Source of the DNA: Alphaproteobacteria bacterium | Lineage (GTDB): Bacteria; Pseudomonadota; Alphaproteobacteria; DSM-16000; Inquilinaceae | Assembly (NCBI GenBank): GCA_028281265.1 | Contig: JANQKE010000087.1 | Span: 1-64,000 of the forward strand | Length of the DNA: 64,000 nucleotides | Reading direction: 5' to 3' | Part shown: positions 1-64,000 of the stretch, one piece after another | How the letters are laid out: each line of letters opens with the position of its first letter | How positions within the stretch are numbered: position 1 is the first letter of the stretch | Translations under genes and position numbers: made by a program | The notes under the pieces: generated by a model | Told to the model about the DNA's origin: nothing | What the model saw: the letters and a program-made list of their open reading frames with translations, nothing else | Databases searched by the model: none

Positions 1-97
1 CTGCGTCCGAACGGACGCAGATAAGATGCTCTAACTCTTTAAACTAGATCATCTTATCTGCGTTCGGATGAGTCCATCTGAACGCAGGATGATCTAG
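1..97 (+). repeat. double-hairpin dispersed element, copy A (left edge cut by window)
   Basis: Hairpin 1 core CTGCGTCCGAACGGACGCAG (1-20) is followed by ATAA and GATGCTCTAA, whose left partner lies outside the window. A linker AACTCTTTAAA leads into hairpin 2 (44-97), starting CTAGATCATC-TTAT and ending GATGATCTAG around the loop AGTC. The same two-hairpin layout recurs at 2326, 18522, 22281, 33198, 41859, 47277 and 61050. One G-T wobble is present in the hairpin 2 stem. Confidence 0.9.
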
Positions 98-188
98 CCT
101 GACCTGCGTTCGGATGAGCCCGTCTGACCGCAGACTAAAGGAGGGAGAGCCTCTCGTCCTGCGTCCGACCGGACGCAGGACGCTCTCA
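98..188. repeat. rearranged double-hairpin element, copy B
   Basis: This copy abuts copy A. A hairpin-2-like stem lies at 104-133 (loop AGCC, degenerate right arm CGTCTGACCGCAG), and a hairpin-1-like stem follows at 145-187 with core CTGCGTCCGACCGGACGCAG and flanks GAGAGC / GCTCTC. The order of the two hairpins is reversed relative to the other copies although the loop of hairpin 2 keeps the forward orientation, so this is a rearranged or decayed partner rather than a simple inversion. It ends about 90 bp past the stop codon of the Lrp-type gene. Confidence 0.75.
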
Positions 189-279
189 AAGATGAGTGTC
201 AGAGCGGGATTCAGACATCACGGGCGACCGCAAACGCGATCGCTCGCAATGCCATCCCGCTCTGGCGGATACGGCCCCG

Positions 280-747
280 TCAGCGCGCCCGCGCGTAGCT
301 CAATGGCAGCGCCGTGGTGTTCTTGATCTCCTCCATCGCGAAGGAGGAGGAGACGTCGGTCAGCTCGATCCGGCCGATCAGCCGTCGGTAGAAGGCGTCG
401 TAGGCCGGGATGTCCGGAACGACGACGCGCAACAGGTAATCGACATCGCCGCTCATCCGGTAGAACTCGGTCACCTCCGGCATCGGTGCCACCGCCTCGT
501 GAAAGCGCCTGAGCCAGTCGGCATCGTGCCGGGCGGCCCGGATGGCGACGAAGGCGGTCACCCCGAGATTGAGCCGGTCGCGGTCGAGGAGAGCGACCCG
601 CCGGCGGATGTAGCCCGCCGCTTCCAGCGCCTTGATCCGCCGCCAGCACGGCGTCTTGGACAGCCCGACCGTCTCGGCGATCTCGGCCATCGGCCGTTCC
701 GCATCCTGCTGCAGCAGGTCCAGGATTTGCCGGTCGATCCGGTCCAT
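280..747 (-). CDS. Lrp/AsnC family transcriptional regulator
   Basis: The 155-residue product has the full Lrp/AsnC layout: an N-terminal winged helix-turn-helix (about residues 4-55, with GLSKTPCWRRIKALEAAGYI as the recognition region) and a C-terminal RAM ligand-binding domain (about 65-140, including MSGDVDYLLRVVVPD). Family members bind DNA as octamers and respond to amino acids. The start at MDRIDRQ is chosen because it gives the usual family length; the frame stays open 53 codons further upstream without family similarity. No amino acid exporter or dehydrogenase target is adjacent; the neighbour is a divergent DUF6356 gene. The ligand cannot be predicted. Confidence 0.93.
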   Translation of the reverse strand: MDRIDRQILDLLQQDAERPMAEIAETVGLSKTPCWRRIKALEAAGYIRRRVALLDRDRLNLGVTAFVAIRAARHDADWLRRFHEAVAPMPEVTEFYRMSGDVDYLLRVVVPDIPAYDAFYRRLIGRIELTDVSSSFAMEEIKNTTALPLSYARAR

Positions 748-859
748 GGCGGTTCCGTTCTCCAACGAGACTGTATCGTAGAACAGTGTACCATCACATG
801 ACCTGCAGTACGCACAGAAAAGGACCGAGTTTCCCCTCGCCTGCGGCATCCTGGTCGGC

Positions 860-1129
860 ATGAAACGGATCAGCGCCCTGTTCACCGACCATCCGGCCTC
901 GGTCAACGAGACCTACTTCCAGCATATGCGGATGTCCGCCGGCTTCGGCTGGCACCTCCTGCGCGCTGCTGGAGCCTGTTTCGTCCACGCCCTGCTGCCG
1001 TTCCTGTTCACCACCACGGGGAGCGGGATCATCAGGGACCTCCACGCCCGCATGGTCGCCCACCGAACGGTCCGGCCGGCGGTCGCCGAGGCACCGTACT
1101 ATTCGGGATCCCCGGCCGTGCGGGAGTAG
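860..1129 (+). CDS. DUF6356 family protein
   Basis: This 89-residue protein carries HPASVNETYFQHM near the N terminus, a hydrophobic central segment (about residues 27-50, AGFGWHLLRAAGACFVHALL) and TTTGSGIIRDLHARMV. I recognise the pattern as DUF6356, a small family of unknown function common in Alphaproteobacteria. The central segment could be a single membrane helix or a buried helix. The gene is divergent from the Lrp-type regulator, with 112 bp between their starts, so it is a candidate target of that regulator. No strong ribosome-binding site is visible. Confidence 0.7.
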   Translation: MKRISALFTDHPASVNETYFQHMRMSAGFGWHLLRAAGACFVHALLPFLFTTTGSGIIRDLHARMVAHRTVRPAVAEAPYYSGSPAVRE

Positions 1130-1144
1130 GACCGAGGTGCGGTG

Positions 1145-1262
1145 AGCGGGCCCCGTCGCGACGTCGCAAGCACGGCGGCGCCCGAGCGTGTGCGAGGCAA
1201 AGCCCCGCATGGCGCGTCGACGCAAGGGCGATGTGAGATGAGGTCGCCTCGGCGCCGGTCGG
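1145..1262 (-). repeat. GC-rich dispersed repeat, family 2, copy P
   Basis: Read on the minus strand, this stretch matches 24247-24335 over about 75 bases: both start GGCGCCGAGG, continue TCATCTCA and end with a GCCTCG...GCTCGGGCG block. On the plus strand it also shares the perfect 18-mer CCCGAGCGTGTGCGAGGC and an upstream CGCGACGT with 2266-2321. It fills most of the space between the DUF6356 gene and the stop codon of the desaturase-like gene. No coding potential is convincing here. Confidence 0.65.
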
Positions 1263-1329
1263 GGTCGGTTCTCGTCCCCGTTCCGTAGGCCGTTCGGGGC
1301 CGGCCGCTGCGGCAATCCTGGCTCCGCCC

Positions 1330-2166
1330 TCACCCCTGTTTGCCGAAGGGGGCGATCATCAGGCGCCAGAACCGCTTTTCCGGGCGGCCCTGGGTGCCGA
1401 TCTCCATCGTCGGGGTGCGCACCGTCCGGCTGCGGGAGCGGAACAGCAGGTCCCAGAAACTGAACAAGGTGCCGTAATTGCTGTCGGTGTCCCGCCGGAT
1501 GGCGTGATGGTGCACCCAGTGGATCGCCGGGGTGATGAAGACTAGCCCGACCGCCCGCTCCAGCCCCCGGGGCAGCTTGACGTTGGAGTGGTGGAAGATC
1601 GAGCCGATCAGCACGAACGTTTCGAACACCAGCACCGAGGCCAGCGGGATGTCCAGGGCGATGATCACCACCGCCCGCACCCCGGCGGACAGCAGCACCT
1701 CCCCCCAATGGAACCGCACGGCCGTCGTGGTGTCGAGATGCCGGTCGAGATGGTGGACCTCGTGGAACCGCCACAGCAGCGGGATCTCGTGATTGGCCCG
1801 GTGCCACCAGTAGATGAACAGGTCGAGCAGCAGGATGTCGATCGCCAGGCCGAGCCAGAAGGCGCCACCGGCCGGCTGGGCGAGGCCGGCCGCGGCCCGC
1901 CAGTCCAGCGCACTCCAGCCCAGATCGACCCCGGTCGCCCAGATCGAGACCGGCACCACCATCAGCGGCGACAGGACGGCCGTGGTCAGCCACAGGCCGG
2001 CGTTGCGGCTCAACCGGTCCCGCTTGGCCCGGGGTCCGGCCGGCGTGGCCGGGTCGAGCCGCTGCGGGGCCGACGGGCGCAGCCGTTCCAGCACGAAGAA
2101 CAGCGCGAACCACAGGCCGACGGCCAGCAGCTTGAACTGGAGCAGGGTTTCGACGAGCGGGTTCAT
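1330..2166 (-). CDS. fatty acid hydroxylase / sterol desaturase family membrane protein
   Basis: The product of 278 residues has the histidine clusters of the fatty acid hydroxylase superfamily: HRANH (about 122-126), HEVHH (135-139), a pair of histidines near 192 and HWVHHH (216-221). These bind a di-iron centre facing the cytoplasm. Hydrophobic stretches lie near residues 8-28, 60-80, 103-120 and 155-190. Family members hydroxylate or desaturate lipids, carotenoids or sterol-like substrates, and the substrate here cannot be told. The start at MNPLVET is the likely one; the frame is open only 12 codons upstream. It is flanked on both sides by family 2 repeats. Confidence 0.9.
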   Translation of the reverse strand: MNPLVETLLQFKLLAVGLWFALFFVLERLRPSAPQRLDPATPAGPRAKRDRLSRNAGLWLTTAVLSPLMVVPVSIWATGVDLGWSALDWRAAAGLAQPAGGAFWLGLAIDILLLDLFIYWWHRANHEIPLLWRFHEVHHLDRHLDTTTAVRFHWGEVLLSAGVRAVVIIALDIPLASVLVFETFVLIGSIFHHSNVKLPRGLERAVGLVFITPAIHWVHHHAIRRDTDSNYGTLFSFWDLLFRSRSRTVRTPTMEIGTQGRPEKRFWRLMIAPFGKQG

Positions 2167-2265
2167 GGGGTCCGATGTGGCGCGGTCGCCGGTCACGCGC
2201 AACTGACAGGGCGGTGAAGGCGACCGCTCGCCGCGCTCGGGACGCGGGGCTCATGCCAGGGTGCG

Positions 2266-2321
2266 ACGAGCGAGCCTCATCGCGACGTGGCGGGCGGGAC
2301 GGCGCGCCCGAGCGTGTGCGA
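2266..2321 (-). repeat. GC-rich dispersed repeat, family 2, copy Q (partial)
   Basis: This stretch shares CGCGACGT, a GC-rich middle and the perfect 18-mer CCCGAGCGTGTGCGAGGC with copy P at 1145-1262, in the same orientation. The left half of the repeat is missing or too diverged to align. With the double-hairpin element that follows, it accounts for most of the 325-bp space (2167-2491) between the desaturase-like gene and proC; I see no gene in that space. Confidence 0.6.
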
Positions 2322-2325
2322 GGCC

Positions 2326-2426
2326 GGAGCATCCTCACGTCCGGACGGACGCGGGGATGCTCTCACTCTTTGAAGGAGATCACTTTATCTGCGTTCAGAT
2401 GAGTCCATATGAACCCAGCTCGATCC
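2326..2426 (+). repeat. double-hairpin dispersed element, copy C (decayed)
   Basis: Hairpin 1 is GGAGCATCC ... GGATGCTC around a mutated core (CACGTCCGGACGGACG). The linker ACTCTTTGAAGG is conserved. Hairpin 2 starts AGATCAC-TTTAT-CTGCGTTCAGATG-AGTC and then loses pairing (CATATGAACCCAG). Decay in hairpin 2 suggests this copy is no longer under structural constraint. It lies downstream of proC and upstream of the desaturase-like gene, both on the minus strand. Confidence 0.8.
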
Positions 2427-2491
2427 AGCCTGGCGGGGTGCTTGACCGCAAAGGTCGATGGGAGATCAGGCTCCCTCGGCGCAAACCGGTA

Positions 2492-3289
2492 TCAGCCGGC
2501 GAGCTCCCGGCTGCGCGCGGCCGCCGCGGCGATCGCCCGGTCGAACAGCGGCTGCAGGCCGTCCTTGGCCATCAGCACGGCCAGCGCCCGTTCGGTGGTG
2601 CCGTTGGGGCTGGTGACGTTGCGGCGGAGCCGGGCCGCCCCCTCCTCCGAGGCGGCGGCCAGCGCCCCGGCGCCGATGACGGTCTGGCGGGCGATCCGTC
2701 CGGCGAGATCCGCCGGCAGGCCCGCGGCCGCCCCGGCCTCGGCCAGGACCTCGATCAGCAGGAACACGTAAGCCGGCCCGCCGCCGGAGACGGCCGTCAC
2801 CGCGTCGATCAGGCCCTCGTCCTCGACCCAGTCGACGGTTCCGGCCACCGCCATCAGGCCGGTCGCGCGGTCCCGTGCGGCCGCATCGGCATGGGCGTTG
2901 GCGACCAGCACGCTCGCCCCTCGGCCGATCGCCGCGGGCGTGTTCGGCATCGCCCGGACGACCGGCGTGTCCGCCCCGAAGGCCGCGGCGAACCGGGCGA
3001 GCGGCGTGCCCGCGGCGATCGACAGCACCAGCGGCCGGGGGCCGGCGAGGCGCGCGACCTCCGGCAGCACCTGATCCATGGATTGCGGCTTGACCGCCAG
3101 CACGACGACGTCCGGCGCGGCCGGGACGGCGTCGACGGTGCGATACCGGCGCACCCGGGCATCCTGGGGCACTGGTGCGGGGCCGGGCTCCACCACGTCG
3201 AAGGTGCTGGCCGCATGGCCGGCGAGCCAGCCGTCGAGCAGCGCCCCGCCCATTTTGCCGCACCCGATCAACAGCAGCCGGTCGATCAT
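2492..3289 (-). CDS. proC: pyrroline-5-carboxylate reductase
   Basis: ProC reduces 1-pyrroline-5-carboxylate to L-proline with NAD(P)H, the last step of proline synthesis in the cytoplasm. The 265-residue product has the N-terminal Rossmann motif LLIGCGKMGGALLDGW, the VLAVKPQ segment, the VRAMPNTPA loop and the C-terminal dimerisation domain with VSGGGPAYVFLLIEVLAEAG. Length and all conserved blocks are normal. It lies 55 bp downstream of the bamF-type gene on the same strand, so ileS-lspA-bamF-proC may be one transcript. A GAGGA ribosome-binding site precedes the ATG. Confidence 0.96.
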   Translation of the reverse strand: MIDRLLLIGCGKMGGALLDGWLAGHAASTFDVVEPGPAPVPQDARVRRYRTVDAVPAAPDVVVLAVKPQSMDQVLPEVARLAGPRPLVLSIAAGTPLARFAAAFGADTPVVRAMPNTPAAIGRGASVLVANAHADAAARDRATGLMAVAGTVDWVEDEGLIDAVTAVSGGGPAYVFLLIEVLAEAGAAAGLPADLAGRIARQTVIGAGALAAASEEGAARLRRNVTSPNGTTERALAVLMAKDGLQPLFDRAIAAAAARSRELAG

Positions 3290-3344
3290 CCGGTCGGGTC
3301 CTCGGTTCCGAAAACGGGCCCGGGCCGGCCGTGCCCGCGCGCGA

Positions 3345-3923
3345 TCACTGCGCGATGCCGGTGACGGGCACGCTGCCCAGCCGTTCGATGGTCGGTACCC
3401 CGCTGCCGCTCAAGGGTGCGCCGAGCGCTTGCGCTTCGGCCAGTCGGCGCGCCTCCGCCCGGGCATCCAGCACCACGCCCTGCGGCGGGCGGTTCCAGAA
3501 CATCAACGCGTCGACGAAGCCTTCGTCCCCGGTGCGATAGCCGCCGGTTTCGCGGGCCAGGGTGGTCCGGATCTCGGGATCGGCCGCCTCCGCCCCGGCG
3601 GCGCGCAGCAGCGCCACCTGGCCGGCGGTCAGGTCGCCGGTCGGCTGCAGCACCTGGCGGTCGCCGCCGAACACAGCGACCTGTCCCCGTTCGGCGGCGG
3701 TGCCTTCCTGGGGCCGGGGGGCGCCCGGCTCGGGGGGCCGCAGGGCGTATTCCGGCGGTACCGACAGCGGCGCCCGGGAGACCACCGCGAACTCGTCCGG
3801 CGTGGAACGGTCGAACAGGAACGTCTGCCGGGAACTCTCGCACGCCGCCAGAGCGACCACCGCCAGCGCCAAGGCCAGACCGCGGCCCCAGCGCCCCTCG
3901 ACGCGACCGTACCGTCCACTCAC
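3345..3923 (-). CDS. bamF: DUF3035 lipoprotein, BamF-type component of the outer-membrane assembly machine
   Basis: The product of 192 residues has a lipoprotein signal peptide: basic N terminus, hydrophobic core LALALAVVALAAC and a lipobox LAAC with the lipid-modified cysteine near residue 28. The mature part (DRSTPDEFAVVSRAPLSVPPEY and a Pro-rich stretch) is the DUF3035 family; in Caulobacter a member of this family, BamF, is part of the BAM complex that inserts beta-barrel proteins. The ATG overlaps the lspA stop codon (ATGA), which fits translational coupling with the peptidase that would process its own signal peptide. The BamF role is inferred from the family. Confidence 0.88.
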   Translation of the reverse strand: MSGRYGRVEGRWGRGLALALAVVALAACESSRQTFLFDRSTPDEFAVVSRAPLSVPPEYALRPPEPGAPRPQEGTAAERGQVAVFGGDRQVLQPTGDLTAGQVALLRAAGAEAADPEIRTTLARETGGYRTGDEGFVDALMFWNRPPQGVVLDARAEARRLAEAQALGAPLSGSGVPTIERLGSVPVTGIAQ

Positions 3924-4501
3924 GATTGCCGTTCCTTCCGTCGTATGCCGGCGTCGGCCCTGGCTTGCCGGGCCGATGCACCGAACATCCCATCATACAG
4001 GATCAGTCCCACCCCCACCACGATCGCCGAGTCGGCGATGTTGAAGGCCGGCCAGTGATAGCCGAAGGCGTGGACATCGAAAAAGTCCGCGACCGCCCCG
4101 TAGACCAGCCGGTCGACCACATTGCCGATCGCCCCGCCGACGACCGCGCCGATCGACCCGGCCAGAAGGGGGGTCGTCACCGTCCGCACCCACCAGGCGA
4201 GCCCGGCCGAGATGGCGCAGGCCAGCGCGATCAGGGCCCACCGGCCGGCCTCGCTGTCGCTGGCGAACAGCCCGAAGCTGACCCCGGTGTTCCACACCAT
4301 CACCAGGTTGAAGAACGGCGTCACCTCGATCGGCGGATGCCAGCGGCCCATGCCGGCCGGCACGGCGAAGCCGAACAGCCCGTACAGGATCCCCGCCTTG
4401 ACCAGTTGATCGGCCACGAAGACGGCCAGCGCGATCCCCAGCGCCAGGCGCCAGCGGACCGGGCCGGCGGGGACGGGGGCAGGGGGAAGACGATCGGTCA
4501 T
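3920..4501 (-). CDS. lspA: lipoprotein signal peptidase (signal peptidase II)
   Basis: LspA cleaves the signal peptide of lipid-modified prolipoproteins in the inner membrane. The 193-residue product has four predicted membrane segments and both catalytic aspartate motifs, GNVVDRL (about residue 128) and FNIADSAI (about 157). A short Pro-rich cytoplasmic N terminus precedes the first helix. The start ATG is placed at MTDRLPPAP; the longer frame upstream is the shadow of ileS. The gene lies 44 bp downstream of ileS and overlaps the next gene by 4 bp, the usual ileS-lspA-DUF3035 arrangement of Alphaproteobacteria. Confidence 0.97.
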   Translation of the reverse strand: MTDRLPPAPVPAGPVRWRLALGIALAVFVADQLVKAGILYGLFGFAVPAGMGRWHPPIEVTPFFNLVMVWNTGVSFGLFASDSEAGRWALIALACAISAGLAWWVRTVTTPLLAGSIGAVVGGAIGNVVDRLVYGAVADFFDVHAFGYHWPAFNIADSAIVVGVGLILYDGMFGASARQARADAGIRRKERQS

Positions 4502-4545
4502 GCGCAAGCGGGACGGTCGACGGTGGTGCCGGGACGGACGGCGGC

Positions 4546-7440
4546 TCAAGCCGCCTCGGCCCGAGCCCAGGCGACCGCATCGGCGCATCGGTCGCATGTG
4601 TTCGGGGCGTGATCGTGGCGCCCGACCTCCGGCAGGACCTTCCAGCAGCGCTGGCACTTGGTCCCGTAGGCCGGGGCGGGGTCGACCACCACCCCGTCGA
4701 CGTCCGGCAGACGGAACCCCCGGCCCAGGCCGGTGATCAGGCCATCGGCGTCCCCGTCGAAGGTCTTCAGGGTCAGGCCGGAGGTGATCGCGATCTCCTC
4801 CATCGCCATCCCGTCGAGGATCGCGGCGGTCGCGGCCGTGACATACACCACCGGTGCGGCTTCGAGAGAGGCGCCGATGCGCTTTTCCGCCCGCTCCCGC
4901 TCCAGCGCGCCGGTGATCACCCGCCGCACCGTGCGGATGGTGTCCCACTTGGCCGCCAGGGCGTCGTCGGCCCAGCCGGCCTCGGTCGGGGGGAACAGCC
5001 GCTCGTGCACCGAGCCCGCGGCCTTGCCCTTGCGGGTGGTCCAGGCTTCTTCGGTGGTGAAGACCAGGATCGGCGCGAACCACGCCGTCAGGCAGTCGAA
5101 CAGGAGGTCCATGACCGACCGGGCCGACCGGCGGCGCAGGCTGTCCGGCCGGTCGCAGTACAGGCTGTCCTTGCGGACATCGAAATAGAAGGCCGACAGG
5201 TCCTGGTTGCAGAACTGCACCAGGTCTTGGGTGAGCTCCTGGAACCGGTAGTCCTGGATGGCGTCCCGGACGGACTGGTCCATCGCCCGGATGCGGTGCA
5301 GCATCCAGCGTTCGAGCTCGGGCATCCGGGCCGGATCGGTCACCCGCTCGGCCTCGGTGAACCCGTCCAGCGCGCCCAGCAGATAGCGCAGGGTGTTGCG
5401 CACCCGGCGATAGGCATCGACCTGATATTTCAGGATCTCTTTGCCGATCCGATGATCCTCGGTGTAGTCCGAGGACACGATCCACAGCCGCAGGATGTCG
5501 GCCCCCAGCTCATCGACCACGGATTGCGGGGCGATGGTGTTGCCGAGCGATTTCGACATCTTCCGCCCCTTCTCGTCCATCGTGAACCCGTGGGTCAGCA
5601 CGACGTCGTAAGGCGCGCGGCCGCGGGTGCCGCAGCTCTCCAGCAGGCTCGACTGGAACCAGCCCCGATGCTGGTCGGAGCCTTCGAGATAGAGGGTCGC
5701 GGGCCAGTGCAGATCCTCCCGCTGCTCGAGCACGAAGGCGTGGGTGGACCCGCTTTCGAACCAGACGTCGACGATGTCGAACACCTGGTCGTAGTCGGCC
5801 GCATCGTAGAGGTTGCCCAGGAAGTCCTGCGGGTCGCGGGCGAACCAGGCGTCCGAGCCTTCCCGTTCGACGATGTCGGCGATCCGGGTCAGCACCGCCG
5901 CATCGGCCAGGACCTCGTTGGTCTTCTTGTCGACGAAGATCGCGATCGGCACGCCCCAGGCACGCTGGCGGCTGATGCACCAGTCCGGCCGGTTCTCGAT
6001 CATTGAGGACAGCCGGGTGTAGCCCCGTTCCGGCACGAACCGGGTCTCGGCGAGAGACTTCAACGCCGTCTCCCTCAGCCCGTTGGTCTCCATCGAGATG
6101 AACCATTGCGGGGTCGCCCGGAAGATCACCGGCGCCTTCGACCGCCAGGAATGCGGGTAGGAATGGTACAGGGTGTCCCGGCCGATCAGCGCCCCGGCCG
6201 CCTGCATCGCCTCGGTCACCGCCTTGTTGGCGTCGCCCTTCTTGCCGTTCTGGCGGTAGATCGCCCGGCCCGCGAACAGCGGTACGTGATCGGCGAAGCG
6301 GCCGTCGTCGGTGACGTTCTCGGTCATCGGCAGGCCGTGCTGCTGGCCGAGGTCGAAATCGTCCTCGCCGTGCGACGGGGCGATGTGGACGATCCCCGTG
6401 CCTTGCTCGGTGGTCACGAACGCTGCCGGCAGGGCCGGTACGTCGAAGGTGTAGCCGTGTTCGGACAGCGGGTGACGGCAGACCGTGCCGTCGAGGTCGG
6501 AGCCGAGCAGGACGATTTCCTTCCTGTCGCCGGTGATCCCGGCCTTCTGCCGCAGCCCCTCCCACAGATCGACCGCGCAGACGATCCGCTCCCCGACCCG
6601 GGCGAGCGCGTCCTCGGCCACCTCCTCGACCACCCACACGCCGTAATGCACCGCCGGGCCGAAGGCGACGGCACGGTTGGACGGCAGGGTCCAGGGCGTC
6701 GTGGTCCAGATCACCAGGCTCGCGCCCTCGACCGCCGGTATCGACGGGGTCCGGACCGGGAAGCGGATGAACACCGTATCGGAGGTGACGTCGTGATACT
6801 CGATCTCGGCCTCGGCCAGGGCGGTCTTCTCCACCACCGACCACATCACCGGCTTGAGCCCGCGATAGAGCCCGCCATTGCCGACGAATTTGTGGATCTC
6901 CCGCACGATCTGGGCTTCGGCGGGAAAGGTCATGGTCGTGTAGGGCCGGTCCCAGTCGCCGATCACGCCGAGGCGCTGGAACTCCCGGGACTGGACGTCG
7001 AGCCAGTGCTGGGCGAACTCCCGGCATTCCGCCCGCAGCTCCAGGATCGGTACCTCGTCCTTGTCCTTGCCGGCCGCACGGTACTTCTCCTCGATCTTCC
7101 ATTCGATGGGCAGACCGTGGCAGTCCCAGCCGGGGACGTAGTTGGCGTCGTAGCCGAGCATCTGGAAGGACCGGTTGATCAAGTCCTTGAGGATCTTATT
7201 GACGGCCGTGCCGATATGGATGTTGCCGTTGGCGTAGGGCGGGCCGTCGTGCAGCAGGAAGCGCGGCCGGCCCTTCGCCTGCTCGCGCAGGCGCCGGTAC
7301 AGGCCCTCGGCCCGCCACCGCTCCAGGATCCCGGGTTCCTTCTTGGGCAGCCCGGCCCGCATCGGGAAATCGGTCTTGGGCAGGAAGACGGTCGAGCGGT
7401 AGTCGATGGTTTCGGCCGGGGCGTCGGTCTCAGCGGTCAT
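4546..7440 (-). CDS. ileS: isoleucine--tRNA ligase
   Basis: IleS charges tRNA-Ile with isoleucine in the cytoplasm. The 964-residue product shows the class I signature PYANGNIHIGTAVNK (HIGH box as HIGT), the CP1 editing domain, WFxSGS-type motif (DVWFESGSTHAFVL), the KMSKSLGN loop (about residue 610) and a C-terminal zinc finger with CQRCW and CDRC. Length is normal for bacterial IleRS. The start MTAETDAP is chosen over a longer open frame that has no similarity to the family. It is first in a probable ileS-lspA-bamF-proC transcript. Confidence 0.98.
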   Translation of the reverse strand: MTAETDAPAETIDYRSTVFLPKTDFPMRAGLPKKEPGILERWRAEGLYRRLREQAKGRPRFLLHDGPPYANGNIHIGTAVNKILKDLINRSFQMLGYDANYVPGWDCHGLPIEWKIEEKYRAAGKDKDEVPILELRAECREFAQHWLDVQSREFQRLGVIGDWDRPYTTMTFPAEAQIVREIHKFVGNGGLYRGLKPVMWSVVEKTALAEAEIEYHDVTSDTVFIRFPVRTPSIPAVEGASLVIWTTTPWTLPSNRAVAFGPAVHYGVWVVEEVAEDALARVGERIVCAVDLWEGLRQKAGITGDRKEIVLLGSDLDGTVCRHPLSEHGYTFDVPALPAAFVTTEQGTGIVHIAPSHGEDDFDLGQQHGLPMTENVTDDGRFADHVPLFAGRAIYRQNGKKGDANKAVTEAMQAAGALIGRDTLYHSYPHSWRSKAPVIFRATPQWFISMETNGLRETALKSLAETRFVPERGYTRLSSMIENRPDWCISRQRAWGVPIAIFVDKKTNEVLADAAVLTRIADIVEREGSDAWFARDPQDFLGNLYDAADYDQVFDIVDVWFESGSTHAFVLEQREDLHWPATLYLEGSDQHRGWFQSSLLESCGTRGRAPYDVVLTHGFTMDEKGRKMSKSLGNTIAPQSVVDELGADILRLWIVSSDYTEDHRIGKEILKYQVDAYRRVRNTLRYLLGALDGFTEAERVTDPARMPELERWMLHRIRAMDQSVRDAIQDYRFQELTQDLVQFCNQDLSAFYFDVRKDSLYCDRPDSLRRRSARSVMDLLFDCLTAWFAPILVFTTEEAWTTRKGKAAGSVHERLFPPTEAGWADDALAAKWDTIRTVRRVITGALERERAEKRIGASLEAAPVVYVTAATAAILDGMAMEEIAITSGLTLKTFDGDADGLITGLGRGFRLPDVDGVVVDPAPAYGTKCQRCWKVLPEVGRHDHAPNTCDRCADAVAWARAEAA

Positions 7441-7842
7441 CGAACGGTCAGATCCTTGGTGGCGCCGACCCGATGTGCGGTGCGAGGGGCCGGGCCGGCG
7501 GTACGAACGGCGGGGGGCGGGACCGATCGGGACCGGCAACCGGGCCGGGCGTATGCGCCGATCGGAGGGGGAACGCCCGCAGCCCCGAGCGCAGGCGATG
7601 GTTCGACGGCCGTCAGCGCACGCCTTTCCCGGCCCTCACAGGAGGACCGGGCAGCTAATTCGGCTCCGGCTCAGCCGGTGGACGCGCACGCTCTCGAACA
7701 TCGCCGTGGCAGTATGGCAGGGTCGGTCGCGTACCGCCTTACCATCGCTGCCGGACCGTCTCAACGGTCGGGGCGCGCGTATCGGCATCCCGGTGCCGGA
7801 ACGGCGTCGGGATGCCGCGGCCACGGACCGGGGTCGGGAGCG
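7441..7842. other. intergenic region upstream of ileS
   Basis: This 402-bp stretch contains no ORF with protein-like composition. It must hold the ileS promoter, which I cannot pinpoint. A 10-bp inverted repeat lies at about 7628-7651 (CCCGGCCCTC and GAGGACCGGG arms around ACAG), but no run of T follows on either strand, so it is not a clear terminator. Confidence 0.5.
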
Positions 7843-8073
7843 TCAGGCGGTCAGATTGATCAGGCTGCCCCGGGGCAGCCGGGTCGCCGCGCTGGGATCG
7901 GTCGCTTCCCGGGCGGAACCGAACCGCCCGGCCGCCTCGACGGCGGTGCCCGTTGCGGCCGCACTCGGCCGCTCGGACCGGGCGACGGGGTCCGGCCCGC
8001 CGACGCGGGCTGCCGGGGTCTGCACGGCGCTGGAGAGCGCCGCGAACATGGCGTTGGACGGGGGCACCTGCAT
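7843..8073 (-). CDS. small protein of unknown function, probably CtrA-regulated
   Basis: The 76-residue product starts MQVPPSNAMFAALSSAVQ, has an Ala/Pro-rich low-complexity middle and ends RLPRGSLINLTA. I do not recognise it by family, although a short C-terminal RGxLxxLxA tail recalls small motility-associated proteins of Alphaproteobacteria; that is only an impression. Support for a real gene is contextual: a perfect CtrA-type box (8148-8162) sits 75 bp upstream of the ATG in the only interval it could serve on this strand. The ribosome-binding site is weak. The composition is as GC-rich as its surroundings, so a spurious ORF is possible. Confidence 0.5.
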   Translation of the reverse strand: MQVPPSNAMFAALSSAVQTPAARVGGPDPVARSERPSAAATGTAVEAAGRFGSAREATDPSAATRLPRGSLINLTA

Positions 8074-8103
8074 GGCGACGGGCCTGCTCGGCAGTTTCGA
8101 CCG

Positions 8104-8122
8104 CCCGGCACACTCTGCCGGG
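8104..8122. other. stem-loop in the leader of the small ORF
   Basis: CCCGGCA and TGCCGGG form a perfect 7-bp stem around CACTC. On the plus strand it is followed by TCTTTCGTT, giving a terminator-like look, but no plus-strand gene leads into it. On the minus strand it lies between the CtrA-type box and the ATG at 8073, so it would sit in the 5' leader of that transcript. Confidence 0.5.
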
Positions 8123-8147
8123 TCTTTCGTTCCCTAACGCCGACCCG

Positions 8148-8162
8148 TTAACACCCCGTTAA
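8148..8162. promoter_or_regulatory. CtrA-type binding site TTAA-N7-TTAA
   Basis: The sequence TTAACACCCCGTTAA has two TTAA half-sites separated by exactly seven bases, the consensus of the alphaproteobacterial response regulator CtrA (TTAA-N7-TTAA). In Rhodospirillales relatives CtrA mainly controls motility and chemotaxis genes. The box lies upstream of the minus-strand ORF at 7843-8073; the gene on the other side (8276) ends here, so it cannot be the target. Two TTAA words this close are rare in such GC-rich DNA. Confidence 0.6.
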
Positions 8163-8185
8163 TGCCGGTTTGCGCTGAGAGGACC

Positions 8186-8252
8186 TCGTCTGCCGTCGTC
8201 CTTTGCGTTCAGGCGTCCCGAGAGGCTTGCCTCGCGGGAGGCCGGGGCGCCG
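8186..8252 (+). repeat. GC-rich dispersed repeat, family 2, copy S (diverged)
   Basis: This stretch aligns with 24270-24335: both contain TGCGTTCAGGCG followed by a palindromic GAGGC..GCCTCG block. Here the block reads CCCGAGAGGCTTGCCTCGCGGG, of which the inner GAGGC/GCCTC arms pair. It lies just beyond the stop codon of the glycosyltransferase gene, as the copy at 24247 lies just beyond gltX. Confidence 0.5.
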
Positions 8253-8275
8253 CGCCGGTTCAGGTCGCCCGTCGC

Positions 8276-10816
8276 CTACCATAGCGCGGGCGGCGGCCGC
8301 AGCCGGGTGTAGGGGTCGGCCATCGGCTCGAAATGCGGGTTCATGAACGGATCGGTGAGCGCGGCGTCGCCCCATCGGTCCGCCAGATGGGCGTGCTCGG
8401 TTCGGAACAGGGCCTGCTTGTCGGCCGACAGGTCCAGGCCGCGGGACTGGGACTCCAGATGGTACAGCGTGGCGAAGGGGGTGTAGACCACCGTCAGCCC
8501 GGCCACGCGCAGCTTCAGGCAATAGTCGACCTCGTTGAACGCCACGCGGTGATGCGCGGCGTCGAACCCGCCCGTCCGCTCGAACACGGCCCGCCGTGTG
8601 ACCAGACACGCCCCTAGCACGGCGGCGCATTGGTGCGCGATGCGGGTTCGTATCCCGGTCGACGGAAACTCGCCGATCGCCTCGGACAGCGCGGCCCCCT
8701 TCGCCCCGACGACGACCCCGGCGTTCTGGATGGTGCCGTCGGCGTAGACCAGGCGCGGTCCGACCGCCCCGACATCCGGCCGGCACGCCTGGGCGACGAG
8801 TTCGGTCAGCCAATCCGGGGTGAGGACGAGCGTATCGTTGTTGAGGAACACCAGCACATCGGCGTCCGTCCGCGCCGCCAGCGTGTTGTTGATGTCCGAC
8901 CAGTTGAACGGCCCGGCAGCCGGGATCACCCGGGCACCCGCATCCCGTTGCACTGCGGCCAGATAGTCGAGGGCATCGGCTGCGGTGGTTCCGTTGTCGC
9001 CGATCAGGATCTCGACCGTGCCGGGGTAGCCGGCGAGGCTGTGCCGGATGCTCTCGATACACGGCTCCAGCAGGTCCCGGCGGTCCCGGGTGGGGATGAG
9101 GATGCCGACCTTGGGGGGCGGGTCCGGCAGCGGCCAGACCAGCCGCCGCGCGCCGGGCATGGCTCCCCCGATCGGATCGCCATGGGCCACCACCCGGACG
9201 GACAGGCCGAGCCGATCGAGATGCGCCTGGACATCGCCGATCGCCGCGTCGGTCGTCCCGGGCCGCCGATCCGCCGGTCGGCTCGACAGGATGCGCGGCA
9301 CGTGCCGCCATCCGCCTGGCGGTATCGTCTCCAGACAGCGCAGGGTGAGATCGAGCGCCCAATCCGCGGCCCGGTCGAACCGGATCCCGCCGGTCTGGCG
9401 CAGCAGATCGGTCCGAACCGCCAGCGGCTGGCCGATCTGGTTGAACGACCACAGCAGATCCGGATCCGGCAGCGGCTTCAGCCGCGGTTCGCCGTAGGTG
9501 ACCGTACCGGCATCCGATAGGGTGAACCTATCCTCGTCCGCGGTCAGCAGCGCGACCGCCGGATCCCGCATCGTGACCGCCACGCCGTGCAGCGCCTCGG
9601 CGGTCAACGCTTCGCAAGGGTCGATCAGCACGCAGATCGACCCCCGCGCCGCCGCCAGCGCCGCGTCGAAAGCGCCTGCCGTCCCCGGTTCGTCCTCAAG
9701 GACCACCGACCGGATCCGGGGATCCTGCGCGCGCCCGCCGGCCAAGCCGGCCGCCGCCGGCGCGGCCAAGACCAGTTCCCAGCGATCATAGGTCTGGCCG
9801 GTCACGGCATCCAGCACCCTGTCGGGTGGGGCCGGCGGCGTCCCGCCATTGGTGAGCAGGACGCTGATCAGCGGCCGGTCCGGCCAGGCCGCCGCGGCCG
9901 CTGCCAAATCCCGCCGGCGACCGGCATCGGGGCCGTAGTGCCGCCTCCTGTAGGCATCGTAGAGGGCGGGCGACGGGGCGTTGCGGTCCACCGCATCGAC
10001 CAGCCGCGCTGCGGCCCCGCCCAACCGATGGCCTGCTTGCGCATAGGCGGCGCGCGCGGCGGCGACGGCGTGCTCGCGGGCGGCGAGATCGGAGCTGACG
10101 GTGATCGGCCGGCCCACCGCGGCCTCGCCCGGTTCCGCGCGCAGGGCGACGGTGACGGGTCCGGTGCCGGCGTCCATCAGGGCCGGCGGCAGCGTGAGCG
10201 CGAAGCCGAACCGGCCGTCGCCGCCGACCCTGAGGCCGGCAAGCCGGTGCGGCCGATCGGCCACCGCCTGGCATACGGCCCTGCCGTCGGCCAGCAAGGT
10301 GACGGCGACCGGGCTGTCGAGGGCAGCGGTATCGGCCGCCCATCCGGTCACACCGATGCCGCCATCGTATCGGACCTCACCGACCACCCGGCGGATCGGC
10401 GGCCCCTCGGCCTGGTCGATCCCGGCCAGGGTGAGGGCGAGCGCCAGAACCGTCGGCGCGAAATCGGGATCGGTGAGCACGGTCCGCAGGGCCTGCCCCC
10501 AGGCCGTGGCGTCGGTGACGGCGGCACTTGCCGGGGCGGACAGGGGCAGCCGGTCGGAAGCCCAGGCCAGCAGATCCGCCGGGGGCCGCTCCGCCATCCC
10601 CTGATGGGGGAGCATGCCGCCGGCGTTGAGCGGGGACAGGACCGATTCCGCGAACTCCCGAGACCCGATGAGGGTGGTCAGGAACCAGGCTCCGTCCTCG
10701 CCGACCCAGCCGGCGGCACCGGACGGGTCTTCCGGCACGCGACCGAGAAACAGCCGATAGGCGTTGGCCACATCGTCTGCGGTGACCGGCGGGGCGGGAT
10801 CTGCGGCGTGGGTCAT
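8276..10816 (-). CDS. large glycosyltransferase with two GT2-type domains
   Basis: The 846-residue product starts with an AYRLFLGRVPED segment like the DUF4214 repeats found in surface-polysaccharide enzymes. A first GT-A domain, degenerate, spans about residues 312-500 (LISVLLTNGG, GQTYDRWELVL, LLTADEDR), and a second, better conserved one about 570-800 (VGILIPTRDRRDLLEPCIES, IGDNGTTAADAL, VFLNNDTLVLTPDWLTEL). The second domain resembles rhamnosyl- or galactosyltransferases of family 2. It probably extends a cell-surface polysaccharide from a nucleotide sugar in the cytoplasm. Donor and acceptor are unknown, and no polysaccharide export genes are adjacent. Confidence 0.88.
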   Translation of the reverse strand: MTHAADPAPPVTADDVANAYRLFLGRVPEDPSGAAGWVGEDGAWFLTTLIGSREFAESVLSPLNAGGMLPHQGMAERPPADLLAWASDRLPLSAPASAAVTDATAWGQALRTVLTDPDFAPTVLALALTLAGIDQAEGPPIRRVVGEVRYDGGIGVTGWAADTAALDSPVAVTLLADGRAVCQAVADRPHRLAGLRVGGDGRFGFALTLPPALMDAGTGPVTVALRAEPGEAAVGRPITVSSDLAAREHAVAAARAAYAQAGHRLGGAAARLVDAVDRNAPSPALYDAYRRRHYGPDAGRRRDLAAAAAAWPDRPLISVLLTNGGTPPAPPDRVLDAVTGQTYDRWELVLAAPAAAGLAGGRAQDPRIRSVVLEDEPGTAGAFDAALAAARGSICVLIDPCEALTAEALHGVAVTMRDPAVALLTADEDRFTLSDAGTVTYGEPRLKPLPDPDLLWSFNQIGQPLAVRTDLLRQTGGIRFDRAADWALDLTLRCLETIPPGGWRHVPRILSSRPADRRPGTTDAAIGDVQAHLDRLGLSVRVVAHGDPIGGAMPGARRLVWPLPDPPPKVGILIPTRDRRDLLEPCIESIRHSLAGYPGTVEILIGDNGTTAADALDYLAAVQRDAGARVIPAAGPFNWSDINNTLAARTDADVLVFLNNDTLVLTPDWLTELVAQACRPDVGAVGPRLVYADGTIQNAGVVVGAKGAALSEAIGEFPSTGIRTRIAHQCAAVLGACLVTRRAVFERTGGFDAAHHRVAFNEVDYCLKLRVAGLTVVYTPFATLYHLESQSRGLDLSADKQALFRTEHAHLADRWGDAALTDPFMNPHFEPMADPYTRLRPPPALW

Positions 10817-10906
10817 TCGGTCGAGGGCATGGAAGGCCTCGGTCGCGCAGCGACCGGTTCCAAACCGCCGGCGGGGACGGATCGGCCTGCCGGGGCGACG
10901 GGCCGG

Positions 10907-11962
10907 CTACATGAACTTCTCTTCGATATCGGTCGTGCTCCGCTCGCCGACATCGTCGAAATGCCGGTCCAGCCATGTGCCGGCCCGGTCGCGGCCGATC
11001 GCGAACAGATAGTCGAGGAAAGCCGGGTCGGCGTTGAGCTTGCTGGAGACGTTGAGGGTGTCCATCTCCGCCTCCGCATCGATCGTGTGGATGAAGATCT
11101 CCCGGTAGCGCGGCGGGGCCAGGCATCCTTGCTCGATCAGCTTGGTGACGAAGTGGATCGCCCGCATCTCCCGCATCAGGCTGGAGTTGAACGACAGCTC
11201 GTTGACTCGGTCGTGGATCTCCTGGGCGGTGGTGGGCAGGGTCTTCGCCTTGATCGGGTTGATCTGGACGATCAGCATGTCGGCCGTGTCGGTCTTGTAG
11301 ATCAGCGGGAAGATCGGCGGATTGCCCATGTAGCCGCCGTCCCAGTAATACGCGCCGTCGATCTCGATCGCCTGGAACAGGAACGGCAGGCACGCCGAGG
11401 CCAGCACGTGGTCGATACCGATCTCGGTGGTCTCGAACACCTGGATCTTGCCGGACAGCACGTTGGTCGCGCACAGGAACAGCTTGACGCACCGGGCGCA
11501 ATGCAGCGCATCGAAGTCGACCGCGCGCTCCAGCACCTCCCGCAGCGGGTTGATGTTCATCGGGTTGAACTGATACGGCGAGGCCATGCGGGAGAGCTGG
11601 TCGAAGGCGTGGAAGACCGGCGAGAAATCCATGTTGCCGGGGCTGAATAGCCGGTCGAACACCGTCGGCTGCAACGGGCCGAACCGGGCCGCGCCGGCGA
11701 CCTCGCGCCAGAAGCCGGCCAAAGCGTCCCGCGCCCCTTGCTCGTACCCCTTGGCCAGGCCGTAGGCGGTGACGGTGGCGTTCATCGCGCCCGCACTGGT
11801 GCCGGAGATGCCGTCGATCTCCAGCCGGCCATCCTCCATCACCCGGTCGATCACGCCCCAGGTGAACGCGCCATGGGCTCCGCCGCCCTGCAGCGCCAGA
11901 TTGATCCGCTTGCGCCGGCCGGGCGCGAGCCCGCCCGGACCATCCCGCGTGCCTTCGGTCAT
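10907..11962 (-). CDS. patatin-like phospholipase family protein
   Basis: The 351-residue product has the patatin catalytic dyad and oxyanion motifs: ALQGGGAHGAFTWGV (about 23-37), the nucleophile elbow GTSAGAMN (about 55), and DGGYMGNPP carrying the catalytic aspartate (about 222). Patatins hydrolyse acyl esters of phospholipids or related lipids; some bacterial ones act on storage polyesters. No signal peptide is visible, so a cytoplasmic or peripheral membrane location is likely. A hydrophilic insert (about 240-330) is typical of the longer alphaproteobacterial subfamily. It is divergent from the SDR gene at 12175, and the shared 212-bp region holds direct repeats. Confidence 0.9.
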   Translation of the reverse strand: MTEGTRDGPGGLAPGRRKRINLALQGGGAHGAFTWGVIDRVMEDGRLEIDGISGTSAGAMNATVTAYGLAKGYEQGARDALAGFWREVAGAARFGPLQPTVFDRLFSPGNMDFSPVFHAFDQLSRMASPYQFNPMNINPLREVLERAVDFDALHCARCVKLFLCATNVLSGKIQVFETTEIGIDHVLASACLPFLFQAIEIDGAYYWDGGYMGNPPIFPLIYKTDTADMLIVQINPIKAKTLPTTAQEIHDRVNELSFNSSLMREMRAIHFVTKLIEQGCLAPPRYREIFIHTIDAEAEMDTLNVSSKLNADPAFLDYLFAIGRDRAGTWLDRHFDDVGERSTTDIEEKFM

Positions 11963-12098
11963 CTCCGCCCGTCCCCGATGCCGGTGGTGCCGTGGTCAGT
12001 AGGCGAGGTCGGCGGCCTGCGGCAAGGATCTCCGGCCTGCGGTCCCCCATCGGTCAGGCCCCGGTGGCAGGTAGCGTCGTTCCCAGGTGACAAATGCC

Positions 12099-12120
12099 AT
12101 TGTAAACGCGATTGTAAACG
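12099..12120. promoter_or_regulatory. direct repeat, candidate operator
   Basis: ATTGTAAACG occurs twice, at 12099-12108 and 12111-12120, separated by CG, giving a 12-bp period close to one helical turn. A related TGACAA lies just upstream at about 12088-12093. The site is AT-rich compared with its surroundings and sits 55 bp before the SDR start, between two divergent genes. It could bind a regulator such as a TetR-type protein, but none is encoded nearby. Confidence 0.45.
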
Positions 12121-12174
12121 AGCTAGCCCGACGGGGTGGTCGCGTGCGCAACGAATCATCGGAACGGAGACAGC

Positions 12175-12942
12175 ATGACGTCCTCACCCGTTGCCCTGGT
12201 CACCGGCGCGGCCCGCGGGATCGGCCGCGCGATCGCGGAGCGGTTCCTCGCCGAAGGCTGGCGGGTCGGCCTGCTCGATATCGATGGGGAGACGCTGGCG
12301 GCGACGCGGGCGGCACTGGACCGGTCCGAGCGGGCGGCCGCGCTGGTGTGCGACGTGGCCGAGGTGGATGCGGTCGCCTGGGCGGTCGACGGGCTGGTGA
12401 CCCGGTTCGGCCGGCTGGACGCGGTGATCAACAACGCCGGCATCGCGCTGTTCCGTCCGATCGGGGAGACGACGCTGGCCGACTGGAACCGGGTGCTGGC
12501 GGTCAATCTGACCGGCCCGTTCATCGTCACCCAGGCGGCCCGGCCGCACCTGGTCGCCTCGGGCGGCGGGGCGGTGGTCAACATCACCTCGATCTCCGGG
12601 GTCAGGGCCAGCACCCTTCGGGTCGCCTACGGGGTCAGCAAGGCGGGTCTCGCCCATCTGACCCGGCAGCAGGCCGTGGAGCTGGGGGAGGTCGGCATCC
12701 GGGTCAACGCCGTCGCCCCGGGGCCGGTCGACACCGCCATGGCCAAGGCGGTGCACAGCCCCGCGATCCGGGCGGACTATCACGACGCCATCCCGCTCGG
12801 CCGCTACGGCACCGAAGCGGAGATCGCCGCCATGGTGTTCACCTTGTGCGGGCCGGACGCGTCCTACGTGACCGGGCAGGTATTGGCGGTCGACGGCGGC
12901 TTCCAGGCCGCCGGCATCGGCCTGCCGAGCCTCAGGCGGTGA
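12175..12942 (+). CDS. SDR family NAD(P)-dependent oxidoreductase
   Basis: The 255-residue product is a classical short-chain dehydrogenase: cofactor motif VTGAARGIGRAIAE (TGxxxGxG), NNAGIA, catalytic Ser in ITSISGVR, Tyr-Lys in VAYGVSKAGLAHLTRQ, and C-terminal SYVTGQVLAVDGGFQAAG. An aspartate after the second strand (LLDIDGE) favours NAD+. Family members oxidise or reduce alcohols, sugars or 3-ketoacyl groups; the substrate is unknown. A GGAGA ribosome-binding site precedes the ATG. Its partners downstream (molybdoenzyme subunit, UxaA-type dehydratase) suggest a catabolic role in sugar acid or aromatic compound use, which is inference. Confidence 0.93.
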   Translation: MTSSPVALVTGAARGIGRAIAERFLAEGWRVGLLDIDGETLAATRAALDRSERAAALVCDVAEVDAVAWAVDGLVTRFGRLDAVINNAGIALFRPIGETTLADWNRVLAVNLTGPFIVTQAARPHLVASGGGAVVNITSISGVRASTLRVAYGVSKAGLAHLTRQQAVELGEVGIRVNAVAPGPVDTAMAKAVHSPAIRADYHDAIPLGRYGTEAEIAAMVFTLCGPDASYVTGQVLAVDGGFQAAGIGLPSLRR

Positions 12943-13183
12943 GGCGGCCCCGGTCCGTCGGACAGCGCCGTCACCGGCCCGGCGATCATGCCCCGGCCGC
13001 GCCCGGAACCCTTGCCGGCGGCCGCGGCCGCGGATCGCCGGCGGGCCGAGCCGGGCGGGAACCGGCCATGCCCGCCGGGAACCGCGCCGGCGCCGGCCCG
13101 GGCGTTGACGGTCCCAGGGCCCCGAACGATGTTACCGTCCCACAGTCCGGCTCCGTTCCCCGACATCACGGATACCCAAGTCC

Positions 13184-15499
13184 ATGGCGAAGTTTGGCAT
13201 CGGCCAGGCGGTTCCCCGCAGCGAAGACCCGCGCCTGCTCACGGGCCAGGGCAGCTACACCGACGACGTCACGCTGCCGGGCCAGCGCTACGCCTATTTC
13301 GTGCGCAGCCCGTTCGCCCATGCCGAACTCGGTGCGATCGACGTGTCCGAGGCCCGGGCCGCCCCCGGCGTGGTCGCGGTGCTGACCGGTGCGGACATGC
13401 AGGCCGACGGGGTCAACGCCAAGCACAGCTATGCGACGGTGAAGAATCGGGACGGCAGCGATTTCGTCAACGTGCCCTGGCCGGGCCTGGCGCAGGGCCG
13501 GGTGCGCTATGTCGGCGAGGCGGTGGCGATGGTGATCGCGGAGACCATCGGCCAGGCCCGCGATGCGGCCGAGCTGGTGGATGTGGACTATGAAACCCTG
13601 CCGGCGGTCGCCGCGACCGGGGCGGCGATGGCGCCGGGCACGCCGCAGATCTGGGATCGGGCACCGGACAATCTGTGCTTCGACTGGGAGTATGGGGAGC
13701 GTGAACCGGCCCGCGCGTTGCTCGACCAGGCCGCCCATGTCGTCGACCTCACCCTGGTCAACAACCGCGTGGTCGCCAACTCGATGGAAGGCCGGGCCTG
13801 CAACGCCCACCACGATCCGGAGACCGGCATCAGCCGGTTCTACGTCTCCAGCCAGGGCGTGCACAGCCTGCGCGATAAGCTCGCCAGGGACATCTTCGGG
13901 ATCGATCCCGACCGGCTGCAGGTGTTCACCACCGATGTCGGCGGCGGTTTCGGGATGAAGATCTTCCTGTATCCCGAATACATCGCCACCCTCTATGCGG
14001 CGCGCAAACTGGGCTGCGCGGTGAAGTGGACGGCCGAACGCTCCGAAGGCTTCGTCAGCGACGACCATGGCCGGGACAACATCACCCGGGTCCGCCTGGG
14101 TCTCGACGCCGAGCACCGGTTCACCGCCCTGTTCGTGGAGACCACGGCCAATCTGGGTGCGTATCTGTCGGACTTCGGCGTGTTCGTGGCGACCGCGGCC
14201 GGCAACCGCATGCTGCCGGGGCTGTATACGCTGCAGCGGGTCTACACCAACGTCAAAGGGGTCTTCACCAACACCCAGCCGGTCGACGCCTATCGCGGCG
14301 CCGGCCGGCCGGAGGCGGCCTTCATCATCGAGCGGGTGGTCGATCTGGCCGCGATCGAGCTGGGCGTCGACCCGGTCGCCCTCCGGCACAAGAACTACAT
14401 CCCGCCCCAGGCGATGCCGTTCACCACGGCGACCGGTCTGGTGTACGATTCCGGGGAGTTCAGCCGCAATCTCGGCGAGGCGGTCGAGCGCGCCGACCGC
14501 GCCGGGTTCGAGGCGCGCCGCGCAGCGGCCGCGGCCGAAGGCAGGCTGCGCGGCCTGGGCGTCGCCACCTATGTCGAGGCCTGCGCCGGCGGCGGGCCGG
14601 AGGATGCCACCATCACCGTCGACAGGGACGGGTCGGTCACCATCCTGATCGGCACCCAGACCAACGGCCAGGGCCACGAGACTGCCTACAAGCAGATCGT
14701 CGCCGAGCATCTGGGCGTCGAGTTCGACCGGATGACCATGATCCAGGGCGACACCACCCGGGTCGCCACCGGCAGCGGCACCGGCGGCTCGCGCTCGGTC
14801 CCGGTCGGCGGGGCCTCGGTGGCCGAGGCCGCCCTCAAGATCCGGGACAAGGCCCGCGTCCGGGCCGCCGACATGCTGGAGGCCGCCGCCGCCGATATCG
14901 TCGTCGAGGACGGCCGGTTCACCGTCATCGGCACCGACCGGTCGGTCAGCCTGGCGGAGATCGCCGCCCGCGCCGAAGACGCGGTGGCGTTTGCCGAAGG
15001 CGGCAAGTTCACGCCGCCGGCGCACACCTTCCCCAACGGTGCGCATGTCGTCGAGGTGGAGATCGACCCCGATACCGGCACCGTAACCATCCTGCGCTAC
15101 ACCGTGGTCGACGATTTCGGCAACGTGCTGAACCCGATGATGGTGGCCGGCCAGGTCCATGGCGGGGTGGCGCAGGGGATCGGCCAGGCGCTGCTCGAAC
15201 ACACGGTGTACGACGCGGACGGCCAGCTCCTGTCCGGCTCGTTCATGGACTACGCCATGCCGCGGGCCGACAACCTGCCGTTCCTGGACTTCAAGTACAC
15301 CGTGATCCCGTGCAGGACCAATCCGATGGGCGTTAAGGGCGCCGGGGAGGCGGGCTGCATCGGCGCGCCGCCGGCGGTGATCAACGCGGTGGTCGACGCG
15401 CTCAAGCCCTACGGCATCACCCATATCGACATGCCGGCGACCCCGTCGGCGATCTGGCAGGCGATCCGGTCGGCCCGGCCCGCCGCGGCGGCCGAGTGA
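13184..15499 (+). CDS. xanthine dehydrogenase family, molybdopterin-binding (CoxL-like, form II) subunit
   Basis: This 771-residue protein is the large, molybdenum-cofactor subunit of the xanthine oxidase family. It has the N-terminal Ald_Xan_dh domain (VPRSEDPRLLTGQGSYTDD) and molybdopterin-binding blocks, including GGGFGMK, active-site loop AYRGAGRPEA (about 368-377) and GAGEAGCIG with the conserved catalytic glutamate (about 721). The AYRGAGR loop is that of form II CoxL-like proteins, not the AYxCSFR of true CO dehydrogenase, so the substrate is probably an aldehyde or heterocycle. The usual [2Fe-2S] and FAD subunit genes are absent from both sides. CysQ-like gene follows after 10 bp. Confidence 0.93.
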   Translation: MAKFGIGQAVPRSEDPRLLTGQGSYTDDVTLPGQRYAYFVRSPFAHAELGAIDVSEARAAPGVVAVLTGADMQADGVNAKHSYATVKNRDGSDFVNVPWPGLAQGRVRYVGEAVAMVIAETIGQARDAAELVDVDYETLPAVAATGAAMAPGTPQIWDRAPDNLCFDWEYGEREPARALLDQAAHVVDLTLVNNRVVANSMEGRACNAHHDPETGISRFYVSSQGVHSLRDKLARDIFGIDPDRLQVFTTDVGGGFGMKIFLYPEYIATLYAARKLGCAVKWTAERSEGFVSDDHGRDNITRVRLGLDAEHRFTALFVETTANLGAYLSDFGVFVATAAGNRMLPGLYTLQRVYTNVKGVFTNTQPVDAYRGAGRPEAAFIIERVVDLAAIELGVDPVALRHKNYIPPQAMPFTTATGLVYDSGEFSRNLGEAVERADRAGFEARRAAAAAEGRLRGLGVATYVEACAGGGPEDATITVDRDGSVTILIGTQTNGQGHETAYKQIVAEHLGVEFDRMTMIQGDTTRVATGSGTGGSRSVPVGGASVAEAALKIRDKARVRAADMLEAAAADIVVEDGRFTVIGTDRSVSLAEIAARAEDAVAFAEGGKFTPPAHTFPNGAHVVEVEIDPDTGTVTILRYTVVDDFGNVLNPMMVAGQVHGGVAQGIGQALLEHTVYDADGQLLSGSFMDYAMPRADNLPFLDFKYTVIPCRTNPMGVKGAGEAGCIGAPPAVINAVVDALKPYGITHIDMPATPSAIWQAIRSARPAAAAE

Positions 15500-15509
15500 G
15501 GGCCGGCCG

Positions 15510-16316
15510 GTGCCGGGCACGGACCTGATCCCCTGGCTCGATCCGCTGACCGCACTCGCCCGGTCGGCGGGCGACGAGATCCTGCGCCATTTCCGGCCCG
15601 GGGGGATCGCCGCCGACAGCAAGGCCGACGGCAGCCCGGTCACCCAGGCCGACCGTGCCGCCGAAGCGGTGATCGAGCGTGGCCTCGCCGCCTTCGCGCC
15701 GGCGATCCCGATGGTCGGGGAGGAAGCGGCCGGAGTGGGCCGCATCCCCGATATCGGCGGCGGCCGGTTCTGGCTGGTCGACCCGCTCGACGGCACCAAG
15801 GACTTCATCGAGGGGCTGGGGGAGTTCACGGTCAACATCGCGCTGATCGAGGACGGCCGGCCGGTCCTCGGCGTGGTGCACGTGCCCGCCCGGGGCACGG
15901 TCTATCGCGGCGTGGTCGGGCGGGGGGCCGGCAAGCTGTCCGGTGACGGTGTGGCGACCCCGATCGCCACCCGGCGGGCGCCGGCCTCGGGGCTCACCGT
16001 GGTCGCCAGCCGGTCCCACGCCGACCGGGCGGCGCTGGACGCCTTCCTCGACGGGACCCCGGTGGCCGAGACCCGGTCGATCGGCAGTTCGCTCAAGCTG
16101 TGCCTGGTCGCCGCGGGCGAAGCCGATCTCTACCCGCGCCACGGCCGCACGATGGAATGGGACGTCGCTGCCGGGCATGCGGTGGTGGTGGCGGCCGGCG
16201 GGCATCTCACCACCCTCGACGGCCGGCCGGTCACCTATGGCAAGCCGGGGTTCGAGAACCCGCCGTTCCTCGCCTGGGGGGCTGACCCGGTGCGGCCGGG
16301 ACGGCGCGCGGCCTGA
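15510..16316 (+). CDS. cysQ: 3'(2'),5'-bisphosphate nucleotidase CysQ-like, inositol monophosphatase superfamily
   Basis: The 268-residue product has the metal-binding motifs of lithium-sensitive phosphatases: GEEAAG (about 70), DPLDGTKDFI (91-100) and WDVAAGHAVV (about 216). The DGTKxFI form is typical of CysQ, which removes the 3'-phosphate of PAP formed during sulfate assimilation. The start is a GTG 10 bp after the CoxL-like gene stop codon, indicating cotranscription. Although no sulfate-assimilation gene is near, the motif favours CysQ over an inositol phosphatase. Confidence 0.85.
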   Translation: MPGTDLIPWLDPLTALARSAGDEILRHFRPGGIAADSKADGSPVTQADRAAEAVIERGLAAFAPAIPMVGEEAAGVGRIPDIGGGRFWLVDPLDGTKDFIEGLGEFTVNIALIEDGRPVLGVVHVPARGTVYRGVVGRGAGKLSGDGVATPIATRRAPASGLTVVASRSHADRAALDAFLDGTPVAETRSIGSSLKLCLVAAGEADLYPRHGRTMEWDVAAGHAVVVAAGGHLTTLDGRPVTYGKPGFENPPFLAWGADPVRPGRRAA

Positions 16317-16470
16317 ACCGGCGCGGCAGCGTTGACGGCATCGGCCCGCGGCGCCGACACTGACCGTCGGAACACGGCACCGCCGGAGACGCAAGCACGC
16401 GGCCCGGCCGGAGATACGGAAACGGGCACGGCCGGCGTCGACGGCCGGAGAATCCGGGGAGGTCCGAAGA

Positions 16471-17997
16471 ATGACGGCGCCGCCGCTGACCATCCGGCTC
16501 AAGGCCGAGGACGATGTCGTCATCGCCCGGGTCGAGATCCTGCCGGGGACGGCGATCCCCGGCGAGCACACGACCACCCGGGACGCGATCCCGGCCGGTC
16601 ACAAGATCGCCACGCACCCGATCGCAGCCGGCGCCCCGGTCCGGCGCTACGGCCAGATCATCGGCTTCGCCACCGAGCCGGTCACGCCCGGCGACCACGT
16701 CCATACCCACAACCTGGCGATGGGCGCGTTCGAGCGGGACTACGCGTTCGGCCAGGCGGTGCGCGACCTCCCGGTCCTGCCGCCCGGCCGCCGGGCTACC
16801 TTCGACGGCTATGTGCGCGCCGGCGGACGGGTCGGGACCCGCAACTATGTGGGCATCCTGACCTCGGTCAACTGCTCGGCCACGGTCGCCCGGATGATCG
16901 CCCGGCAGGCCGAAGCCGAGCTGCTGCCCGCTTTTCCGCATGTCGACGGGGTGGTCGCCCTGACCCATTCGACCGGCTGCGGCATGGCCGATTCCGGAGA
17001 GGGCTACGACAATCTGCAGCGGGTGCTGTGGGGCTACGCCCGCCATCCCAACTTCGCCGGCGTGCTGATGGTCGGCCTGGGCTGCGAGATCAACCAGATC
17101 GACTTCCTGCTCGACGCCTACGGGATCGAGCGGGGACGGCTGTTCCAGACCATGAACATCCAGACCGCCGGCGGCACCCGCAAGACGGTCGAAGAGGGCG
17201 TGCGCCGGGTCGCCGAGATGCTGCCCCATGCCGACCGGGCCCGGCGGCAGGCGGTGGATGCGAGCCATCTGAAGGTGGCCCTGCAATGCGGCGGGTCGGA
17301 CGCATTCTCCGGCATCACCGCCAACCCGGCCCTCGGCGCGGCGGTCGACCTGCTGGTCGAACAGGGCGGCACCGGCGTGCTGGCCGAAACGCCGGAGATC
17401 TACGGGGCGGAGCATCTGCTGACCGCCCGCGCGGTCAGCCGGTCGGTCGGGGAGGCGCTGGTCGCCCGCTGCCGCTGGTGGGAGGATTATACCGCCCGCA
17501 ACGGCGGGGAGATGAACAACAACCCCTCCCCCGGCAACAAGGCCGGCGGGCTGACCACGATCCTGGAGAAGTCGCTGGGGGCGGCGTCCAAGGGCGGTAC
17601 CGGCAATCTGACCGCGGTCTACAGATACGCCGAACCGGTGACGGAGCCCGGCTTCGTGTTCATGGACACGCCGGGCTACGATCCGTGCTCGGTGACCGGT
17701 CAGGTGGCCGGCGGCTGCAATCTGGTGTGCTTCACCACCGGCCGCGGATCGGTTTCCGGGTTCAAGCCGGCCCCGTCGCTGAAGCTGGCGACCAACACGC
17801 CGATGTACCGGCGGCTGGCCGAGGACATGGATCTCGACTGCGGCCGGGTCCTGTCCGAAGGCGTGCCGGTGGCGGCGATGGGCCGGCAGATCTTCGAACT
17901 GATGCTCAAGACCGCCTCGGGCGCGCCGACCCGGTCGGAGGCCCAGGGCTTCGGCGACAGCGAGTTCATCCCGTGGCAGATCGGCGCGGTGATGTGA
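16471..17997 (+). CDS. UxaA/GarD family sugar-acid dehydratase (altronate dehydratase-like)
   Basis: The 508-residue product has an N-terminal SAF domain (about residues 10-85, VVIARVEILPGTAIPGE) and the full UxaA catalytic region (GYVRAGGRVGTRNYVGILTSVNCS, HSTGCGM, GLGCEINQ, NNNPSPGNKAGGLTTI). This covers both parts that are separate in some altronate dehydratases. Family members dehydrate D-altronate or D-galactarate to 2-keto-3-deoxy acids in an iron-dependent reaction. Which substrate is used cannot be decided from the sequence. It lies 154 bp after the CysQ-like gene, same strand; the SDR at 12175 would fit a sugar-acid pathway. Confidence 0.87.
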   Translation: MTAPPLTIRLKAEDDVVIARVEILPGTAIPGEHTTTRDAIPAGHKIATHPIAAGAPVRRYGQIIGFATEPVTPGDHVHTHNLAMGAFERDYAFGQAVRDLPVLPPGRRATFDGYVRAGGRVGTRNYVGILTSVNCSATVARMIARQAEAELLPAFPHVDGVVALTHSTGCGMADSGEGYDNLQRVLWGYARHPNFAGVLMVGLGCEINQIDFLLDAYGIERGRLFQTMNIQTAGGTRKTVEEGVRRVAEMLPHADRARRQAVDASHLKVALQCGGSDAFSGITANPALGAAVDLLVEQGGTGVLAETPEIYGAEHLLTARAVSRSVGEALVARCRWWEDYTARNGGEMNNNPSPGNKAGGLTTILEKSLGAASKGGTGNLTAVYRYAEPVTEPGFVFMDTPGYDPCSVTGQVAGGCNLVCFTTGRGSVSGFKPAPSLKLATNTPMYRRLAEDMDLDCGRVLSEGVPVAAMGRQIFELMLKTASGAPTRSEAQGFGDSEFIPWQIGAVM

Positions 17998-18028
17998 GGA
18001 TGTGCGGGCGCCCGGTGACGGGGCGGGC

Positions 18029-18517
18029 TCACCGCCGTGGGTCCAACAGGGTGCGCCAGGCCTGCACCGCCGCCGGATCGGGGTCCATCGACCAGGGATC
18101 GTCGTCGATCGAAGTGGTGCGGGCCCGGTGCAGATGGCCGTGCATCAGCCCGCGCAGCCGGCGCCGGACGAATGGCAGCCGGTCCATCGCCGCGATCAGA
18201 CCCCGGCGGAGGGCCGGATAGCGGGCGAACCAGCCATAGGCGGCCGCCAGATCGCGGCCGAGCCGCCGCTGGGCGGCCTCGCGGCGGCGGCGGGCCGCAT
18301 CGACCGCCCGATGGATGCGCCGCGTCACGGGCCAGGCCGGGTTCGAGGTGATCCTGTCGAGATCGCCTTGAACCCGGTTGAGGGCGGCATGCGCCTGGGA
18401 CAGCTCGTCGATAAGGCACGCGACCTGCCGGTCGGTTTCGGCCTCGGTCCGCCGGCCGCCCGTCGATGCGCCGTCGTCGCCTGCAGGGATGTCCACCGCC
18501 CGATTGCTCCTGATCAT
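18029..18517 (-). CDS. unknown protein with coiled coil, possibly glycosyltransferase-associated
   Basis: The 162-residue product has a likely coiled coil at about 30-60 (CLIDELSQAHAALNRVQGDLDRI), followed by SNPAWPVTRRIHRAVDA, which resembles the 'S-x-SWR-x-T-x-PLR' linker found next to glycosyltransferase domains, and a basic Arg-rich C-terminal half. No catalytic domain is present. It might be a leftover or stand-alone linker of a surface-polysaccharide enzyme. The ATG at 18517 is preferred; five codons upstream another ATG lies inside the double-hairpin element, whose GAGCATCC provides it. It converges with the UxaA-type gene, with 31 bp between them. Confidence 0.6.
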   Translation of the reverse strand: MIRSNRAVDIPAGDDGASTGGRRTEAETDRQVACLIDELSQAHAALNRVQGDLDRITSNPAWPVTRRIHRAVDAARRRREAAQRRLGRDLAAAYGWFARYPALRRGLIAAMDRLPFVRRRLRGLMHGHLHRARTTSIDDDPWSMDPDPAAVQAWRTLLDPRR

Positions 18518-18521
18518 GCCG

Positions 18522-18626
18522 CTAGAGAGCATCCTGCGTCCTAACGGACGCAGATAAGATGCTCTAAATCTTTGAAATAGATCAACCTGCGTTCAGATGA
18601 GTCCATCTGAACGCAGGTTGATCTAG
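18522..18626 (+). repeat. double-hairpin dispersed element, copy D
   Basis: The left end reads CTAGAGAGCATC and the right end GTTGATCTAG. Hairpin 1 pairs AGAGCATC with GATGCTCT around CTGCGTCCTAACGGACGCAG, with ATAA bulged on its right arm. The linker is AAATCTTTGAAAT. Hairpin 2 pairs AGATCAAC with GTTGATCT and CTGCGTTCAGATG with CATCTGAACGCAG around AGTC, with no bulge. It separates the coiled-coil ORF from fabZ. The remaining 245 bp to fabZ (18627-18871) hold its leader and show no gene. Confidence 0.93.
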
Positions 18627-18871
18627 ATGTGGAGCCCCATCAGGCTGTCCCCGGATAGAGGCTGTTTCCAGGCGTTGGGGACGTCAAGGGCGGCGACGCC
18701 GTCGGGCCGCGGTTGACCCTTGCCGTACGCCATCCGGCTCTAGGGTCTGGTCGATCCCACCTTCCGGTGCTATCGGCTGCGTCGATGGTTGGGGAAGCTG
18801 CCGAAGCGGTGCGTCGGCGGATATCCCCGTTGTTGGGTTTCAGGGTGATTTCAGGACAAAAAGGGCACGCA

Positions 18872-19342
18872 ATGGCCGATCCGCAAACCGCTGCGGTCAA
18901 GAATTGTATTCAGATCGCCGAGATTCTGGACATGCTGCCGCATCGCTACCCGATGCTGCTGATCGATCGCGTCATCGACCTCGCACCTGGGGTATCGGCC
19001 ACCGGGATCAAGAACGTGACGGTCAACGAGCCTTACTTCGTCGGGCATTTTCCCGGCCGGCCGATCATGCCGGGGGTCCTGATCGTCGAGGCCATGGCAC
19101 AAACGTCGGCGGTGGTCGTCGTATCGGCGCTGGAGGACGTGGCCGAGGCCAGGATGGTGTATTTCATGTCCATCGATTCCGCGCGGTTCCGCCGACCGGT
19201 CGAGCCCGGGGATCGCATGCACATCAAGGTCCAGAAGCTCCAGAACCGCCGCAAGGTCTGGAAGTTCGCCGCACAAGCCGAGGTCGAGGGCGTCCTTGTC
19301 GCCGAAAGCACGATCACCGCGATGATTGGCGAGAACGAATGA
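18872..19342 (+). CDS. fabZ: 3-hydroxyacyl-[acyl-carrier-protein] dehydratase FabZ
   Basis: FabZ removes water from 3-hydroxyacyl-ACP in fatty acid elongation. The 156-residue product has the hot-dog fold motif HRYPMLLIDRV and the active site HFPGRPIMPGVLIVEAMAQ with its catalytic histidine and glutamate. The start MADPQTAA gives normal length; an open frame extends 53 codons upstream without similarity. It overlaps lpxA by ATGA and heads the fabZ-lpxA-lpxI-lpxB operon, sharing the 3-hydroxyacyl-ACP pool with lipid A synthesis. The bamA and lpxD genes that often precede fabZ are not here. Confidence 0.97.
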   Translation: MADPQTAAVKNCIQIAEILDMLPHRYPMLLIDRVIDLAPGVSATGIKNVTVNEPYFVGHFPGRPIMPGVLIVEAMAQTSAVVVVSALEDVAEARMVYFMSIDSARFRRPVEPGDRMHIKVQKLQNRRKVWKFAAQAEVEGVLVAESTITAMIGENE

Positions 19343-20148
19343 CGTCCCATCAGGTGCATCCGTCGTCGTTCGTCGATCCCGGTGCGCGGCTCGGACACGA
19401 TGTCAGGATCGGTCCGTTCTGCGTCGTCGGGGCGGAAGTCGAGCTCGCCGACGGTGTCGAACTCGTCTCGCATGTCAGCGTCGTCGGCCGGACCCGCATC
19501 GGAGCGCGGACCAAGGTCTACCCCTTCGCGTCGATCGGTCAGCCTCCCCAGGACCTCAAATACCGGGGCGAACCCTCCCGGCTGGAGATCGGGGCGGACA
19601 CCGTGATTCGGGAGAACGTCACCCTCAACCCGGGTACCGAAGGCGGGGGCATGCTGACATCGGTGGGCGACGGTTGTCTGCTGATGGTCGGCGCGCATGT
19701 CGCCCATGACTGCCGGATCGGCGACCGGGTCATCCTGGTCAACAACGCGATCTTGGGGGGGCATGTCACGATCGGCGAACACGCCATCGTCGGCGGCAAT
19801 TCTGCCGTCCACCAGTTCGTCCGGATCGGGGCCCACGCCATGATCGGCGGCATGACCGGGATCGAGCAGGATGTGATCCCCTATGGGCTGGCCATGGGAG
19901 AGCGAGGGTATCTTGCGGGCCTTAACCTGGTTGGCCTGAAGCGCCGCGGGTTCGACCGGTCGACCGTTCATGCGCTCCGGGCCCTGTACAAGACCCTTTT
20001 CGTCGACACCGACGGGACGTTCGAAGACCGGCTCCGGGCCTGTGCGGTGAATGCCGAGGACATCGCGGCCGTCAAGGAAGTGCTCGGGTTCCTGACCGCG
20101 GGAACGGATCGGAAGATCCTGCAGGCTGCAGGGCCGCGGGACGGGTGA
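19339..20148 (+). CDS. lpxA: acyl-ACP--UDP-N-acetylglucosamine O-acyltransferase
   Basis: LpxA transfers a 3-hydroxyacyl chain from ACP to the 3-OH of UDP-GlcNAc, the first step of lipid A synthesis. The 269-residue product is a left-handed beta-helix with many hexapeptide repeats (for example IGPFCVVGAEVELADGVEL) and the catalytic histidine in HVAHDCRIGD (about 121-126). The C-terminal helical domain ends TDRKILQAAG. Its ATG overlaps the fabZ stop codon, and lpxI starts 8 bp downstream. Confidence 0.97.
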   Translation: MTSHQVHPSSFVDPGARLGHDVRIGPFCVVGAEVELADGVELVSHVSVVGRTRIGARTKVYPFASIGQPPQDLKYRGEPSRLEIGADTVIRENVTLNPGTEGGGMLTSVGDGCLLMVGAHVAHDCRIGDRVILVNNAILGGHVTIGEHAIVGGNSAVHQFVRIGAHAMIGGMTGIEQDVIPYGLAMGERGYLAGLNLVGLKRRGFDRSTVHALRALYKTLFVDTDGTFEDRLRACAVNAEDIAAVKEVLGFLTAGTDRKILQAAGPRDG

Positions 20149-20155
20149 CGGTCCG

Positions 20156-21016
20156 ATGAGTTCGGTCGGGGCCGAAGGCGATACCCTGCTCGGCATCGTG
20201 GCCGGCGGGGGGCGGCTGCCCCGTATCGTCGCCGACCACGCCGCCGCTCAGGGCCGGTCGGTGCGGATTGCCGCACTCAGCGGCCATGCCGACCCGGCGA
20301 CGGTGGCGGGCTATCCCCATCTGTGGGGGGCGCTGGGGCAGGCGGGCACGCTCGGAGAATGGCTCTATCATCAGGGGGTGAGGGATCTCTGCCTGATCGG
20401 TCCGGTCAGGCGGCCCGCCTGGTCGGAATTGGTGCCCGACTTCCATACGGCGAAGTTCCTGGCCTCGGTCATGCCGAAGGCACTGGGCGACGACGGGCTG
20501 CTGCGCGCGATCAAGGACAAGCTGGAGAGTGTCGGGTTCCGCGTCATCGGCGCCCATGAGATCCTGAGCGAGCTGGTCGCGCCGGAGGGGCTGCTGACGC
20601 GCACCGAGCCGCATGCCGACCATCATCGGGATATCGATCTGGGTATTCGCCACGCCCGGGCCATCGGCCGGCTGGATATCGGCCAGGCAGTGATCGTCCA
20701 ATCGGGGCTGACCCTCGCCGTCGAAGCGATCGAAGGGACGGACGCGATGCTCGGGCGGGCGGCCGACCTCCGCCGGCAAGGACCCGGCGGGGTGCTGGTC
20801 AAACTGTGCAAGCCGCAACAGGACCGCCGGCTCGACCTGCCGACGATCGGCATCGACACTGTCCGGCTCGCCTGTGCGGCCGGCTTGGCCGGGATCGTGA
20901 TCGAGGCCGGACGGACCTTGATCGTCGATCGCGACCGCACCTTGGCGTGCGCCGACGAAGCGGGCCTGTTCATTCAGGCGATCGCGGCGCTCGACGACCA
21001 GACCGTGCCGCCATGA
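20156..21016 (+). CDS. lpxI: UDP-2,3-diacylglucosamine diphosphatase LpxI
   Basis: LpxI hydrolyses UDP-2,3-diacylglucosamine to lipid X and UMP, replacing LpxH in many Alphaproteobacteria. The 286-residue product has the N-terminal GIVAGGGRLPRIVADHA and the C-terminal DUF1009 region with DIDLGIRHARAIGRLDIGQA, GTDAMLGRAADLR, LVKLCKPQQDRRLDLPTIG and ADEAGLF. Size and blocks are normal. It lies between lpxA and lpxB in the lipid A operon and overlaps lpxB by 4 bp. Confidence 0.95.
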   Translation: MSSVGAEGDTLLGIVAGGGRLPRIVADHAAAQGRSVRIAALSGHADPATVAGYPHLWGALGQAGTLGEWLYHQGVRDLCLIGPVRRPAWSELVPDFHTAKFLASVMPKALGDDGLLRAIKDKLESVGFRVIGAHEILSELVAPEGLLTRTEPHADHHRDIDLGIRHARAIGRLDIGQAVIVQSGLTLAVEAIEGTDAMLGRAADLRRQGPGGVLVKLCKPQQDRRLDLPTIGIDTVRLACAAGLAGIVIEAGRTLIVDRDRTLACADEAGLFIQAIAALDDQTVPP

Positions 21017-22194
21017 CCGACGTCACGGTCGCCCGGCGGCAACCGATCACCGTTTTTCTGGTCGCCGGTGAACCGTCGGGCGATGCGCTGGGCGCCCGGC
21101 TGATGGCGGCGCTCAAACGGCGGTATGGTGAGGACACCCGTTTCCTGGGGATAGGCGGCCCCCGCATGACCGAGGGCGGCCTCGAAACCCTGTTCCCGAT
21201 GGACGAACTGTCGGTCATGGGGGTGTTCGAAATCCTGCCCCGGGCGATCCCGTTGCTGCGTCGGGTCGACGACACCGTGGCTGCGGTGCATCTGTGTCGG
21301 CCGGATGCCGTGGTGACGATCGACGCTCCGGCCTTTTCGTTCCGCGTGGCCCGCAAGCTCGAGAACCGGTCCTTTCCGCTCGTTCATCTCGTCGCGCCGA
21401 CGGTGTGGGCGTGGCGACCCGGCCGGGCCCGGGTCATCGCCGGGCGGTACGATCACCTGCTGTGCCTGTTGCCGTTCGAGCCCCGCCATTTCGAACCGGC
21501 CGGGCTGGAAGCGACGTTCATCGGCCACCCGGTGGTCGAAGGCCCCCTCGGAACGGCCGATGGAGATCGGTTCAGGAGGCGACACGGTCTGTCGGCGGCG
21601 GATCGGCCGCTTCTCGTGCTACCCGGCAGCCGGCGGGGGGAGGTATCGCGTCTGCTGCCGGTGTTCGGTGAGGCGGTTGCGGATCTCGTCACGCGGCACC
21701 CTGGTCTGCGGCCCGTCGTCCCGACCGTCCGTCACGTCGCCGAGACGGTTCGGGCCGCCGTCGCTGGCTGGCCCGGCAACCCGATCGTCCTGGAGGACGA
21801 GCAGGCGAAGTACGATGCGTTCAAGGCCGGCGAAGCGGCCATCGCAGCCTCCGGCACGGTGGCGTTGGAATTGTCGCTGAGCGGTACGCCGACGGTGGTG
21901 GCCTACAAGGTCAACTGGCTGACCGCTCAGATCGTCCGGCGCCTGCTGCTGGTCGACACCGCCACGCTGACCAACCTGATCCTCGAGGATAAGGTGATCC
22001 CCGAATGCATCCAGGAGCGCTGCACGGCCGACGCGCTGGTGGTCGAGGTGGAACGGCTGCTGACCGACGCGGCGGCTCGGGACAGGCAACTGACGGCGGG
22101 CCGGCGGGTCGGCCAGATCCTCGGTCTGGCCGCACGCACGAAGCCCAGCGATGTCGCGGCGGATACCATCGCGCGGCTGCTGACGCACCGATAG
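21013..22194 (+). CDS. lpxB: lipid-A-disaccharide synthase
   Basis: LpxB condenses lipid X with UDP-2,3-diacylglucosamine to the lipid A disaccharide at the inner face of the inner membrane. The 393-residue product has the N-terminal FLVAGEPSGDALGARLM, ELSVMGVFEILPRAIPLLRR, APTVWAWRPGRA, and C-terminal nucleotide-binding blocks LPGSRRGEVSRLLPVF and AAIAASGTVALELSLSGTP. It ends the fabZ-lpxA-lpxI-lpxB operon. No T-rich terminator follows; a double-hairpin element lies about 87 bp downstream. Confidence 0.97.
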   Translation: MTDVTVARRQPITVFLVAGEPSGDALGARLMAALKRRYGEDTRFLGIGGPRMTEGGLETLFPMDELSVMGVFEILPRAIPLLRRVDDTVAAVHLCRPDAVVTIDAPAFSFRVARKLENRSFPLVHLVAPTVWAWRPGRARVIAGRYDHLLCLLPFEPRHFEPAGLEATFIGHPVVEGPLGTADGDRFRRRHGLSAADRPLLVLPGSRRGEVSRLLPVFGEAVADLVTRHPGLRPVVPTVRHVAETVRAAVAGWPGNPIVLEDEQAKYDAFKAGEAAIAASGTVALELSLSGTPTVVAYKVNWLTAQIVRRLLLVDTATLTNLILEDKVIPECIQERCTADALVVEVERLLTDAAARDRQLTAGRRVGQILGLAARTKPSDVAADTIARLLTHR

Positions 22195-22280
22195 GCGGGG
22201 GGCCGTGGAGTCAGGGTGGGCGGGTATCCCTTCGCCGGCGCGTTCGCTCGGACAGCGGCACACCGGTTATGGCAGGGCAG

Positions 22281-22371
22281 CGCCTCTTACCTGCGTCCGA
22301 CCGGACGCAGATTGAAGTCGATCACCTTACCTGCGTTCAGATCAGTCTATCTGAACGCAGGGTGGTCTGGC
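22281..22371 (+). repeat. double-hairpin dispersed element, copy E (diverged left half)
   Basis: The hairpin 1 core CTGCGTCCGACCGGACGCAG (22291-22310) is intact, but its outer arms no longer pair and the linker is ATTGAAGTC. Hairpin 2 pairs GATCACC with GGTGGTC (one wobble) and CTGCGTTCAGAT with ATCTGAACGCAG around CAGTCT, with TTAC on the left arm. It lies downstream of lpxB and beyond the stop of the small membrane-protein gene on the opposite strand, a convergent position. Confidence 0.82.
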
Positions 22372-22394
22372 CGCCGCTGCGACGCGGATCGCCG

Positions 22395-22607
22395 TTACCC
22401 GACGACGATTGCCCAGATCGCGCCGATACCGCTCATCGCCAGCAGCAGCATCGCCCACCGCACGCCACGGCGCCGCAATAGCGGGGCGCGATTGTCGTTT
22501 GCGGCTTTGGGGAACCGTCGCCAGTACACGCGGCCCCATTGCACGGCGGGGGGGCCGATACGGCTCGGCGTGCGTTGGGGGCGCTGACTGGTCGCGTTCG
22601 CGCTCAT
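22395..22607 (-). CDS. small single-span membrane protein
   Basis: The 70-residue product has a basic N-terminal half with KAANDNRAPL, a motif common in short alphaproteobacterial proteins, and one C-terminal membrane helix (about residues 50-69, AMLLLAMSGIGAIWAIVVG). The basic side probably stays in the cytoplasm. No function is known to me. It lies alone between lpxB and gltA on the minus strand, 116 bp after the end of gltA. The intact hydrophobic tail and stop position support a real gene. Confidence 0.6.
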   Translation of the reverse strand: MSANATSQRPQRTPSRIGPPAVQWGRVYWRRFPKAANDNRAPLLRRRGVRWAMLLLAMSGIGAIWAIVVG

Positions 22608-22723
22608 CCTGGTCGGGCCCTCCCAAGGCCGGCCTCCGCCGGTCCATGCCGAGCGTCGGCACGGCGGGCCACCGGACCCGCCGTCCTTACTCTCCCCTGT
22701 CGGGCGGTACTATACACGCTTGA

Positions 22724-24025
22724 TCAGCGTTTGTGCACGGGAACAAAGTCCCGCGAGTCGGACCCTTGGTAGAGCTGGCGCGGCCGCCCGATCTTCTGCT
22801 CGGGGTCCTCGATCATCTCGTTCCATTGCGCGACCCAGCCGACGGTGCGCGCCAGTGCGAACAGCACGGTGAACATCGAGGTCGGGAAGCCCATCGCCTT
22901 GAGAATGATCCCGGAGTAGAAGTCGACATTCGGATAGAGTTTCTTCTCGATGAAATATTCGTCTTCCAGGGCGATCCGCTCCAACTCCATGGCGACATCC
23001 AAGAGTGGATCCTGCATGCCCAGTTCACCCAGAACTTCGTGGCAGCTCTGCTTCATCACTTTTGCACGGGGGTCGAAGTTCTTGTAGACACGGTGGCCGA
23101 ACCCCATCAGCCGGAACGGGTCGTCCTTGTCCTTGGCGCGGGCGACGAAGGCGGGGATGTTGTCGACATGCCCGATCTCGGCGAGCATCTTCAGCACGGC
23201 CTCGTTGGCCCCGCCATGGGCGGGTCCCCACAGAGAAGCGATCCCGGCGGCGATGCAGGCGAACGGGTTGGCCCCCGAAGATCCCGCCAGCCTGACCGTC
23301 GAGGTCGAGGCGTTCTGCTCATGGTCGGCGTGCAGGATCAGGATACGGTCCATCGCACGGGCGACCGTCGGGCTGACCCGGTAGGGCTCCGCCGGCACGG
23401 CGAAGCACATGTGCAGGAAGTTCTCCGCATAGGTGAGGTCGTTGCGCGGATAGATGAAGGGCTGGCCCATGGAGTATTTGTAGGCCATGGCCGCCAGCGT
23501 CGGCATCTTGGCGATCAGCCGGTGGCTCGCGATCATCCTTTGGGTCGGATCGGCGATGTCCGTGCTGTCGTGATAGAATGCCGACAGGGCACCGACCACG
23601 CCGACCATGATCGCCATCGGGTGCGCGTCCCGACGGAAGCCGCGATAGAAGTTGAGCAGTTGTTCGTGGACCATCGTGTGATACGTGATGGTCTTCTCGA
23701 ATTTCAGTTTCTCTTCGCCGTTCGGCAGGTCGCCGTGCAGCAGAAGGTAGCAGACCTCCATGAAGTCGCTGTTCTCGGCGAGTTGATCGATCGGGTAGCC
23801 GCGGTGCAGGAGCACGCCGTGGTCACCGTCGATATAGGTGATCTGCGATTGACACGACGCGGTCGACGTAAAGCCCGGATCGTACGTGAACATGCCCGTC
23901 TGGGCATACAACTTGCGGATATCGATGACCTTGGGGCCTTGCGTGCCGCCGGTCACCGGAAGCTCGATCGATTGACCGGTGGCATCGTCGGTGAGCGTGA
24001 CGGTGGCCGGGGCAGCCTCACTCAT
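22724..24025 (-). CDS. gltA: citrate synthase
   Basis: GltA condenses acetyl-CoA and oxaloacetate to citrate, entering the TCA cycle. The 433-residue product is the hexameric type II form of Gram-negative bacteria: [20 protein letters not shown] near the N terminus, catalytic histidine in [28 protein letters not shown], and the catalytic aspartate in [14 protein letters not shown]. The start MSEAAPAT gives normal length. Downstream on the same strand is only the small membrane-protein gene; gltX lies upstream and may be transcribed separately. Confidence 0.98.
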
Positions 24026-24246
24026 GGTGGAGTTCCCTTGTGTATCGTTCTTTGGAGGCCCGTGATCAGAAGTCATCGCCCGGTCGCTTCGCTGGGTCGA
24101 TCGACCGTGCAGCGGGTCGGGATCGGTGCGACCGGACGGTGAAGTAGGGCCATGGGACCGCTTATGCGTGCGGCGCAACATAGCCGCCGCTCCAGGCCAG
24201 ATCAATTCATCCGACACATGACCGCTGTCCGGACAAGGATCTCATA

Positions 24247-24335
24247 CCGGCTGGCGCCGAGGTGACGTCATCTCAAGTCGCGATGCGTTCAGGCGCCTCG
24301 CGAGGCCCGCCTCGGACAAGCTCGGGCGGGCCTGC
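24247..24335 (+). repeat. GC-rich dispersed repeat, family 2, copy R
   Basis: GGCGCCGAGGTGACGTCATC, then CTCAAGTCGC, TGCGTTCAGGCG and a GCCTCG...GCTCGGGCG end match the minus strand of 1145-1262 over about 75 bases; a diverged copy is at 8186. Inverted arms GCCTCGCGAGGC (24295-24306) form a perfect 12-bp palindrome. It lies in the 329-bp space between gltX stop and gltA start, which must also hold the gltA promoter; I see no gene there. Confidence 0.65.
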
Positions 24336-24354
24336 CCCTTGCGATCAGCCTGGC

Positions 24355-25794
24355 TCATCGCCCCTGGTCTAAGCCGCCGGCTCCCCCCCCGGTGACGTCG
24401 GCGAGCCGTCCCAGCGTCTCCTGCCGACCCAGGACGGAAGCCACTTCGAAGATCCCGGGCGACACGGTCGTTCCGGTCAGCGCCGCCCGTAGCGGCTGGG
24501 CCAGCGTGCCGAGCTTCACGCCTACGCTCTCCGCCACCGCGCGGCATGTCGCGTCGACGACCTGTTCGTTCCAGTCGGGCAGGGCGACAAGCTCCCGGCT
24601 CAGGGAGAGCAGATACCCGCGCGCGGCGTCGGACAGCAGCTTCTCGGCCTTGTCGTCCAGCGGCAGCGGCCGGGACCGGGCATAGAACGCACCGAGTTCC
24701 GCCAGCTCCACCAGTGTCTTGGCCCGTGGTTTGAGACCGTCCATGCCGCGCAGCAGGCGGTCCCGGCCGGTCCGGTCCACCGGCCGGCCGACGATCGCTT
24801 CGATCCGCGGGACGATGGCGTCGACCAGCCGAGCGGGATCGGCCTCCTTGATGTAGTGGGCGTTGAGGCTCTGCAGCTTGGCGACGTCGAACCGGGCCGC
24901 GGCCTTGCCGCAGCCATCGAGGTCGAACCACTCGATCGCCTGGTCGGTGGAGATGACCTCCGCATCGCCGTGGCCCCAGCCCAGGCGCAAGAGGTAGTTC
25001 CGCACCGCCTCCGGCAGATAGCCCATCTCCCGATAGGCCTCGACCCCCAATGCACCATGGCGCTTGGACAGCTTGGCCCCGTCCGACCCATGGATCAGGG
25101 GGATGTGGGCGAACACCGGCACGGCCGCGTCCAGCGCGTGGTAGAGGTGGGTCTGGCGGAAGGCGTTGGTCAGATGATCGTCGCCGCGGATCACATGGGT
25201 GACGCCCATGTCGATATCGTCGATCACGACCGAGAGCATGTAGGTGGGCGTGCCGTCCGCACGCAGCAGCACCATGTCGTCGAGCTGGTCGTTCGTCACC
25301 GTCACCCGACCCTGGACCGCGTCATCGATCACGGTCTCCCCGTCTCGCGGGGCCTTGAACCGGACCACCGGCGCGACCCCGGCGGGCGCCTCGGCCGGGT
25401 CCCGGTCCCGCCAGCGGCCATCATAGCGCGGTGGCCGGCCGTCGGCACGGGCCGCCTGCCGCATCGCTTCGAGCTCTTCCTTGCTGGCGTAGCAAGGATA
25501 GGCCTTGCCGGCGGCTATCAGGCGCCGGGCGGCGTCGGCATGCGTCTGCCGTCGGTCGAACTGGGAGACGGCCTCGCCGTCCCAGTCCAGTCCGAGCCAG
25601 CGCATGCCGTCGACGATCGCGTCGACCGCAGCCTGGGTCGAGCGCTCACGGTCCGTGTCCTCGATCCGAAGGTGAAAGCGGCCGCCGCAATGGCGGGCGA
25701 ACAGCCAGTTGAACAGGGCGGTTCGAGCCCCACCGATATGCAGGAAGCCGGTCGGTGACGGGGCGAAGCGGGTGATCACGGTCTGGTCGGTCAT
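24355..25794 (-). CDS. gltX: glutamate--tRNA ligase
   Basis: GltX charges tRNA-Glu (and in many Alphaproteobacteria one gltX copy also serves tRNA-Gln). The 479-residue product has the class I signature [20 protein letters not shown], with the HIGH box as HIGG, and the [12 protein letters not shown] loop of the KMSKS motif (about 245), followed by the alpha-helical anticodon-binding domain. The start MTDQTVIT is chosen by similarity over a longer frame. It is divergent from comEC, with palindromes between the two starts, and is followed by a family 2 repeat. Confidence 0.97.
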
Positions 25795-25915
25795 GGTGCT
25801 CCCATAGCTGTCCCGAGGCCGATGGGCCATCGGCGCAGGGGATAGCAGGGTGGCGTCCCGATGGGGAGTGCCCGGCCGCCTTCGGACCGCCGGGTCGCGG
25901 TGTTGCCGTGCTCGA

Positions 25916-25962
25916 TGCACGCCCTTTGCGTGCACGCCATGTCCGCCTACGATCGTAGGCGG
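25916..25962. promoter_or_regulatory. two inverted repeats between gltX and comEC
   Basis: The first is TGCACGC-CCTTT-GCGTGCA (25916-25934). The second is CCGCCTACGATCGTAGGCGG (25943-25962), a perfect 20-bp palindrome that ends 16 bp before the comEC ATG. The second covers the place where a ribosome-binding site would lie, so it could act as an operator or as a hairpin that hides the start of comEC. Neither resembles the alphaproteobacterial LexA box (GAAC-N7-GTTC). Confidence 0.5.
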
Positions 25963-25978
25963 AAGAGTAGGGGACCGC

Positions 25979-28099
25979 ATGGTGGCGCTGGCCGACCAGA
26001 CCGACCCGGACCGGTCGCAGAAATGGGGCGTTCGCGTCGCCATGGCGGTCGGAGCCGCCGCGATGGCCGATCGCGAGCGGTGGGCGTTGTGGCTGCCGGT
26101 GGCCCTTGGCCTGGGTGTCCTGAGCTACTTCGCCTTGCCGGTGGAACCCCCGGCGGCCGCTCCGGCGATCGGCCTTGCCATATGCGGTGCCGTCCTGTCG
26201 GTGGGACGCGGTCGCGCCTGGGTCCGGCTGCCCGCGCTGGCCCTGCTGGCCTTTACCCTCGGGGTTGCGGCCGGCCAGTGGCAGACGCAGCGGGTTCAAG
26301 CCCCCGTCCTGCAGCGCGCGCTGGGTCCGGTGACGGTCGAGGGCCGGGTCGTCCTGCAGGACGTGCTGCCGCGCGGCACCCGCGTGGTGCTCGACCGGCT
26401 CGCCATCGAGCGGGTCGAGGGCTGGCGGACGCCGCATCGGGTCAGGATCACCCTTGGCCGCGGCGACGCGGCCCCGCCGACCGGCAGTCGCATTCGCATC
26501 CTGGCGTCCTTGCGCCCACCCCCGCCCGCCGTGATGCCGGGTGCGTACGACTTCCGCATGCGGGCGTATTTCGACCGTCTCGGCGCGACCGGTTTCGCCT
26601 TCGGGAGGCATGCGGTCGTCCAGCCGGGCGATCCGGACCAGGTCGGACTGGCCCTGGAAAGACTGCGCCAGTCGGTCGTCGAGACGGTGCTGGCGACGCT
26701 CGACGGCGATGCGGCGGCGGTCGCGGCGGCGTTGCTGACGGGGGAGCGGGGCAGCCTCCGCGAGGCGGTGTACGAGGATCTGCGGGACAGCGGTCTGGCC
26801 CATCTGCTGGCGATTTCCGGGCTGCATGTCGGGCTGGTGGCCGGACTGGTGTTCGCCGGCGTCCGCGCCGGCCTCGCCGTAAGCGAGCGGCTGGCGCTCA
26901 CCTGGCCTTTGAAGAAGATCGCAGCCGCCGTGGCGTTGGCGGCGGCGTTCTTCTACATGCTGATCGTCGGCGCCACCGTACCGACCCAGCGCGCCTTCCT
27001 GATGACCGGTCTGGTGCTGGTTGCGGTCCTGGTCGACCGGGAGGCGTTCTCGATGCGGCTCGTGGCGCTGGCGGCCACCCTCGTGATGCTGATCAGCCCG
27101 TTCAGCGTGCTCGGTCCCAGCTTCCAGATGTCGTTCGCCGCCGTGATCGCCCTGATCGCCGCCTACGAAGCGCTGGGGCGGGATCGGTTCGCCCAGGCCG
27201 GGGATCGCGGGTGGGGGCGGCGCGTGGCGCTCTACTTCGCCGGGGTGCTGCTGACCAGCCTGATCGCTTCGGCCGCCACCGGCCCGTTCGCCCTGTTCCA
27301 CTTTCAGCGGATCGCCGGCTACGGGCTGATCGCCAACCTGATCGCCGTGCCGCTGACCGCGCTGTGGATCATGCCGTTCGGAGTGGTGGCCTATGCTCTG
27401 ATGCCGGTCGGCCTCGCCTGGATCGGGCTGGTTCCCATGGGGTGGGGTATCGATCTGCTGCTGACGGTCGCGGCCGAGGCGGCGAGTTGGCCCGGCGCGG
27501 CCTGGTCGGTGGCCGCCCCGTCCGCCGCCGCCCTGGGCTTCATGGTGGCCGGTGGCCTGTGGCTGTGTCTGTGGATGGGGCGATGGCGGCTGCTCGGCGC
27601 GGCTCCGATCCTCGTCGGCGCCGTGCTGATGGCGCTACCCGGCCGCCCGGAGATCCTGATCGACGGATCGACCGGTACGGTGGCGATCCGGCATGGGGAC
27701 CGGCTGTACCTGTCGGGAGAGGCGATCTCGGACTATGCCCTGGACGTCTGGGCCCGGCGGTTGGCGATCGCGCCCGAGGCGGTCGCGGTCTGGCGCGAGC
27801 CGGCGGTGGCGTTCCCGGATCGGGCGAGCTTGGCCTGTGATTCCCTGGGCTGCCGGCTGGCCGGAGACGTGCTCATCCTGGTCGATCGCCGGGGCTGGCC
27901 CGAGACCTGCCGCTCGCCGGATCTGGTCGTCACCCCGCTGTTCGCCCCAAGCGGCTGTGAGCCGGGTCGGCTGATCGATGCACGGGCTCTGGGCCGGATC
28001 GCCGCCGCGACGGTCGACCTGTGGCCAAGCGGCCGTCCACCGACGATCGACACCGTGCCGTGGCGGGGCGGCCGACCGTGGGAAGGCCAGCGCCGGTAA
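25979..28099 (+). CDS. comEC: ComEC/Rec2 family DNA-uptake channel protein
   Basis: ComEC forms the inner-membrane channel for transport of single-stranded DNA in competence. The 706-residue product has an N-terminal DUF4131 region with membrane helices and an OB-fold-like soluble part (about 90-200), and the Competence domain (about 215-490) with [20 protein letters not shown] and [17 protein letters not shown]. The C-terminal DUF4131-like/beta-lactamase-like part is reduced: there is no HxHxDH motif. The start MVALADQT follows the 20-bp palindrome; the frame is open upstream. Many proteobacteria without known competence keep this gene. Confidence 0.92.
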
Positions 28100-28205
28100 C
28101 CCCGGTGACAGCGGGTCCGGTAAGCCCCTTGGATGTGGGCTTTCAACACGGTGTCGCCCGACGCGACAGCCTGGATGCGCCGGTCCGATGTTCCGTCTCC
28201 CAAGA

Positions 28206-28283
28206 GTAGGCTGGATGGAGCGTAGCGAAACCCAGTACGGCACCCTTACCAAGCTGGGTTTCGCTGCGCTCTCCCCAGCCTTG
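28206..28283. repeat. dispersed repeat family 3 (GTAGGCTGGAT...CCAGCCT type), copy 1
   Basis: The arms GTAGGCTGGATGGAGCGTAG plus CGAAACCCAG and CTGGGTTTCG plus CTGCGCTCTCCCCAGCCTTG are near-perfect inverted repeats around an 18-base loop. A second copy lies at 33048 and a fragment at 53385. Repeats of this kind, with GGGTTTCGC arms, occur in intergenic regions of many proteobacteria. It sits between the convergent ends of comEC and the glutamine synthetase-like gene and may act as a bidirectional terminator. Confidence 0.8.
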
Positions 28284-28344
28284 TCTGTGTTGGAGATGGG
28301 GTATGGTGGTGGGCTTGAGGGGGCTGAGGGGGGCAATGCCGCCC

Positions 28345-29712
28345 TTAGAGGGTTGTAGTGGGCAGGCCGGATCGTCCCGGATCCTCCTGCTCGGCCTCCA
28401 GTTCGGCTTCCTTCATCAGCCGGTACATCCGCCAGAAATCCTCGCCGAGCCGGGGCGGCAGCACGGTGGCGGCCTTCATCGCCGCCAATGCCTCCGGCCA
28501 GCGCAGCGGCAGATCCGGGTCCGCGGTCTGGCAGGCGTCGCCCATGGTCGCCGGCGGTGGGTCGATGCGGCTTTCCAAGCCGTGATGCAGGCCGGCCAGC
28601 GCGGCCGCACCGACCAGGTACGGGTTGGCGTCGGCGCCGGCCATCCGGTGCTCGATCCGGCGATGCTCCCCCTCGCCCAACGGCACCCGCAGCGCGGTCG
28701 AGCGGTTGTCCCAGCCCCAACTGCGGTTGACCGGCACGAAGCAGTCCGGCGCCAGCCGACGGTAGCTGTTCCGGTGGGGTGCGTAGAGCGCCATCGCTTC
28801 GCCGAAGGTATCGAGAATGCCGCCGATGGCGTGCGACAGGGTCTCCGGTTCCGCCCCGAACACGGCCCGCCCGGCGCGATCCTTGAGGCTGATGTGCAGA
28901 TGCAGTCCGCTGCCGACATCGTCCGGATAGGGTTTGGCGGCGAAGCTGGCGCGGACGCCGTGGCGCACCGCGACGCGCCGGACGATGCGCAGGAACATGG
29001 CGCATTCGTCGGCCGCGCGCAGCGCATCCGCCCGATGGGTCAGGTTCACCTCATACTGGCCGACCCCGTATTCGCTGATGGCCGTGCCCGCGCCGACCCC
29101 CTGCACCCGGCAGGCCCGATCGATGGCGTCGAGCAGGGTTTCGAACGCCTCGACCTGGTCGAGGCCGTAGACCTGACCTTCGGCCAGCCGCTGGCCGGTC
29201 AACGGGTTCCGCGGTGGCTGCAGGGCGCCGTCAGTCCCCGGCGCGGGGTCGAACAGGAAGAACTCCGCCTCGTACGCGACCACCGGCGTGAGCCCGGCGC
29301 CCGCCAGCCGTTCGATCACCCCCGCCATCACGTGCCGGGGTTCCAGCGGATAGGGCCCGCCCTGGGGCAGCCGGTACTCCATCAGCACCTGGGCCAGCGG
29401 CACCGGGCTCCACGGGACCGGCACCAAGGTACCGGGAACGGCGCGGATCAGGATGTCCGGATCGCCGTCGCTGATGCCCATCCCGCCCGCATCGTGGGTC
29501 AGCCCCCGCGGGTCGAGGAACAGCACCGCGGCGCACAAAGGGATGCCGGTGCCGAGCTTGACCGCCTGGTCGATCGGGACCCGCTTGCCGCGTGCGTGCC
29601 CGTTCACATCGACGATGAAGCCGTCGACATAGCGGATGTCGGGATGGTCCGCCCGGAACCGGGTCAACTCGTCGGCGAAGCGGTCGGCGATATCGCCATC
29701 GGTCGGGGGCAT
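28345..29712 (-). CDS. glutamine synthetase family protein (possible gamma-glutamylpolyamine synthetase)
   Basis: The 455-residue product has a short N-terminal beta-grasp domain (about 20-110) and the glutamine synthetase catalytic domain, including EYGVGQYEVNLTH (metal-binding glutamates), KPYPDDVGSGLHLHISL and NRSWGWDNRSTALRVP, EHRRIEHRMAGADANPYLV. Members ligate glutamate to ammonia or to amines with ATP; sequences of this size without the adenylylation loop of GlnA are often PuuA-type ligases for putrescine. No putrescine-pathway gene is adjacent, so the substrate is open. It converges with comEC across a family 3 repeat. Confidence 0.88.
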   Translation of the reverse strand: MPPTDGDIADRFADELTRFRADHPDIRYVDGFIVDVNGHARGKRVPIDQAVKLGTGIPLCAAVLFLDPRGLTHDAGGMGISDGDPDILIRAVPGTLVPVPWSPVPLAQVLMEYRLPQGGPYPLEPRHVMAGVIERLAGAGLTPVVAYEAEFFLFDPAPGTDGALQPPRNPLTGQRLAEGQVYGLDQVEAFETLLDAIDRACRVQGVGAGTAISEYGVGQYEVNLTHRADALRAADECAMFLRIVRRVAVRHGVRASFAAKPYPDDVGSGLHLHISLKDRAGRAVFGAEPETLSHAIGGILDTFGEAMALYAPHRNSYRRLAPDCFVPVNRSWGWDNRSTALRVPLGEGEHRRIEHRMAGADANPYLVGAAALAGLHHGLESRIDPPPATMGDACQTADPDLPLRWPEALAAMKAATVLPPRLGEDFWRMYRLMKEAELEAEQEDPGRSGLPTTTL

Positions 29713-29830
29713 GGGCCGGAATACGGTGACGGGATGGGGCGGCGGCCCCGGTCTTGACGCGTGGGACCCGTCAGCGCAAGCACGGTCCCAGGCGGCCGCC
29801 TTCGTCCCCACACGGACGAGGGCCCCCGTG

Positions 29831-30784
29831 TTACGCAACCTCGATCCGGCGGGGAATCCCAAGCGTCTCCATGGTCGCCAGGATGTCGGGCAAAGCCTTT
29901 TCGGTCGCCTTGCGGCCGATGTCGATCAGCTCGCCCGACCGGTCGAATTCGTGGAACCCGATATGGCTGATCCGCGGCTCGATCAGCACGTCCGGCGGAT
30001 CGCCGGCCAACCGGCTCTTGGTGATGCGGTCGAGCAGCATGCCCAAGGAGGTCAGCATGATCTCGAAGATGCTGGTCTTGTCCGCGGTTTCCCGCCGGAA
30101 GACCCGGCGGGCGAGCCGCGTCATGCCGGCACCATCGATCGGGTTGCCTTCCCGCTCCAACAGATCGAGCAGGTTGAAGCCGGTCTTCTCGGGCGGCCGC
30201 GGGGTGGCCAGGCGCTGGAACAGATCGTTGACGTTGACGCCGATCACCATGTGGCCGCCCAGAGCCCGGCAGGTCGACACCGGCACCGGGTTGACCAGCC
30301 CGCCATCCATCAGCATCCGGCTGCCCACCGTCACCGGGGGGAACACCCCGGGCATCGCGAAGGACGGACGGATCGCGTCGACCACCGGGCCGTGCCGCAG
30401 CCAGACCTCCTGGCCCGTGGCGAGATCGGCGCACACGGCTGCAAACGGGCGGTCCAGTTGTTCGATCGTCAACTCGTCGAGATGGTCTCTCAACTCCTCG
30501 ATCAGCCGGTCGCCGGCCAGCAGCGACGGCTGGCCGATCTGGAAGTCCAGATAGCGCAGCATGCGCATCCGCGTAAGCGACCGGGCCCAGGCTTCGAGCG
30601 GGTCGAGCTTGCCCGCGAGGTAACAGCCGCCGACGATCGCCCCGATCGAGGTGCCGCAGACGATGTCGGGCACGATGCCGTTGGCCAGGAGGGTGCGCAG
30701 CACGCCGATATGGGCCCAGCCGCGCGCCACGCCGCCGCCCAAGGCGATCGCGAGCTTCGGGGAGGAGTCATCGACCGTTAGCAT
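29831..30784 (-). CDS. patatin-like phospholipase family protein (RssA/NTE type)
   Basis: The 317-residue product has GGGVARGWAHIGVL (about 16-29), the nucleophile elbow CGTSIGAIVGG (about 43-53) and LMDGGLVNPVPV with the catalytic aspartate (about 158). The arrangement matches the RssA branch of patatin-like proteins. No signal peptide is visible. The substrate is unknown, but family members are lysophospholipases or esterases. It is 78 bp downstream of the MATE gene and 118 bp upstream of the glutamine synthetase-like gene, all on the minus strand. Confidence 0.92.
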   Translation of the reverse strand: MLTVDDSSPKLAIALGGGVARGWAHIGVLRTLLANGIVPDIVCGTSIGAIVGGCYLAGKLDPLEAWARSLTRMRMLRYLDFQIGQPSLLAGDRLIEELRDHLDELTIEQLDRPFAAVCADLATGQEVWLRHGPVVDAIRPSFAMPGVFPPVTVGSRMLMDGGLVNPVPVSTCRALGGHMVIGVNVNDLFQRLATPRPPEKTGFNLLDLLEREGNPIDGAGMTRLARRVFRRETADKTSIFEIMLTSLGMLLDRITKSRLAGDPPDVLIEPRISHIGFHEFDRSGELIDIGRKATEKALPDILATMETLGIPRRIEVA

Positions 30785-30862
30785 CGTTCATGCCAATCGC
30801 AAGGCGAACAACCCGATGGGCTATGGGGATACCCTTCAGAGTGGCGACCCCGCGTGGGCACC

Positions 30863-32236
30863 TCAAGGCCCGCGGGCGCGCATGGCATCGCTGCGTCCCG
30901 CCGATGCCATGGACCGGTCGAGGCCGGGCAGGGCCACCGCCAAGGCAAGGGCCCGGACGATCATGAACAACGCCATCGCAGCCCACAGGCCGTGATTGCC
31001 GAAAGCCGGCACCAGCAGCCAGACAAGGCCGAGATAGACCGCCAGCGTGACCAGCATGGCGTTGCGAAGGGTCCGGGTCCGGGTCGCGCCGATGAAGATG
31101 CCGTCGAGCTGGTATGACCAGATCGCCAGAACCGGCATTGCCGCCACCCAAGGCAGATAGGTGGTCGCGGTGGCGCGCACGTCCGCGATGTCGGTCATGA
31201 CCGCGATGATCGACGGTCCTGCGGTGGCGTAGGCGCCGGCGAACAGGGCCGAGGCGCCGATGGCCCAGACCGTGGTTGCCGCCATCGCCTTGCGGAAGCC
31301 GTCCCGGTCGCCCGCACCGACCCGATCCCCGATCAGGGCCTCGGCCGCATGGGCGAACCCGTCGAGCGCGTAGGCCAGAAACGACAGGAACTGCAGTAGA
31401 ATCAGATTGGCCGCGACCACCGTATCGCCCATGGTCGCCCCGGTATTGGTGAACACCGCGAACACGGTGATCAGGGCCAGCGTGCGGATGAAGATGTTCC
31501 CGTTGACCGCGATCAGCCGTTTGTAGGCAGCCACGGTCCACAGGCCGGCGCTACCGGGCAGACGGCCGCCCACCAGTCTCAGGACGATGGCCAGCCCCAG
31601 GGCGGTGGCGGTCAGCTCGGCCGCCACGGAAGCCCAGGCGACACCGGCCACCCCCCAGCCCAAGCCGATGACGAAGACCAGGCTGAGCACGATGTTCACC
31701 CCGTTGAGCGTGACCTGAAGGGCCAAGGCCAAACCGGCCCGCTGCAGGCCGAGCAGCCAGCCCAGGATGGCGTAGTTGGCCAGTGTCGCCGGTGCCGCCC
31801 AGATCCGTGCGGAGAGGTAGACGTCGGCATACGTCTCGACCGCGCTGGAGGCCTGGAACAGGCCCAGCGCGAGTGCGGCGATCGGTCGCTGGAGTGCGAT
31901 GAGGCAGAACCCGACGGCCGCAGCCAGGATCAGGGCTCGGAGCAGGGTATGCCGGATCTCGACCGGATCCCCGGCACCGCGAGCCTGGGCGGTCAGGCCG
32001 GTCGTCCCCATCCGCAAGGCGCCGAACCCCCAGAACAGGAAACTGAAGACGCTCGACCCGATGGCCACCGCCCCGAGATAATAGGCGTGCTCGAGCCGGC
32101 CGATCACCGCCGTATCGACGATCCCCAACAGCGGTGTTGTGACGTTGGCGATCATGATCGGACCTGCGAGCCGCCAGACCTTTGCATGAACAGTTCTGTC
32201 CGACAGCAAACCCGAACTTCGATGCGTGTGGGGCAC
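30863..32236 (-). CDS. MATE family efflux transporter (DinF-type)
   Basis: The product of 457 residues has about 12 membrane helices in two six-helix halves, with the conserved LAGPIMIANVTTPLLGIVDTAVIG start and GFGALRMGTTGLTAQARGAGD loop of the DinF branch of MATE exporters. These export cationic drugs or metabolites using Na+ or H+ gradients. The GTG at 32236 is chosen because AGGAGAGGA lies 4 bp upstream; a TTG 11 codons earlier has no such site. It is divergent from the unknown protein gene at 32474. Confidence 0.9.
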   Translation of the reverse strand: MPHTHRSSGLLSDRTVHAKVWRLAGPIMIANVTTPLLGIVDTAVIGRLEHAYYLGAVAIGSSVFSFLFWGFGALRMGTTGLTAQARGAGDPVEIRHTLLRALILAAAVGFCLIALQRPIAALALGLFQASSAVETYADVYLSARIWAAPATLANYAILGWLLGLQRAGLALALQVTLNGVNIVLSLVFVIGLGWGVAGVAWASVAAELTATALGLAIVLRLVGGRLPGSAGLWTVAAYKRLIAVNGNIFIRTLALITVFAVFTNTGATMGDTVVAANLILLQFLSFLAYALDGFAHAAEALIGDRVGAGDRDGFRKAMAATTVWAIGASALFAGAYATAGPSIIAVMTDIADVRATATTYLPWVAAMPVLAIWSYQLDGIFIGATRTRTLRNAMLVTLAVYLGLVWLLVPAFGNHGLWAAMALFMIVRALALAVALPGLDRSMASAGRSDAMRARGP

Positions 32237-32411
32237 TCGTCCTCTCCTTCTGCCGGCCTTCAGTGACAAGTAGTCACAGCACTTCGGCTTTGGACATTGA
32301 CTGATATGCCTGAGGCCGGGCTGAGATTAACGCAGATTAAGATGAAGTGAACATGACGTATGCAGTCGATGTTCTATCCGCAAAGCGTGTGTTGACTTCA
32401 ATCTCCGGCAT

Positions 32412-32430
32412 TTGACAGGTTTCCGAAACC
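32412..32430. promoter_or_regulatory. TTGACA box overlapping a small palindrome
   Basis: TTGACA (32412-32417) is immediately followed by GGTTTCCGAAACC (32418-32430), a 13-bp inverted repeat with a single central base, 43 bp upstream of the ATG at 32474. The layout is that of a -35 box with an overlapping operator, but no good -10 box lies 17 bp downstream. The surrounding 200 bp are AT-rich compared with neighbouring DNA. Confidence 0.4.
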
Positions 32431-32473
32431 GAATGTCGCTGTCTGCATCTGCGGACAAAAAAGGGTTACGGCA

Positions 32474-33001
32474 ATGTCCGGTTTCAACGCACAACGGCTC
32501 TTGGATTTTGACGGGTTCCGGATCCACTACCGCGCCGATCGTCTGCATAATGGGCACCGATACTTCGATATCTGGACCCAGGGGGTGGGACCGGCGGATT
32601 GCTGGCTGCGGTTCTGCGATCATATCACCAGCCAGCATCCCGGCATGACGGTGTTCGCCGCCCGGGCCATACCGAATGGCCAGTCCGAGGCACGCGACGT
32701 CGCGCTGATCAGGCAGGAAGCGGCGCTGTACCGGTCCCGGGGGGTTCGCGCGCTTTGCGTCGCTTTGGTCAATGACGACCCGGCGATCACTCACTACGCC
32801 GACATGATGCGAGACGTTTTCGCACTCGAAGGCGTCGCTTTTCTGATCGAAGACTCTCAGACCGCGACGGAGGCGTTGCGTCGCCTCGAAGACATGATCG
32901 AGACGGTCACCGAGATGTCCCTAAGCGGTCTCGCACCGGATCTGGCCCTGTGCCGGCCGGCGAGCGGTACGAACTGGCGGCAGGATCGCTGGTCCGCCTG
33001 A
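32474..33001 (+). CDS. protein of unknown function (175 aa)
   Basis: I do not recognise a named family. The protein is soluble and mixed alpha/beta. The middle (HYFDIWTQG-like strand, ITSQHPGMTVFAARAIPNGQ) and the later part (ALCVALVNDDPAITHYADMM, DVFALEGVAFLIEDSQTAT) alternate short strands and helices, in a way reminiscent of STAS/SpoIIAA-like folds; this is a weak impression. No signal peptide or membrane segment is seen. The gene stands alone between the divergent MATE gene and the convergent nucleotidase gene, with repeats of two families right after it. Confidence 0.75.
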   Translation: MSGFNAQRLLDFDGFRIHYRADRLHNGHRYFDIWTQGVGPADCWLRFCDHITSQHPGMTVFAARAIPNGQSEARDVALIRQEAALYRSRGVRALCVALVNDDPAITHYADMMRDVFALEGVAFLIEDSQTATEALRRLEDMIETVTEMSLSGLAPDLALCRPASGTNWRQDRWSA

Positions 33002-33047
33002 GCACCGCGCGCCGGTCGTCACGAGACCGGCCCTCCAAGAGCGTTCA

Positions 33048-33145
33048 GTAGGCTGGATAGAGCGCAGCGAAACCCGGCACGGCGCCCGCAACAAACTGAG
33101 TTTCGCGCACGCTCTCCCCAGTCTAGATAGCTCTACCCAGCCTGC
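33048..33145. repeat. dispersed repeat family 3, copy 2
   Basis: GTAGGCTGGATAGAGCGCAG plus CGAAACCCGG and a mirrored TGAGTTTCGCGCACGCTCTC plus CCCAG match copy 1 at 28206. A second right-hand end, CTCTACCCAGCCTGC, follows at 33131-33145, as if one end had been duplicated. AGAGCGTTCA just before it is also shared with the fragment at 53385. It lies between convergent genes. Confidence 0.8.
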
Positions 33146-33197
33146 ATCCCGGGCCGCCGCGTCCTACGGCAGCCCGTTGACAGCCTCTATCCAGTTC

Positions 33198-33300
33198 CTA
33201 GAGCATCCTGCGTCCTAACGGACGCAGGATGCTCTAACTCGTTGAAATATATCAACTTATCTGCGTTCAGATGAGTCCATCTGAACGCAGGTTGATCTAG
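33198..33300 (+). repeat. double-hairpin dispersed element, copy F
   Basis: The ends are CTAGAGCATC and GTTGATCTAG. Hairpin 1 is a perfect pairing of CTAGAGCATC-CTGCGTCC with GGACGCAG-GATGCTCTA(A) around TAAC. The linker is AACTCGTTGAAAT. Hairpin 2 pairs ATCAAC with GTTGAT and CTGCGTTCAGATG with CATCTGAACGCAG around AGTC, with TTAT on the left arm. Its right-hand CTAG contains the TAG stop codon of the minus-strand nucleotidase gene (33297-33299). Confidence 0.95.
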
Positions 33301-34808
33301 TTCTGCCGGACGATCCGGCCTTCGATTTCCGGCGCGACCTCGCCCGCCGCATCGATATGGTCCATCACCTGGGCGGCCATCAGGGTGCCGGCCATCTCAT
33401 CGATCACGCGGGGGGCGTCGGCGAACATGGTGTAGCCGTCCCCGCCGCGGGCCATGAAGTCGTTGGTTGCGAGCACATAGGTCGCGTCCGGATCGATCGG
33501 CGCCCCGCCGACCATCACCTCGACCACCCGTTCCCCGGCCGGCTGTGCCATGTCGTAGACCACCGACAGCCCGGAGACGTGCGGGAACCGGCCGCTGACG
33601 TCTTCGACCCGGCTGAAGCCGTTCTCCAGCGCGGCAACCACATCCGCGCCCGATAGCTCGATCGACACCGTCTTGTTGCCGAACGGCAGCTCGGACTGGA
33701 TGTCCCGGCGGCTCAGCACGGTGCCGGGATCGTAGACCCGATCCGCCCGGATGCCGCCGCCGTTGGTGATCGCGATATCGGCGCCGGTCGCGCTGCGCAT
33801 GGCATCGGCGACGAGGTTGCCGAAGGCGGTCTCACCGCCGCGAACGGACGCACGACGGGTGTCGAGTTCGGTCAGCGTCGTGCCGATCTCGATGTCCAAC
33901 TCGGCGGACAGTTGGTCCAGATAGACCTGGACCGCATCGGTCATGGCCGCGTCCGGTTCCACCATCGCGGTGTCGATGGTCCGGAACGACGGCGTCCAGT
34001 CCACATCGCCATCATCGTCCCGCGTCACGGTCAGGGTGAGTTCCGTCACGTACTCGGCCTGCTCACCGCTTTCGAGCATCAGTTTGCGGCCGTTGTAGAG
34101 CGTCGACACCACATGATCGTCGCCGGACAGGATCAGATCGACCTCGGCCCGATCGAACAGGATCGCGTCTTCGGACAGGTTAGTATGGGCCAACGCCACG
34201 ACGATGTCGGCACCCGCCTCGCGCAGCGCCGCCGCGTGGCCGTTCACCGTCTCCAGCGGATCGGCGAACGTCACGTAACCGGGGCTCGACTTGGCTGCCG
34301 TGTCCGGCGTGGTCAGGCCGATGAAGCCGAAGGTGAAGCCGGCCACGTCGGTGGTCCAGGTCGCTTCGGCACCGTCGATCAGGCTGCCGTCCGGCTCCAT
34401 CGAGTTGGCCGACAGCACGACGAACTCCGCTTCGGCCAGCCGCTCCTTGAGGATATCGGGGCCGAAATTGAACTCATGGTTGCCGATCGCGAAGACATCG
34501 ATCCCGACCTGGTTCAGCAGATCGATCATATGCGCGCCGTCGTCGAAGCCGGACAGCAGCGACGGGGAAATCGCGTCGCCCGCATGGGTGACGATCACCG
34601 GCGTGGCGCCGACGCGGGCGGCGTTGACGACGGCCGCAAACCGCGCGATGCCGCCGCGGCCGTCATCCTCTTCCATCCGGTCGAAATCGTTGACGTGGAG
34701 GAAGGTGATGGTGGCCGACTGCGCCTGGGCGGCCAGCGGAGCCGCGGTCAGCGCCGTGGTGGCGATCAGCGCCAGGCCGAAGCGACGCGAAAAGGGGGTG
34801 ACGAGCAT
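33297..34808 (-). CDS. exported 5'-nucleotidase / metallophosphatase family protein
   Basis: The 503-residue product has a signal peptide (about 1-29, ending AAPLAAQAQS), a metallophosphatase domain (HVNDFDRM, THAGDAISPSLL, IGNHEFNFGPD, VALAHTNLS) and a C-terminal 5'-nucleotidase domain (ITNGGGIRADR, LPFGNKTVSIELSG). It probably releases nucleosides and phosphate from nucleotides in the periplasm. The usual Asp-x-His pair of the first metal motif reads DFD here, so the third residue is Asp. A GGAGG ribosome-binding site precedes the ATG. Its stop codon lies inside the end of a double-hairpin element, yet the C terminus (EIEGRIVRQN) looks complete. Confidence 0.93.
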   Translation of the reverse strand: MLVTPFSRRFGLALIATTALTAAPLAAQAQSATITFLHVNDFDRMEEDDGRGGIARFAAVVNAARVGATPVIVTHAGDAISPSLLSGFDDGAHMIDLLNQVGIDVFAIGNHEFNFGPDILKERLAEAEFVVLSANSMEPDGSLIDGAEATWTTDVAGFTFGFIGLTTPDTAAKSSPGYVTFADPLETVNGHAAALREAGADIVVALAHTNLSEDAILFDRAEVDLILSGDDHVVSTLYNGRKLMLESGEQAEYVTELTLTVTRDDDGDVDWTPSFRTIDTAMVEPDAAMTDAVQVYLDQLSAELDIEIGTTLTELDTRRASVRGGETAFGNLVADAMRSATGADIAITNGGGIRADRVYDPGTVLSRRDIQSELPFGNKTVSIELSGADVVAALENGFSRVEDVSGRFPHVSGLSVVYDMAQPAGERVVEVMVGGAPIDPDATYVLATNDFMARGGDGYTMFADAPRVIDEMAGTLMAAQVMDHIDAAGEVAPEIEGRIVRQN

Positions 34809-35348
34809 CGAGTGCCTCCAGGTCTTTTTCGATACGGTGTCGGGCGATCGCGGCGGATCCGCACCGTCACGCCTTACCGGCGGGATCGGCCGCCGGTTGC
34901 GGGATCGGGGATCCGCCGGCACCGGCCGCACGCTTATAGCGCGGCGGGATGGTGGTTTGGAGACATTTGTCTTGCGGTTCGATGACAGGCACCCCGATTA
35001 CCGCCATGGCATTGGCTGGCCCCGATCCCGTCCGTCCGCCCATGACCGCACGCCCTTTCCACCACTCCGCCGTCCATGACCCGAGCCGACCGGTTGACAG
35101 ATCTCGGCAAGCGACCGCCAGCCCGCGTGATGCTCGGCCGTCGGTGGAGGACGACCTGGTCGCCGCCCTGGCCGTCATCGGTGGCAGGCGGTCGTGTTGA
35201 TGGTCGGTCTTAGCTGCATGGAGATATCACCTGTGATCCACGACCTTGCACAACGATCTTCTGGACTCGATATGAGGAAGCCGACATTGGCGACGATCTG
35301 CCTGCAACTCTGAATCGAGGATACGTTCTACATCCTTGCAATCTCTCC
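34809..35348. other. 540-bp intergenic region without a supported gene
   Basis: This space separates the nucleotidase and amidotransferase genes, which are divergent. ORFs in it (for example 34949-35200 on the plus strand and 34867-35178 on the minus strand) have low-complexity Arg/Pro-rich products and no recognisable motif. The last 150 bp before the amidotransferase gene are AT-rich (ATCACCTGTGAT at about 35227-35238 is a small inverted repeat) and probably carry its promoter. Confidence 0.5.
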
Positions 35349-36068
35349 ATGATCAAGCCGGTCCTTATCCTCGAGAACAGCACTCTCGCACCAGCAGGGC
35401 TGCTGGGCGACCGTCTCGATGCTAACGGGCTGGACTGCCGGCGGATCGTCGTGGCGGATCCCGGATCGGTCCCTTTGGATCCGGAGAGCTATGCGGCGAT
35501 CGTCATCCTCGGCGGTCCCCAATCGGCGTGGGAGGACGAGGCCTGTCCCGCCTTGCCCCGCGAGCGCGAACTCATCCGCCGGGTTGCCGAGACCGGCGTC
35601 CCGTTTCTCGGAATCTGCCTGGGAGCGCAGATCGCCGCGATGGCCTTAGGGGGGCGGGCATTCGTCCACGACGGCGGGGGGGAACACGGGTTCTATCCGG
35701 TGAACGTGACCGAGCCCGGCGATCCGTTGTTCGGGTCCCTGCCGCCGCCACCGCCCCTGATGCAGGCGCATTTCGACACATTCTCGCCCCCTGCGACGGC
35801 GACCCCGGTCGCCCGGAGCCCGGACGTCGACAGCCAGGCGTTTCGGTTCGGCCCCGCACAATACGCCATCCAGTTCCATTTCGAGGTCGATTTCGGGATC
35901 CTCGATGCATGGCGCCGCGCCTTCGCCCGGAGTTCGCACCCCGTTCTGGTCGAGCAGGCCCGGACGATGGCCGACGAGGCGGCGGAGCGTCTCCCGGCGG
36001 CCATGGCCTGGGGCCGGCATGTGGCCGACCGCTGGGCGGCGATGATCCGATCCGGAGGTGGGGGATGA
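35349..36068 (+). CDS. class I glutamine amidotransferase
   Basis: The 239-residue product is a stand-alone type 1 glutaminase domain: oxyanion loop VILGGPQSAWED (about 58-69), nucleophile cysteine in FLGICLGAQIAAMALGG (about 86), and the His-Glu pair in YAIQFHFEVDFG (about 176-178). It resembles GMP synthase-like amidotransferases that act on small substrates, such as the gamma-glutamyl-putrescine hydrolases and YfeJ-type proteins. The synthetase partner is unknown. Its stop codon overlaps the start of the next gene (ATGA). Confidence 0.9.
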   Translation: MIKPVLILENSTLAPAGLLGDRLDANGLDCRRIVVADPGSVPLDPESYAAIVILGGPQSAWEDEACPALPRERELIRRVAETGVPFLGICLGAQIAAMALGGRAFVHDGGGEHGFYPVNVTEPGDPLFGSLPPPPPLMQAHFDTFSPPATATPVARSPDVDSQAFRFGPAQYAIQFHFEVDFGILDAWRRAFARSSHPVLVEQARTMADEAAERLPAAMAWGRHVADRWAAMIRSGGGG

Positions 36069-36886
36069 AGCGGGTGCTGGAAATCGCCGCCCTTGTGATC
36101 GGCGGCTATGTGGTCCTGGTTGCCGGTCTGGCCGTGTTCCAGCGGGACCTGATCTACTTCCCGGACCGCGACCGTCCCGATCCGGCAGCCTATAACGCGG
36201 CCGATGCGCTTGTGGTGACGTATCCCACACCCGACGGCCAGACCCGCTCGGGCTGGTACTGGCCTTCCGCCCATGCCGACGGTCCGGTCATGGTGATGTT
36301 CCATGGCAATGCCCGACATCTCGGCATCCGGGCGGATAAGATGGCCCCTTACCGGGCCGCGGGCCTGGGGCTGCTGCTGGCCGGCTATCGCGGCTATGGT
36401 GGGGAGTCGGGGCGCCCGTCGGAGGCGGGGCTGCTGGACGATGCCCGTGGCGCCCTCGACTGGCTGGCCCGGCAAGGCGTGTCCGCGGATCGCACCGTGC
36501 TGTACGGGGAGAGCCTGGGCACCGGCGTCGCCGTCGCCATGGCGGCGGAGCGGGACGTGGCCGCCATCGTGCTCGAAGCGCCGTTCACCTCGATCCGGGC
36601 GGTGGCTGAGAGCCGCTTCCCCTTCGTCCCGGTCAGGGCCCTGTTGCAGGACAGCTTCGACAGCCTGTCCCGCATCGCCCGGGTGACCGAGCCAATCCTG
36701 GTCCTGCACGGCGGCCGGGACCGGGTGGTGCCGTTCCGCTTCGGAGAAGCGCTCTACGAGGCCGCCAACCCGCCCAAGAGCAGCTTCTTCGTCGAGGCGG
36801 CCGACCATTTCGACCTGGATGCGCGGGGTGGTATCGCAGCCGTCCTGCGCTTCCTGGGTGAGCACGGCCTGCACCCCGCCCCCTGA
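36065..36886 (+). CDS. alpha/beta hydrolase, BEM46/YfhR type, membrane-anchored
   Basis: The 273-residue product has an N-terminal membrane anchor (about 5-25, LEIAALVIGGYVVLVAGLAVF) followed by the family motif QRDLIYFPD. The alpha/beta hydrolase fold has an oxyanion MFHGNA, nucleophile serine in LYGESLGTG (about 157), aspartate in VLHGGRDRVVPF and histidine in AADHFDL. The substrate is unknown; members are serine hydrolases facing the periplasm. Translational overlap (ATGA) with the amidotransferase gene implies they are made together. It converges with trpE, with only 13 bp between stops. Confidence 0.92.
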   Translation: MKRVLEIAALVIGGYVVLVAGLAVFQRDLIYFPDRDRPDPAAYNAADALVVTYPTPDGQTRSGWYWPSAHADGPVMVMFHGNARHLGIRADKMAPYRAAGLGLLLAGYRGYGGESGRPSEAGLLDDARGALDWLARQGVSADRTVLYGESLGTGVAVAMAAERDVAAIVLEAPFTSIRAVAESRFPFVPVRALLQDSFDSLSRIARVTEPILVLHGGRDRVVPFRFGEALYEAANPPKSSFFVEAADHFDLDARGGIAAVLRFLGEHGLHPAP

Positions 36887-36899
36887 GCCGGCCTCGACG

Positions 36900-38426
36900 T
36901 CAGTCGTTGGTGCCGAAGCCCGGGCGGTTGGCGAAGCGCACGGCCTCCTCGGCCGCACGGAGGATCGCCCGGGCCTTGTGGCGACACTCCTGGTGCTCGG
37001 CTTCGGGGTCGGAGTCGGCGACGATGCCGGCGCCGGCCTGGATGTGGATGTGCCCGTCGGCGACCACCGCGGTGCGCAGGGCGATGCAGGTATCCATCGA
37101 GCCGCCGGCCCCGAAATAGCCGACGCCGCCGGCATAGACACCGCGTTTGTCGGTCTCGAGCGCGTCGATGATCTCCATCGCCCGGACCTTGGGGGCACCG
37201 CTGACCGTCCCGGCCGGGAACCCGGCGGCCAGCGCATCGATCGCCGTCAGCCCGGGCTTGAGCTGCCCGACCACGTTGGAGACGATGTGCATCACGTGGG
37301 AGTAGCGCTCGACCGTGAACTGGTCGGTCACCTGGACCGTGCCGATCCGGGCGACGCGGCCGACATCGTTGCGGCCGAGATCGAGCAGCATGAGATGCTC
37401 GGCCCGTTCCTTGGGATCGGCGAGCAGATCGTCGGCCAGGGCGGCGTCCGTCTCCGGGGTCGACCCGCGCGGCCGGGTGCCGGCGATCGGGCGGATCGTC
37501 ACTTCGTTGTCGCGCAGCCGCACCAGGATCTCCGGGCTGGCGGCGACGATCTGAAAGCCACCCAGATCGACAAACACCATGAACGGGGAGGGGTTCAGCC
37601 GCCGCAGCGCCCGGTACAGGCTGAATGCCGGCAGGTCGAAGGGGATCGTGAAGCGCTGCGACAGGACCACCTGGAAGATATCGCCCGCCGCGATCAACGC
37701 CTGGGCTTCGCTGACCATGGCACGGAAGCGGTCCGGAGACGTGTTCGAGACCGCATCGGGGAGTGCCGCCACGACCTCCCGGCGCTGCCGCGACTGGGCC
37801 AGGCTGCGCTCGAAATCGGCGACGACATCGGACAGCCGTTCACCGGCCAGCGCATAGGCCGCATCCGCGCTGACCCCCGGGCGCGGTCGGACCGGGGTGA
37901 CCAGCGTCACCATGTCCTCGATCGTGTCGAACACCGCGACGATGGTCGGACGCATCAGGACCGCATCGGGCAAGCCGAGCGGATCTGGACGGGTCGACGG
38001 CACCTTGGGTTCGAAATGCCGCACCATGTCGTAGCCGACATAGCCGAACAGTCCGGCGGCGATCGGCGGAAAGCCCGGGGGCAGGTCGATGGCGCTTTCG
38101 ATCAGCAGATCGTTGAGGGATTCGAGCGGTGCGGCCGGTACCGGCTCGAACCGGTGCAGGTTCCGGCGCGCGTGCCGGTTGATGCGGACGGTGTCGCCGC
38201 GCGCTTCCCAGATCAGGTCCGGCTTGAACCCGATCGCCGAATAGCGGCCGCGGACCGCCCCACCTTCGACCGACTCCAGCAGCACCGTGTGGGATCGGCC
38301 ATCGGCCAGCTTGAGGAACGCCGAAACCGGGGTCTCGAGATCGGCGACCAGGCGCGTCCAGACGATCTGGGCCCTGCCGGCCTCATACGCATCGCGAAAC
38401 GCGGTGAAACCAGGCTCCATCGCCAT
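36900..38426 (-). CDS. trpE: anthranilate synthase component I
   Basis: TrpE makes anthranilate from chorismate with ammonia delivered by TrpG. The 508-residue product has an N-terminal domain with the tryptophan-feedback region LLESVEGGAVRGRYSAIG (LLES motif, about 50), and the chorismate-binding domain with IAGTRPRGSTPETDA, LLDLGRNDVGRVA, FPAGTVSGAPKVRAMEIID and YAGGVGYFG. It lies 57 bp downstream of ppiD. No trpG, trpD or trpC follows, although this is their usual place; the next gene is on the other strand. Those genes must lie elsewhere for tryptophan synthesis. Confidence 0.98.
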   Translation of the reverse strand: MAMEPGFTAFRDAYEAGRAQIVWTRLVADLETPVSAFLKLADGRSHTVLLESVEGGAVRGRYSAIGFKPDLIWEARGDTVRINRHARRNLHRFEPVPAAPLESLNDLLIESAIDLPPGFPPIAAGLFGYVGYDMVRHFEPKVPSTRPDPLGLPDAVLMRPTIVAVFDTIEDMVTLVTPVRPRPGVSADAAYALAGERLSDVVADFERSLAQSRQRREVVAALPDAVSNTSPDRFRAMVSEAQALIAAGDIFQVVLSQRFTIPFDLPAFSLYRALRRLNPSPFMVFVDLGGFQIVAASPEILVRLRDNEVTIRPIAGTRPRGSTPETDAALADDLLADPKERAEHLMLLDLGRNDVGRVARIGTVQVTDQFTVERYSHVMHIVSNVVGQLKPGLTAIDALAAGFPAGTVSGAPKVRAMEIIDALETDKRGVYAGGVGYFGAGGSMDTCIALRTAVVADGHIHIQAGAGIVADSDPEAEHQECRHKARAILRAAEEAVRFANRPGFGTND

Positions 38427-38483
38427 CCGGATGCCCCTTGCAAGCGGGTTTGCACGGACCGGCGCCCACCGTGGCGCGGCCGA

Positions 38484-40367
38484 TCAGACCGGGTTGTAGA
38501 AATTCTCGATCGCTTCGCGGTTCACGTCGACCGGATAGCGCTGGCGCAGGGCCGCGAGCAGCTGATCGATCAGATCCTGTCGCAGGCCGGCCTGCAATTG
38601 ATCCCGGACGGACGACAGGATCTCCGGAGACTGGGCGGGATCGGCCCGATGCACCCGGTCGATCCGGAGAACGACCGCCCCGCCGCTCGTCTGACCGGTC
38701 AGGATGTCGCCCTGGACACCCGCAAAGACCCGGTCGATCAGCGACATCGGCACCTGCTCGGCATTGGCACCGGACCGCACGATCCCCTGTTCGGCGAACG
38801 TCGTCGCACCCTGGCCCAGGGCGGCATCCGTGAGCGGCTGGCCGGCCCGCATCTGCTCGGCGATCGTGTCGGCCCGGGCAAGGGCGGCCTCTTGGCGTCG
38901 GCCGGCCTCCCACAGGGTGCGGACGCGGTCCCGGACCTGGTCGAACGGTTCGACCGCCGGCGGCTCGACGCCGTCGACGCGGACCATGAACAGATTGCCG
39001 CCCCGGGTTTCGACCAGCAGGCTGTCCTCGCCGGGCTCCAGGGCGAACGCGGTTTCCAGTATCTCGGCCTGGTCCGGCAGGCGCGGCGCCGCGGCACCCG
39101 GCGCCACCGACCCGTTGCGGGCGATCGGCGGGGTCCGGATCACGGACAGGCCGGCCGCCGCGGCGGCTTCCTCGATCGCGGCGCCGCCGGCCATCTCGTC
39201 TTCGAACAGGTTGGCGATCTCGAAGATGACGTCGAAGGCGAGGTCCCGGGCGTAGGCCCGGCGAAGCTCGTCCCGCACCTCCTCGAACGGCCGGGTGGCA
39301 CCGGGGACGATCTCGGTGGGCCGGAGGACATGCCAGCCGAAACTCGTCTCCACCGGGTCGCTGATCGCCCCCGCATCCAGGGCGAAGCCGGCAGTGCCGA
39401 GATCCCCGAACATGCCGGCCTGGGTCGTCCTGTCGAGCCGGATGATCGACACCCCCTCGGACCGGGCGGCCGCGGCAAGGTCGCCGCCGTCGGCCCGTGC
39501 GGCGTCCGCCAATGCCTGGGCCCGGTCTTCGCTCTGGAGGATGACCTGGTCGAAGGCCCGCTGTTCCAGGGTCTCGAAGCTGGCCCGCCGGCGCTCGTAT
39601 TCGTCGCGCAGGATGTCCTCGGACACCGGGACCTCCTCGGCGGCCTGGTCCAGGGTCAGGGAGGCGACGGTCAAGCTGCGCCGTTCCGGGGCGGTAAAGC
39701 GGTCGGGGTTGGTCTGGTGGAACGCCCTGAGTTCGCTGTCGGTGGGCGCGTCCACCGTCACGAACAGGGAATCGACGGATGCGCCCTCGACATCCCGCCG
39801 TTCGGCGTGATGGGCGAACAGCGCGTCGACGGCCGGTTCCGGCGGCACGACGGCGGCACCGATCGCTTCGACCAGTTGACCCCGGGCGATGTCCCGGCGG
39901 AGCAGTTCGACATAGCCGACTTCCGTCAGCCCGTTTGCAGCCAGCACCTGCAGGAACCGGTTGCGGTCGAACCGGCCGGTGACCGGATCGATGAAGATCG
40001 GCTGCCGCACGACCTCGGCACTGATCAACGCGTCCGAAGGGCTCAGCCCCGTCTCCCGGGCGAAGCTGAGCAGCAGCCCCTCGGTGACGATCTGGTCGAT
40101 GACCCCATCGAGCAGACCGAACTGGATCGCCTGACCGGTGTCGAGCGCCTCGCCGATCATCTGACGCAAGCTCTCGATCTCGGACCGGAAACGCCGGTCC
40201 ACATCGCGCAGGGTGACTTCGGTGTCGCCGGCGGTGATGACCGTGCTGTCCGGACCGGGCGGGCTGAAGACGTCGTTGATGCCCCAGACCGCGAAGCTGA
40301 GGATCAGGAAGGCGAACAGGATCTTGACGAACCAGGAGCCGACCTTGCTGCGGATGGCTTGAAGCAT
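38484..40367 (-). CDS. ppiD: peptidylprolyl isomerase with SurA N-terminal domain (PpiD type)
   Basis: The product of 627 residues has one N-terminal membrane helix (about 13-33, VKILFAFLILSFAVWGINDVF), a SurA-N/PpiD chaperone region (about 35-240) and a PpiC rotamase domain (about 250-370, with VETSFGWHVLRPTEIV and PFEEVRDELRRAYARD). A long C-terminal chaperone region follows. It is a periplasmic, inner-membrane-anchored folding factor that assists newly exported proteins leaving the Sec translocon. ppiD followed by trpE is a common alphaproteobacterial order. The start MLQAIRSK gives a normal length. Confidence 0.93.
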   Translation of the reverse strand: MLQAIRSKVGSWFVKILFAFLILSFAVWGINDVFSPPGPDSTVITAGDTEVTLRDVDRRFRSEIESLRQMIGEALDTGQAIQFGLLDGVIDQIVTEGLLLSFARETGLSPSDALISAEVVRQPIFIDPVTGRFDRNRFLQVLAANGLTEVGYVELLRRDIARGQLVEAIGAAVVPPEPAVDALFAHHAERRDVEGASVDSLFVTVDAPTDSELRAFHQTNPDRFTAPERRSLTVASLTLDQAAEEVPVSEDILRDEYERRRASFETLEQRAFDQVILQSEDRAQALADAARADGGDLAAAARSEGVSIIRLDRTTQAGMFGDLGTAGFALDAGAISDPVETSFGWHVLRPTEIVPGATRPFEEVRDELRRAYARDLAFDVIFEIANLFEDEMAGGAAIEEAAAAAGLSVIRTPPIARNGSVAPGAAAPRLPDQAEILETAFALEPGEDSLLVETRGGNLFMVRVDGVEPPAVEPFDQVRDRVRTLWEAGRRQEAALARADTIAEQMRAGQPLTDAALGQGATTFAEQGIVRSGANAEQVPMSLIDRVFAGVQGDILTGQTSGGAVVLRIDRVHRADPAQSPEILSSVRDQLQAGLRQDLIDQLLAALRQRYPVDVNREAIENFYNPV

Positions 40368-40656
40368 GACGACGGTGATCTTCGAGGTGGGGAGGGGGAC
40401 GGCACACGCCGTCAAGGCGCGGCAACGACCAGGATCGGCGTAGCAAAGCTGCCGGGATTTAGGAACCGCCCCCGGCCGCCACAACTGAAGCGGTGCCGGC
40501 TCACCGGCACCGGCCGCATATCTGGGCGCCGTGCCGCGCGGCATGCCCCGAGGGTGACAGGTCGGGGCCGGCCGCCGTACACCGGGCCGGCCGTCGGGGC
40601 CGTGTCGGGAACCGGTACCCGTATGGCGCGCCGGGGTTAAGGGAGGATACGGGGCG

Positions 40657-41409
40657 ATGACGCGACCGCTGATCGTCGGCAATTGGAAGATGAACACGCT
40701 GCGCCATACGGCGATGGCCTTGGCGCAGGACATCGGGTCCCGCTATGCGGACACCTCCGCCGACGAAAGGGGCTTCGATCTGATGGTCTGCCCGCCCTTT
40801 CCCTATCTGCCGACCGTGGGGGAAGCGATCGCGGGCAGCGGCGTCGCGCTGGGAGCGCAGGACTGTCACGCCGCAGGCGGGGGCGCGCATACCGGCGACG
40901 TCGCGGCCGAGATGCTGGCCGATATCGGCTGCACGGCGGTGATCCTGGGCCATTCGGAACGGCGCACCGACCATGGGGAAATCGATCTCGCCGTATCGGA
41001 GAAGGCGCGGGCCGCTCACCGGGCGGGCCTGATCGCGATCATCTGTATCGGCGAGACGGAAGCCGAGCGGGATGCCGGCCAGGCGGCGGACATCTGCGCC
41101 CGCCAGATCGCCGGTTCGGTGCCCAAGGGTGCGGTGGCGGAGGACACGGTGATCGCGTACGAGCCGGTCTGGGCCATCGGTACCGGCCGGACGCCGACGG
41201 CGGCCGACGTCGCCGACATGCACGGTCATATCCGCGGTGAGCTGTCGCGGTTCCTGGACGATGCCGATCGGGTGCGGCTGCTCTATGGCGGGTCGGTCAA
41301 GCCCGGCAATGCGATCCAACTTCTCAGTGTCCCGAACGTGGATGGCGCGCTGGTCGGCGGTGCCAGCCTGTCAGCCGAGGATTTCTGGGCGATTGCGCAA
41401 AGCAGCTAG
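40657..41409 (+). CDS. tpiA: triose-phosphate isomerase
   Basis: TpiA interconverts dihydroxyacetone phosphate and glyceraldehyde-3-phosphate in glycolysis and gluconeogenesis. The 250-residue product has the TIM-barrel active-site residues: Asn-Lys in VGNWKMN, histidine in LGHSERR and glutamate in AYEPVWAIGTG, and the phosphate loop LYGGSVKP. All blocks are normal. It is divergent from ppiD, with 289 bp between them, and secG follows on the same strand. Confidence 0.98.
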   Translation: MTRPLIVGNWKMNTLRHTAMALAQDIGSRYADTSADERGFDLMVCPPFPYLPTVGEAIAGSGVALGAQDCHAAGGGAHTGDVAAEMLADIGCTAVILGHSERRTDHGEIDLAVSEKARAAHRAGLIAIICIGETEAERDAGQAADICARQIAGSVPKGAVAEDTVIAYEPVWAIGTGRTPTAADVADMHGHIRGELSRFLDDADRVRLLYGGSVKPGNAIQLLSVPNVDGALVGGASLSAEDFWAIAQSS

Positions 41410-41559
41410 ACGGCGAGGATAACGGCGGTGGCCGACGCCGCTCTTGGCGGACCGGCATGGCTTGGCTATCTAGAAGCCGATGGACGAACCGCCGCCGCGC
41501 CGCCCGGGATGCGGCCGGCACGGTTCGTTGTTTTGTTTTCCAGCCTCGGTAAGGTCCCC

Positions 41560-41862
41560 GTGCAGCAGATCCTGCTCGTCATCCATGTGATCATCGCACT
41601 GGCGCTGGTTGCCGTGATCCTGATGCAGCGCAGCGAAGGCGGTGGCCTGGGGATCGGCGGCGGGGGCGGGGGCGGCGTCGTCAGCCCGCGGGGCAGTGCC
41701 AACTTCCTGACCCGGGCGACGGCGGTCCTGGCGGCCCTGTTCATGGGTATGAGCCTGCTGCAGGCCACCATCGCCGCCCGTGGCAGCGAACCCCAAGCCA
41801 TCATCCAGGAGCAGCCCGTGGCCCCGGCCGAACCGGCCGCGCCCCAGGTCCCCCTCAACTAG
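41560..41862 (+). CDS. secG: preprotein translocase subunit SecG
   Basis: SecG is the small accessory subunit of the SecYEG export channel. The 100-residue product has two membrane helices (about 3-22, and 50-70, ATAVLAALFMGMSLLQATIA) joined by the Gly-rich loop QRSEGGGLGIGG, and a Pro/Ala-rich C-terminal tail. A GTG start at 41560 with AAGG upstream is preferred over the ATG 44 codons earlier because the first helix then begins at the N terminus. The TAG stop is within the CTAG that begins the adjacent double-hairpin element; the tail length looks normal. Confidence 0.93.
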   Translation: MQQILLVIHVIIALALVAVILMQRSEGGGLGIGGGGGGGVVSPRGSANFLTRATAVLAALFMGMSLLQATIAARGSEPQAIIQEQPVAPAEPAAPQVPLN

Positions 41863-41962
41863 ATCAGCCTGCATTCAGATGGACTCATCTGAATGCAGGT
41901 AAGGTGATCGACTTCGAAGAGTGAGAGCATCCCTGCGTCCGTTCGGACGCAGGATGCTCCAG
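41859..41962 (-). repeat. double-hairpin dispersed element, copy G (inverted)
   Basis: This copy is reversed: hairpin 2 comes first (CTAGATCAGC, CTGCATTCAGATG / CATCTGAATGCAG around GACT, TAAG and GTGATC), then the linker GACTTCGAAGAGTG, then hairpin 1 (AGAGCATC, core CTGCGTCCGTTCGGACGCAG, GATGCTC). Relative to other copies the stem has G-C changed to A-T in both arms. The left CTAG holds the secG stop codon. The rest of the 333 bp before pyrG (41963-42195) shows no gene and should contain the pyrG promoter. Confidence 0.93.
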
Positions 41963-42195
41963 ATCAAGTCCCGGGCGATCCGGCCAGGATCGCGACGACG
42001 TGTTTGCTGAAGATCAAGACGTTGGGGCGGTTGGATCGGTGCAACGGTCGGGCACGCCGCCCCGGCGAGGTCGGTGCGGCCGCCCGCGCGAGGTGCGGCA
42101 CGGTGCGGCACCGTGTTCCTTCGGGTCGGGATGGGCGATGCTTGCCGCCCGGTGTTGGTCGCGGCGTACCAAGCCGCTCGAGCGATAGGGCTCCG

Positions 42196-43830
42196 ATGAT
42201 GACTCGGTTCGTTTTCGTCACCGGCGGCGTGGTCTCGTCCTTGGGCAAGGGACTGGCGGCCGCGGCCCTGGCGGCGCTGTTGCAGGCGCGGGGCTACACT
42301 GTCCGGCTGCGCAAGCTCGATCCCTATCTGAACGTCGATCCCGGCACGATGAGCCCGACTCAGCACGGCGAAGTGTTCGTCACCGACGATGGGGCGGAGA
42401 CCGACCTCGATCTCGGCCATTACGAGCGTTTTACCGGCGTGCCGGCCCGGCAGTCCGACAACGTGACCACGGGCCGGATCTACTCCGACGTCATCGCCAA
42501 GGAGCGGCGGGGCGACTATCTGGGTGGCACGGTCCAGGTGATCCCGCACGTCACCGACGAGATCAAGCAGTTCATCCGGTCGGACCTGACGGACGAGGAT
42601 TTCGTGATCTGCGAGATCGGCGGCACCGTCGGCGACATCGAAGGCCTGCCGTTTCTGGAGGCGATCCGCCAGTTCGGCAACGAGGTCGGACTCAAGCAGG
42701 CGCTGTTCCTGCACGTCACGCTGCTGCCGTTCGTTTCGGCCGCTGGGGAGCTGAAGACCAAGCCGACCCAGCATTCGGTCAAGGAACTCCTGTCGGTCGG
42801 GATCCAGCCGGCGATCCTGCTGTGCCGGTCGGAGCGGCCGATCGAGCCGGGTGATCGGCGCAAGATCGCGCAGTTCTGCAATGTCCGGCCGGAGCGGGTG
42901 ATCGCCGCCCTCGACCTCGCCAACATCTATGCAGTCCCCATTGCCTATCACCACGAAGGGCTGGACACCGAGGTCCTGCACTACTTCGACCTGCCGGTCG
43001 ATCGGGAGCCCGACCTGAACCGCTGGCACCAGATCGTCGACGGGATGGCCGCCCCGGAAGGCGAGGTCACGATCGGCATCGTCGGCAAGTACACCAGCCT
43101 GCTCGACAGCTACAAATCGCTGGACGAGGCCTTGCGCCATGGCGGCATCGCCAATCGGGTGAAGGTCGAAACCCGCTGGCTGCCGGCCGAGACGTTCGAA
43201 GCCGAAGACCCGACCCCGCATCTCGACGACGTGCACGGCATCCTGGTGCCCGGCGGCTTTGGTGAACGCGGCAGCGAAGGCAAGATCCGGGCCGTGCAGT
43301 TCGCACGGGAACGCAAGATCCCCTATCTGGGCATCTGCTTCGGGATGCAGATGGCCGTGATCGAGGCGGCACGGAATCTCGCCGGCATCGATGGCGCCGG
43401 GTCGACCGAGTTCGGGCCGGTCGACGATCCCGTTGTCGGCCTGATGACCGAATGGACCAAGGACAACCAGCTTGAAACCCGCCGGGCCGATGGCGAACTC
43501 GGCGGGACGATGCGCCTGGGCGCATATCCCGCCCAATTGGCGCCGGGCAGCAAGGTCAGCGCCGCGTATGACGGAATGCAACTGATCTCCGAGCGGCATC
43601 GGCACCGTTATGAGGTCAACATCAACTTCCGGGAGCGGCTGGAGGCGGCGGGTCTGCGGTTTTCCGGCCTGTCACCCGACGGGCAACTGCCGGAAATCGT
43701 CGAACGGGACGATCATCCGTGGTTCATCGGCGTCCAGTTCCATCCCGAGCTGAAGTCGAAACCGTTCGAGCCGCACCCGCTGTTCCGCAGCTTCATCGAG
43801 GCGGCGGTCAAGCAGAGCCGGCTCTTCTGA
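42196..43830 (+). CDS. pyrG: CTP synthase
   Basis: PyrG aminates UTP to CTP with ATP and glutamine. The 544-residue product has the N-terminal synthetase domain ([39 protein letters not shown]) and a C-terminal class I glutaminase domain with [12 protein letters not shown], nucleophile cysteine in [12 protein letters not shown] (about 384) and His-Glu in [17 protein letters not shown]. Two ATG codons are adjacent at the start. kdsA follows 30 bp downstream, so the two are probably cotranscribed. Confidence 0.98.
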
Positions 43831-43860
43831 GCCACCCCGATCCCCGGCGAGCCTGGTCCC

Positions 43861-44715
43861 ATGTCCGCTACCGCATCCGTCCCCCGCCCGGTCGCCATCG
43901 GCGATATCGCCGTGGCGAACGATCGGCCCTTCGCCCTGATCGCCGGACCCTGCCAGATGGAAAGCCGGGATCACGCGCTGACGCTGGCCGAGGCCATCAA
44001 GCGGGTCACCGATCGGCTGGGGGTACCGCTGATCTACAAGACCTCCTTCGACAAAGCCAATCGCACGGCGGCGGGCGCCCTCCGCGGCCTGGGGCTCGAC
44101 GCCGCCTTGCCGGTGTTCGAGGAAATCCGCACGACCGTCGGTGTGCCGGTGATCACCGACATCCATGAGCGGGAGCAATGCGCTCCGGTGGCGGAGGTGG
44201 TCGATATCCTGCAGATCCCGGCGTTCCTGTGCCGGCAGACCGACCTGCTGCTGGCGGCGGCGGCGACCGGCCGGGCGGTCAACGTCAAGAAAGGCCAGTT
44301 CCTGGCCCCATGGGACATGCGCAACGTGGCCGCCAAGATCAGCGGGGCGGGCAACGATGCGATCCTGCTGACCGAGCGGGGGGCGAGCTTCGGCTACAAC
44401 ACCCTGGTCAGCGACATGCGGTCGCTGCCGATCATGGCACGGACCGGCTATCCGGTGGTGTTCGACGCCACCCATTCGGTGCAGCAGCCGGGTGGGCAGG
44501 GGACGGCGAGCGGCGGACAGCGGGAGTTCGTGCCGGTACTGGCGCGGGCCGCGGTCGCCGTTGGCGTGGCCGCGTTGTTCATGGAAGTCCACGACGACCC
44601 GGATCGGGCGCCCAGCGACGGCCCGAACATGGTGCCGCTCGATCATCTGGACTCCGTGCTCGCACCTTTGGTGGCGTTGGATCGGATCGCCAAGACGCAT
44701 CCGATCACGCTGTGA
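43861..44715 (+). CDS. kdsA: 3-deoxy-8-phosphooctulonate synthase
   Basis: KdsA condenses arabinose-5-phosphate and phosphoenolpyruvate to Kdo-8-phosphate, the precursor of the Kdo sugars that cap lipid A. The 284-residue product has the family blocks [69 protein letters not shown] and [13 protein letters not shown]. Together with the lpx operon in this window it shows a Kdo-lipid A outer membrane. It follows pyrG by 30 bp. Confidence 0.98.
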
Positions 44716-45124
44716 CCGGGACGGAGGGCGTCGATGGCCCAAGTCCCGGGTGCTGTCGAACCGGTGCCGAGCACCCCAGGCGACGACAGGCCGAGTGATG
44801 GCCGTCGGTGGGATCCCTGTGAACCGCTTCACAGAAAAAACAGGTAAAGGTCGGGGGCTTTTTCTTCGGCCTGGCACCGCTTGCGGCGCCGATTGCTCTA
44901 CAAGCGACGACCCTGAAGTGATTGCATGACTGGGATCGTGTGGCCGCAAAATGAATGTCGCGGCAAAGCGGGGCGATGTCGCGAATGCGCCATGGAGCGG
45001 CCGCCCGCGCCCTTAGATGGAAAGCAGTCGCCCGGGATCCGGACCCCCCGCCTCGTCGGCCGGTGACCGGGCATCGCCCGCGGAAATCAGCCGCTCGTAT
45101 CTTGCCCTTGGGGGGACCCGACCC
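44716..45124. other. 409-bp intergenic region between kdsA and the DUF1127 gene
   Basis: No gene is supported. It contains an inverted repeat CTGTGAACCGCTTCACAG (44817-44834, 7-bp arms) followed by an A-tract, and a G-rich stretch GGTCGGGGGCTTT (44849-44861) like the right arm of the terminator at 45369 but lacking a left arm. An AT-richer part around 44900-44960 (including GTGATTGCATGACTGGGATC) may hold the promoter of the small DUF1127 gene. Confidence 0.5.
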
Positions 45125-45301
45125 ATGCGCCTGACCCTGTTCGACGACCTGTTCCACCCGGCCCAATGGCCCCGCCGCCGCCGCAGCCCGGCGCTTGAAG
45201 CCTTGCGGGATCGCGATCTCGTGGATCTGGGCATCACCCGGACCATGATCGGGGACCGCTTGGTGCACGCGCCGGTCGACGTCTGCAACGATCGGGTGTG
45301 A
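45125..45301 (+). CDS. DUF1127 small protein
   Basis: The 58-residue product is basic in the middle (PRRRRSP) and ends with LRDRDLVDLGITRTMIGDRL, the DUF1127 signature (L-x-D-x-L-x-DIG-x-TR). Small DUF1127 proteins of Alphaproteobacteria are stress-related RNA-binding or regulatory proteins. The ATG at 45125 is chosen because the GGGGGG stretch just upstream can act as a ribosome-binding site and the family is 45-70 residues long; the frame stays open to 45017. It stands alone and is followed by two strong stem-loops. Confidence 0.75.
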   Translation: MRLTLFDDLFHPAQWPRRRRSPALEALRDRDLVDLGITRTMIGDRLVHAPVDVCNDRV

Positions 45302-46807
<1,506 letters not shown>

Positions 46808-46965
46808 GAGTGGCGGCGGCTTGGGCAGATCGTCGACCGTCGCAGCGGAACCGGGCAAAACGGAGTCCGAACAACGAATTGCCGCCGGCCATGAAGGCAT
46901 TGTCCTAACCGTTTGATTCTCGAAGCGCTTGACGCCGCGACTCCGGATGTGATTCGGTGCGGGTC

Positions 46966-47280
46966 ATGTCGCTTCGCACCGCCCTCTCCCGCACCGTAAA
47001 GGCCATCTGGATCCCGGCGGCGTTCCTGCTGCTGGCCGGCTATCTGGGTTACCACGCCTATGAAGGGGAACGGGGGTGGCGGGCTCAGCACCTGCTCGCC
47101 GACCGGATCGCCGTTGCCGAGGCCCGATGGACGACCGTAGTCGAACAACGGCGGACGCTGGAGCGCCGGGTCGAAGCGCTGGCACCCGGCGCGCTGGATC
47201 GCGACCTGCTCGATCAGCAGGCGAGGCTTCTCCTGGGCTATGGCCGGCCGGACGAGTTGCTGCTCTACATCCGTCCCTAG
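46966..47280 (+). CDS. ftsB: septum formation initiator family protein FtsB/DivIC
   Basis: The 104-residue product has an N-terminal membrane helix (about 12-30, IWIPAAFLLLAGYLGYHAYEG) and a periplasmic coiled coil (about 40-70, IAVAEARWTTVVEQRRTLERRVEAL), then a conserved DRDLLDQQARLLLGYGRPDEL. It is the FtsB-type linker of the divisome between FtsL and FtsQ. ATG at 46966 is preferred; a GTG 9 bp upstream is possible. The TAG stop lies in the CTAG that opens a double-hairpin element, but the protein end (DELLLYIRP) is normal. Confidence 0.9.
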   Translation: MSLRTALSRTVKAIWIPAAFLLLAGYLGYHAYEGERGWRAQHLLADRIAVAEARWTTVVEQRRTLERRVEALAPGALDRDLLDQQARLLLGYGRPDELLLYIRP

Positions 47281-47383
47281 ATCATCCTATCTGCGTCCGA
47301 ACGGACGCAGATAGGATGATCTAACTCTTTGAAATAGATCAGCCTGCGTTTAGATGAGCCCATCTGAACGCAGGCTGATCTAG
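47277..47383 (+). repeat. double-hairpin dispersed element, copy H
   Basis: Hairpin 1 pairs CTAGATCATC-CTAT with ATAG-GATGATCTA around the core CTGCGTCCGAACGGACGCAG: the four-base module is present in both arms and pairs, and the outer stem differs from other copies (GATC instead of GAGC) on both sides. The linker is AACTCTTTGAAAT. Hairpin 2 pairs AGATCAGC with GCTGATCT around AGCC. The left CTAG contains the ftsB stop codon. The following 217 bp to pdhA show no gene and hold its promoter. Confidence 0.95.
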
Positions 47384-47600
47384 ACCGTTCAGGCCGAGGC
47401 CCAGGGCGGCCCGTGCCCGTCGAACGCCGGCGGTGTTGCGTTGCAGCGTTGCATTTCGCGCAGCCCGCCATGATGATGGCGCAGCGTCGCTTGCGGGATT
47501 GGTATGACCACCCTACGGTGCGCGCGAGGCTGAAGCCGCTGCAGCCGGTTTTCCGTAAGCGGACCTATTAACCCCACCCTGATGGGAACGGAGGTGTTCC

Positions 47601-48617
47601 TTGGCGACCACGACCAAACGGCGGTCGAGCCGGTCCAGATCGACGAGAAGCACCGTCGGCAAGGACGACCTGATCCATTACTACAAAGAGATGTTGGCGA
47701 TCCGCCGGTTCGAGGAGAAGGCGGGCCAGCTCTACGGAATGGGTCTGATCGGCGGCTTCTGCCACCTGTATATCGGCCAGGAAGCCGTGGTGGTGGGCAT
47801 GCAGGCCGCCGCCGAGCCTCGGGACACCGTCATCACCGGCTATCGCGATCATGGCCACATGCTGGCTTGCGGCATGGATCCGCGCGGCGTGATGGCGGAG
47901 CTGACCGGCCGCCGGGGAGGGTACTCCAAGGGCAAGGGCGGCTCGATGCACATGTTCAGCCGGGAGAAGAACTTCTACGGCGGTCACGGCATCGTCGGCG
48001 CTCAGGTATCGCTGGGGACCGGGCTGGGCTTCGCCCACAAGTACCGGGGCGATGGCGGGGTGGCGATGGCCTATATGGGTGACGGTGCGGTCAACCAGGG
48101 TCAGGTGTACGAGAGCTTCAACATGGCCGCGCTGTGGCATCTGCCGGTCGTGTTCGTTATCGAGAACAACAAATACGGCATGGGTACGTCGGTCGAGCGG
48201 GCCTCGGCCAATCCCGATCTGCATCAGCGCGGCGCGTCCTACGGCATTCCGGGGCGCAAGGTCGACGGCATGGACATCCTGGCCGTCAAGCAAGCCGGCC
48301 AGGAGGCGCTGGCCCATGCGCGTGACGGTCACGGCCCCATGATCCTGGAGATGGTGACCTACCGCTATCGCGGCCATTCCATGTCCGATCCGGCCAAGTA
48401 CCGGTCCAAGGAAGAGGTCAGCGACATGCGCGAGCACCACGACCCCATCGAAAACGTCAAGAAGCTCCTGCTCGACGCCGGCCACGCCACCGAGGACGAG
48501 CTCAAGTCGATCGACAAGAGCATCCGCGGCGTCGTCAACGACGCAGCAGAGTTCGCCCAGCAGAGTCAGGAGCCCGATCCGGCGGAACTCTACACCGACG
48601 TCCTGATCGAGGCCTGA
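47601..48617 (+). CDS. pdhA: pyruvate dehydrogenase E1 component subunit alpha
   Basis: PdhA is the thiamine-diphosphate half of E1, which decarboxylates pyruvate. The 338-residue product has a basic Ser/Arg-rich N terminus, then GFCHLYIGQEAVVVG, ITGYRDHGHMLACGMD, GGKGGSMHMFS-like KGKGGSMHMF and the ThDP motif GDGAVNQGQVYESFNMAALWHLPVVFVIENN, and phosphorylation-loop-like YRGHSMSDPAKYR. The TTG at 47601 is chosen because GGAGG lies 6 bp upstream. It heads pdhA-pdhB-pdhC-lpdA. Confidence 0.97.
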   Translation: MATTTKRRSSRSRSTRSTVGKDDLIHYYKEMLAIRRFEEKAGQLYGMGLIGGFCHLYIGQEAVVVGMQAAAEPRDTVITGYRDHGHMLACGMDPRGVMAELTGRRGGYSKGKGGSMHMFSREKNFYGGHGIVGAQVSLGTGLGFAHKYRGDGGVAMAYMGDGAVNQGQVYESFNMAALWHLPVVFVIENNKYGMGTSVERASANPDLHQRGASYGIPGRKVDGMDILAVKQAGQEALAHARDGHGPMILEMVTYRYRGHSMSDPAKYRSKEEVSDMREHHDPIENVKKLLLDAGHATEDELKSIDKSIRGVVNDAAEFAQQSQEPDPAELYTDVLIEA

Positions 48618-48707
48618 CCGGAACTTCTTCAAGGCCGCACTGCCGCGCTCCGGCTCTCCGGGGCCGGCTGGTGGTGCGTCCCCAGCGGGTTGAGGGAACC
48701 CAAGTCC

Positions 48708-50102
48708 ATGCCCATCGAAGTGCTGATGCCGGCTCTGTCTCCGACGATGACGGAAGGGACCATCGCGAGCTGGCACAAGAACGAAGGCGACCCCGTCGCG
48801 ATCGGCGACGTCATCGCCGAGATCGAAACCGACAAGGCGACCATGGAAGTCGAGGCGGTCGAAGAAGGCACGCTCGGCAGGATCCTGGTGCCCGAAGGTA
48901 CCGAGAACGTCGCCGTCAACACCCCGATCGCCCTGTTGCTGGAGGAGGGGGAGGAGAGCGCGGCCCTGGACGGCGCGGCCGCCGCGCCGGTCGCATCCGC
49001 CCCGCCCCCGTCCGCGGTGGAGACACAAGCGCCGACCCCGACCGTGCCGGCAGCACCGGCATCGGGAACGGCCGACGACGACGCGGCTGCACAGGCCGAA
49101 GCCGCCCATTTCGCCGACACCCGGACCCTGACCGTGCGCGAGGCGTTGCGCGACGCCATGGCCGAGGAGATGCGGCGCGACGACAGTGTCTTCGTCATGG
49201 GCGAGGAGGTCGCCGAGTATCAAGGCGCCTACAAGGTCACTCAAGGCCTGTTGGACGAGTTCGGCGCCCGGCGGGTGATCGACACGCCGATCACCGAGCA
49301 CGGCTTCGCGGGCCTCGGAGTCGGGGCCTCGTTCGCGGGTCTGCGGCCGATCGTGGAGTTCATGACGTTCAACTTCGCCATGCAGGCGATGGACCAGATC
49401 ATCAACTCCGCGGCCAAGACCCTGTACATGGCCGGCGGCCAGTTGGGGGCACCGATCGTCTTCCGCGGCCCCAACGGGGCGGCCGCCCGGGTTGCCGCCC
49501 AGCACAGTCAGGACTATGCGCCTTGGTACATGTCGGTGCCGGGTCTGAAGGTCGTCAGCCCCTGGTCGGCCGCCGATGCCAAGGGGTTGCTGAAGGCGGC
49601 GATCCGCGATCCGAACCCGGTCATCTTCCTGGAGAACGAGATCCTCTACGGGCAGAGCTTCGATGTGCCGACCGATGAGGAGTTCGTCCTGCCGATCGGT
49701 AAGGCCAAGGTCGAACGGACCGGCGGCGACGTCACCATCGTGGCCTATTCGATCATGGTCGGCAAAGCGCTCGAAGCCGCCGAGACCCTGGCGGAGGAGG
49801 GGATCGACGCCGAGGTGATCAACCTGCGCAGCTTGCGCCCGCTGGATACGGCGACCATCGTCCGTTCGGTGCAGAAGACCAATCGCCTCGTCGTCGCCGA
49901 GGAGTGCTGGCCGACCTGCGGCGTCGGTGCCGAGATCGCCGCGCGGATGATGGAGGTGGCGTTCGATCACCTCGACTCCCCGGTGCATCGGGTCAGCGCC
50001 GTCGACGTGCCGCTGCCCTATGCCGCCAATCTCGAGAAGCTTGCGCTGCCGCAACCCGACCGCATCGTCACGGCCGCCAAGGCCGCCTGCTACCGCGATT
50101 GA
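48708..50102 (+). CDS. pdhB: pyruvate dehydrogenase E1 component subunit beta with N-terminal lipoyl domain
   Basis: The 464-residue product joins a lipoyl domain (about 1-78, lipoylated lysine in [12 protein letters not shown]) to the E1 beta chain through an Ala/Pro linker (about 85-125). The E1 beta part has the [19 protein letters not shown] start, [26 protein letters not shown] and [21 protein letters not shown] lipoyl-bearing E1 beta is known from several Alphaproteobacteria. The lipoyl domain is almost the same as that of PdhC next door. The ATG lies 90 bp after pdhA. Confidence 0.97.
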
Positions 50103-50164
50103 GCCCTTGCCGGTCGGCCCCGTCACGAACCGCCGGCCGGCCCCTGATCCGGGAAACACGCCCC

Positions 50165-51484
50165 ATGCCGATCCAGATCCTGATGCCGGCGCTGTCGCCG
50201 ACCATGACCGAAGGCACGCTCGCCACCTGGCAGAAGAAGGAAGGCGAGGTGGTGGCGATCGGTGACGTGATCGCCGAGATCGAAACCGACAAGGCGACCA
50301 TGGAGGTCGAAGCCGTCGAGGAAGGCACGCTGGGCAGGATCCTGGTGGCCGAAGGCACCGAAGGGGTGGCGGTCAACACGCCGATCGCGGTGCTGCTGGA
50401 GGAGGGCGAGGACGCCGCCGCGCTGGATCAGGCGGGCACCCCTGCCGCCCCCGCCCCGCAGGAAACGGCACCCGCTCCCGCGGCGCCGGTCCCCGTAGCC
50501 CCGGTGACCGCTCCGGCCTCTGCCGGCGCGCCTGCAGCCGGGGCGCGGGTGTTCGCCAGCCCGCTTGCCCGGCGCATGGCCCGGCAGGCCGGCCTGGATC
50601 TGGCGGCGATCGCCGGGTCGGGTCCGAACGGCCGGATCGTCAAGGCGGATATTGAGGCCGCTCTGGCCAAGGGGCCGGCCCCGGTGGCCGCGGCACCGAC
50701 CCCGGCAGCGCCCGCGCCCACACCGAGTCTTCCGGCCGCGGCCGCGGCCGCGACGTCGGGGCCGGACGCCAAGGCCCTGGCCGATGCCTACGGCATTCCC
50801 TACACCCTGCAGAAGAACAGCGGCATGCGGAAGACCATCGCCCGCCGCTTGGGTGAATCCAAACAGACCGTCCCGCATTTCTACCTTACGGTCGAGTGCG
50901 AACTCGACGCGTTGCTCACGTTGCGCAAGGATCTCAACACCCGGGCCGAGGCGTCCGGCGTCAAACTGTCGGTGAACGATCTCGTCATCAAGGCCGCCGC
51001 CGCGGCCTTGCGCAAGGTGCCGGGGGCCAATGCCTCCTGGGCCGAGGACGCGATCCTGCTCTACGATCGGGTGGATATCTCGGTCGCGGTGGCGACGGAT
51101 GGGGGGCTGATCACCCCGATCATCAAGGATGCCGACAGGAAGGGGCTCGCGGCCATCTCCGCCGAGATGAAGGACCTCGCCGCCCGGGCCCGGGACAACA
51201 AGCTCAAACCCGAGGAGTTCCAGGGCGGCACCTTCTCCCTCTCCAATCTCGGCATGTTCGGGATCAAGGAGTTCTCGGCCATCATCAATCCGCCGCAGGG
51301 ATGTATTCTGGCGATCGGAGCCGGGGCGCAGCGACCGGTGGTCAAGGACGGTGCGCTGGCCATCGCCACGGTGATGTCGGCCACCCTGTCGGTCGATCAC
51401 CGGGTCGTCGACGGTGCCTTGGGGGCACAGTATCTGCAGGCCTTCAAAGCCCTGATCGAGGATCCGATCGGTCTGATGCTGTGA
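50165..51484 (+). CDS. pdhC: pyruvate dehydrogenase E2, dihydrolipoamide acetyltransferase
   Basis: The 439-residue product has one lipoyl domain (about 1-78), a Pro/Ala linker, a peripheral subunit-binding domain (about 133-168, VFASPLARRMARQAGLDLAAIAGSGPNGRI), a second flexible linker and the acetyltransferase domain (about 220-439) ending with the catalytic DHRVVDGALGAQYLQAF. It forms the core of the complex and makes acetyl-CoA for citrate synthase. The start codon follows pdhB by 62 bp. Confidence 0.98.
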   Translation: MPIQILMPALSPTMTEGTLATWQKKEGEVVAIGDVIAEIETDKATMEVEAVEEGTLGRILVAEGTEGVAVNTPIAVLLEEGEDAAALDQAGTPAAPAPQETAPAPAAPVPVAPVTAPASAGAPAAGARVFASPLARRMARQAGLDLAAIAGSGPNGRIVKADIEAALAKGPAPVAAAPTPAAPAPTPSLPAAAAAATSGPDAKALADAYGIPYTLQKNSGMRKTIARRLGESKQTVPHFYLTVECELDALLTLRKDLNTRAEASGVKLSVNDLVIKAAAAALRKVPGANASWAEDAILLYDRVDISVAVATDGGLITPIIKDADRKGLAAISAEMKDLAARARDNKLKPEEFQGGTFSLSNLGMFGIKEFSAIINPPQGCILAIGAGAQRPVVKDGALAIATVMSATLSVDHRVVDGALGAQYLQAFKALIEDPIGLML

Positions 51485-51580
51485 TCCAGCCTTTGCGCCG
51501 AGCCGCTTGATCGGAAACGCCTTTTGACAAGTCTCCCCACGCTCGATGCGATCGGGTGACGGGGCGCCAAGGAGGTCGCC

Positions 51581-52996
51581 ATGGCTGACACTCAATTCGA
51601 CCTGATCGTGATCGGCTCCGGGCCCGGTGGCTATGTCGCCGCCATCCGGGCCGCCCAGCTCGGCATGAAGGCGGCCGTCGTCGAACGCGAGCATCTAGGC
51701 GGTATCTGCTTGAACTGGGGCTGCATTCCGACCAAGGCGCTCTTGCGCAGTTCGGAGATCGGTCACCTGCTGCACAACCTTGATGCCTATGGCTTTTCGG
51801 CCAAGGAGATCAGCTTCGACCTGAAGAAGGTCGTCGCCCGATCCCGCAAGGTGGCAGGGCAACTGTCGGGCGGGGTCAAGCATCTTCTGAAGAAGAATAA
51901 GGTCACCGTGATCGACGGCCAAGGGGCGCTGGCCGGCGGCCGCAAGGGCGGCCGGATCACGGTCACCGTGACCAAGGACGACAAGCCGGTCGGAGCATAC
52001 ACCGCGCCACACGTGATCCTGGCGACCGGAGCCCGCGCGCGAACCCTGCCGGGGATGGAGCCGGACGGCACCCATGTCTGGACCTACAAGGAAGCCATGG
52101 TGCCCGAGAGCATGCCCAAGCGCCTGCTGGTGATCGGCTCGGGTGCCATCGGCATCGAGTTCGCCAGCTTCTACCGAAACATGGGTGCCGAGGTGACGGT
52201 CGTCGAGATGCTCGACCGCATCCTGCCGGTGGAGGACGAGGAGGTTTCGGCCTTCGCCCGGAAGGCGTTCGAGAAGCAGGGCATCACGATCCTCACCGGT
52301 GCCAGGACGGAGACGCTCGACAAGAAGGGGGGCGAGATCGCGGCCACGGTCGATCAGGGCGGCAAGAAGCGGACGGTCACGGTCGACAAGGTGATCCTGG
52401 CGATCGGCATCGTCGGCAACACCGAAGGGATCGGGCTCGAACACACCAAGATCAAGGTCGATCGGGCCCATGTGGTGACCGATCGGTGGCTGCAGACCGA
52501 CGAGCCCGGGGTCTACGCCATCGGGGACCTGGTCGGTGCGCCCTGGCTCGCCCACAAGGCCAGCCACGAGGGCGTGCTGTGCGTGGAGAGGATCGCGGGG
52601 GTCGACGGCGTCCACCCGCTGGATACGCGGAACATCCCCGGCTGCACCTACTGCATGCCCCAGGTCGCCAGTGTCGGCCTGACCGAAGCGCAGGCCAAGG
52701 CGGCCGGGCATGACGTCAAGGTCGGCCGCTTCCCGTATATCGGCAACGGCAAGGCGATCGCGCTCGGCGAGCCCGAAGGGCTGATCAAGACGGTGTTCGA
52801 CGCCAAGACCGGAGAGCTTCTGGGCGCGCATATGATCGGGGCCGAAGTCACCGAGCTGATCCAGGGCTACGGCATCGCCAAGACGCTGGAGACCACCGAG
52901 GCGGACCTGATGCACACGGTGTTCCCCCACCCGACCTTGTCGGAGATGATGCATGAGAGCGTGCTGGATGCCTATGGCCGGGCCATCCATTTCTGA
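51581..52996 (+). CDS. lpdA: dihydrolipoyl dehydrogenase (E3)
   Basis: LpdA reoxidises dihydrolipoyl groups with FAD and NAD+. The 471-residue product has the N-terminal FAD motif IGSGPGGYVAAIRAAQLG, the redox disulfide GGICLNWGCIPTKALL, the NAD motif VIGSGAIGIEFASFYRNMG, YAIGDLVGAPWLAHKASHEG, and the C-terminal catalytic HPTLSEMMHE. AAGGAGG precedes the ATG. It lies 96 bp after pdhC, so the whole pyruvate dehydrogenase complex is encoded together. Confidence 0.98.
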   Translation: MADTQFDLIVIGSGPGGYVAAIRAAQLGMKAAVVEREHLGGICLNWGCIPTKALLRSSEIGHLLHNLDAYGFSAKEISFDLKKVVARSRKVAGQLSGGVKHLLKKNKVTVIDGQGALAGGRKGGRITVTVTKDDKPVGAYTAPHVILATGARARTLPGMEPDGTHVWTYKEAMVPESMPKRLLVIGSGAIGIEFASFYRNMGAEVTVVEMLDRILPVEDEEVSAFARKAFEKQGITILTGARTETLDKKGGEIAATVDQGGKKRTVTVDKVILAIGIVGNTEGIGLEHTKIKVDRAHVVTDRWLQTDEPGVYAIGDLVGAPWLAHKASHEGVLCVERIAGVDGVHPLDTRNIPGCTYCMPQVASVGLTEAQAKAAGHDVKVGRFPYIGNGKAIALGEPEGLIKTVFDAKTGELLGAHMIGAEVTELIQGYGIAKTLETTEADLMHTVFPHPTLSEMMHESVLDAYGRAIHF

Positions 52997-53021
52997 CCGT
53001 CACGGGAGCACAGGCGGCACC

Positions 53022-53384
53022 ATGGCCGAACAGACGCGAGACCGGGTCGACGCCTTCCTGGAGGATTTCCGGGCCTTGCGGACCAGCCAGCACGCGCTGA
53101 TGGTCGAGATCCGCCGGATCGTGGAGACCGTCGCCCCGGATGCCACGGCTCGTATCCTCTACGGGGGGATCGTCTTCGAACGCCCGGAGATGTTCTGTGG
53201 GGTATTCGCCTATACCCATCACGTCACGATCGAGTTCTCCCGCGGCTGTGATCTTGACGATCCCCACAACGTGTTGGAAGGCAAGGGAAAGTTCCGCCGC
53301 CACATCAAGCTCCGCAGCCAGCCCGACATCGCGGCCAAACACGTGGCCGACTACATCGCAGCCGCGGCGGCGTCGACCGCTTAA
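53022..53384 (+). CDS. DUF1801 domain protein
   Basis: The 120-residue product matches the YdhG/DUF1801 fold: VDAFLEDFRALRTSQHALMVEIRRIV, then ARILYGGIVFERPEMFCGVFAYTHHVTIEFSRG and the KGKFRRHIKLRS end. The fold relates to frataxin-like and iron-handling proteins, but the function is unknown. It starts 25 bp after lpdA and is probably read from the same transcript. The frame upstream overlaps lpdA; the ATG at 53022 gives the usual length. Confidence 0.85.
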   Translation: MAEQTRDRVDAFLEDFRALRTSQHALMVEIRRIVETVAPDATARILYGGIVFERPEMFCGVFAYTHHVTIEFSRGCDLDDPHNVLEGKGKFRRHIKLRSQPDIAAKHVADYIAAAAASTA

Positions 53385-53415
53385 GAGCGTTGAGTAGGCC
53401 GGGGAGATGCAACAT
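53385..53415. repeat. dispersed repeat family 3, truncated copy 3
   Basis: AGAGCGTTGAGTAGGCCGG (from 53386) matches AGAGCGTTCAGTAGGCTGG at 33038-33056 with two changes and then diverges. Only the left end of the repeat is left. The following region to 53563 shows no gene and probably carries the promoter of the DUF2339 gene. Confidence 0.5.
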
Positions 53416-53563
53416 CAGACCTGACCGCCCTGGCCGCGGCCGAAATCGTGTGCCGGCCGGGTCGCCGGTTTACCGATCCGGGCAATCGTGATCAGGTAAC
53501 GCGGTCGAGGACTCCGATGTGGCGCCCCCGGCACCCCGCGTTCCAAACCCGGCGTACCGGACC

Positions 53564-56479
53564 ATGTCCTGGCTCCTCCTCGGCCCCTTGATCACGATCG
53601 GTTTGCTGGTCGGATCCGTCGGAGGCTGGGTTGCGCTCCTGACGCATCGGCGCCGTCTGTCGACGCTCGAAGGCCAGCTCCGCCAGCTCGACAAGCGGCT
53701 CGGCGGCGTACGGCACGATATCCTCGACCGCTTGGCGGCGCTGGAAGCGTCCCGGCCGACCGCCATGGCCTCACACGGGCAAGCGGAGGCTGCCGACCAC
53801 AGGTCCGCGCGCGCCCCTGTCGAAGATCCGGATGCGGTCGAGACACCCGGAGGGAGTGGTGAGGAGGCGCTCGGGTCGCCGGTGCCTCTCGGCGCCGACA
53901 CCGGCGACCCGGCTCGGGACCCCCTGGCGGTGTTCGACCGGCAAACCGATGCCTCTGCCCTGGAGCCGACCGAACCGGCCGCGGCCGCCGCGCCGGCGAC
54001 ACAGGCCGACGACATCGCGGGCAGTGCCGAACCGCAGGCATCGGCCGGGAAGGGCGGGCCGGTCGCCGTCGCGGGGCCGGCGTCGGGCGGTCGCTCGACG
54101 ATGCCCGGTGTGCCCCGGTGGCTGACCTGGACCGGCGGCGTCGTCCTGATGATCGGACTGGCGCTGTTCGTCCTCTATACCGTCGAAAGCGGGTGGTTGA
54201 CGCCGGCCGTGCGGACGGTTCTGGGGCTCATGGCCGGGATCGGTCTGGTCGGACTGGGCGAGAGACTGCGCCGAACGGAACTTGCCCGCGGTCGGCTGCG
54301 GGGCATCGCGACCTATCTGCCGCAGGTGGTCAGCTCCACGGGCTTGGCGGCCGCTTATCTCAGCCTCTACGCCGCCCATGTCTGGCACGGCTTGATCGGC
54401 GCCACGCCGGTGTTCGCGGCGATGGCATTGGTCGCGGCGGTCGCGGTGGCCCTGTCGCTCTGGCAAGGTCCGATCATCGCGGTCATCGGGCTGGGTGGGG
54501 CGTGGGCCGTCCCGTTCCTGATCGCAACCGCTACCCCCGATATCGTCGCTTTCCTGTCCTACATCCTCGGCGTCGCCTTCGGTGGGTTGGCGATGGCCCG
54601 GTACCATCGGATCTGGTGGCTCTGGGTCCTCGCAGCCGTGGGCAGCCTGTTGCTGCTGACCTTGGTCGGCCGGCAGGTGCCGCTTGCCGGGCAGGGGGAT
54701 GGGGCGCTGGCGGCCGCCCATCTGCTGATGGCGGTGCTGTTCATGGTCCTGCATCCGGCGAGCCTGAGCGGGGTGTCGGCCTTTGACCTGCCGACCCGGC
54801 GTGTCGGCCGTGCGATGATCCCCCATGGCTTGCTGGTCCGCCTGTCGTGGTCCCTGGCGATTGCGGCGCTGGCCCTTGCAGCCCTGGTCGGAAGCGGCTT
54901 CGCCTTGCCCCACCAGATGGCCGTCGCGGTCTTGATCGTCGGTGCGGTTGCCGCCGCTCGCCTGATCGCGGACGGCAAAGTGCTGATGATTGCGGGGCTG
55001 ATGCTGTCGATCGGTGCTGTGCTCCTGCTGCCGAGCCTGCCCCCGCCTCCGCCTGAGGTCGCGGCCTTGCCGGAGACGCTCTGGTGGCCGACGGGATGGC
55101 AGGCGGCCCTGGCATTGCTGGTGATCTGGACGTTCCTCCCGCTATGGGGACGTCAGGACGATCCAACCGACACGATCGTCTGGTCGGCAGCGGGCGCGGT
55201 CGGGGCGCTGGGTTGTCTGACGGCAGGATGGCTGGCGCATGAAGACGCGATCCCCGCCACGATCTGGGCCGGAATTGCGCTGGTGGCAGCGGCGGGCCAG
55301 ATCGGTCTGACCACCCTTCGACGCGTGCAGCCCGGCCGCCAGAACGGCCCCGAAGTCCTCGCCCATGCCATCGCCGGCTTCGCCTTGATCGGGCTGGCGG
55401 CGATCATGCGGTTCGAGGAAGCGCAGTTGACGACGGCGTTGGCGGTGATCGTCTTCGCCGCCGCGGTCGTGGTGCGGCGGATTCCGGTGGCGGGAGTACG
55501 ACCGGTGATCGGTGTCCTCTCCCTCGCCATTGCGGTGCATGGAGTCCTCCATCCCGGCGGAACGGCCGATCAAGGATGGCTCAACGGCGCCTGGCTGGGT
55601 CTCGGTCTGCCGTTGGCCCTGCTGGTCGGTACCCGCCGGATCCTGGGGCCCTGGGCGGAGCGAAACGCACCGGCCGATCTGACCGCTGCGGCTGCGATGA
55701 TCGCGGCGGCGACGTTGGCCTGCATCCAGATCACATGGCTGGTCCCCGACCCGCCGATCGGGCTGACACCGCCATCTCGATTGCAGGTCGCCGGCTACAC
55801 GGCGGTCGGCGTGGTCGCGATCGCAGGCTGGCTGCTCGCGGGTCGGCATGCGATCGGCTATCGTGTCGTGTTGCCCTTCATCGCGGCGCTGACGGCGCTG
55901 GCGGCCGTCCTCGGGCTCGGTGTCCTGCGCAATCCGTTGTTCTGGCCGGAGCCCATCCTGGGCTGGCCTGTCCTGAACGAGGCGACGGCCGTCTATCTCG
56001 GCGGATCTGTGATCTTCTTGGTCCTGGGGCGCCTGGCGGCTGCCCGTGTCGCGCGTCTCCAGGCGGCCGTCACCGACAGCGTCGCGGCCGTCGGCGTCAT
56101 CCTTTGGGCGACGATCGAGGTGCGATTGTGGTTCCATCCCGACGGCATGCTGGTGATCCTCTGGGGCGGCTACGCTTCACCCTTTGCCTCCCAGCAGGAG
56201 CTCACCGCGCTCAGCGCGACCTGGCTGGTGCTCGGGTTGGTCGGGGTCGCCGTCGCGACGGTCCTGCGGCACCAGCCGCTCCGCCGCCTGGCTTTGCTGC
56301 TGATCATGGCGACCTCGGTCAAAGTCGTGTTGATCGACTTCGCCGCGCAATCCGGACTGTGGCGCGCGCTGTCGTTCATCCTTCTGGGTGCGGTCATGAT
56401 CGCTGCGGGCTGGCTCGAGTACCGCCTCGGACACCGGCCACGGGGTGCGGACCCGCCGGCACCGGTCAGGCGGGCGTGA
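53564..56479 (+). CDS. DUF2339 multi-span membrane protein
   Basis: The 971-residue product starts with one membrane helix (about 3-22), a short coiled coil (about 30-65, HRRRLSTLEGQLRQLDKRLG), and an Ala/Pro/acidic linker (about 75-190). The remaining 780 residues hold more than 20 membrane helices, as in the DUF2339 family. Function is unknown; it is presumed to be an integral inner-membrane protein. ATG at 53564 was chosen over a GTG 15 codons earlier because the helix then follows directly. It lies between DUF1801 and lipA. Confidence 0.87.
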   Translation: MSWLLLGPLITIGLLVGSVGGWVALLTHRRRLSTLEGQLRQLDKRLGGVRHDILDRLAALEASRPTAMASHGQAEAADHRSARAPVEDPDAVETPGGSGEEALGSPVPLGADTGDPARDPLAVFDRQTDASALEPTEPAAAAAPATQADDIAGSAEPQASAGKGGPVAVAGPASGGRSTMPGVPRWLTWTGGVVLMIGLALFVLYTVESGWLTPAVRTVLGLMAGIGLVGLGERLRRTELARGRLRGIATYLPQVVSSTGLAAAYLSLYAAHVWHGLIGATPVFAAMALVAAVAVALSLWQGPIIAVIGLGGAWAVPFLIATATPDIVAFLSYILGVAFGGLAMARYHRIWWLWVLAAVGSLLLLTLVGRQVPLAGQGDGALAAAHLLMAVLFMVLHPASLSGVSAFDLPTRRVGRAMIPHGLLVRLSWSLAIAALALAALVGSGFALPHQMAVAVLIVGAVAAARLIADGKVLMIAGLMLSIGAVLLLPSLPPPPPEVAALPETLWWPTGWQAALALLVIWTFLPLWGRQDDPTDTIVWSAAGAVGALGCLTAGWLAHEDAIPATIWAGIALVAAAGQIGLTTLRRVQPGRQNGPEVLAHAIAGFALIGLAAIMRFEEAQLTTALAVIVFAAAVVVRRIPVAGVRPVIGVLSLAIAVHGVLHPGGTADQGWLNGAWLGLGLPLALLVGTRRILGPWAERNAPADLTAAAAMIAAATLACIQITWLVPDPPIGLTPPSRLQVAGYTAVGVVAIAGWLLAGRHAIGYRVVLPFIAALTALAAVLGLGVLRNPLFWPEPILGWPVLNEATAVYLGGSVIFLVLGRLAAARVARLQAAVTDSVAAVGVILWATIEVRLWFHPDGMLVILWGGYASPFASQQELTALSATWLVLGLVGVAVATVLRHQPLRRLALLLIMATSVKVVLIDFAAQSGLWRALSFILLGAVMIAAGWLEYRLGHRPRGADPPAPVRRA

Positions 56480-56562
56480 ATTGGTCATACCCCCTATACC
56501 GGGACAGGGGCGTCGGCAGCGTGGTAACGAGACGGCAATATGCCTGAATTAGGGTCAGTCCG

Positions 56563-57606
56563 ATGACGGTTGAGATCAAAGCCCCGCGCCGGGGCGCCGA
56601 ACGGCATCCGGAAAAGCGCAATCGCCCCGACAGCCCGGTCCAGCGCAAGCCCGACTGGATCCGGGTCAAGGCGCCGGTCAGCCAGACCTACAAGGAAACC
56701 CGCGACCTGATGCGGGAACTCGACCTCGTCACCGTGTGCGAGGAGGCGGCGTGCCCGAATATCGGCGAGTGCTGGTCCCAGCGGCATGCCACGGTGATGA
56801 TCCTGGGGTCGGTCTGCACCCGGGCGTGCGCGTTCTGCAACGTGGCCACCGGCATGCCGGACAAGCTGGACCCGCACGAACCGGACCATGTCGCCGAGAT
56901 GGCCGCCCGCGTCGGCCTCAAGCACATCGTCATCACCTCGGTCGACCGTGACGATCTGCCCGATGGGGGGGCCGAGCACTTCGCCCGCACCATCCGTGCG
57001 GTCCGTCGGGCGAACCCGGAAACGACCATCGAAGTCCTTACCCCGGACTTCAAGAATAAGCCGGGCGCGCTGGAAACGGTCGTCGAAGCGCGCCCGGACG
57101 TCTTCAACCACAATCTGGAGACCGTACCGCGGCTGTACCCGTCGATCCGGCCGGGTGCGCGATACTTCACATCATTGTACCTGCTGGCCCGCGCCAAGGA
57201 ACTCGACCCGTCCATCTTCACCAAGTCCGGATTGATGGTCGGCTTGGGCGAGGGGGCCGAAGAACTCTACCAGGTCATGGACGATCTGCGCTCGGCCGGC
57301 GTCGACTTCATGACCATCGGTCAGTATCTGCAGCCCACGCCGAAGCATGCGGCGGTCGACCGGTTCGTGCCGCCGACCGAGTTCGGCACATACGAGAAGG
57401 TCGGCCGCGGCAAGGGGTTCCTGATGATGTCCGCCTCCCCGCTGACCCGGTCTTCCTACCTCGCCGGGGATGATTTCGCCCGGCTGCGGGCGGCCCGCGA
57501 AGCCCATTTGGCCGGCTTGCCGTCCATGCGGCTGGTGGATCTGGCAACGACGGGCGAAATGTCGCCGCCGGCGACGATGACATCCACCGATCGGCTGCCC
57601 AACTGA
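56563..57606 (+). CDS. lipA: lipoyl synthase
   Basis: LipA inserts two sulfur atoms into protein-bound octanoyl groups, making the lipoyl cofactors that pdhB, pdhC and other complexes need. The 347-residue radical-SAM enzyme has the auxiliary cluster motif [13 protein letters not shown] and the CxxxCxxC motif [24 protein letters not shown], and [10 protein letters not shown]. The length is normal. It lies 5 bp upstream of the COQ10-like gene, close to the pdh operon that uses its product. Confidence 0.98.
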
Positions 57607-57611
57607 CCGGC

Positions 57612-58085
57612 ATGCCTACACACGCCGAAAAGCGGGTGCTGTCCTATACACCCGATCAGCTCTTCGACCTCGTCGCCGATATCGAGCGGTATCCCGACTT
57701 TCTGCCGTGGTGTCTCGCTGCCCGCATCCGCAGCCGGTCCGACACGATCGTGACCGCTGACCTGGTGATCGGCTTCAAGATGTTCCGGGAGCGGTTCACC
57801 AGCCGGGTCACGCTGGACCGGCCGGGATGGATCGGCGTCGAGTATGTCGAGGGTCCGCTTCGCTATCTGAACAACGAGTGGCGGTTTGGCCTGCACGATC
57901 GGGGGTGCGAGCTGGATTTCTCCGTGGATTTCGAGTTCCGGTCGAAAGTGCTTCAATCCCTGATCGGCGCCCTTTTCGACCAGGCCTTCCAGCGCATGGT
58001 CGCCGCGTTCGAAGCCCGGGCCGAGTCCCTGTACGGCGGCAGCCAGCCCACCCCACGGCTTGCCACGCGCACCCAAGGCGTGTAG
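57612..58085 (+). CDS. COQ10/RatA-type START-domain protein
   Basis: The 157-residue protein is a single polyketide cyclase/START domain: YTPDQLFDLVADIERYPDFLPWC near the N terminus, then GFKMFRERFTSRVTLDRP, LRYLNNEWRFG and a C-terminal helix FDQAFQRMVAAFEARAESLYG. The family contains the ubiquinone-binding COQ10 and the ribosome-binding RatA. In Alphaproteobacteria a gene of this type regularly follows lipA, as here after 5 bp. The COQ10 role in quinone delivery is the likelier one. Confidence 0.88.
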   Translation: MPTHAEKRVLSYTPDQLFDLVADIERYPDFLPWCLAARIRSRSDTIVTADLVIGFKMFRERFTSRVTLDRPGWIGVEYVEGPLRYLNNEWRFGLHDRGCELDFSVDFEFRSKVLQSLIGALFDQAFQRMVAAFEARAESLYGGSQPTPRLATRTQGV

Positions 58086-58268
58086 CGGGACAGCCGTTGG
58101 CTGCTCGGGACCGATGACTGCCGCATGGGTATGGTCGACGGGCCGGAGGCATGACTTGTCGCCCTATCCGTCCGTCTTGGCACACGACATGCCTCGGGCC
58201 TCGCTGACTGGCCAAGACACGGCTGCGGCAACCATCGCGACACGCTGCGTTAGGGGTTCGTCAAACTC

Positions 58269-58727
58269 ATGATTTCGCTACAGTTCCGGCGTGCGTATCC
58301 CTATCCGCCGGAGTTCGTCTTCGATATCCTCGCCGACTTCGACAGCTATGTCGACTTCGTTCCCGGTGTGTTGTCCGTGGAACGGGGCCGGACAAAAGGG
58401 TCCGTCCAGGATCTGGCGTTGGGGCTCGGCTATCGCGGCTTGACCGTGTCGACACGGGTTTCGGTCGAACTGGCGCGCCCGACCGGGATGACGGTCTTCG
58501 GCGGCAGCGGGCCGGTCAAGCATCTGAGCAACAACTGGACGATCACGCCGCTGCCGGCTGGTAGCCTGGTCGCGTTCGATCTCGAACTGGAGTTCGGCTT
58601 CTTCGTGGTGGAGAGCTTCGTCTCGCGGTTTCAGGAGAAGATCATCAACAAGCTGACAGGGGCGTTCGAGCAACGGGCGTCCACCGTCTGGGCCCAGCTC
58701 TACACCCCCGACTCCGCCGCGGTGTAA
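58269..58727 (+). CDS. second COQ10-like START-domain protein
   Basis: The 152-residue product has the same layout as its upstream neighbour: YPPEFVFDILADFDSYVDFVPG, LGYRGLTVSTRVSVELARP, VKHLSNNWTITPLPAG and a C-terminal helix FQEKIINKLTGAFEQRASTVWA. Identity to the first is modest, but the aligned positions (ADxxxYxxFxP, LxNxW) are those that define the family. Two tandem paralogues are unusual. It is 183 bp downstream of the first; the intervening DNA shows no gene. Confidence 0.82.
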   Translation: MISLQFRRAYPYPPEFVFDILADFDSYVDFVPGVLSVERGRTKGSVQDLALGLGYRGLTVSTRVSVELARPTGMTVFGGSGPVKHLSNNWTITPLPAGSLVAFDLELEFGFFVVESFVSRFQEKIINKLTGAFEQRASTVWAQLYTPDSAAV

Positions 58728-58801
58728 CGCCGGCACCGGCCGGCCTGTCCGTCTTCCGGGTCGGCCGTGACCCGGTGCCGGCCCCTCGGACGGCGTTCCG
58801 C

Positions 58802-59293
58802 TCACAGCGCCCGTTCGATCTGGCGCAAGGCCTCGTCCGCGGCCGTGTGTCGTACCGTCGCCCGGTCGCCGGCGAAGACGCGGCACGTCGCCGTTGTCCG
58901 GTCGCCCCGTCGCGCAAGGGCGAAATGGACGAGCCCGACCGGCTTGTCCGCCGTTGCCCCCCCGGGTCCGGCGATGCCGGTGATCGACAGGGCGATGTCG
59001 GCCGTGTCGATCCTGTCGAGGGCGCCTTCGGCCATGGCCCGGGCGGTGGGCTCGCTGACCGCACCGTGACGGGCGAGTATGGCGGGGCTCACCCCCAGCA
59101 ACCGCACCTTGGCGCCGTTGCTGTAGGTCACGATGCCGGCCTCGACGACGTCGGAGGAGCCGGCAATCTCCGTCAACAGCGCAGCCAGCAGACCGCCGGT
59201 GCAGCTCTCCGCCGTGGCCAGCCGGACACCGGCCCGACGGCACGAGGCCAGGACGGTCGCCGCATGCCGGCGCTCGCTGTCCGTGAATGGCAT
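58802..59293 (-). CDS. CinA family nicotinamide-nucleotide amidohydrolase
   Basis: The 163-residue product is the C-terminal (amidase) domain of CinA standing alone: LATAESCTGGLLAALLTEIAGSS, GIVTYSNGAKVRLLGV, SITGIAGPGGATADKPVGLVHFAL. It deamidates NMN in NAD salvage. ATG at 59293 with GGAGGC upstream is chosen; a TTG 14 codons earlier would overlap pgpA. It is last in the ispDF-pgpA-cinA series on the minus strand, a conserved alphaproteobacterial group. The convergent START-domain gene ends 74 bp away. Confidence 0.92.
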   Translation of the reverse strand: MPFTDSERRHAATVLASCRRAGVRLATAESCTGGLLAALLTEIAGSSDVVEAGIVTYSNGAKVRLLGVSPAILARHGAVSEPTARAMAEGALDRIDTADIALSITGIAGPGGATADKPVGLVHFALARRGDRTTATCRVFAGDRATVRHTAADEALRQIERAL

Positions 59294-59318
59294 ACCCGCC
59301 TCCGGCTCCGCGCTCGGG

Positions 59319-59822
59319 TCATCCGACGGCGGCAAACACCGCCGTTCCCAGCATGATCAGGCCGGCGACCGCAGCGCCGGCCATCAGATCGTCCAACATG
59401 ATGCCGGTGGCGCCCCCGAGTTCGCGATCCGCCCAGCTGATCGGCCAGGGCTTGGCGACATCCAGAACCCGGAAACCGATCAGGGCCACGACCACCAGAA
59501 GGGGCGCGCCCGCCGTGGGAAGCAGCGCGATCCAGAGCCCGGCGACCTCGTCGATCACGATCGCACTGGGGTCCTTCGAGGCGCCGGCCCGCTGCAGGCG
59601 GGCGGCGGCCCACCAGCCGGCGGCAGCGGCGATCACGGTCGCCACCGCCAGTCCGGCCACCCCCGTCACCGTCAGGAGGATCCAGCCGAAGGGCAGGGCC
59701 GCCAGCGATCCCCACGTCCCGGACGGTCCGCGCAGCAGACCCACACCGCCCCAGGTGGCGATCAGGACCGCAGGGTGCCGGAACGGCAGCCTACCGGGTA
59801 TCGGACGCAGCAGCCGCATCAT
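59319..59822 (-). CDS. pgpA: phosphatidylglycerophosphatase A
   Basis: PgpA dephosphorylates phosphatidylglycerophosphate to phosphatidylglycerol in the inner membrane. The 167-residue product has IATWGGVGLLRGPSGTWGSLAALP, DPSAIVIDEVAGLWIALL (catalytic acidic residues) and FRVLDVAKPWPISWADRE, and several membrane helices. Tandem ATG codons mark the start, which overlaps the ispDF stop codon, so the two are translationally coupled. cinA follows 25 bp downstream. Confidence 0.95.
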   Translation of the reverse strand: MMRLLRPIPGRLPFRHPAVLIATWGGVGLLRGPSGTWGSLAALPFGWILLTVTGVAGLAVATVIAAAAGWWAAARLQRAGASKDPSAIVIDEVAGLWIALLPTAGAPLLVVVALIGFRVLDVAKPWPISWADRELGGATGIMLDDLMAGAAVAGLIMLGTAVFAAVG

Positions 59823-61021
59823 GCCGGCACCAGCACCGTGGCCGAAGCCAGCGCCGCGATGCCCTCTTCCCGCCCGGTGAACCCCAGCCGCTCGCTGGTC
59901 GTTGCCTTGACCGAGACACGGTCGAGCGGCAGCCCGGTGATGGCGGCGATCCGCTCGCGCATCGCCTGCCGGTGGGGACCGATCTTGGGCCGCTCGCACA
60001 CCAGCGTCACATCGATATGCGCGAGCCGGCCTTCGTACACGCCGACCCGTTCCAGCGCATGCGACAGGAACCGGTCGCTGGACGCACCCCGCCATTGCGG
60101 ATCGCTGGGGGGGAAGTGCGAGCCGATATCACCGTCGGCGATCGCCCCCAGGATGGCATCGGTCAGAGCGTGCAATCCCACATCGGCGTCCGAATGGCCC
60201 GATAGCCGGAACGGGGCCCGGATCGGAACACCGCAGAGGGTCATGCCGTCGCCCGGCACCAGGCGATGCACGTCGTAGCCGGTTCCCGTGCAAGGGATGG
60301 AGCCGGTGGCAGGCGATGCCAGCAGCGCTTCGGCCATGGCGAGATCCTCGGTATGGGTGATCTTGAAGTTCCGGGCGTCGCCCTCGACCAGCGCGACCGG
60401 CAGGCCCGCCTGCTCGGCCAAGGCGGCATCGTCGGTCACCGGAGTGGTCGCCAAGGCCCGATGGGCCGCCAGCAGCGGGCCGAACGGGAAGGCCTGCGGG
60501 GTCTGGGCTTGCCACAGCCCGGACCGATGCACCGTCGCCGCGATCCGGGCCGGATCGCCGGTGCCGCGTTTCAGCGTGTCCCGGACCGGGACGGCCGCGA
60601 TGGCCCCCTGTTCCGGTCCGACCGAGGCGAGCACCCGATCGAGGAGCGCCGCCGTGACCAGCGGTCGGGCCGCGTCATGCACCACCACACCGTCCGGGAC
60701 CGAAGGCTGGGCTGCCAGCCACTCCAGGGCGTTGCGAACCGTGTCCTGCCGTTCGGAGCCGGCGAGCGGCAGAAGACGCACGGGCAATCTCGCCACCGCG
60801 CGGCCGGCTGTGTCTTGATGACGCGGACTGACGACCACCACTACCGGATCGATATCGGGATGATCGGCGAAGGGGAGCAGGGCCCGTCGCAGCACGCTCA
60901 TGCCGGCAAGGGGAAGGTATTGCTTGGGAACCGCAAGGCCGAAGCGGGCCCCGCTGCCACCGGCCACCAACACGGCCGCATGCCGGCGGGAGGGGGAAGC
61001 GGTGGGGGTGGAGACGGTCAT
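59819..61021 (-). CDS. ispDF: bifunctional IspD/IspF (MEP pathway)
   Basis: The 400-residue fusion has IspD, 2-C-methylerythritol-4-phosphate cytidylyltransferase (about 1-235; VLVAGGSGARFGLAVPKQYL, VVHDAARPL), joined to IspF, 2-C-methylerythritol-2,4-cyclodiphosphate synthase (about 240-400; GTGYDVHRL, GHSDADVGLHALTDAILGA, TSERLGFTGREEGIA). It catalyses two non-consecutive steps of isoprenoid precursor synthesis. The fusion is common in Alphaproteobacteria. It heads ispDF-pgpA-cinA on the minus strand and is divergent from dusB across a double-hairpin element. Confidence 0.98.
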   Translation of the reverse strand: MTVSTPTASPSRRHAAVLVAGGSGARFGLAVPKQYLPLAGMSVLRRALLPFADHPDIDPVVVVVSPRHQDTAGRAVARLPVRLLPLAGSERQDTVRNALEWLAAQPSVPDGVVVHDAARPLVTAALLDRVLASVGPEQGAIAAVPVRDTLKRGTGDPARIAATVHRSGLWQAQTPQAFPFGPLLAAHRALATTPVTDDAALAEQAGLPVALVEGDARNFKITHTEDLAMAEALLASPATGSIPCTGTGYDVHRLVPGDGMTLCGVPIRAPFRLSGHSDADVGLHALTDAILGAIADGDIGSHFPPSDPQWRGASSDRFLSHALERVGVYEGRLAHIDVTLVCERPKIGPHRQAMRERIAAITGLPLDRVSVKATTSERLGFTGREEGIAALASATVLVPA

Positions 61022-61049
61022 CGATCGCTCAGGAGTCGGATGGTGAGTG

Positions 61050-61152
61050 CTAGAGCATCCTGCGTCCGAACGGACGCAGGATGCTCTAGCTCTTTGAACT
61101 AGATCATCTTATCTGCGTTCAGATGAGTCCATCTGAACGCAGGATGATCTAG
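61050..61152 (+). repeat. double-hairpin dispersed element, copy I (most complete copy)
   Basis: Both hairpins are perfect. Hairpin 1 pairs CTAGAGCATC-CTGCGTCC with GGACGCAG-GATGCTCTAG around GAAC. The linker is CTCTTTGAA. Hairpin 2 runs from CTAGATCATC-TTAT to GATGATCTAG, with CTGCGTTCAGATG pairing with CATCTGAACGCAG around AGTC. Each hairpin is bounded by CTAG on both sides in this copy. It occupies the space between the divergent starts of ispDF and dusB, 28 bp upstream of ispDF. Confidence 0.97.
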
Positions 61153-61234
61153 TCATCCAGCAATTCCGCTTGCAATCCAAGGGCGCAGCGATAGATTGCC
61201 CAAATCTTCCGCAGTCTGGGTAGCTGCCTAAGAA

Positions 61235-62224
61235 ATGGGCATATCTCTCGGCCCTCATTGGTTCGATCCGCCGGTCATCCTCGCCCCCATGTCCGGGGTC
61301 ACGGACCAGCCGTTCCGGCAATTGGTGAGGCGGCTCGGCGGCGGACTCGTCGTGTCGGAGATGATCGCCAGCCACGAGCAGATCAGGGCGGCCCGCACCT
61401 GTGTGCGCAGCTCGACCGACTGCCGGATCGAGCATCCGCTGTCGGTGCAGCTCGCCGGCTACGATCCCGAGGCGATGGCCGAGGCGGCTCGGCTCAATGC
61501 CGACCGGGGCGCTGCGATCATCGACATCAACTTTGGGTGCCCGGCGAAGAAGGTCGTCAATCGGGCCTGCGGGTCGGCCTTGATGCGGGACCTGCCAACG
61601 GCCGCCGCCATCATGGAGGCTGTGGTGAAGGCCGTGGATCTGCCGGTGACCATGAAGATGCGTACCGGCTGGGACGCGGAAAACCGGAACGCGCCGGAAC
61701 TCGCCCGGATTGCCGAGGCCGCCGGGATCCGCATGATCACGGTGCACGGCCGGACGCGGGCGCAACGCTACGCCGGCCAGGCCGATTGGGCCTTCGTCCG
61801 GCGGGTCAGGCAATCCGTCTCCGTCCCGGTCATCGTCAACGGCGATATCCGATCGCTGGAGGATATCACGGCGGCCCTCGACGCCAGCAGGGCCGATGGG
61901 GTGATGATCGGACGGGGCGCGCAAGGCCGACCCTGGTTCATCGCTCAAGCCCTGGCGTATCTGCGGTCCGGGCGCCGTCTTGCCGATCCGCCGCCGGTCC
62001 ACCGCCGGTCGATCGTGCTCTCCCACTACAACGCGATGCTGAGCCATTACGGCACCGAACGCGGTGTGCGGATCGCCCGCAAGCATCTCGGTTGGTACGC
62101 CGCCGGTCTGCCGGGTGCGGCCGCCTTTCGGCGGGCGGTCAGCACCCTCACCGATCCCGACGCGGTCAGGGCCCGGATCGCGCAGGCCTTTTCCCCGTCG
62201 GTCGCGGTCGCGGAGGCCGCCTGA
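61235..62224 (+). CDS. dusB: tRNA-dihydrouridine synthase (DusB/NifR3)
   Basis: Dus enzymes reduce uridine to dihydrouridine in tRNA D-loops with FMN and NADPH. The 329-residue TIM-barrel protein has ILAPMSGVTDQPFRQLVRRLGG, the catalytic cysteine loop NFGCPAKKVVNRACGSALMR (Cys about 114), MKMRTGWD, HGRTRAQRYAG and GVMIGRGAQGRPW. In Alphaproteobacteria it lies upstream of ntrBC and was named nifR3. Its stop codon overlaps the ntrB start (TGATG). Confidence 0.97.
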   Translation: MGISLGPHWFDPPVILAPMSGVTDQPFRQLVRRLGGGLVVSEMIASHEQIRAARTCVRSSTDCRIEHPLSVQLAGYDPEAMAEAARLNADRGAAIIDINFGCPAKKVVNRACGSALMRDLPTAAAIMEAVVKAVDLPVTMKMRTGWDAENRNAPELARIAEAAGIRMITVHGRTRAQRYAGQADWAFVRRVRQSVSVPVIVNGDIRSLEDITAALDASRADGVMIGRGAQGRPWFIAQALAYLRSGRRLADPPPVHRRSIVLSHYNAMLSHYGTERGVRIARKHLGWYAAGLPGAAAFRRAVSTLTDPDAVRARIAQAFSPSVAVAEAA

Positions 62225-63372
62225 TGTCGACGGCCGCCTCCTTGTCCCCGATGGTCGAAGCGGGAGTCCCATCGCCCGCCCCCGATCCGTTGCACGTGCT
62301 CAATGCCTTGCCGGATCCGCTGATCGTCGTCGACCGGGACCTGAGGGTCCGGTTCGTCAACTTCGAAGCCCAGTCGCTGTTCCAGGCCGGTGCATCGAGC
62401 CTGCTGGAGCGGCCTCTATCGGGTCTGATCCCGGCCGACAGCCCCATCGTTCACATGATCGAGCAGGCCATCGACCGCGGTGCCAGCATGTCGGAATACG
62501 CCGCCGTCATCGAAACGCCGCGGATCGAGCGAAAACGCGTGATCGTAACGGTCGGTCCGATGACCGCCCCGCAAGGCGGCATGGTCGATCAAGCGGTCGT
62601 GGCGTTCCACGAGATCTCGATCGCCCAGCATATCGACAAGCAGCTCAAGCATCGCAACGCGGCCCGGTCGGTGACCGCGATGGCGGCGATGCTGGCACAC
62701 GAGGTCAAGAACCCGCTGTCCGGTATCCGCGGCGCAGCCCAGTTGCTCGAACAGACCGCGTCCGAACCCGACCGGCAGCTCACCCGCCTGATCTGCGACG
62801 AAGCCGATCGCATCGTCAATCTGGTCAACCGGATGGAGGTGTTCTCCTTCGACGCGCCCTTGGAACGGGGGCCCGTGAACATCCATCACGTCCTGGAACG
62901 GGTGCGCGCCCTGGCACAGAACGGCTTCGCCCGATCGGTCCGGATCGTCGAACGCTACGATCCGTCCCTGCCACCGGTTCTGGGCAATCACGACCAATTG
63001 GTTCAGGTCTTCCTCAACCTGGTCAAGAATGCCGCCGAAGCGGCACCGGAGGAGGGCGGCGAGATCGTCCTGTCCACGGCCTATCGGCGCGGGGTCAGCA
63101 TCCAGGTGCCCGGTACGGGGAGCCGCATGAACCTGCCGATCCTGATTACGGTCCAGGACAACGGGCCCGGCATCCCCGAGGATCTCAACGATCACCTGTT
63201 CGATCCGTTCGTGTCGACCAAGGGCAACGGAACCGGCCTGGGACTTGCATTGGTTGCTAAGATCATCGGCGATCACGGCGGGGTCATCAGCTTCGAGAGC
63301 CGTCCGCGTCGGACGGTCTTCCGGCTGTCCCTGCCACGGGCCACCAGCCGGTCCGCCGCTCGCCGTCCGTAA
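62224..63372 (+). CDS. ntrB: nitrogen regulation histidine kinase NtrB
   Basis: NtrB phosphorylates NtrC under nitrogen limitation under control of PII proteins. The 382-residue product has no membrane helix, an N-terminal PAS domain (about 18-125, LHVLNALPDPLIVVDRDLRVRFVN), the phosphorylated histidine in MLAHEVKNPLSGIRGAAQLLE (about 160), N box NLVKNAAEA, DNGPGIPEDL and GNGTGLGLALVAKI of the kinase domain. It starts in the dusB stop codon and is 18 bp from ntrC. Confidence 0.97.
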   Translation: MSTAASLSPMVEAGVPSPAPDPLHVLNALPDPLIVVDRDLRVRFVNFEAQSLFQAGASSLLERPLSGLIPADSPIVHMIEQAIDRGASMSEYAAVIETPRIERKRVIVTVGPMTAPQGGMVDQAVVAFHEISIAQHIDKQLKHRNAARSVTAMAAMLAHEVKNPLSGIRGAAQLLEQTASEPDRQLTRLICDEADRIVNLVNRMEVFSFDAPLERGPVNIHHVLERVRALAQNGFARSVRIVERYDPSLPPVLGNHDQLVQVFLNLVKNAAEAAPEEGGEIVLSTAYRRGVSIQVPGTGSRMNLPILITVQDNGPGIPEDLNDHLFDPFVSTKGNGTGLGLALVAKIIGDHGGVISFESRPRRTVFRLSLPRATSRSAARRP

Positions 63373-63390
63373 CACCGGGAGAGGGAGGCG

Positions 63391-64000
63391 ATGGTCGGTC
63401 GCAGCATCCTCGTTGCCGATGATGATCGGGCCATCCGCACCGTACTGTCACAGGCGCTGGGACGCCTGGGCCACGACGTTCGCTCGACCGGCAATGCGGC
63501 GACCCTGTGGCGGTGGGTGGAGGACGGCGACGGCGACCTGGTGATCACCGATGTCGTCATGCCCGATGAGAACGGTCTGGATCTGATCCCGCGGATCAAG
63601 CGGGTCCGACCCGATCTGCGGGTGATCGTGATGAGTGCCCAGAACACGCTGCTGACGGCCGTCAAGGCCAACGAGCGGGGGGCGTTCGAGTATCTGCCCA
63701 AGCCGTTCGACCTCAAGGAACTGTTGTCGGTCGTCGAGCGCGCCCTGAGCGCTCCGCAGATCCGCGCGCCGGAACCGGTCGCCGATCTGGAGGACTCCGA
63801 TGAGATCGAAGGCGGTCTGCCGCTGATCGGCCGGTCGCCGGCGATGCAGGAGATCTACCGCGTGATGGCGCGGCTGATGGGGACCGATCTGACCGTCATG
63901 GTCACCGGAGAGAGCGGCACCGGCAAGGAGCTCGTCGCCCGGGCGCTGCACAGCTACGGCAAGCGCGGCAGCGGCCCTTTCGTTGCGATCAACATGGCCG
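63391..64000 (+). CDS. ntrC: nitrogen regulation response regulator NtrC (runs off the window)
   Basis: Only the first 203 residues are in the window. The receiver domain (about 4-118) has [11 protein letters not shown], the phosphorylated aspartate in [15 protein letters not shown] (about 53), VIVMSAQNT and the LPKPFDL lysine. The sigma-54 AAA+ domain begins at about 143 ([14 protein letters not shown]) with the Walker A motif [15 protein letters not shown] (about 173-187). GGGAGAGGGAGG precedes the ATG. Paired with ntrB, it activates sigma-54 promoters of nitrogen-assimilation genes. Confidence 0.96.

Follow-up and report, generated by a model that had tools for sequence, protein, structure and literature searches.

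A double-hairpin intergenic repeat in an alphaproteobacterial genome whose ends often serve as stop codons of neighboring genes

Two-palindrome repeats of rhizobia and Brucella have been on record since the 1990s as sequences with no known function. Among them, the Rhizobium-specific intergenic mosaic elements (RIME) were reportedly published in 1995 as two-palindrome repeats of rhizobia. REPs are 20–40 bp long, carry an unpaired tag, and are linked to Y1 transposases. We know of no double hairpin in RUP, a repeat of Streptococcus pneumoniae. RUP is a 107-bp non-autonomous element that inserts at TA and is thought to be moved by IS630-Spn1 (PMC2229807). In Brucella, the palindromic repeats Bru-RS1 and Bru-RS2 measure 103 and 106 bp (PMC10800456), and IS711, which has a preference for Bru-RS repeats, duplicates the TA of its YTAR target (PMC2266754). 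GTAG-tagged REPs, which are palindromic and intergenic, often provide the TAG stop of flanking genes (PMC3733652).

The element described here, termed family 1, is about 103–108 bp long, contains two large palindromes, and is intergenic. It resembles RIME and the repeats of rhizobial plasmids in having two palindromes, a length of about 105 bp, an intergenic location, and CTAG or CTAA ends. The rhizobial repeats also have a linker containing CAAAGAG and the 4-nt insert in an inner arm that are seen in family 1; however, their hairpin sequences differ, and the rhizobial loci are likened to RIME1/RIME2 by description. The likeness to Bru-RS, also drawn by description, lies in size, palindromes, and the link to TA/YTAR via IS711, but Bru-RS repeats are targets of IS711, and being a target differs from being moved. 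RUP has the terminal repeats of IS630-Spn1, whereas family 1 has only the IS630 tip in common. Family 1 also differs from REPs: it is a double hairpin of 104 bp in which the terminal CTAG is paired, and not a palindrome with an unpaired GTAG/CGTC tag.

The window (the whole 64-kb stretch of DNA that was analyzed) contained eight copies of family 1, an element of about 104 bp with two hairpins and a linker, as well as rearranged ones. The eight copies listed in a first-pass annotation of this DNA were all found in the window sequence. With up to three mismatches allowed, the core CTGCGTCCGAACGGACGCAG gave 16 matches in the window, compared with 0.03 expected. The features were as follows, where family 2 is a second two-hairpin element:

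1–97, plus strand: family 1 copy; the contig start removes the left 10 bases
96–186, minus strand: degenerate family 1 element, part of a chimera with family 2
138–263, minus strand: family 2 copy, two hairpins, consensus of about 131 bp, CTAGAGCGGGATGGCGTTAGG...; overlaps the degenerate family 1 copy
2326–2429, plus strand: diverged family 1 copy
18522–18626, plus strand: family 1 copy; hairpin 1 has an ATAA insert in its inner arm, hairpin 2 has none
22281–22371, plus strand: diverged family 1 copy with an internal deletion
33198–33300, plus strand: family 1 copy; its right CTAG (33297–33300) is the TAG stop of the minus-strand gene 33297–34931
41859–41962, minus strand: family 1 copy; CTAG 41859–41862 gives the upstream gene on the plus strand (SecG, TIGR00810, E 9e-22) its TAG stop
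47277–47383, plus strand: family 1 copy; hairpin 1 has a 4-nt insert in each arm, and the upstream gene on the plus strand takes its TAG stop from the left CTAG of the copy (47277–47280)
61050–61152, plus strand: reference copy of family 1; TA, GAGCATCCTGCGTCC-GAAC-GGACGCAGGATGCTC (hairpin 1), linker CTCTTTGAA, hairpin 2 with TTAT in the inner arm, TA; flanked by C and G

The rearranged copy reported at 98 was present, but it is in fact a minus-strand chimera in which the degenerate element is joined to half of a copy of family 2, a related repeat. The description of all copies as lying between genes was an understatement; it holds for the copy at 61050, which sits between divergent genes, whereas those at 33198, 41859, and 47277 supply the TAG stop of a neighbor. 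The window also contained a direct repeat of 278 nt (48706–48983 and 50163–50440; 81% identity, 1,457 bp apart), which is unrelated to the element and is possibly duplicated coding sequence.

Hairpin 1 of the family 1 unit consists of TA, GAGCATCCTGCGTCC, the loop GAAC, and GGACGCAGGATGCTC; it is followed by a linker close to AACTCTTTGAA and by hairpin 2, which reads TAGATCA(A/T)CTTATCTGCGTTCAGATG, loop AGTC, CATCTGAACGCAG..TGATC, and then TA. Family 1 has terminal inverted repeats, no ORF, and many dispersed copies, and its terminal CTAG is paired inside each palindrome. The copy at 61050 was predicted to fold into two hairpins (−73.1 kcal/mol, z = −13.7), with similar values for the opposite strand (about −73 kcal/mol, z = −12.3). 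In one arm pair of hairpin 2, two-sided changes (AU to UA and others) occurred in 11 of 31 sequences, indicating that this palindrome is maintained. The TTAT insert mentioned earlier was also seen, and its placement was non-random: inserts of 4 nt (TTAT/ATAA and variants) were found, in the copies scored, mainly in the two inner arms (99/148 arms) and rarely in the outer arms (12/144). Each hairpin may correspond to two transposon ends placed head to head, with the insert probably marking the inner arms as non-functional ends.

As the first-pass annotation had proposed, the whole genome was scanned with a covariance model, and the repeat was found well beyond the window, with at least 150 genome matches. 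The model was built from 31 copies and matched all 150 genome candidates that were scored, and a search with the arm pattern gave 502 matches in the genome, compared with two for a reversed control pattern. In 435 kb read directly (the window plus L111–L130, stretches picked among contigs with matches), 58 full or partial copies of family 1 were counted. By extrapolation, the 4.33-Mb genome likely carries about 400–600 copies, with at least 150 supported by score. At least 35 of the 150 listed matches start at base one of a contig. Breaks of the draft assembly at element copies account for some of its 232 contigs and make the copy numbers lower bounds. Many contigs start inside a copy, among them C4, C10, C21, C23, C29, C35, and C57.

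Within the 435 kb, copies ranged from near-identical to heavily decayed, implying that family 1 has both a history and recent activity. Also present were solo hairpins bordered by CTAG on either side (e.g., C76:72374–72422). Chimeras of family 1 and family 2 occurred as well (e.g., C158:8755–8861), suggesting that hairpins are exchanged as modules. Solo hairpins were also seen in L109 (154–194, 2891–2938, and 3012–3044), and among them lies an IS5-type insertion sequence that is about 916 bp long and has TCA at either side. Family 2 gave about 20 matches in the 435 kb; its consensus of about 131 bp reads CTAGAGCGGGATGGCGTTAGGTGCGATCGC...GTCACCCTCATGTCATCTTGCTCTAG and has a similar CTTTGA linker.

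When 99 copies were aligned to the consensus ends, conservation dropped immediately outside the TA. The base inside the TA was G in 96/99 copies on the left and its complement C in 99/99 on the right, and the base outside was C in 70 and T in 16 on the left and G in 88 and A in 8 on the right, i.e., YTAR. A mirrored preference for G and C appeared three bases further out (49/99 and 56/99). This profile fits a putative palindromic target, GNNYTARNNC, in which the TA would be duplicated. At three loci (L113, L118, and L016), neighboring elements had one CTAG in common, and at L016 these were a family 1 and a family 2 element. CTAG was about tenfold rarer in the 435 kb of this genome than expected by base composition (132 vs 1,272), and 67 of these sites, half of the total, were element ends located within 1.3% of the sequence.

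Matches to the element were detected in 7 of 17 genomes of the same bacterial family (chiefly G003 with 33, G009 with 14, and G006 with 11) and in 9 of 143 genomes of a class-wide sample, including 26 in G092, which belongs to another family. The left part of the G092 element reads CTAGAGCATG GCGCGTCC AAGT GGACGCGC GGTC CATGCTC, followed by the linker, and the right part reads GATCAAA TTAT CCAATCTTAGGCG ATTC CGCCTAAGATTGG TTTGATCTAG; its sequences are others than those of family 1, with the same plan and a 4-nt insert in each inner arm. Genome G135, from another bacterial family, contains 140-bp elements (G135:C7:32783–32922, G135:C3:739288–739427, and others), both strands of which match the model about equally; they appear to be a near-symmetrical version of the element. 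A blastn search detected homologues of family 1 on five Sinorhizobium plasmids, and a query with a rhizobial two-hairpin sequence gave 246 plasmid records. The covariance model matched three rhizobial loci over the full length of the model (E 1.7e-7, 7.6e-6, and 1.5e-3), and the insert of the rhizobial elements is at the same inner-arm position as in family 1. The view that the repeat belongs to no described family therefore stands in part: Rfam gave no match for the window and no named repeat matched, but homologous two-hairpin elements occur in rhizobia, where RIME and Bru-RS of the same size are known.

An empty site was obtained for one of these relatives: the two flanks of an element in Bradyrhizobium sp. 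186 were joined through a single TA, and the product was used as a query against plasmids. An uninterrupted site was found in Bradyrhizobium sp. 195 (556/556 bases at 94.6%), where the ends of two convergent coding sequences share just the four bases TTAG. The filled site in Bradyrhizobium sp. 186 reads GACC-TA-[AAGCATGATCC...GTCGCGCTT]-TA-GTCC, and both convergent stops are rebuilt there, as TAA. The HlyD protein has FRED at its C-terminus in both the filled and the empty plasmid, and the codon at which the response regulator ends is likewise unchanged. For the rhizobial homologue, these results show that the TA of YTAR is duplicated and that the insertion is neutral for the stops. The comparison of occupied and empty sites suggested earlier has thus given an exact empty site for that homologue, while the corresponding information for family 1 is its end profile; we infer the same transposition reaction for family 1. 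G003 was too distant (about 70–80% in genes) for family 1 empty sites, and gene ends alone were compared with it. Mesorhizobium flanks gave a two-piece match of about 71% in Ensifer in which the junction was not readable, and a search of plasmids with the L033 flanks gave no clear empty site.

Genes were called with a codon-based gene finder, and part of them were checked against profiles and orthologues. In the genome of the window, 31 element ends had a gene running into them, and the terminal TAG was in frame in 26 (p = 1e-8); in one additional case, the in-frame stop was shifted by one base by the alignment. At non-element YTAG sites, used as a control, the three frames were represented 8, 12, and 5 times, i.e., 8/25 in frame, where one third was expected. 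The in-frame position of the terminal TAG was replicated in G003 (6/7) and in G092, from another family (7/8). Pooled over the three genomes, 39/46 ends were in frame (p about 8e-13 against one third, the relatedness of copies being uncorrected). For family 2, one of only two cases was in frame. Stops of the form Y-TAG were found 15 times within elements and 10 times elsewhere, compared with 3 and 44 for R-TAG. In the public annotation of rhizobial plasmids, genes ending on an element lie on both sides of L035, and there is one at L037 and one at L311.

The genes stopping on an element TAG include rpoA, dnaB, hisS, nrdB, secF, secG, rpoN, trkA, ribH, and superoxide dismutase. Their C-termini were complete by profile coverage (TrkA 458/458, RpoA 336/338, HisS 405/406, and RpoN 511/515 positions), and RpoA, DnaB, HisS, NrdB, RpoN, RibH, and superoxide dismutase reached to within 1–6 positions of the end of the family profile. 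TrkA stops at the same position as 66/66 orthologues, which use TGA, TAG, or TAA; this set leaves out the genome itself, and its nearest members are 67% identical, from Magnetospirillum and other Rhodospirillales. Of the G003 homologues, all six whose end could be read have their stop within two residues, and G003 RpoA (86% identical) has TGA at the same codon position. Taken together, these data show that the element occupies stop codons in this genome with the proteins left intact.

We propose, with a probability of roughly 0.83, that family 1 is a non-autonomous, MITE-type element whose insertion site is the TA of YTAR and which rebuilds stop codons, so that it can land neutrally in them. 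Two head-to-head pairs of terminal-repeat-like arms, forming the two hairpins, would be joined by a short linker, and a transposase supplied in trans would insert the element into the TA of YTAR (mostly CTAG), duplicating the TA. As the element's outermost base next to the TA is G, or A for the rhizobial relative, TAG or TAA would be rebuilt at either end and in either orientation. The insertion would then be neutral for the protein, whether at one stop or at a CTAG common to convergent stops, and elements would accumulate there. The earlier suggestion of a BIME or MITE element is upheld for MITE by the inverted repeats, the lack of an ORF, the hundreds of copies, and the TA duplication of the relative; the BIME part is not supported, as the search for PF01797 gave no match in the genome and the element ends are unlike REP tags.

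Alternatively, the elements might be kept at gene ends by a function as mRNA 3' hairpins, such as transcription end, 3' protection, or ribosome stalling, and not by neutrality. Very stable hairpins start at the stop codon itself, and ribosome stalling has been reported for REPs that lie within 15 nt of a stop codon (PMC12306157). Family 1 copies are also over-represented in convergent gaps (15 vs 6.7 expected by intergenic length) and under-represented in divergent ones (7 vs 14.9; p = 7e-4), but this bias also follows from avoidance of promoters and genes. Moreover, placement at stops shows no orientation bias (13 left and 13 right ends), seven copies, that at 61050 included, lie in divergent gaps, copies form a continuum of decay, and the Bradyrhizobium site is a clean TA insertion that needs no benefit. 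We consider this explanation unlikely, at about one chance in four, compared with neutral landing in stop codons.

The transposase that moves the element is, with somewhat better than even odds, of the IS630 (Tc1/mariner) type. Transposases of this type duplicate TA and bind the ends with two helix-turn-helix motifs (PMC2170065). The first-pass annotation had suggested looking for an insertion sequence with matching terminal inverted repeats, and the match was partial. The tip CTAGAGC was present on IS630 copies of this bacterial family (L314, 1,049 bp, with both ends; L323, 1,057 bp; L315; L320 and its repeats; L322; and L329) and on an IS630 of this genome (L106), but no transposase with the full family 1 end TAGAGCATCCTGCG was found among the IS630 copies examined. 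One end of L315, CTAGAGCGGGATG, matches family 2 over 13 bases. In this genome, IS630 is represented by fragments only, and it was not detected in the element-bearing genomes G006, G009, G092, and G135. Multi-copy IS630 elements of G013 that end in CTAGAGCATTTTCCGATCAGTC (L320, L324, L328, and L330–L335) are candidate helpers for relatives of the element.

A mover of the IS5 family (IS427/IS711-type), which also duplicates TA in YTAR, is a less probable candidate, to which we give about one chance in five. The target of IS711 and its preference for Bru-RS (PMC2266754) are in its favor, as are the IS5-type copies of this genome and one diverged match in G092. However, the ends of the copies in this genome are unrelated (GAGTCCATCCGAGAA; one copy has TCA at either side), no IS5-type element was found in the element-bearing G003, G006, G009, and G135, and it is the IS630 copies of the clade that have the CTAGAGC tip.

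Movement as a BIME/REP element by RAYT (TnpA-REP), for which a search had also been suggested, is very improbable: hundreds of palindromic intergenic copies would be consistent with it, and GTAG-tagged REPs also often give TAG stops (PMC3733652), but PF01797 (Y1 transposase) had no match in the genome in a search that was positive in E. coli and Caulobacter, and a double hairpin of 104 bp, with its CTAG ends paired and the TA duplicated, is unlike a REP with an unpaired tag. Insertion at random inside genes, with loss of their C-termini, would place the TAG in frame once in three cases, but the counts of 26/31, 6/7, and 7/8 exceed this, and truncation, still less probable, was ruled out for the genes checked, whose C-termini were complete by profile and orthologue comparison.

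Family 1 thus adds a new sequence family to the alphaproteobacterial two-palindrome repeats, a kind of element that is old but poorly understood. In the literature searched, which excluded most subscription papers, no report was found of a stop-codon effect for two-palindrome elements; the effect has a precedent in the GTAG-tagged REPs, a different kind of element (PMC3733652). We lean towards the wider view that these elements form a widespread alphaproteobacterial superfamily of double hairpins with stop-rebuilding ends, whose principal neutral landing sites would be stop codons, both those of essential genes and those that overlap between convergent genes.

TA insertion combined with a stop-rebuilding end would account for both the spread and the placement of two-palindrome repeats, since landing on the 3' end of an essential gene would cost the protein nothing. 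The resulting rule can be put to the test in any strain collection: a terminal TAG or TAA in frame, a duplicated TA, and a CTAG common to convergent stops. It also carries a warning for annotation, because many TAG stops in such genomes would be part of mobile DNA.
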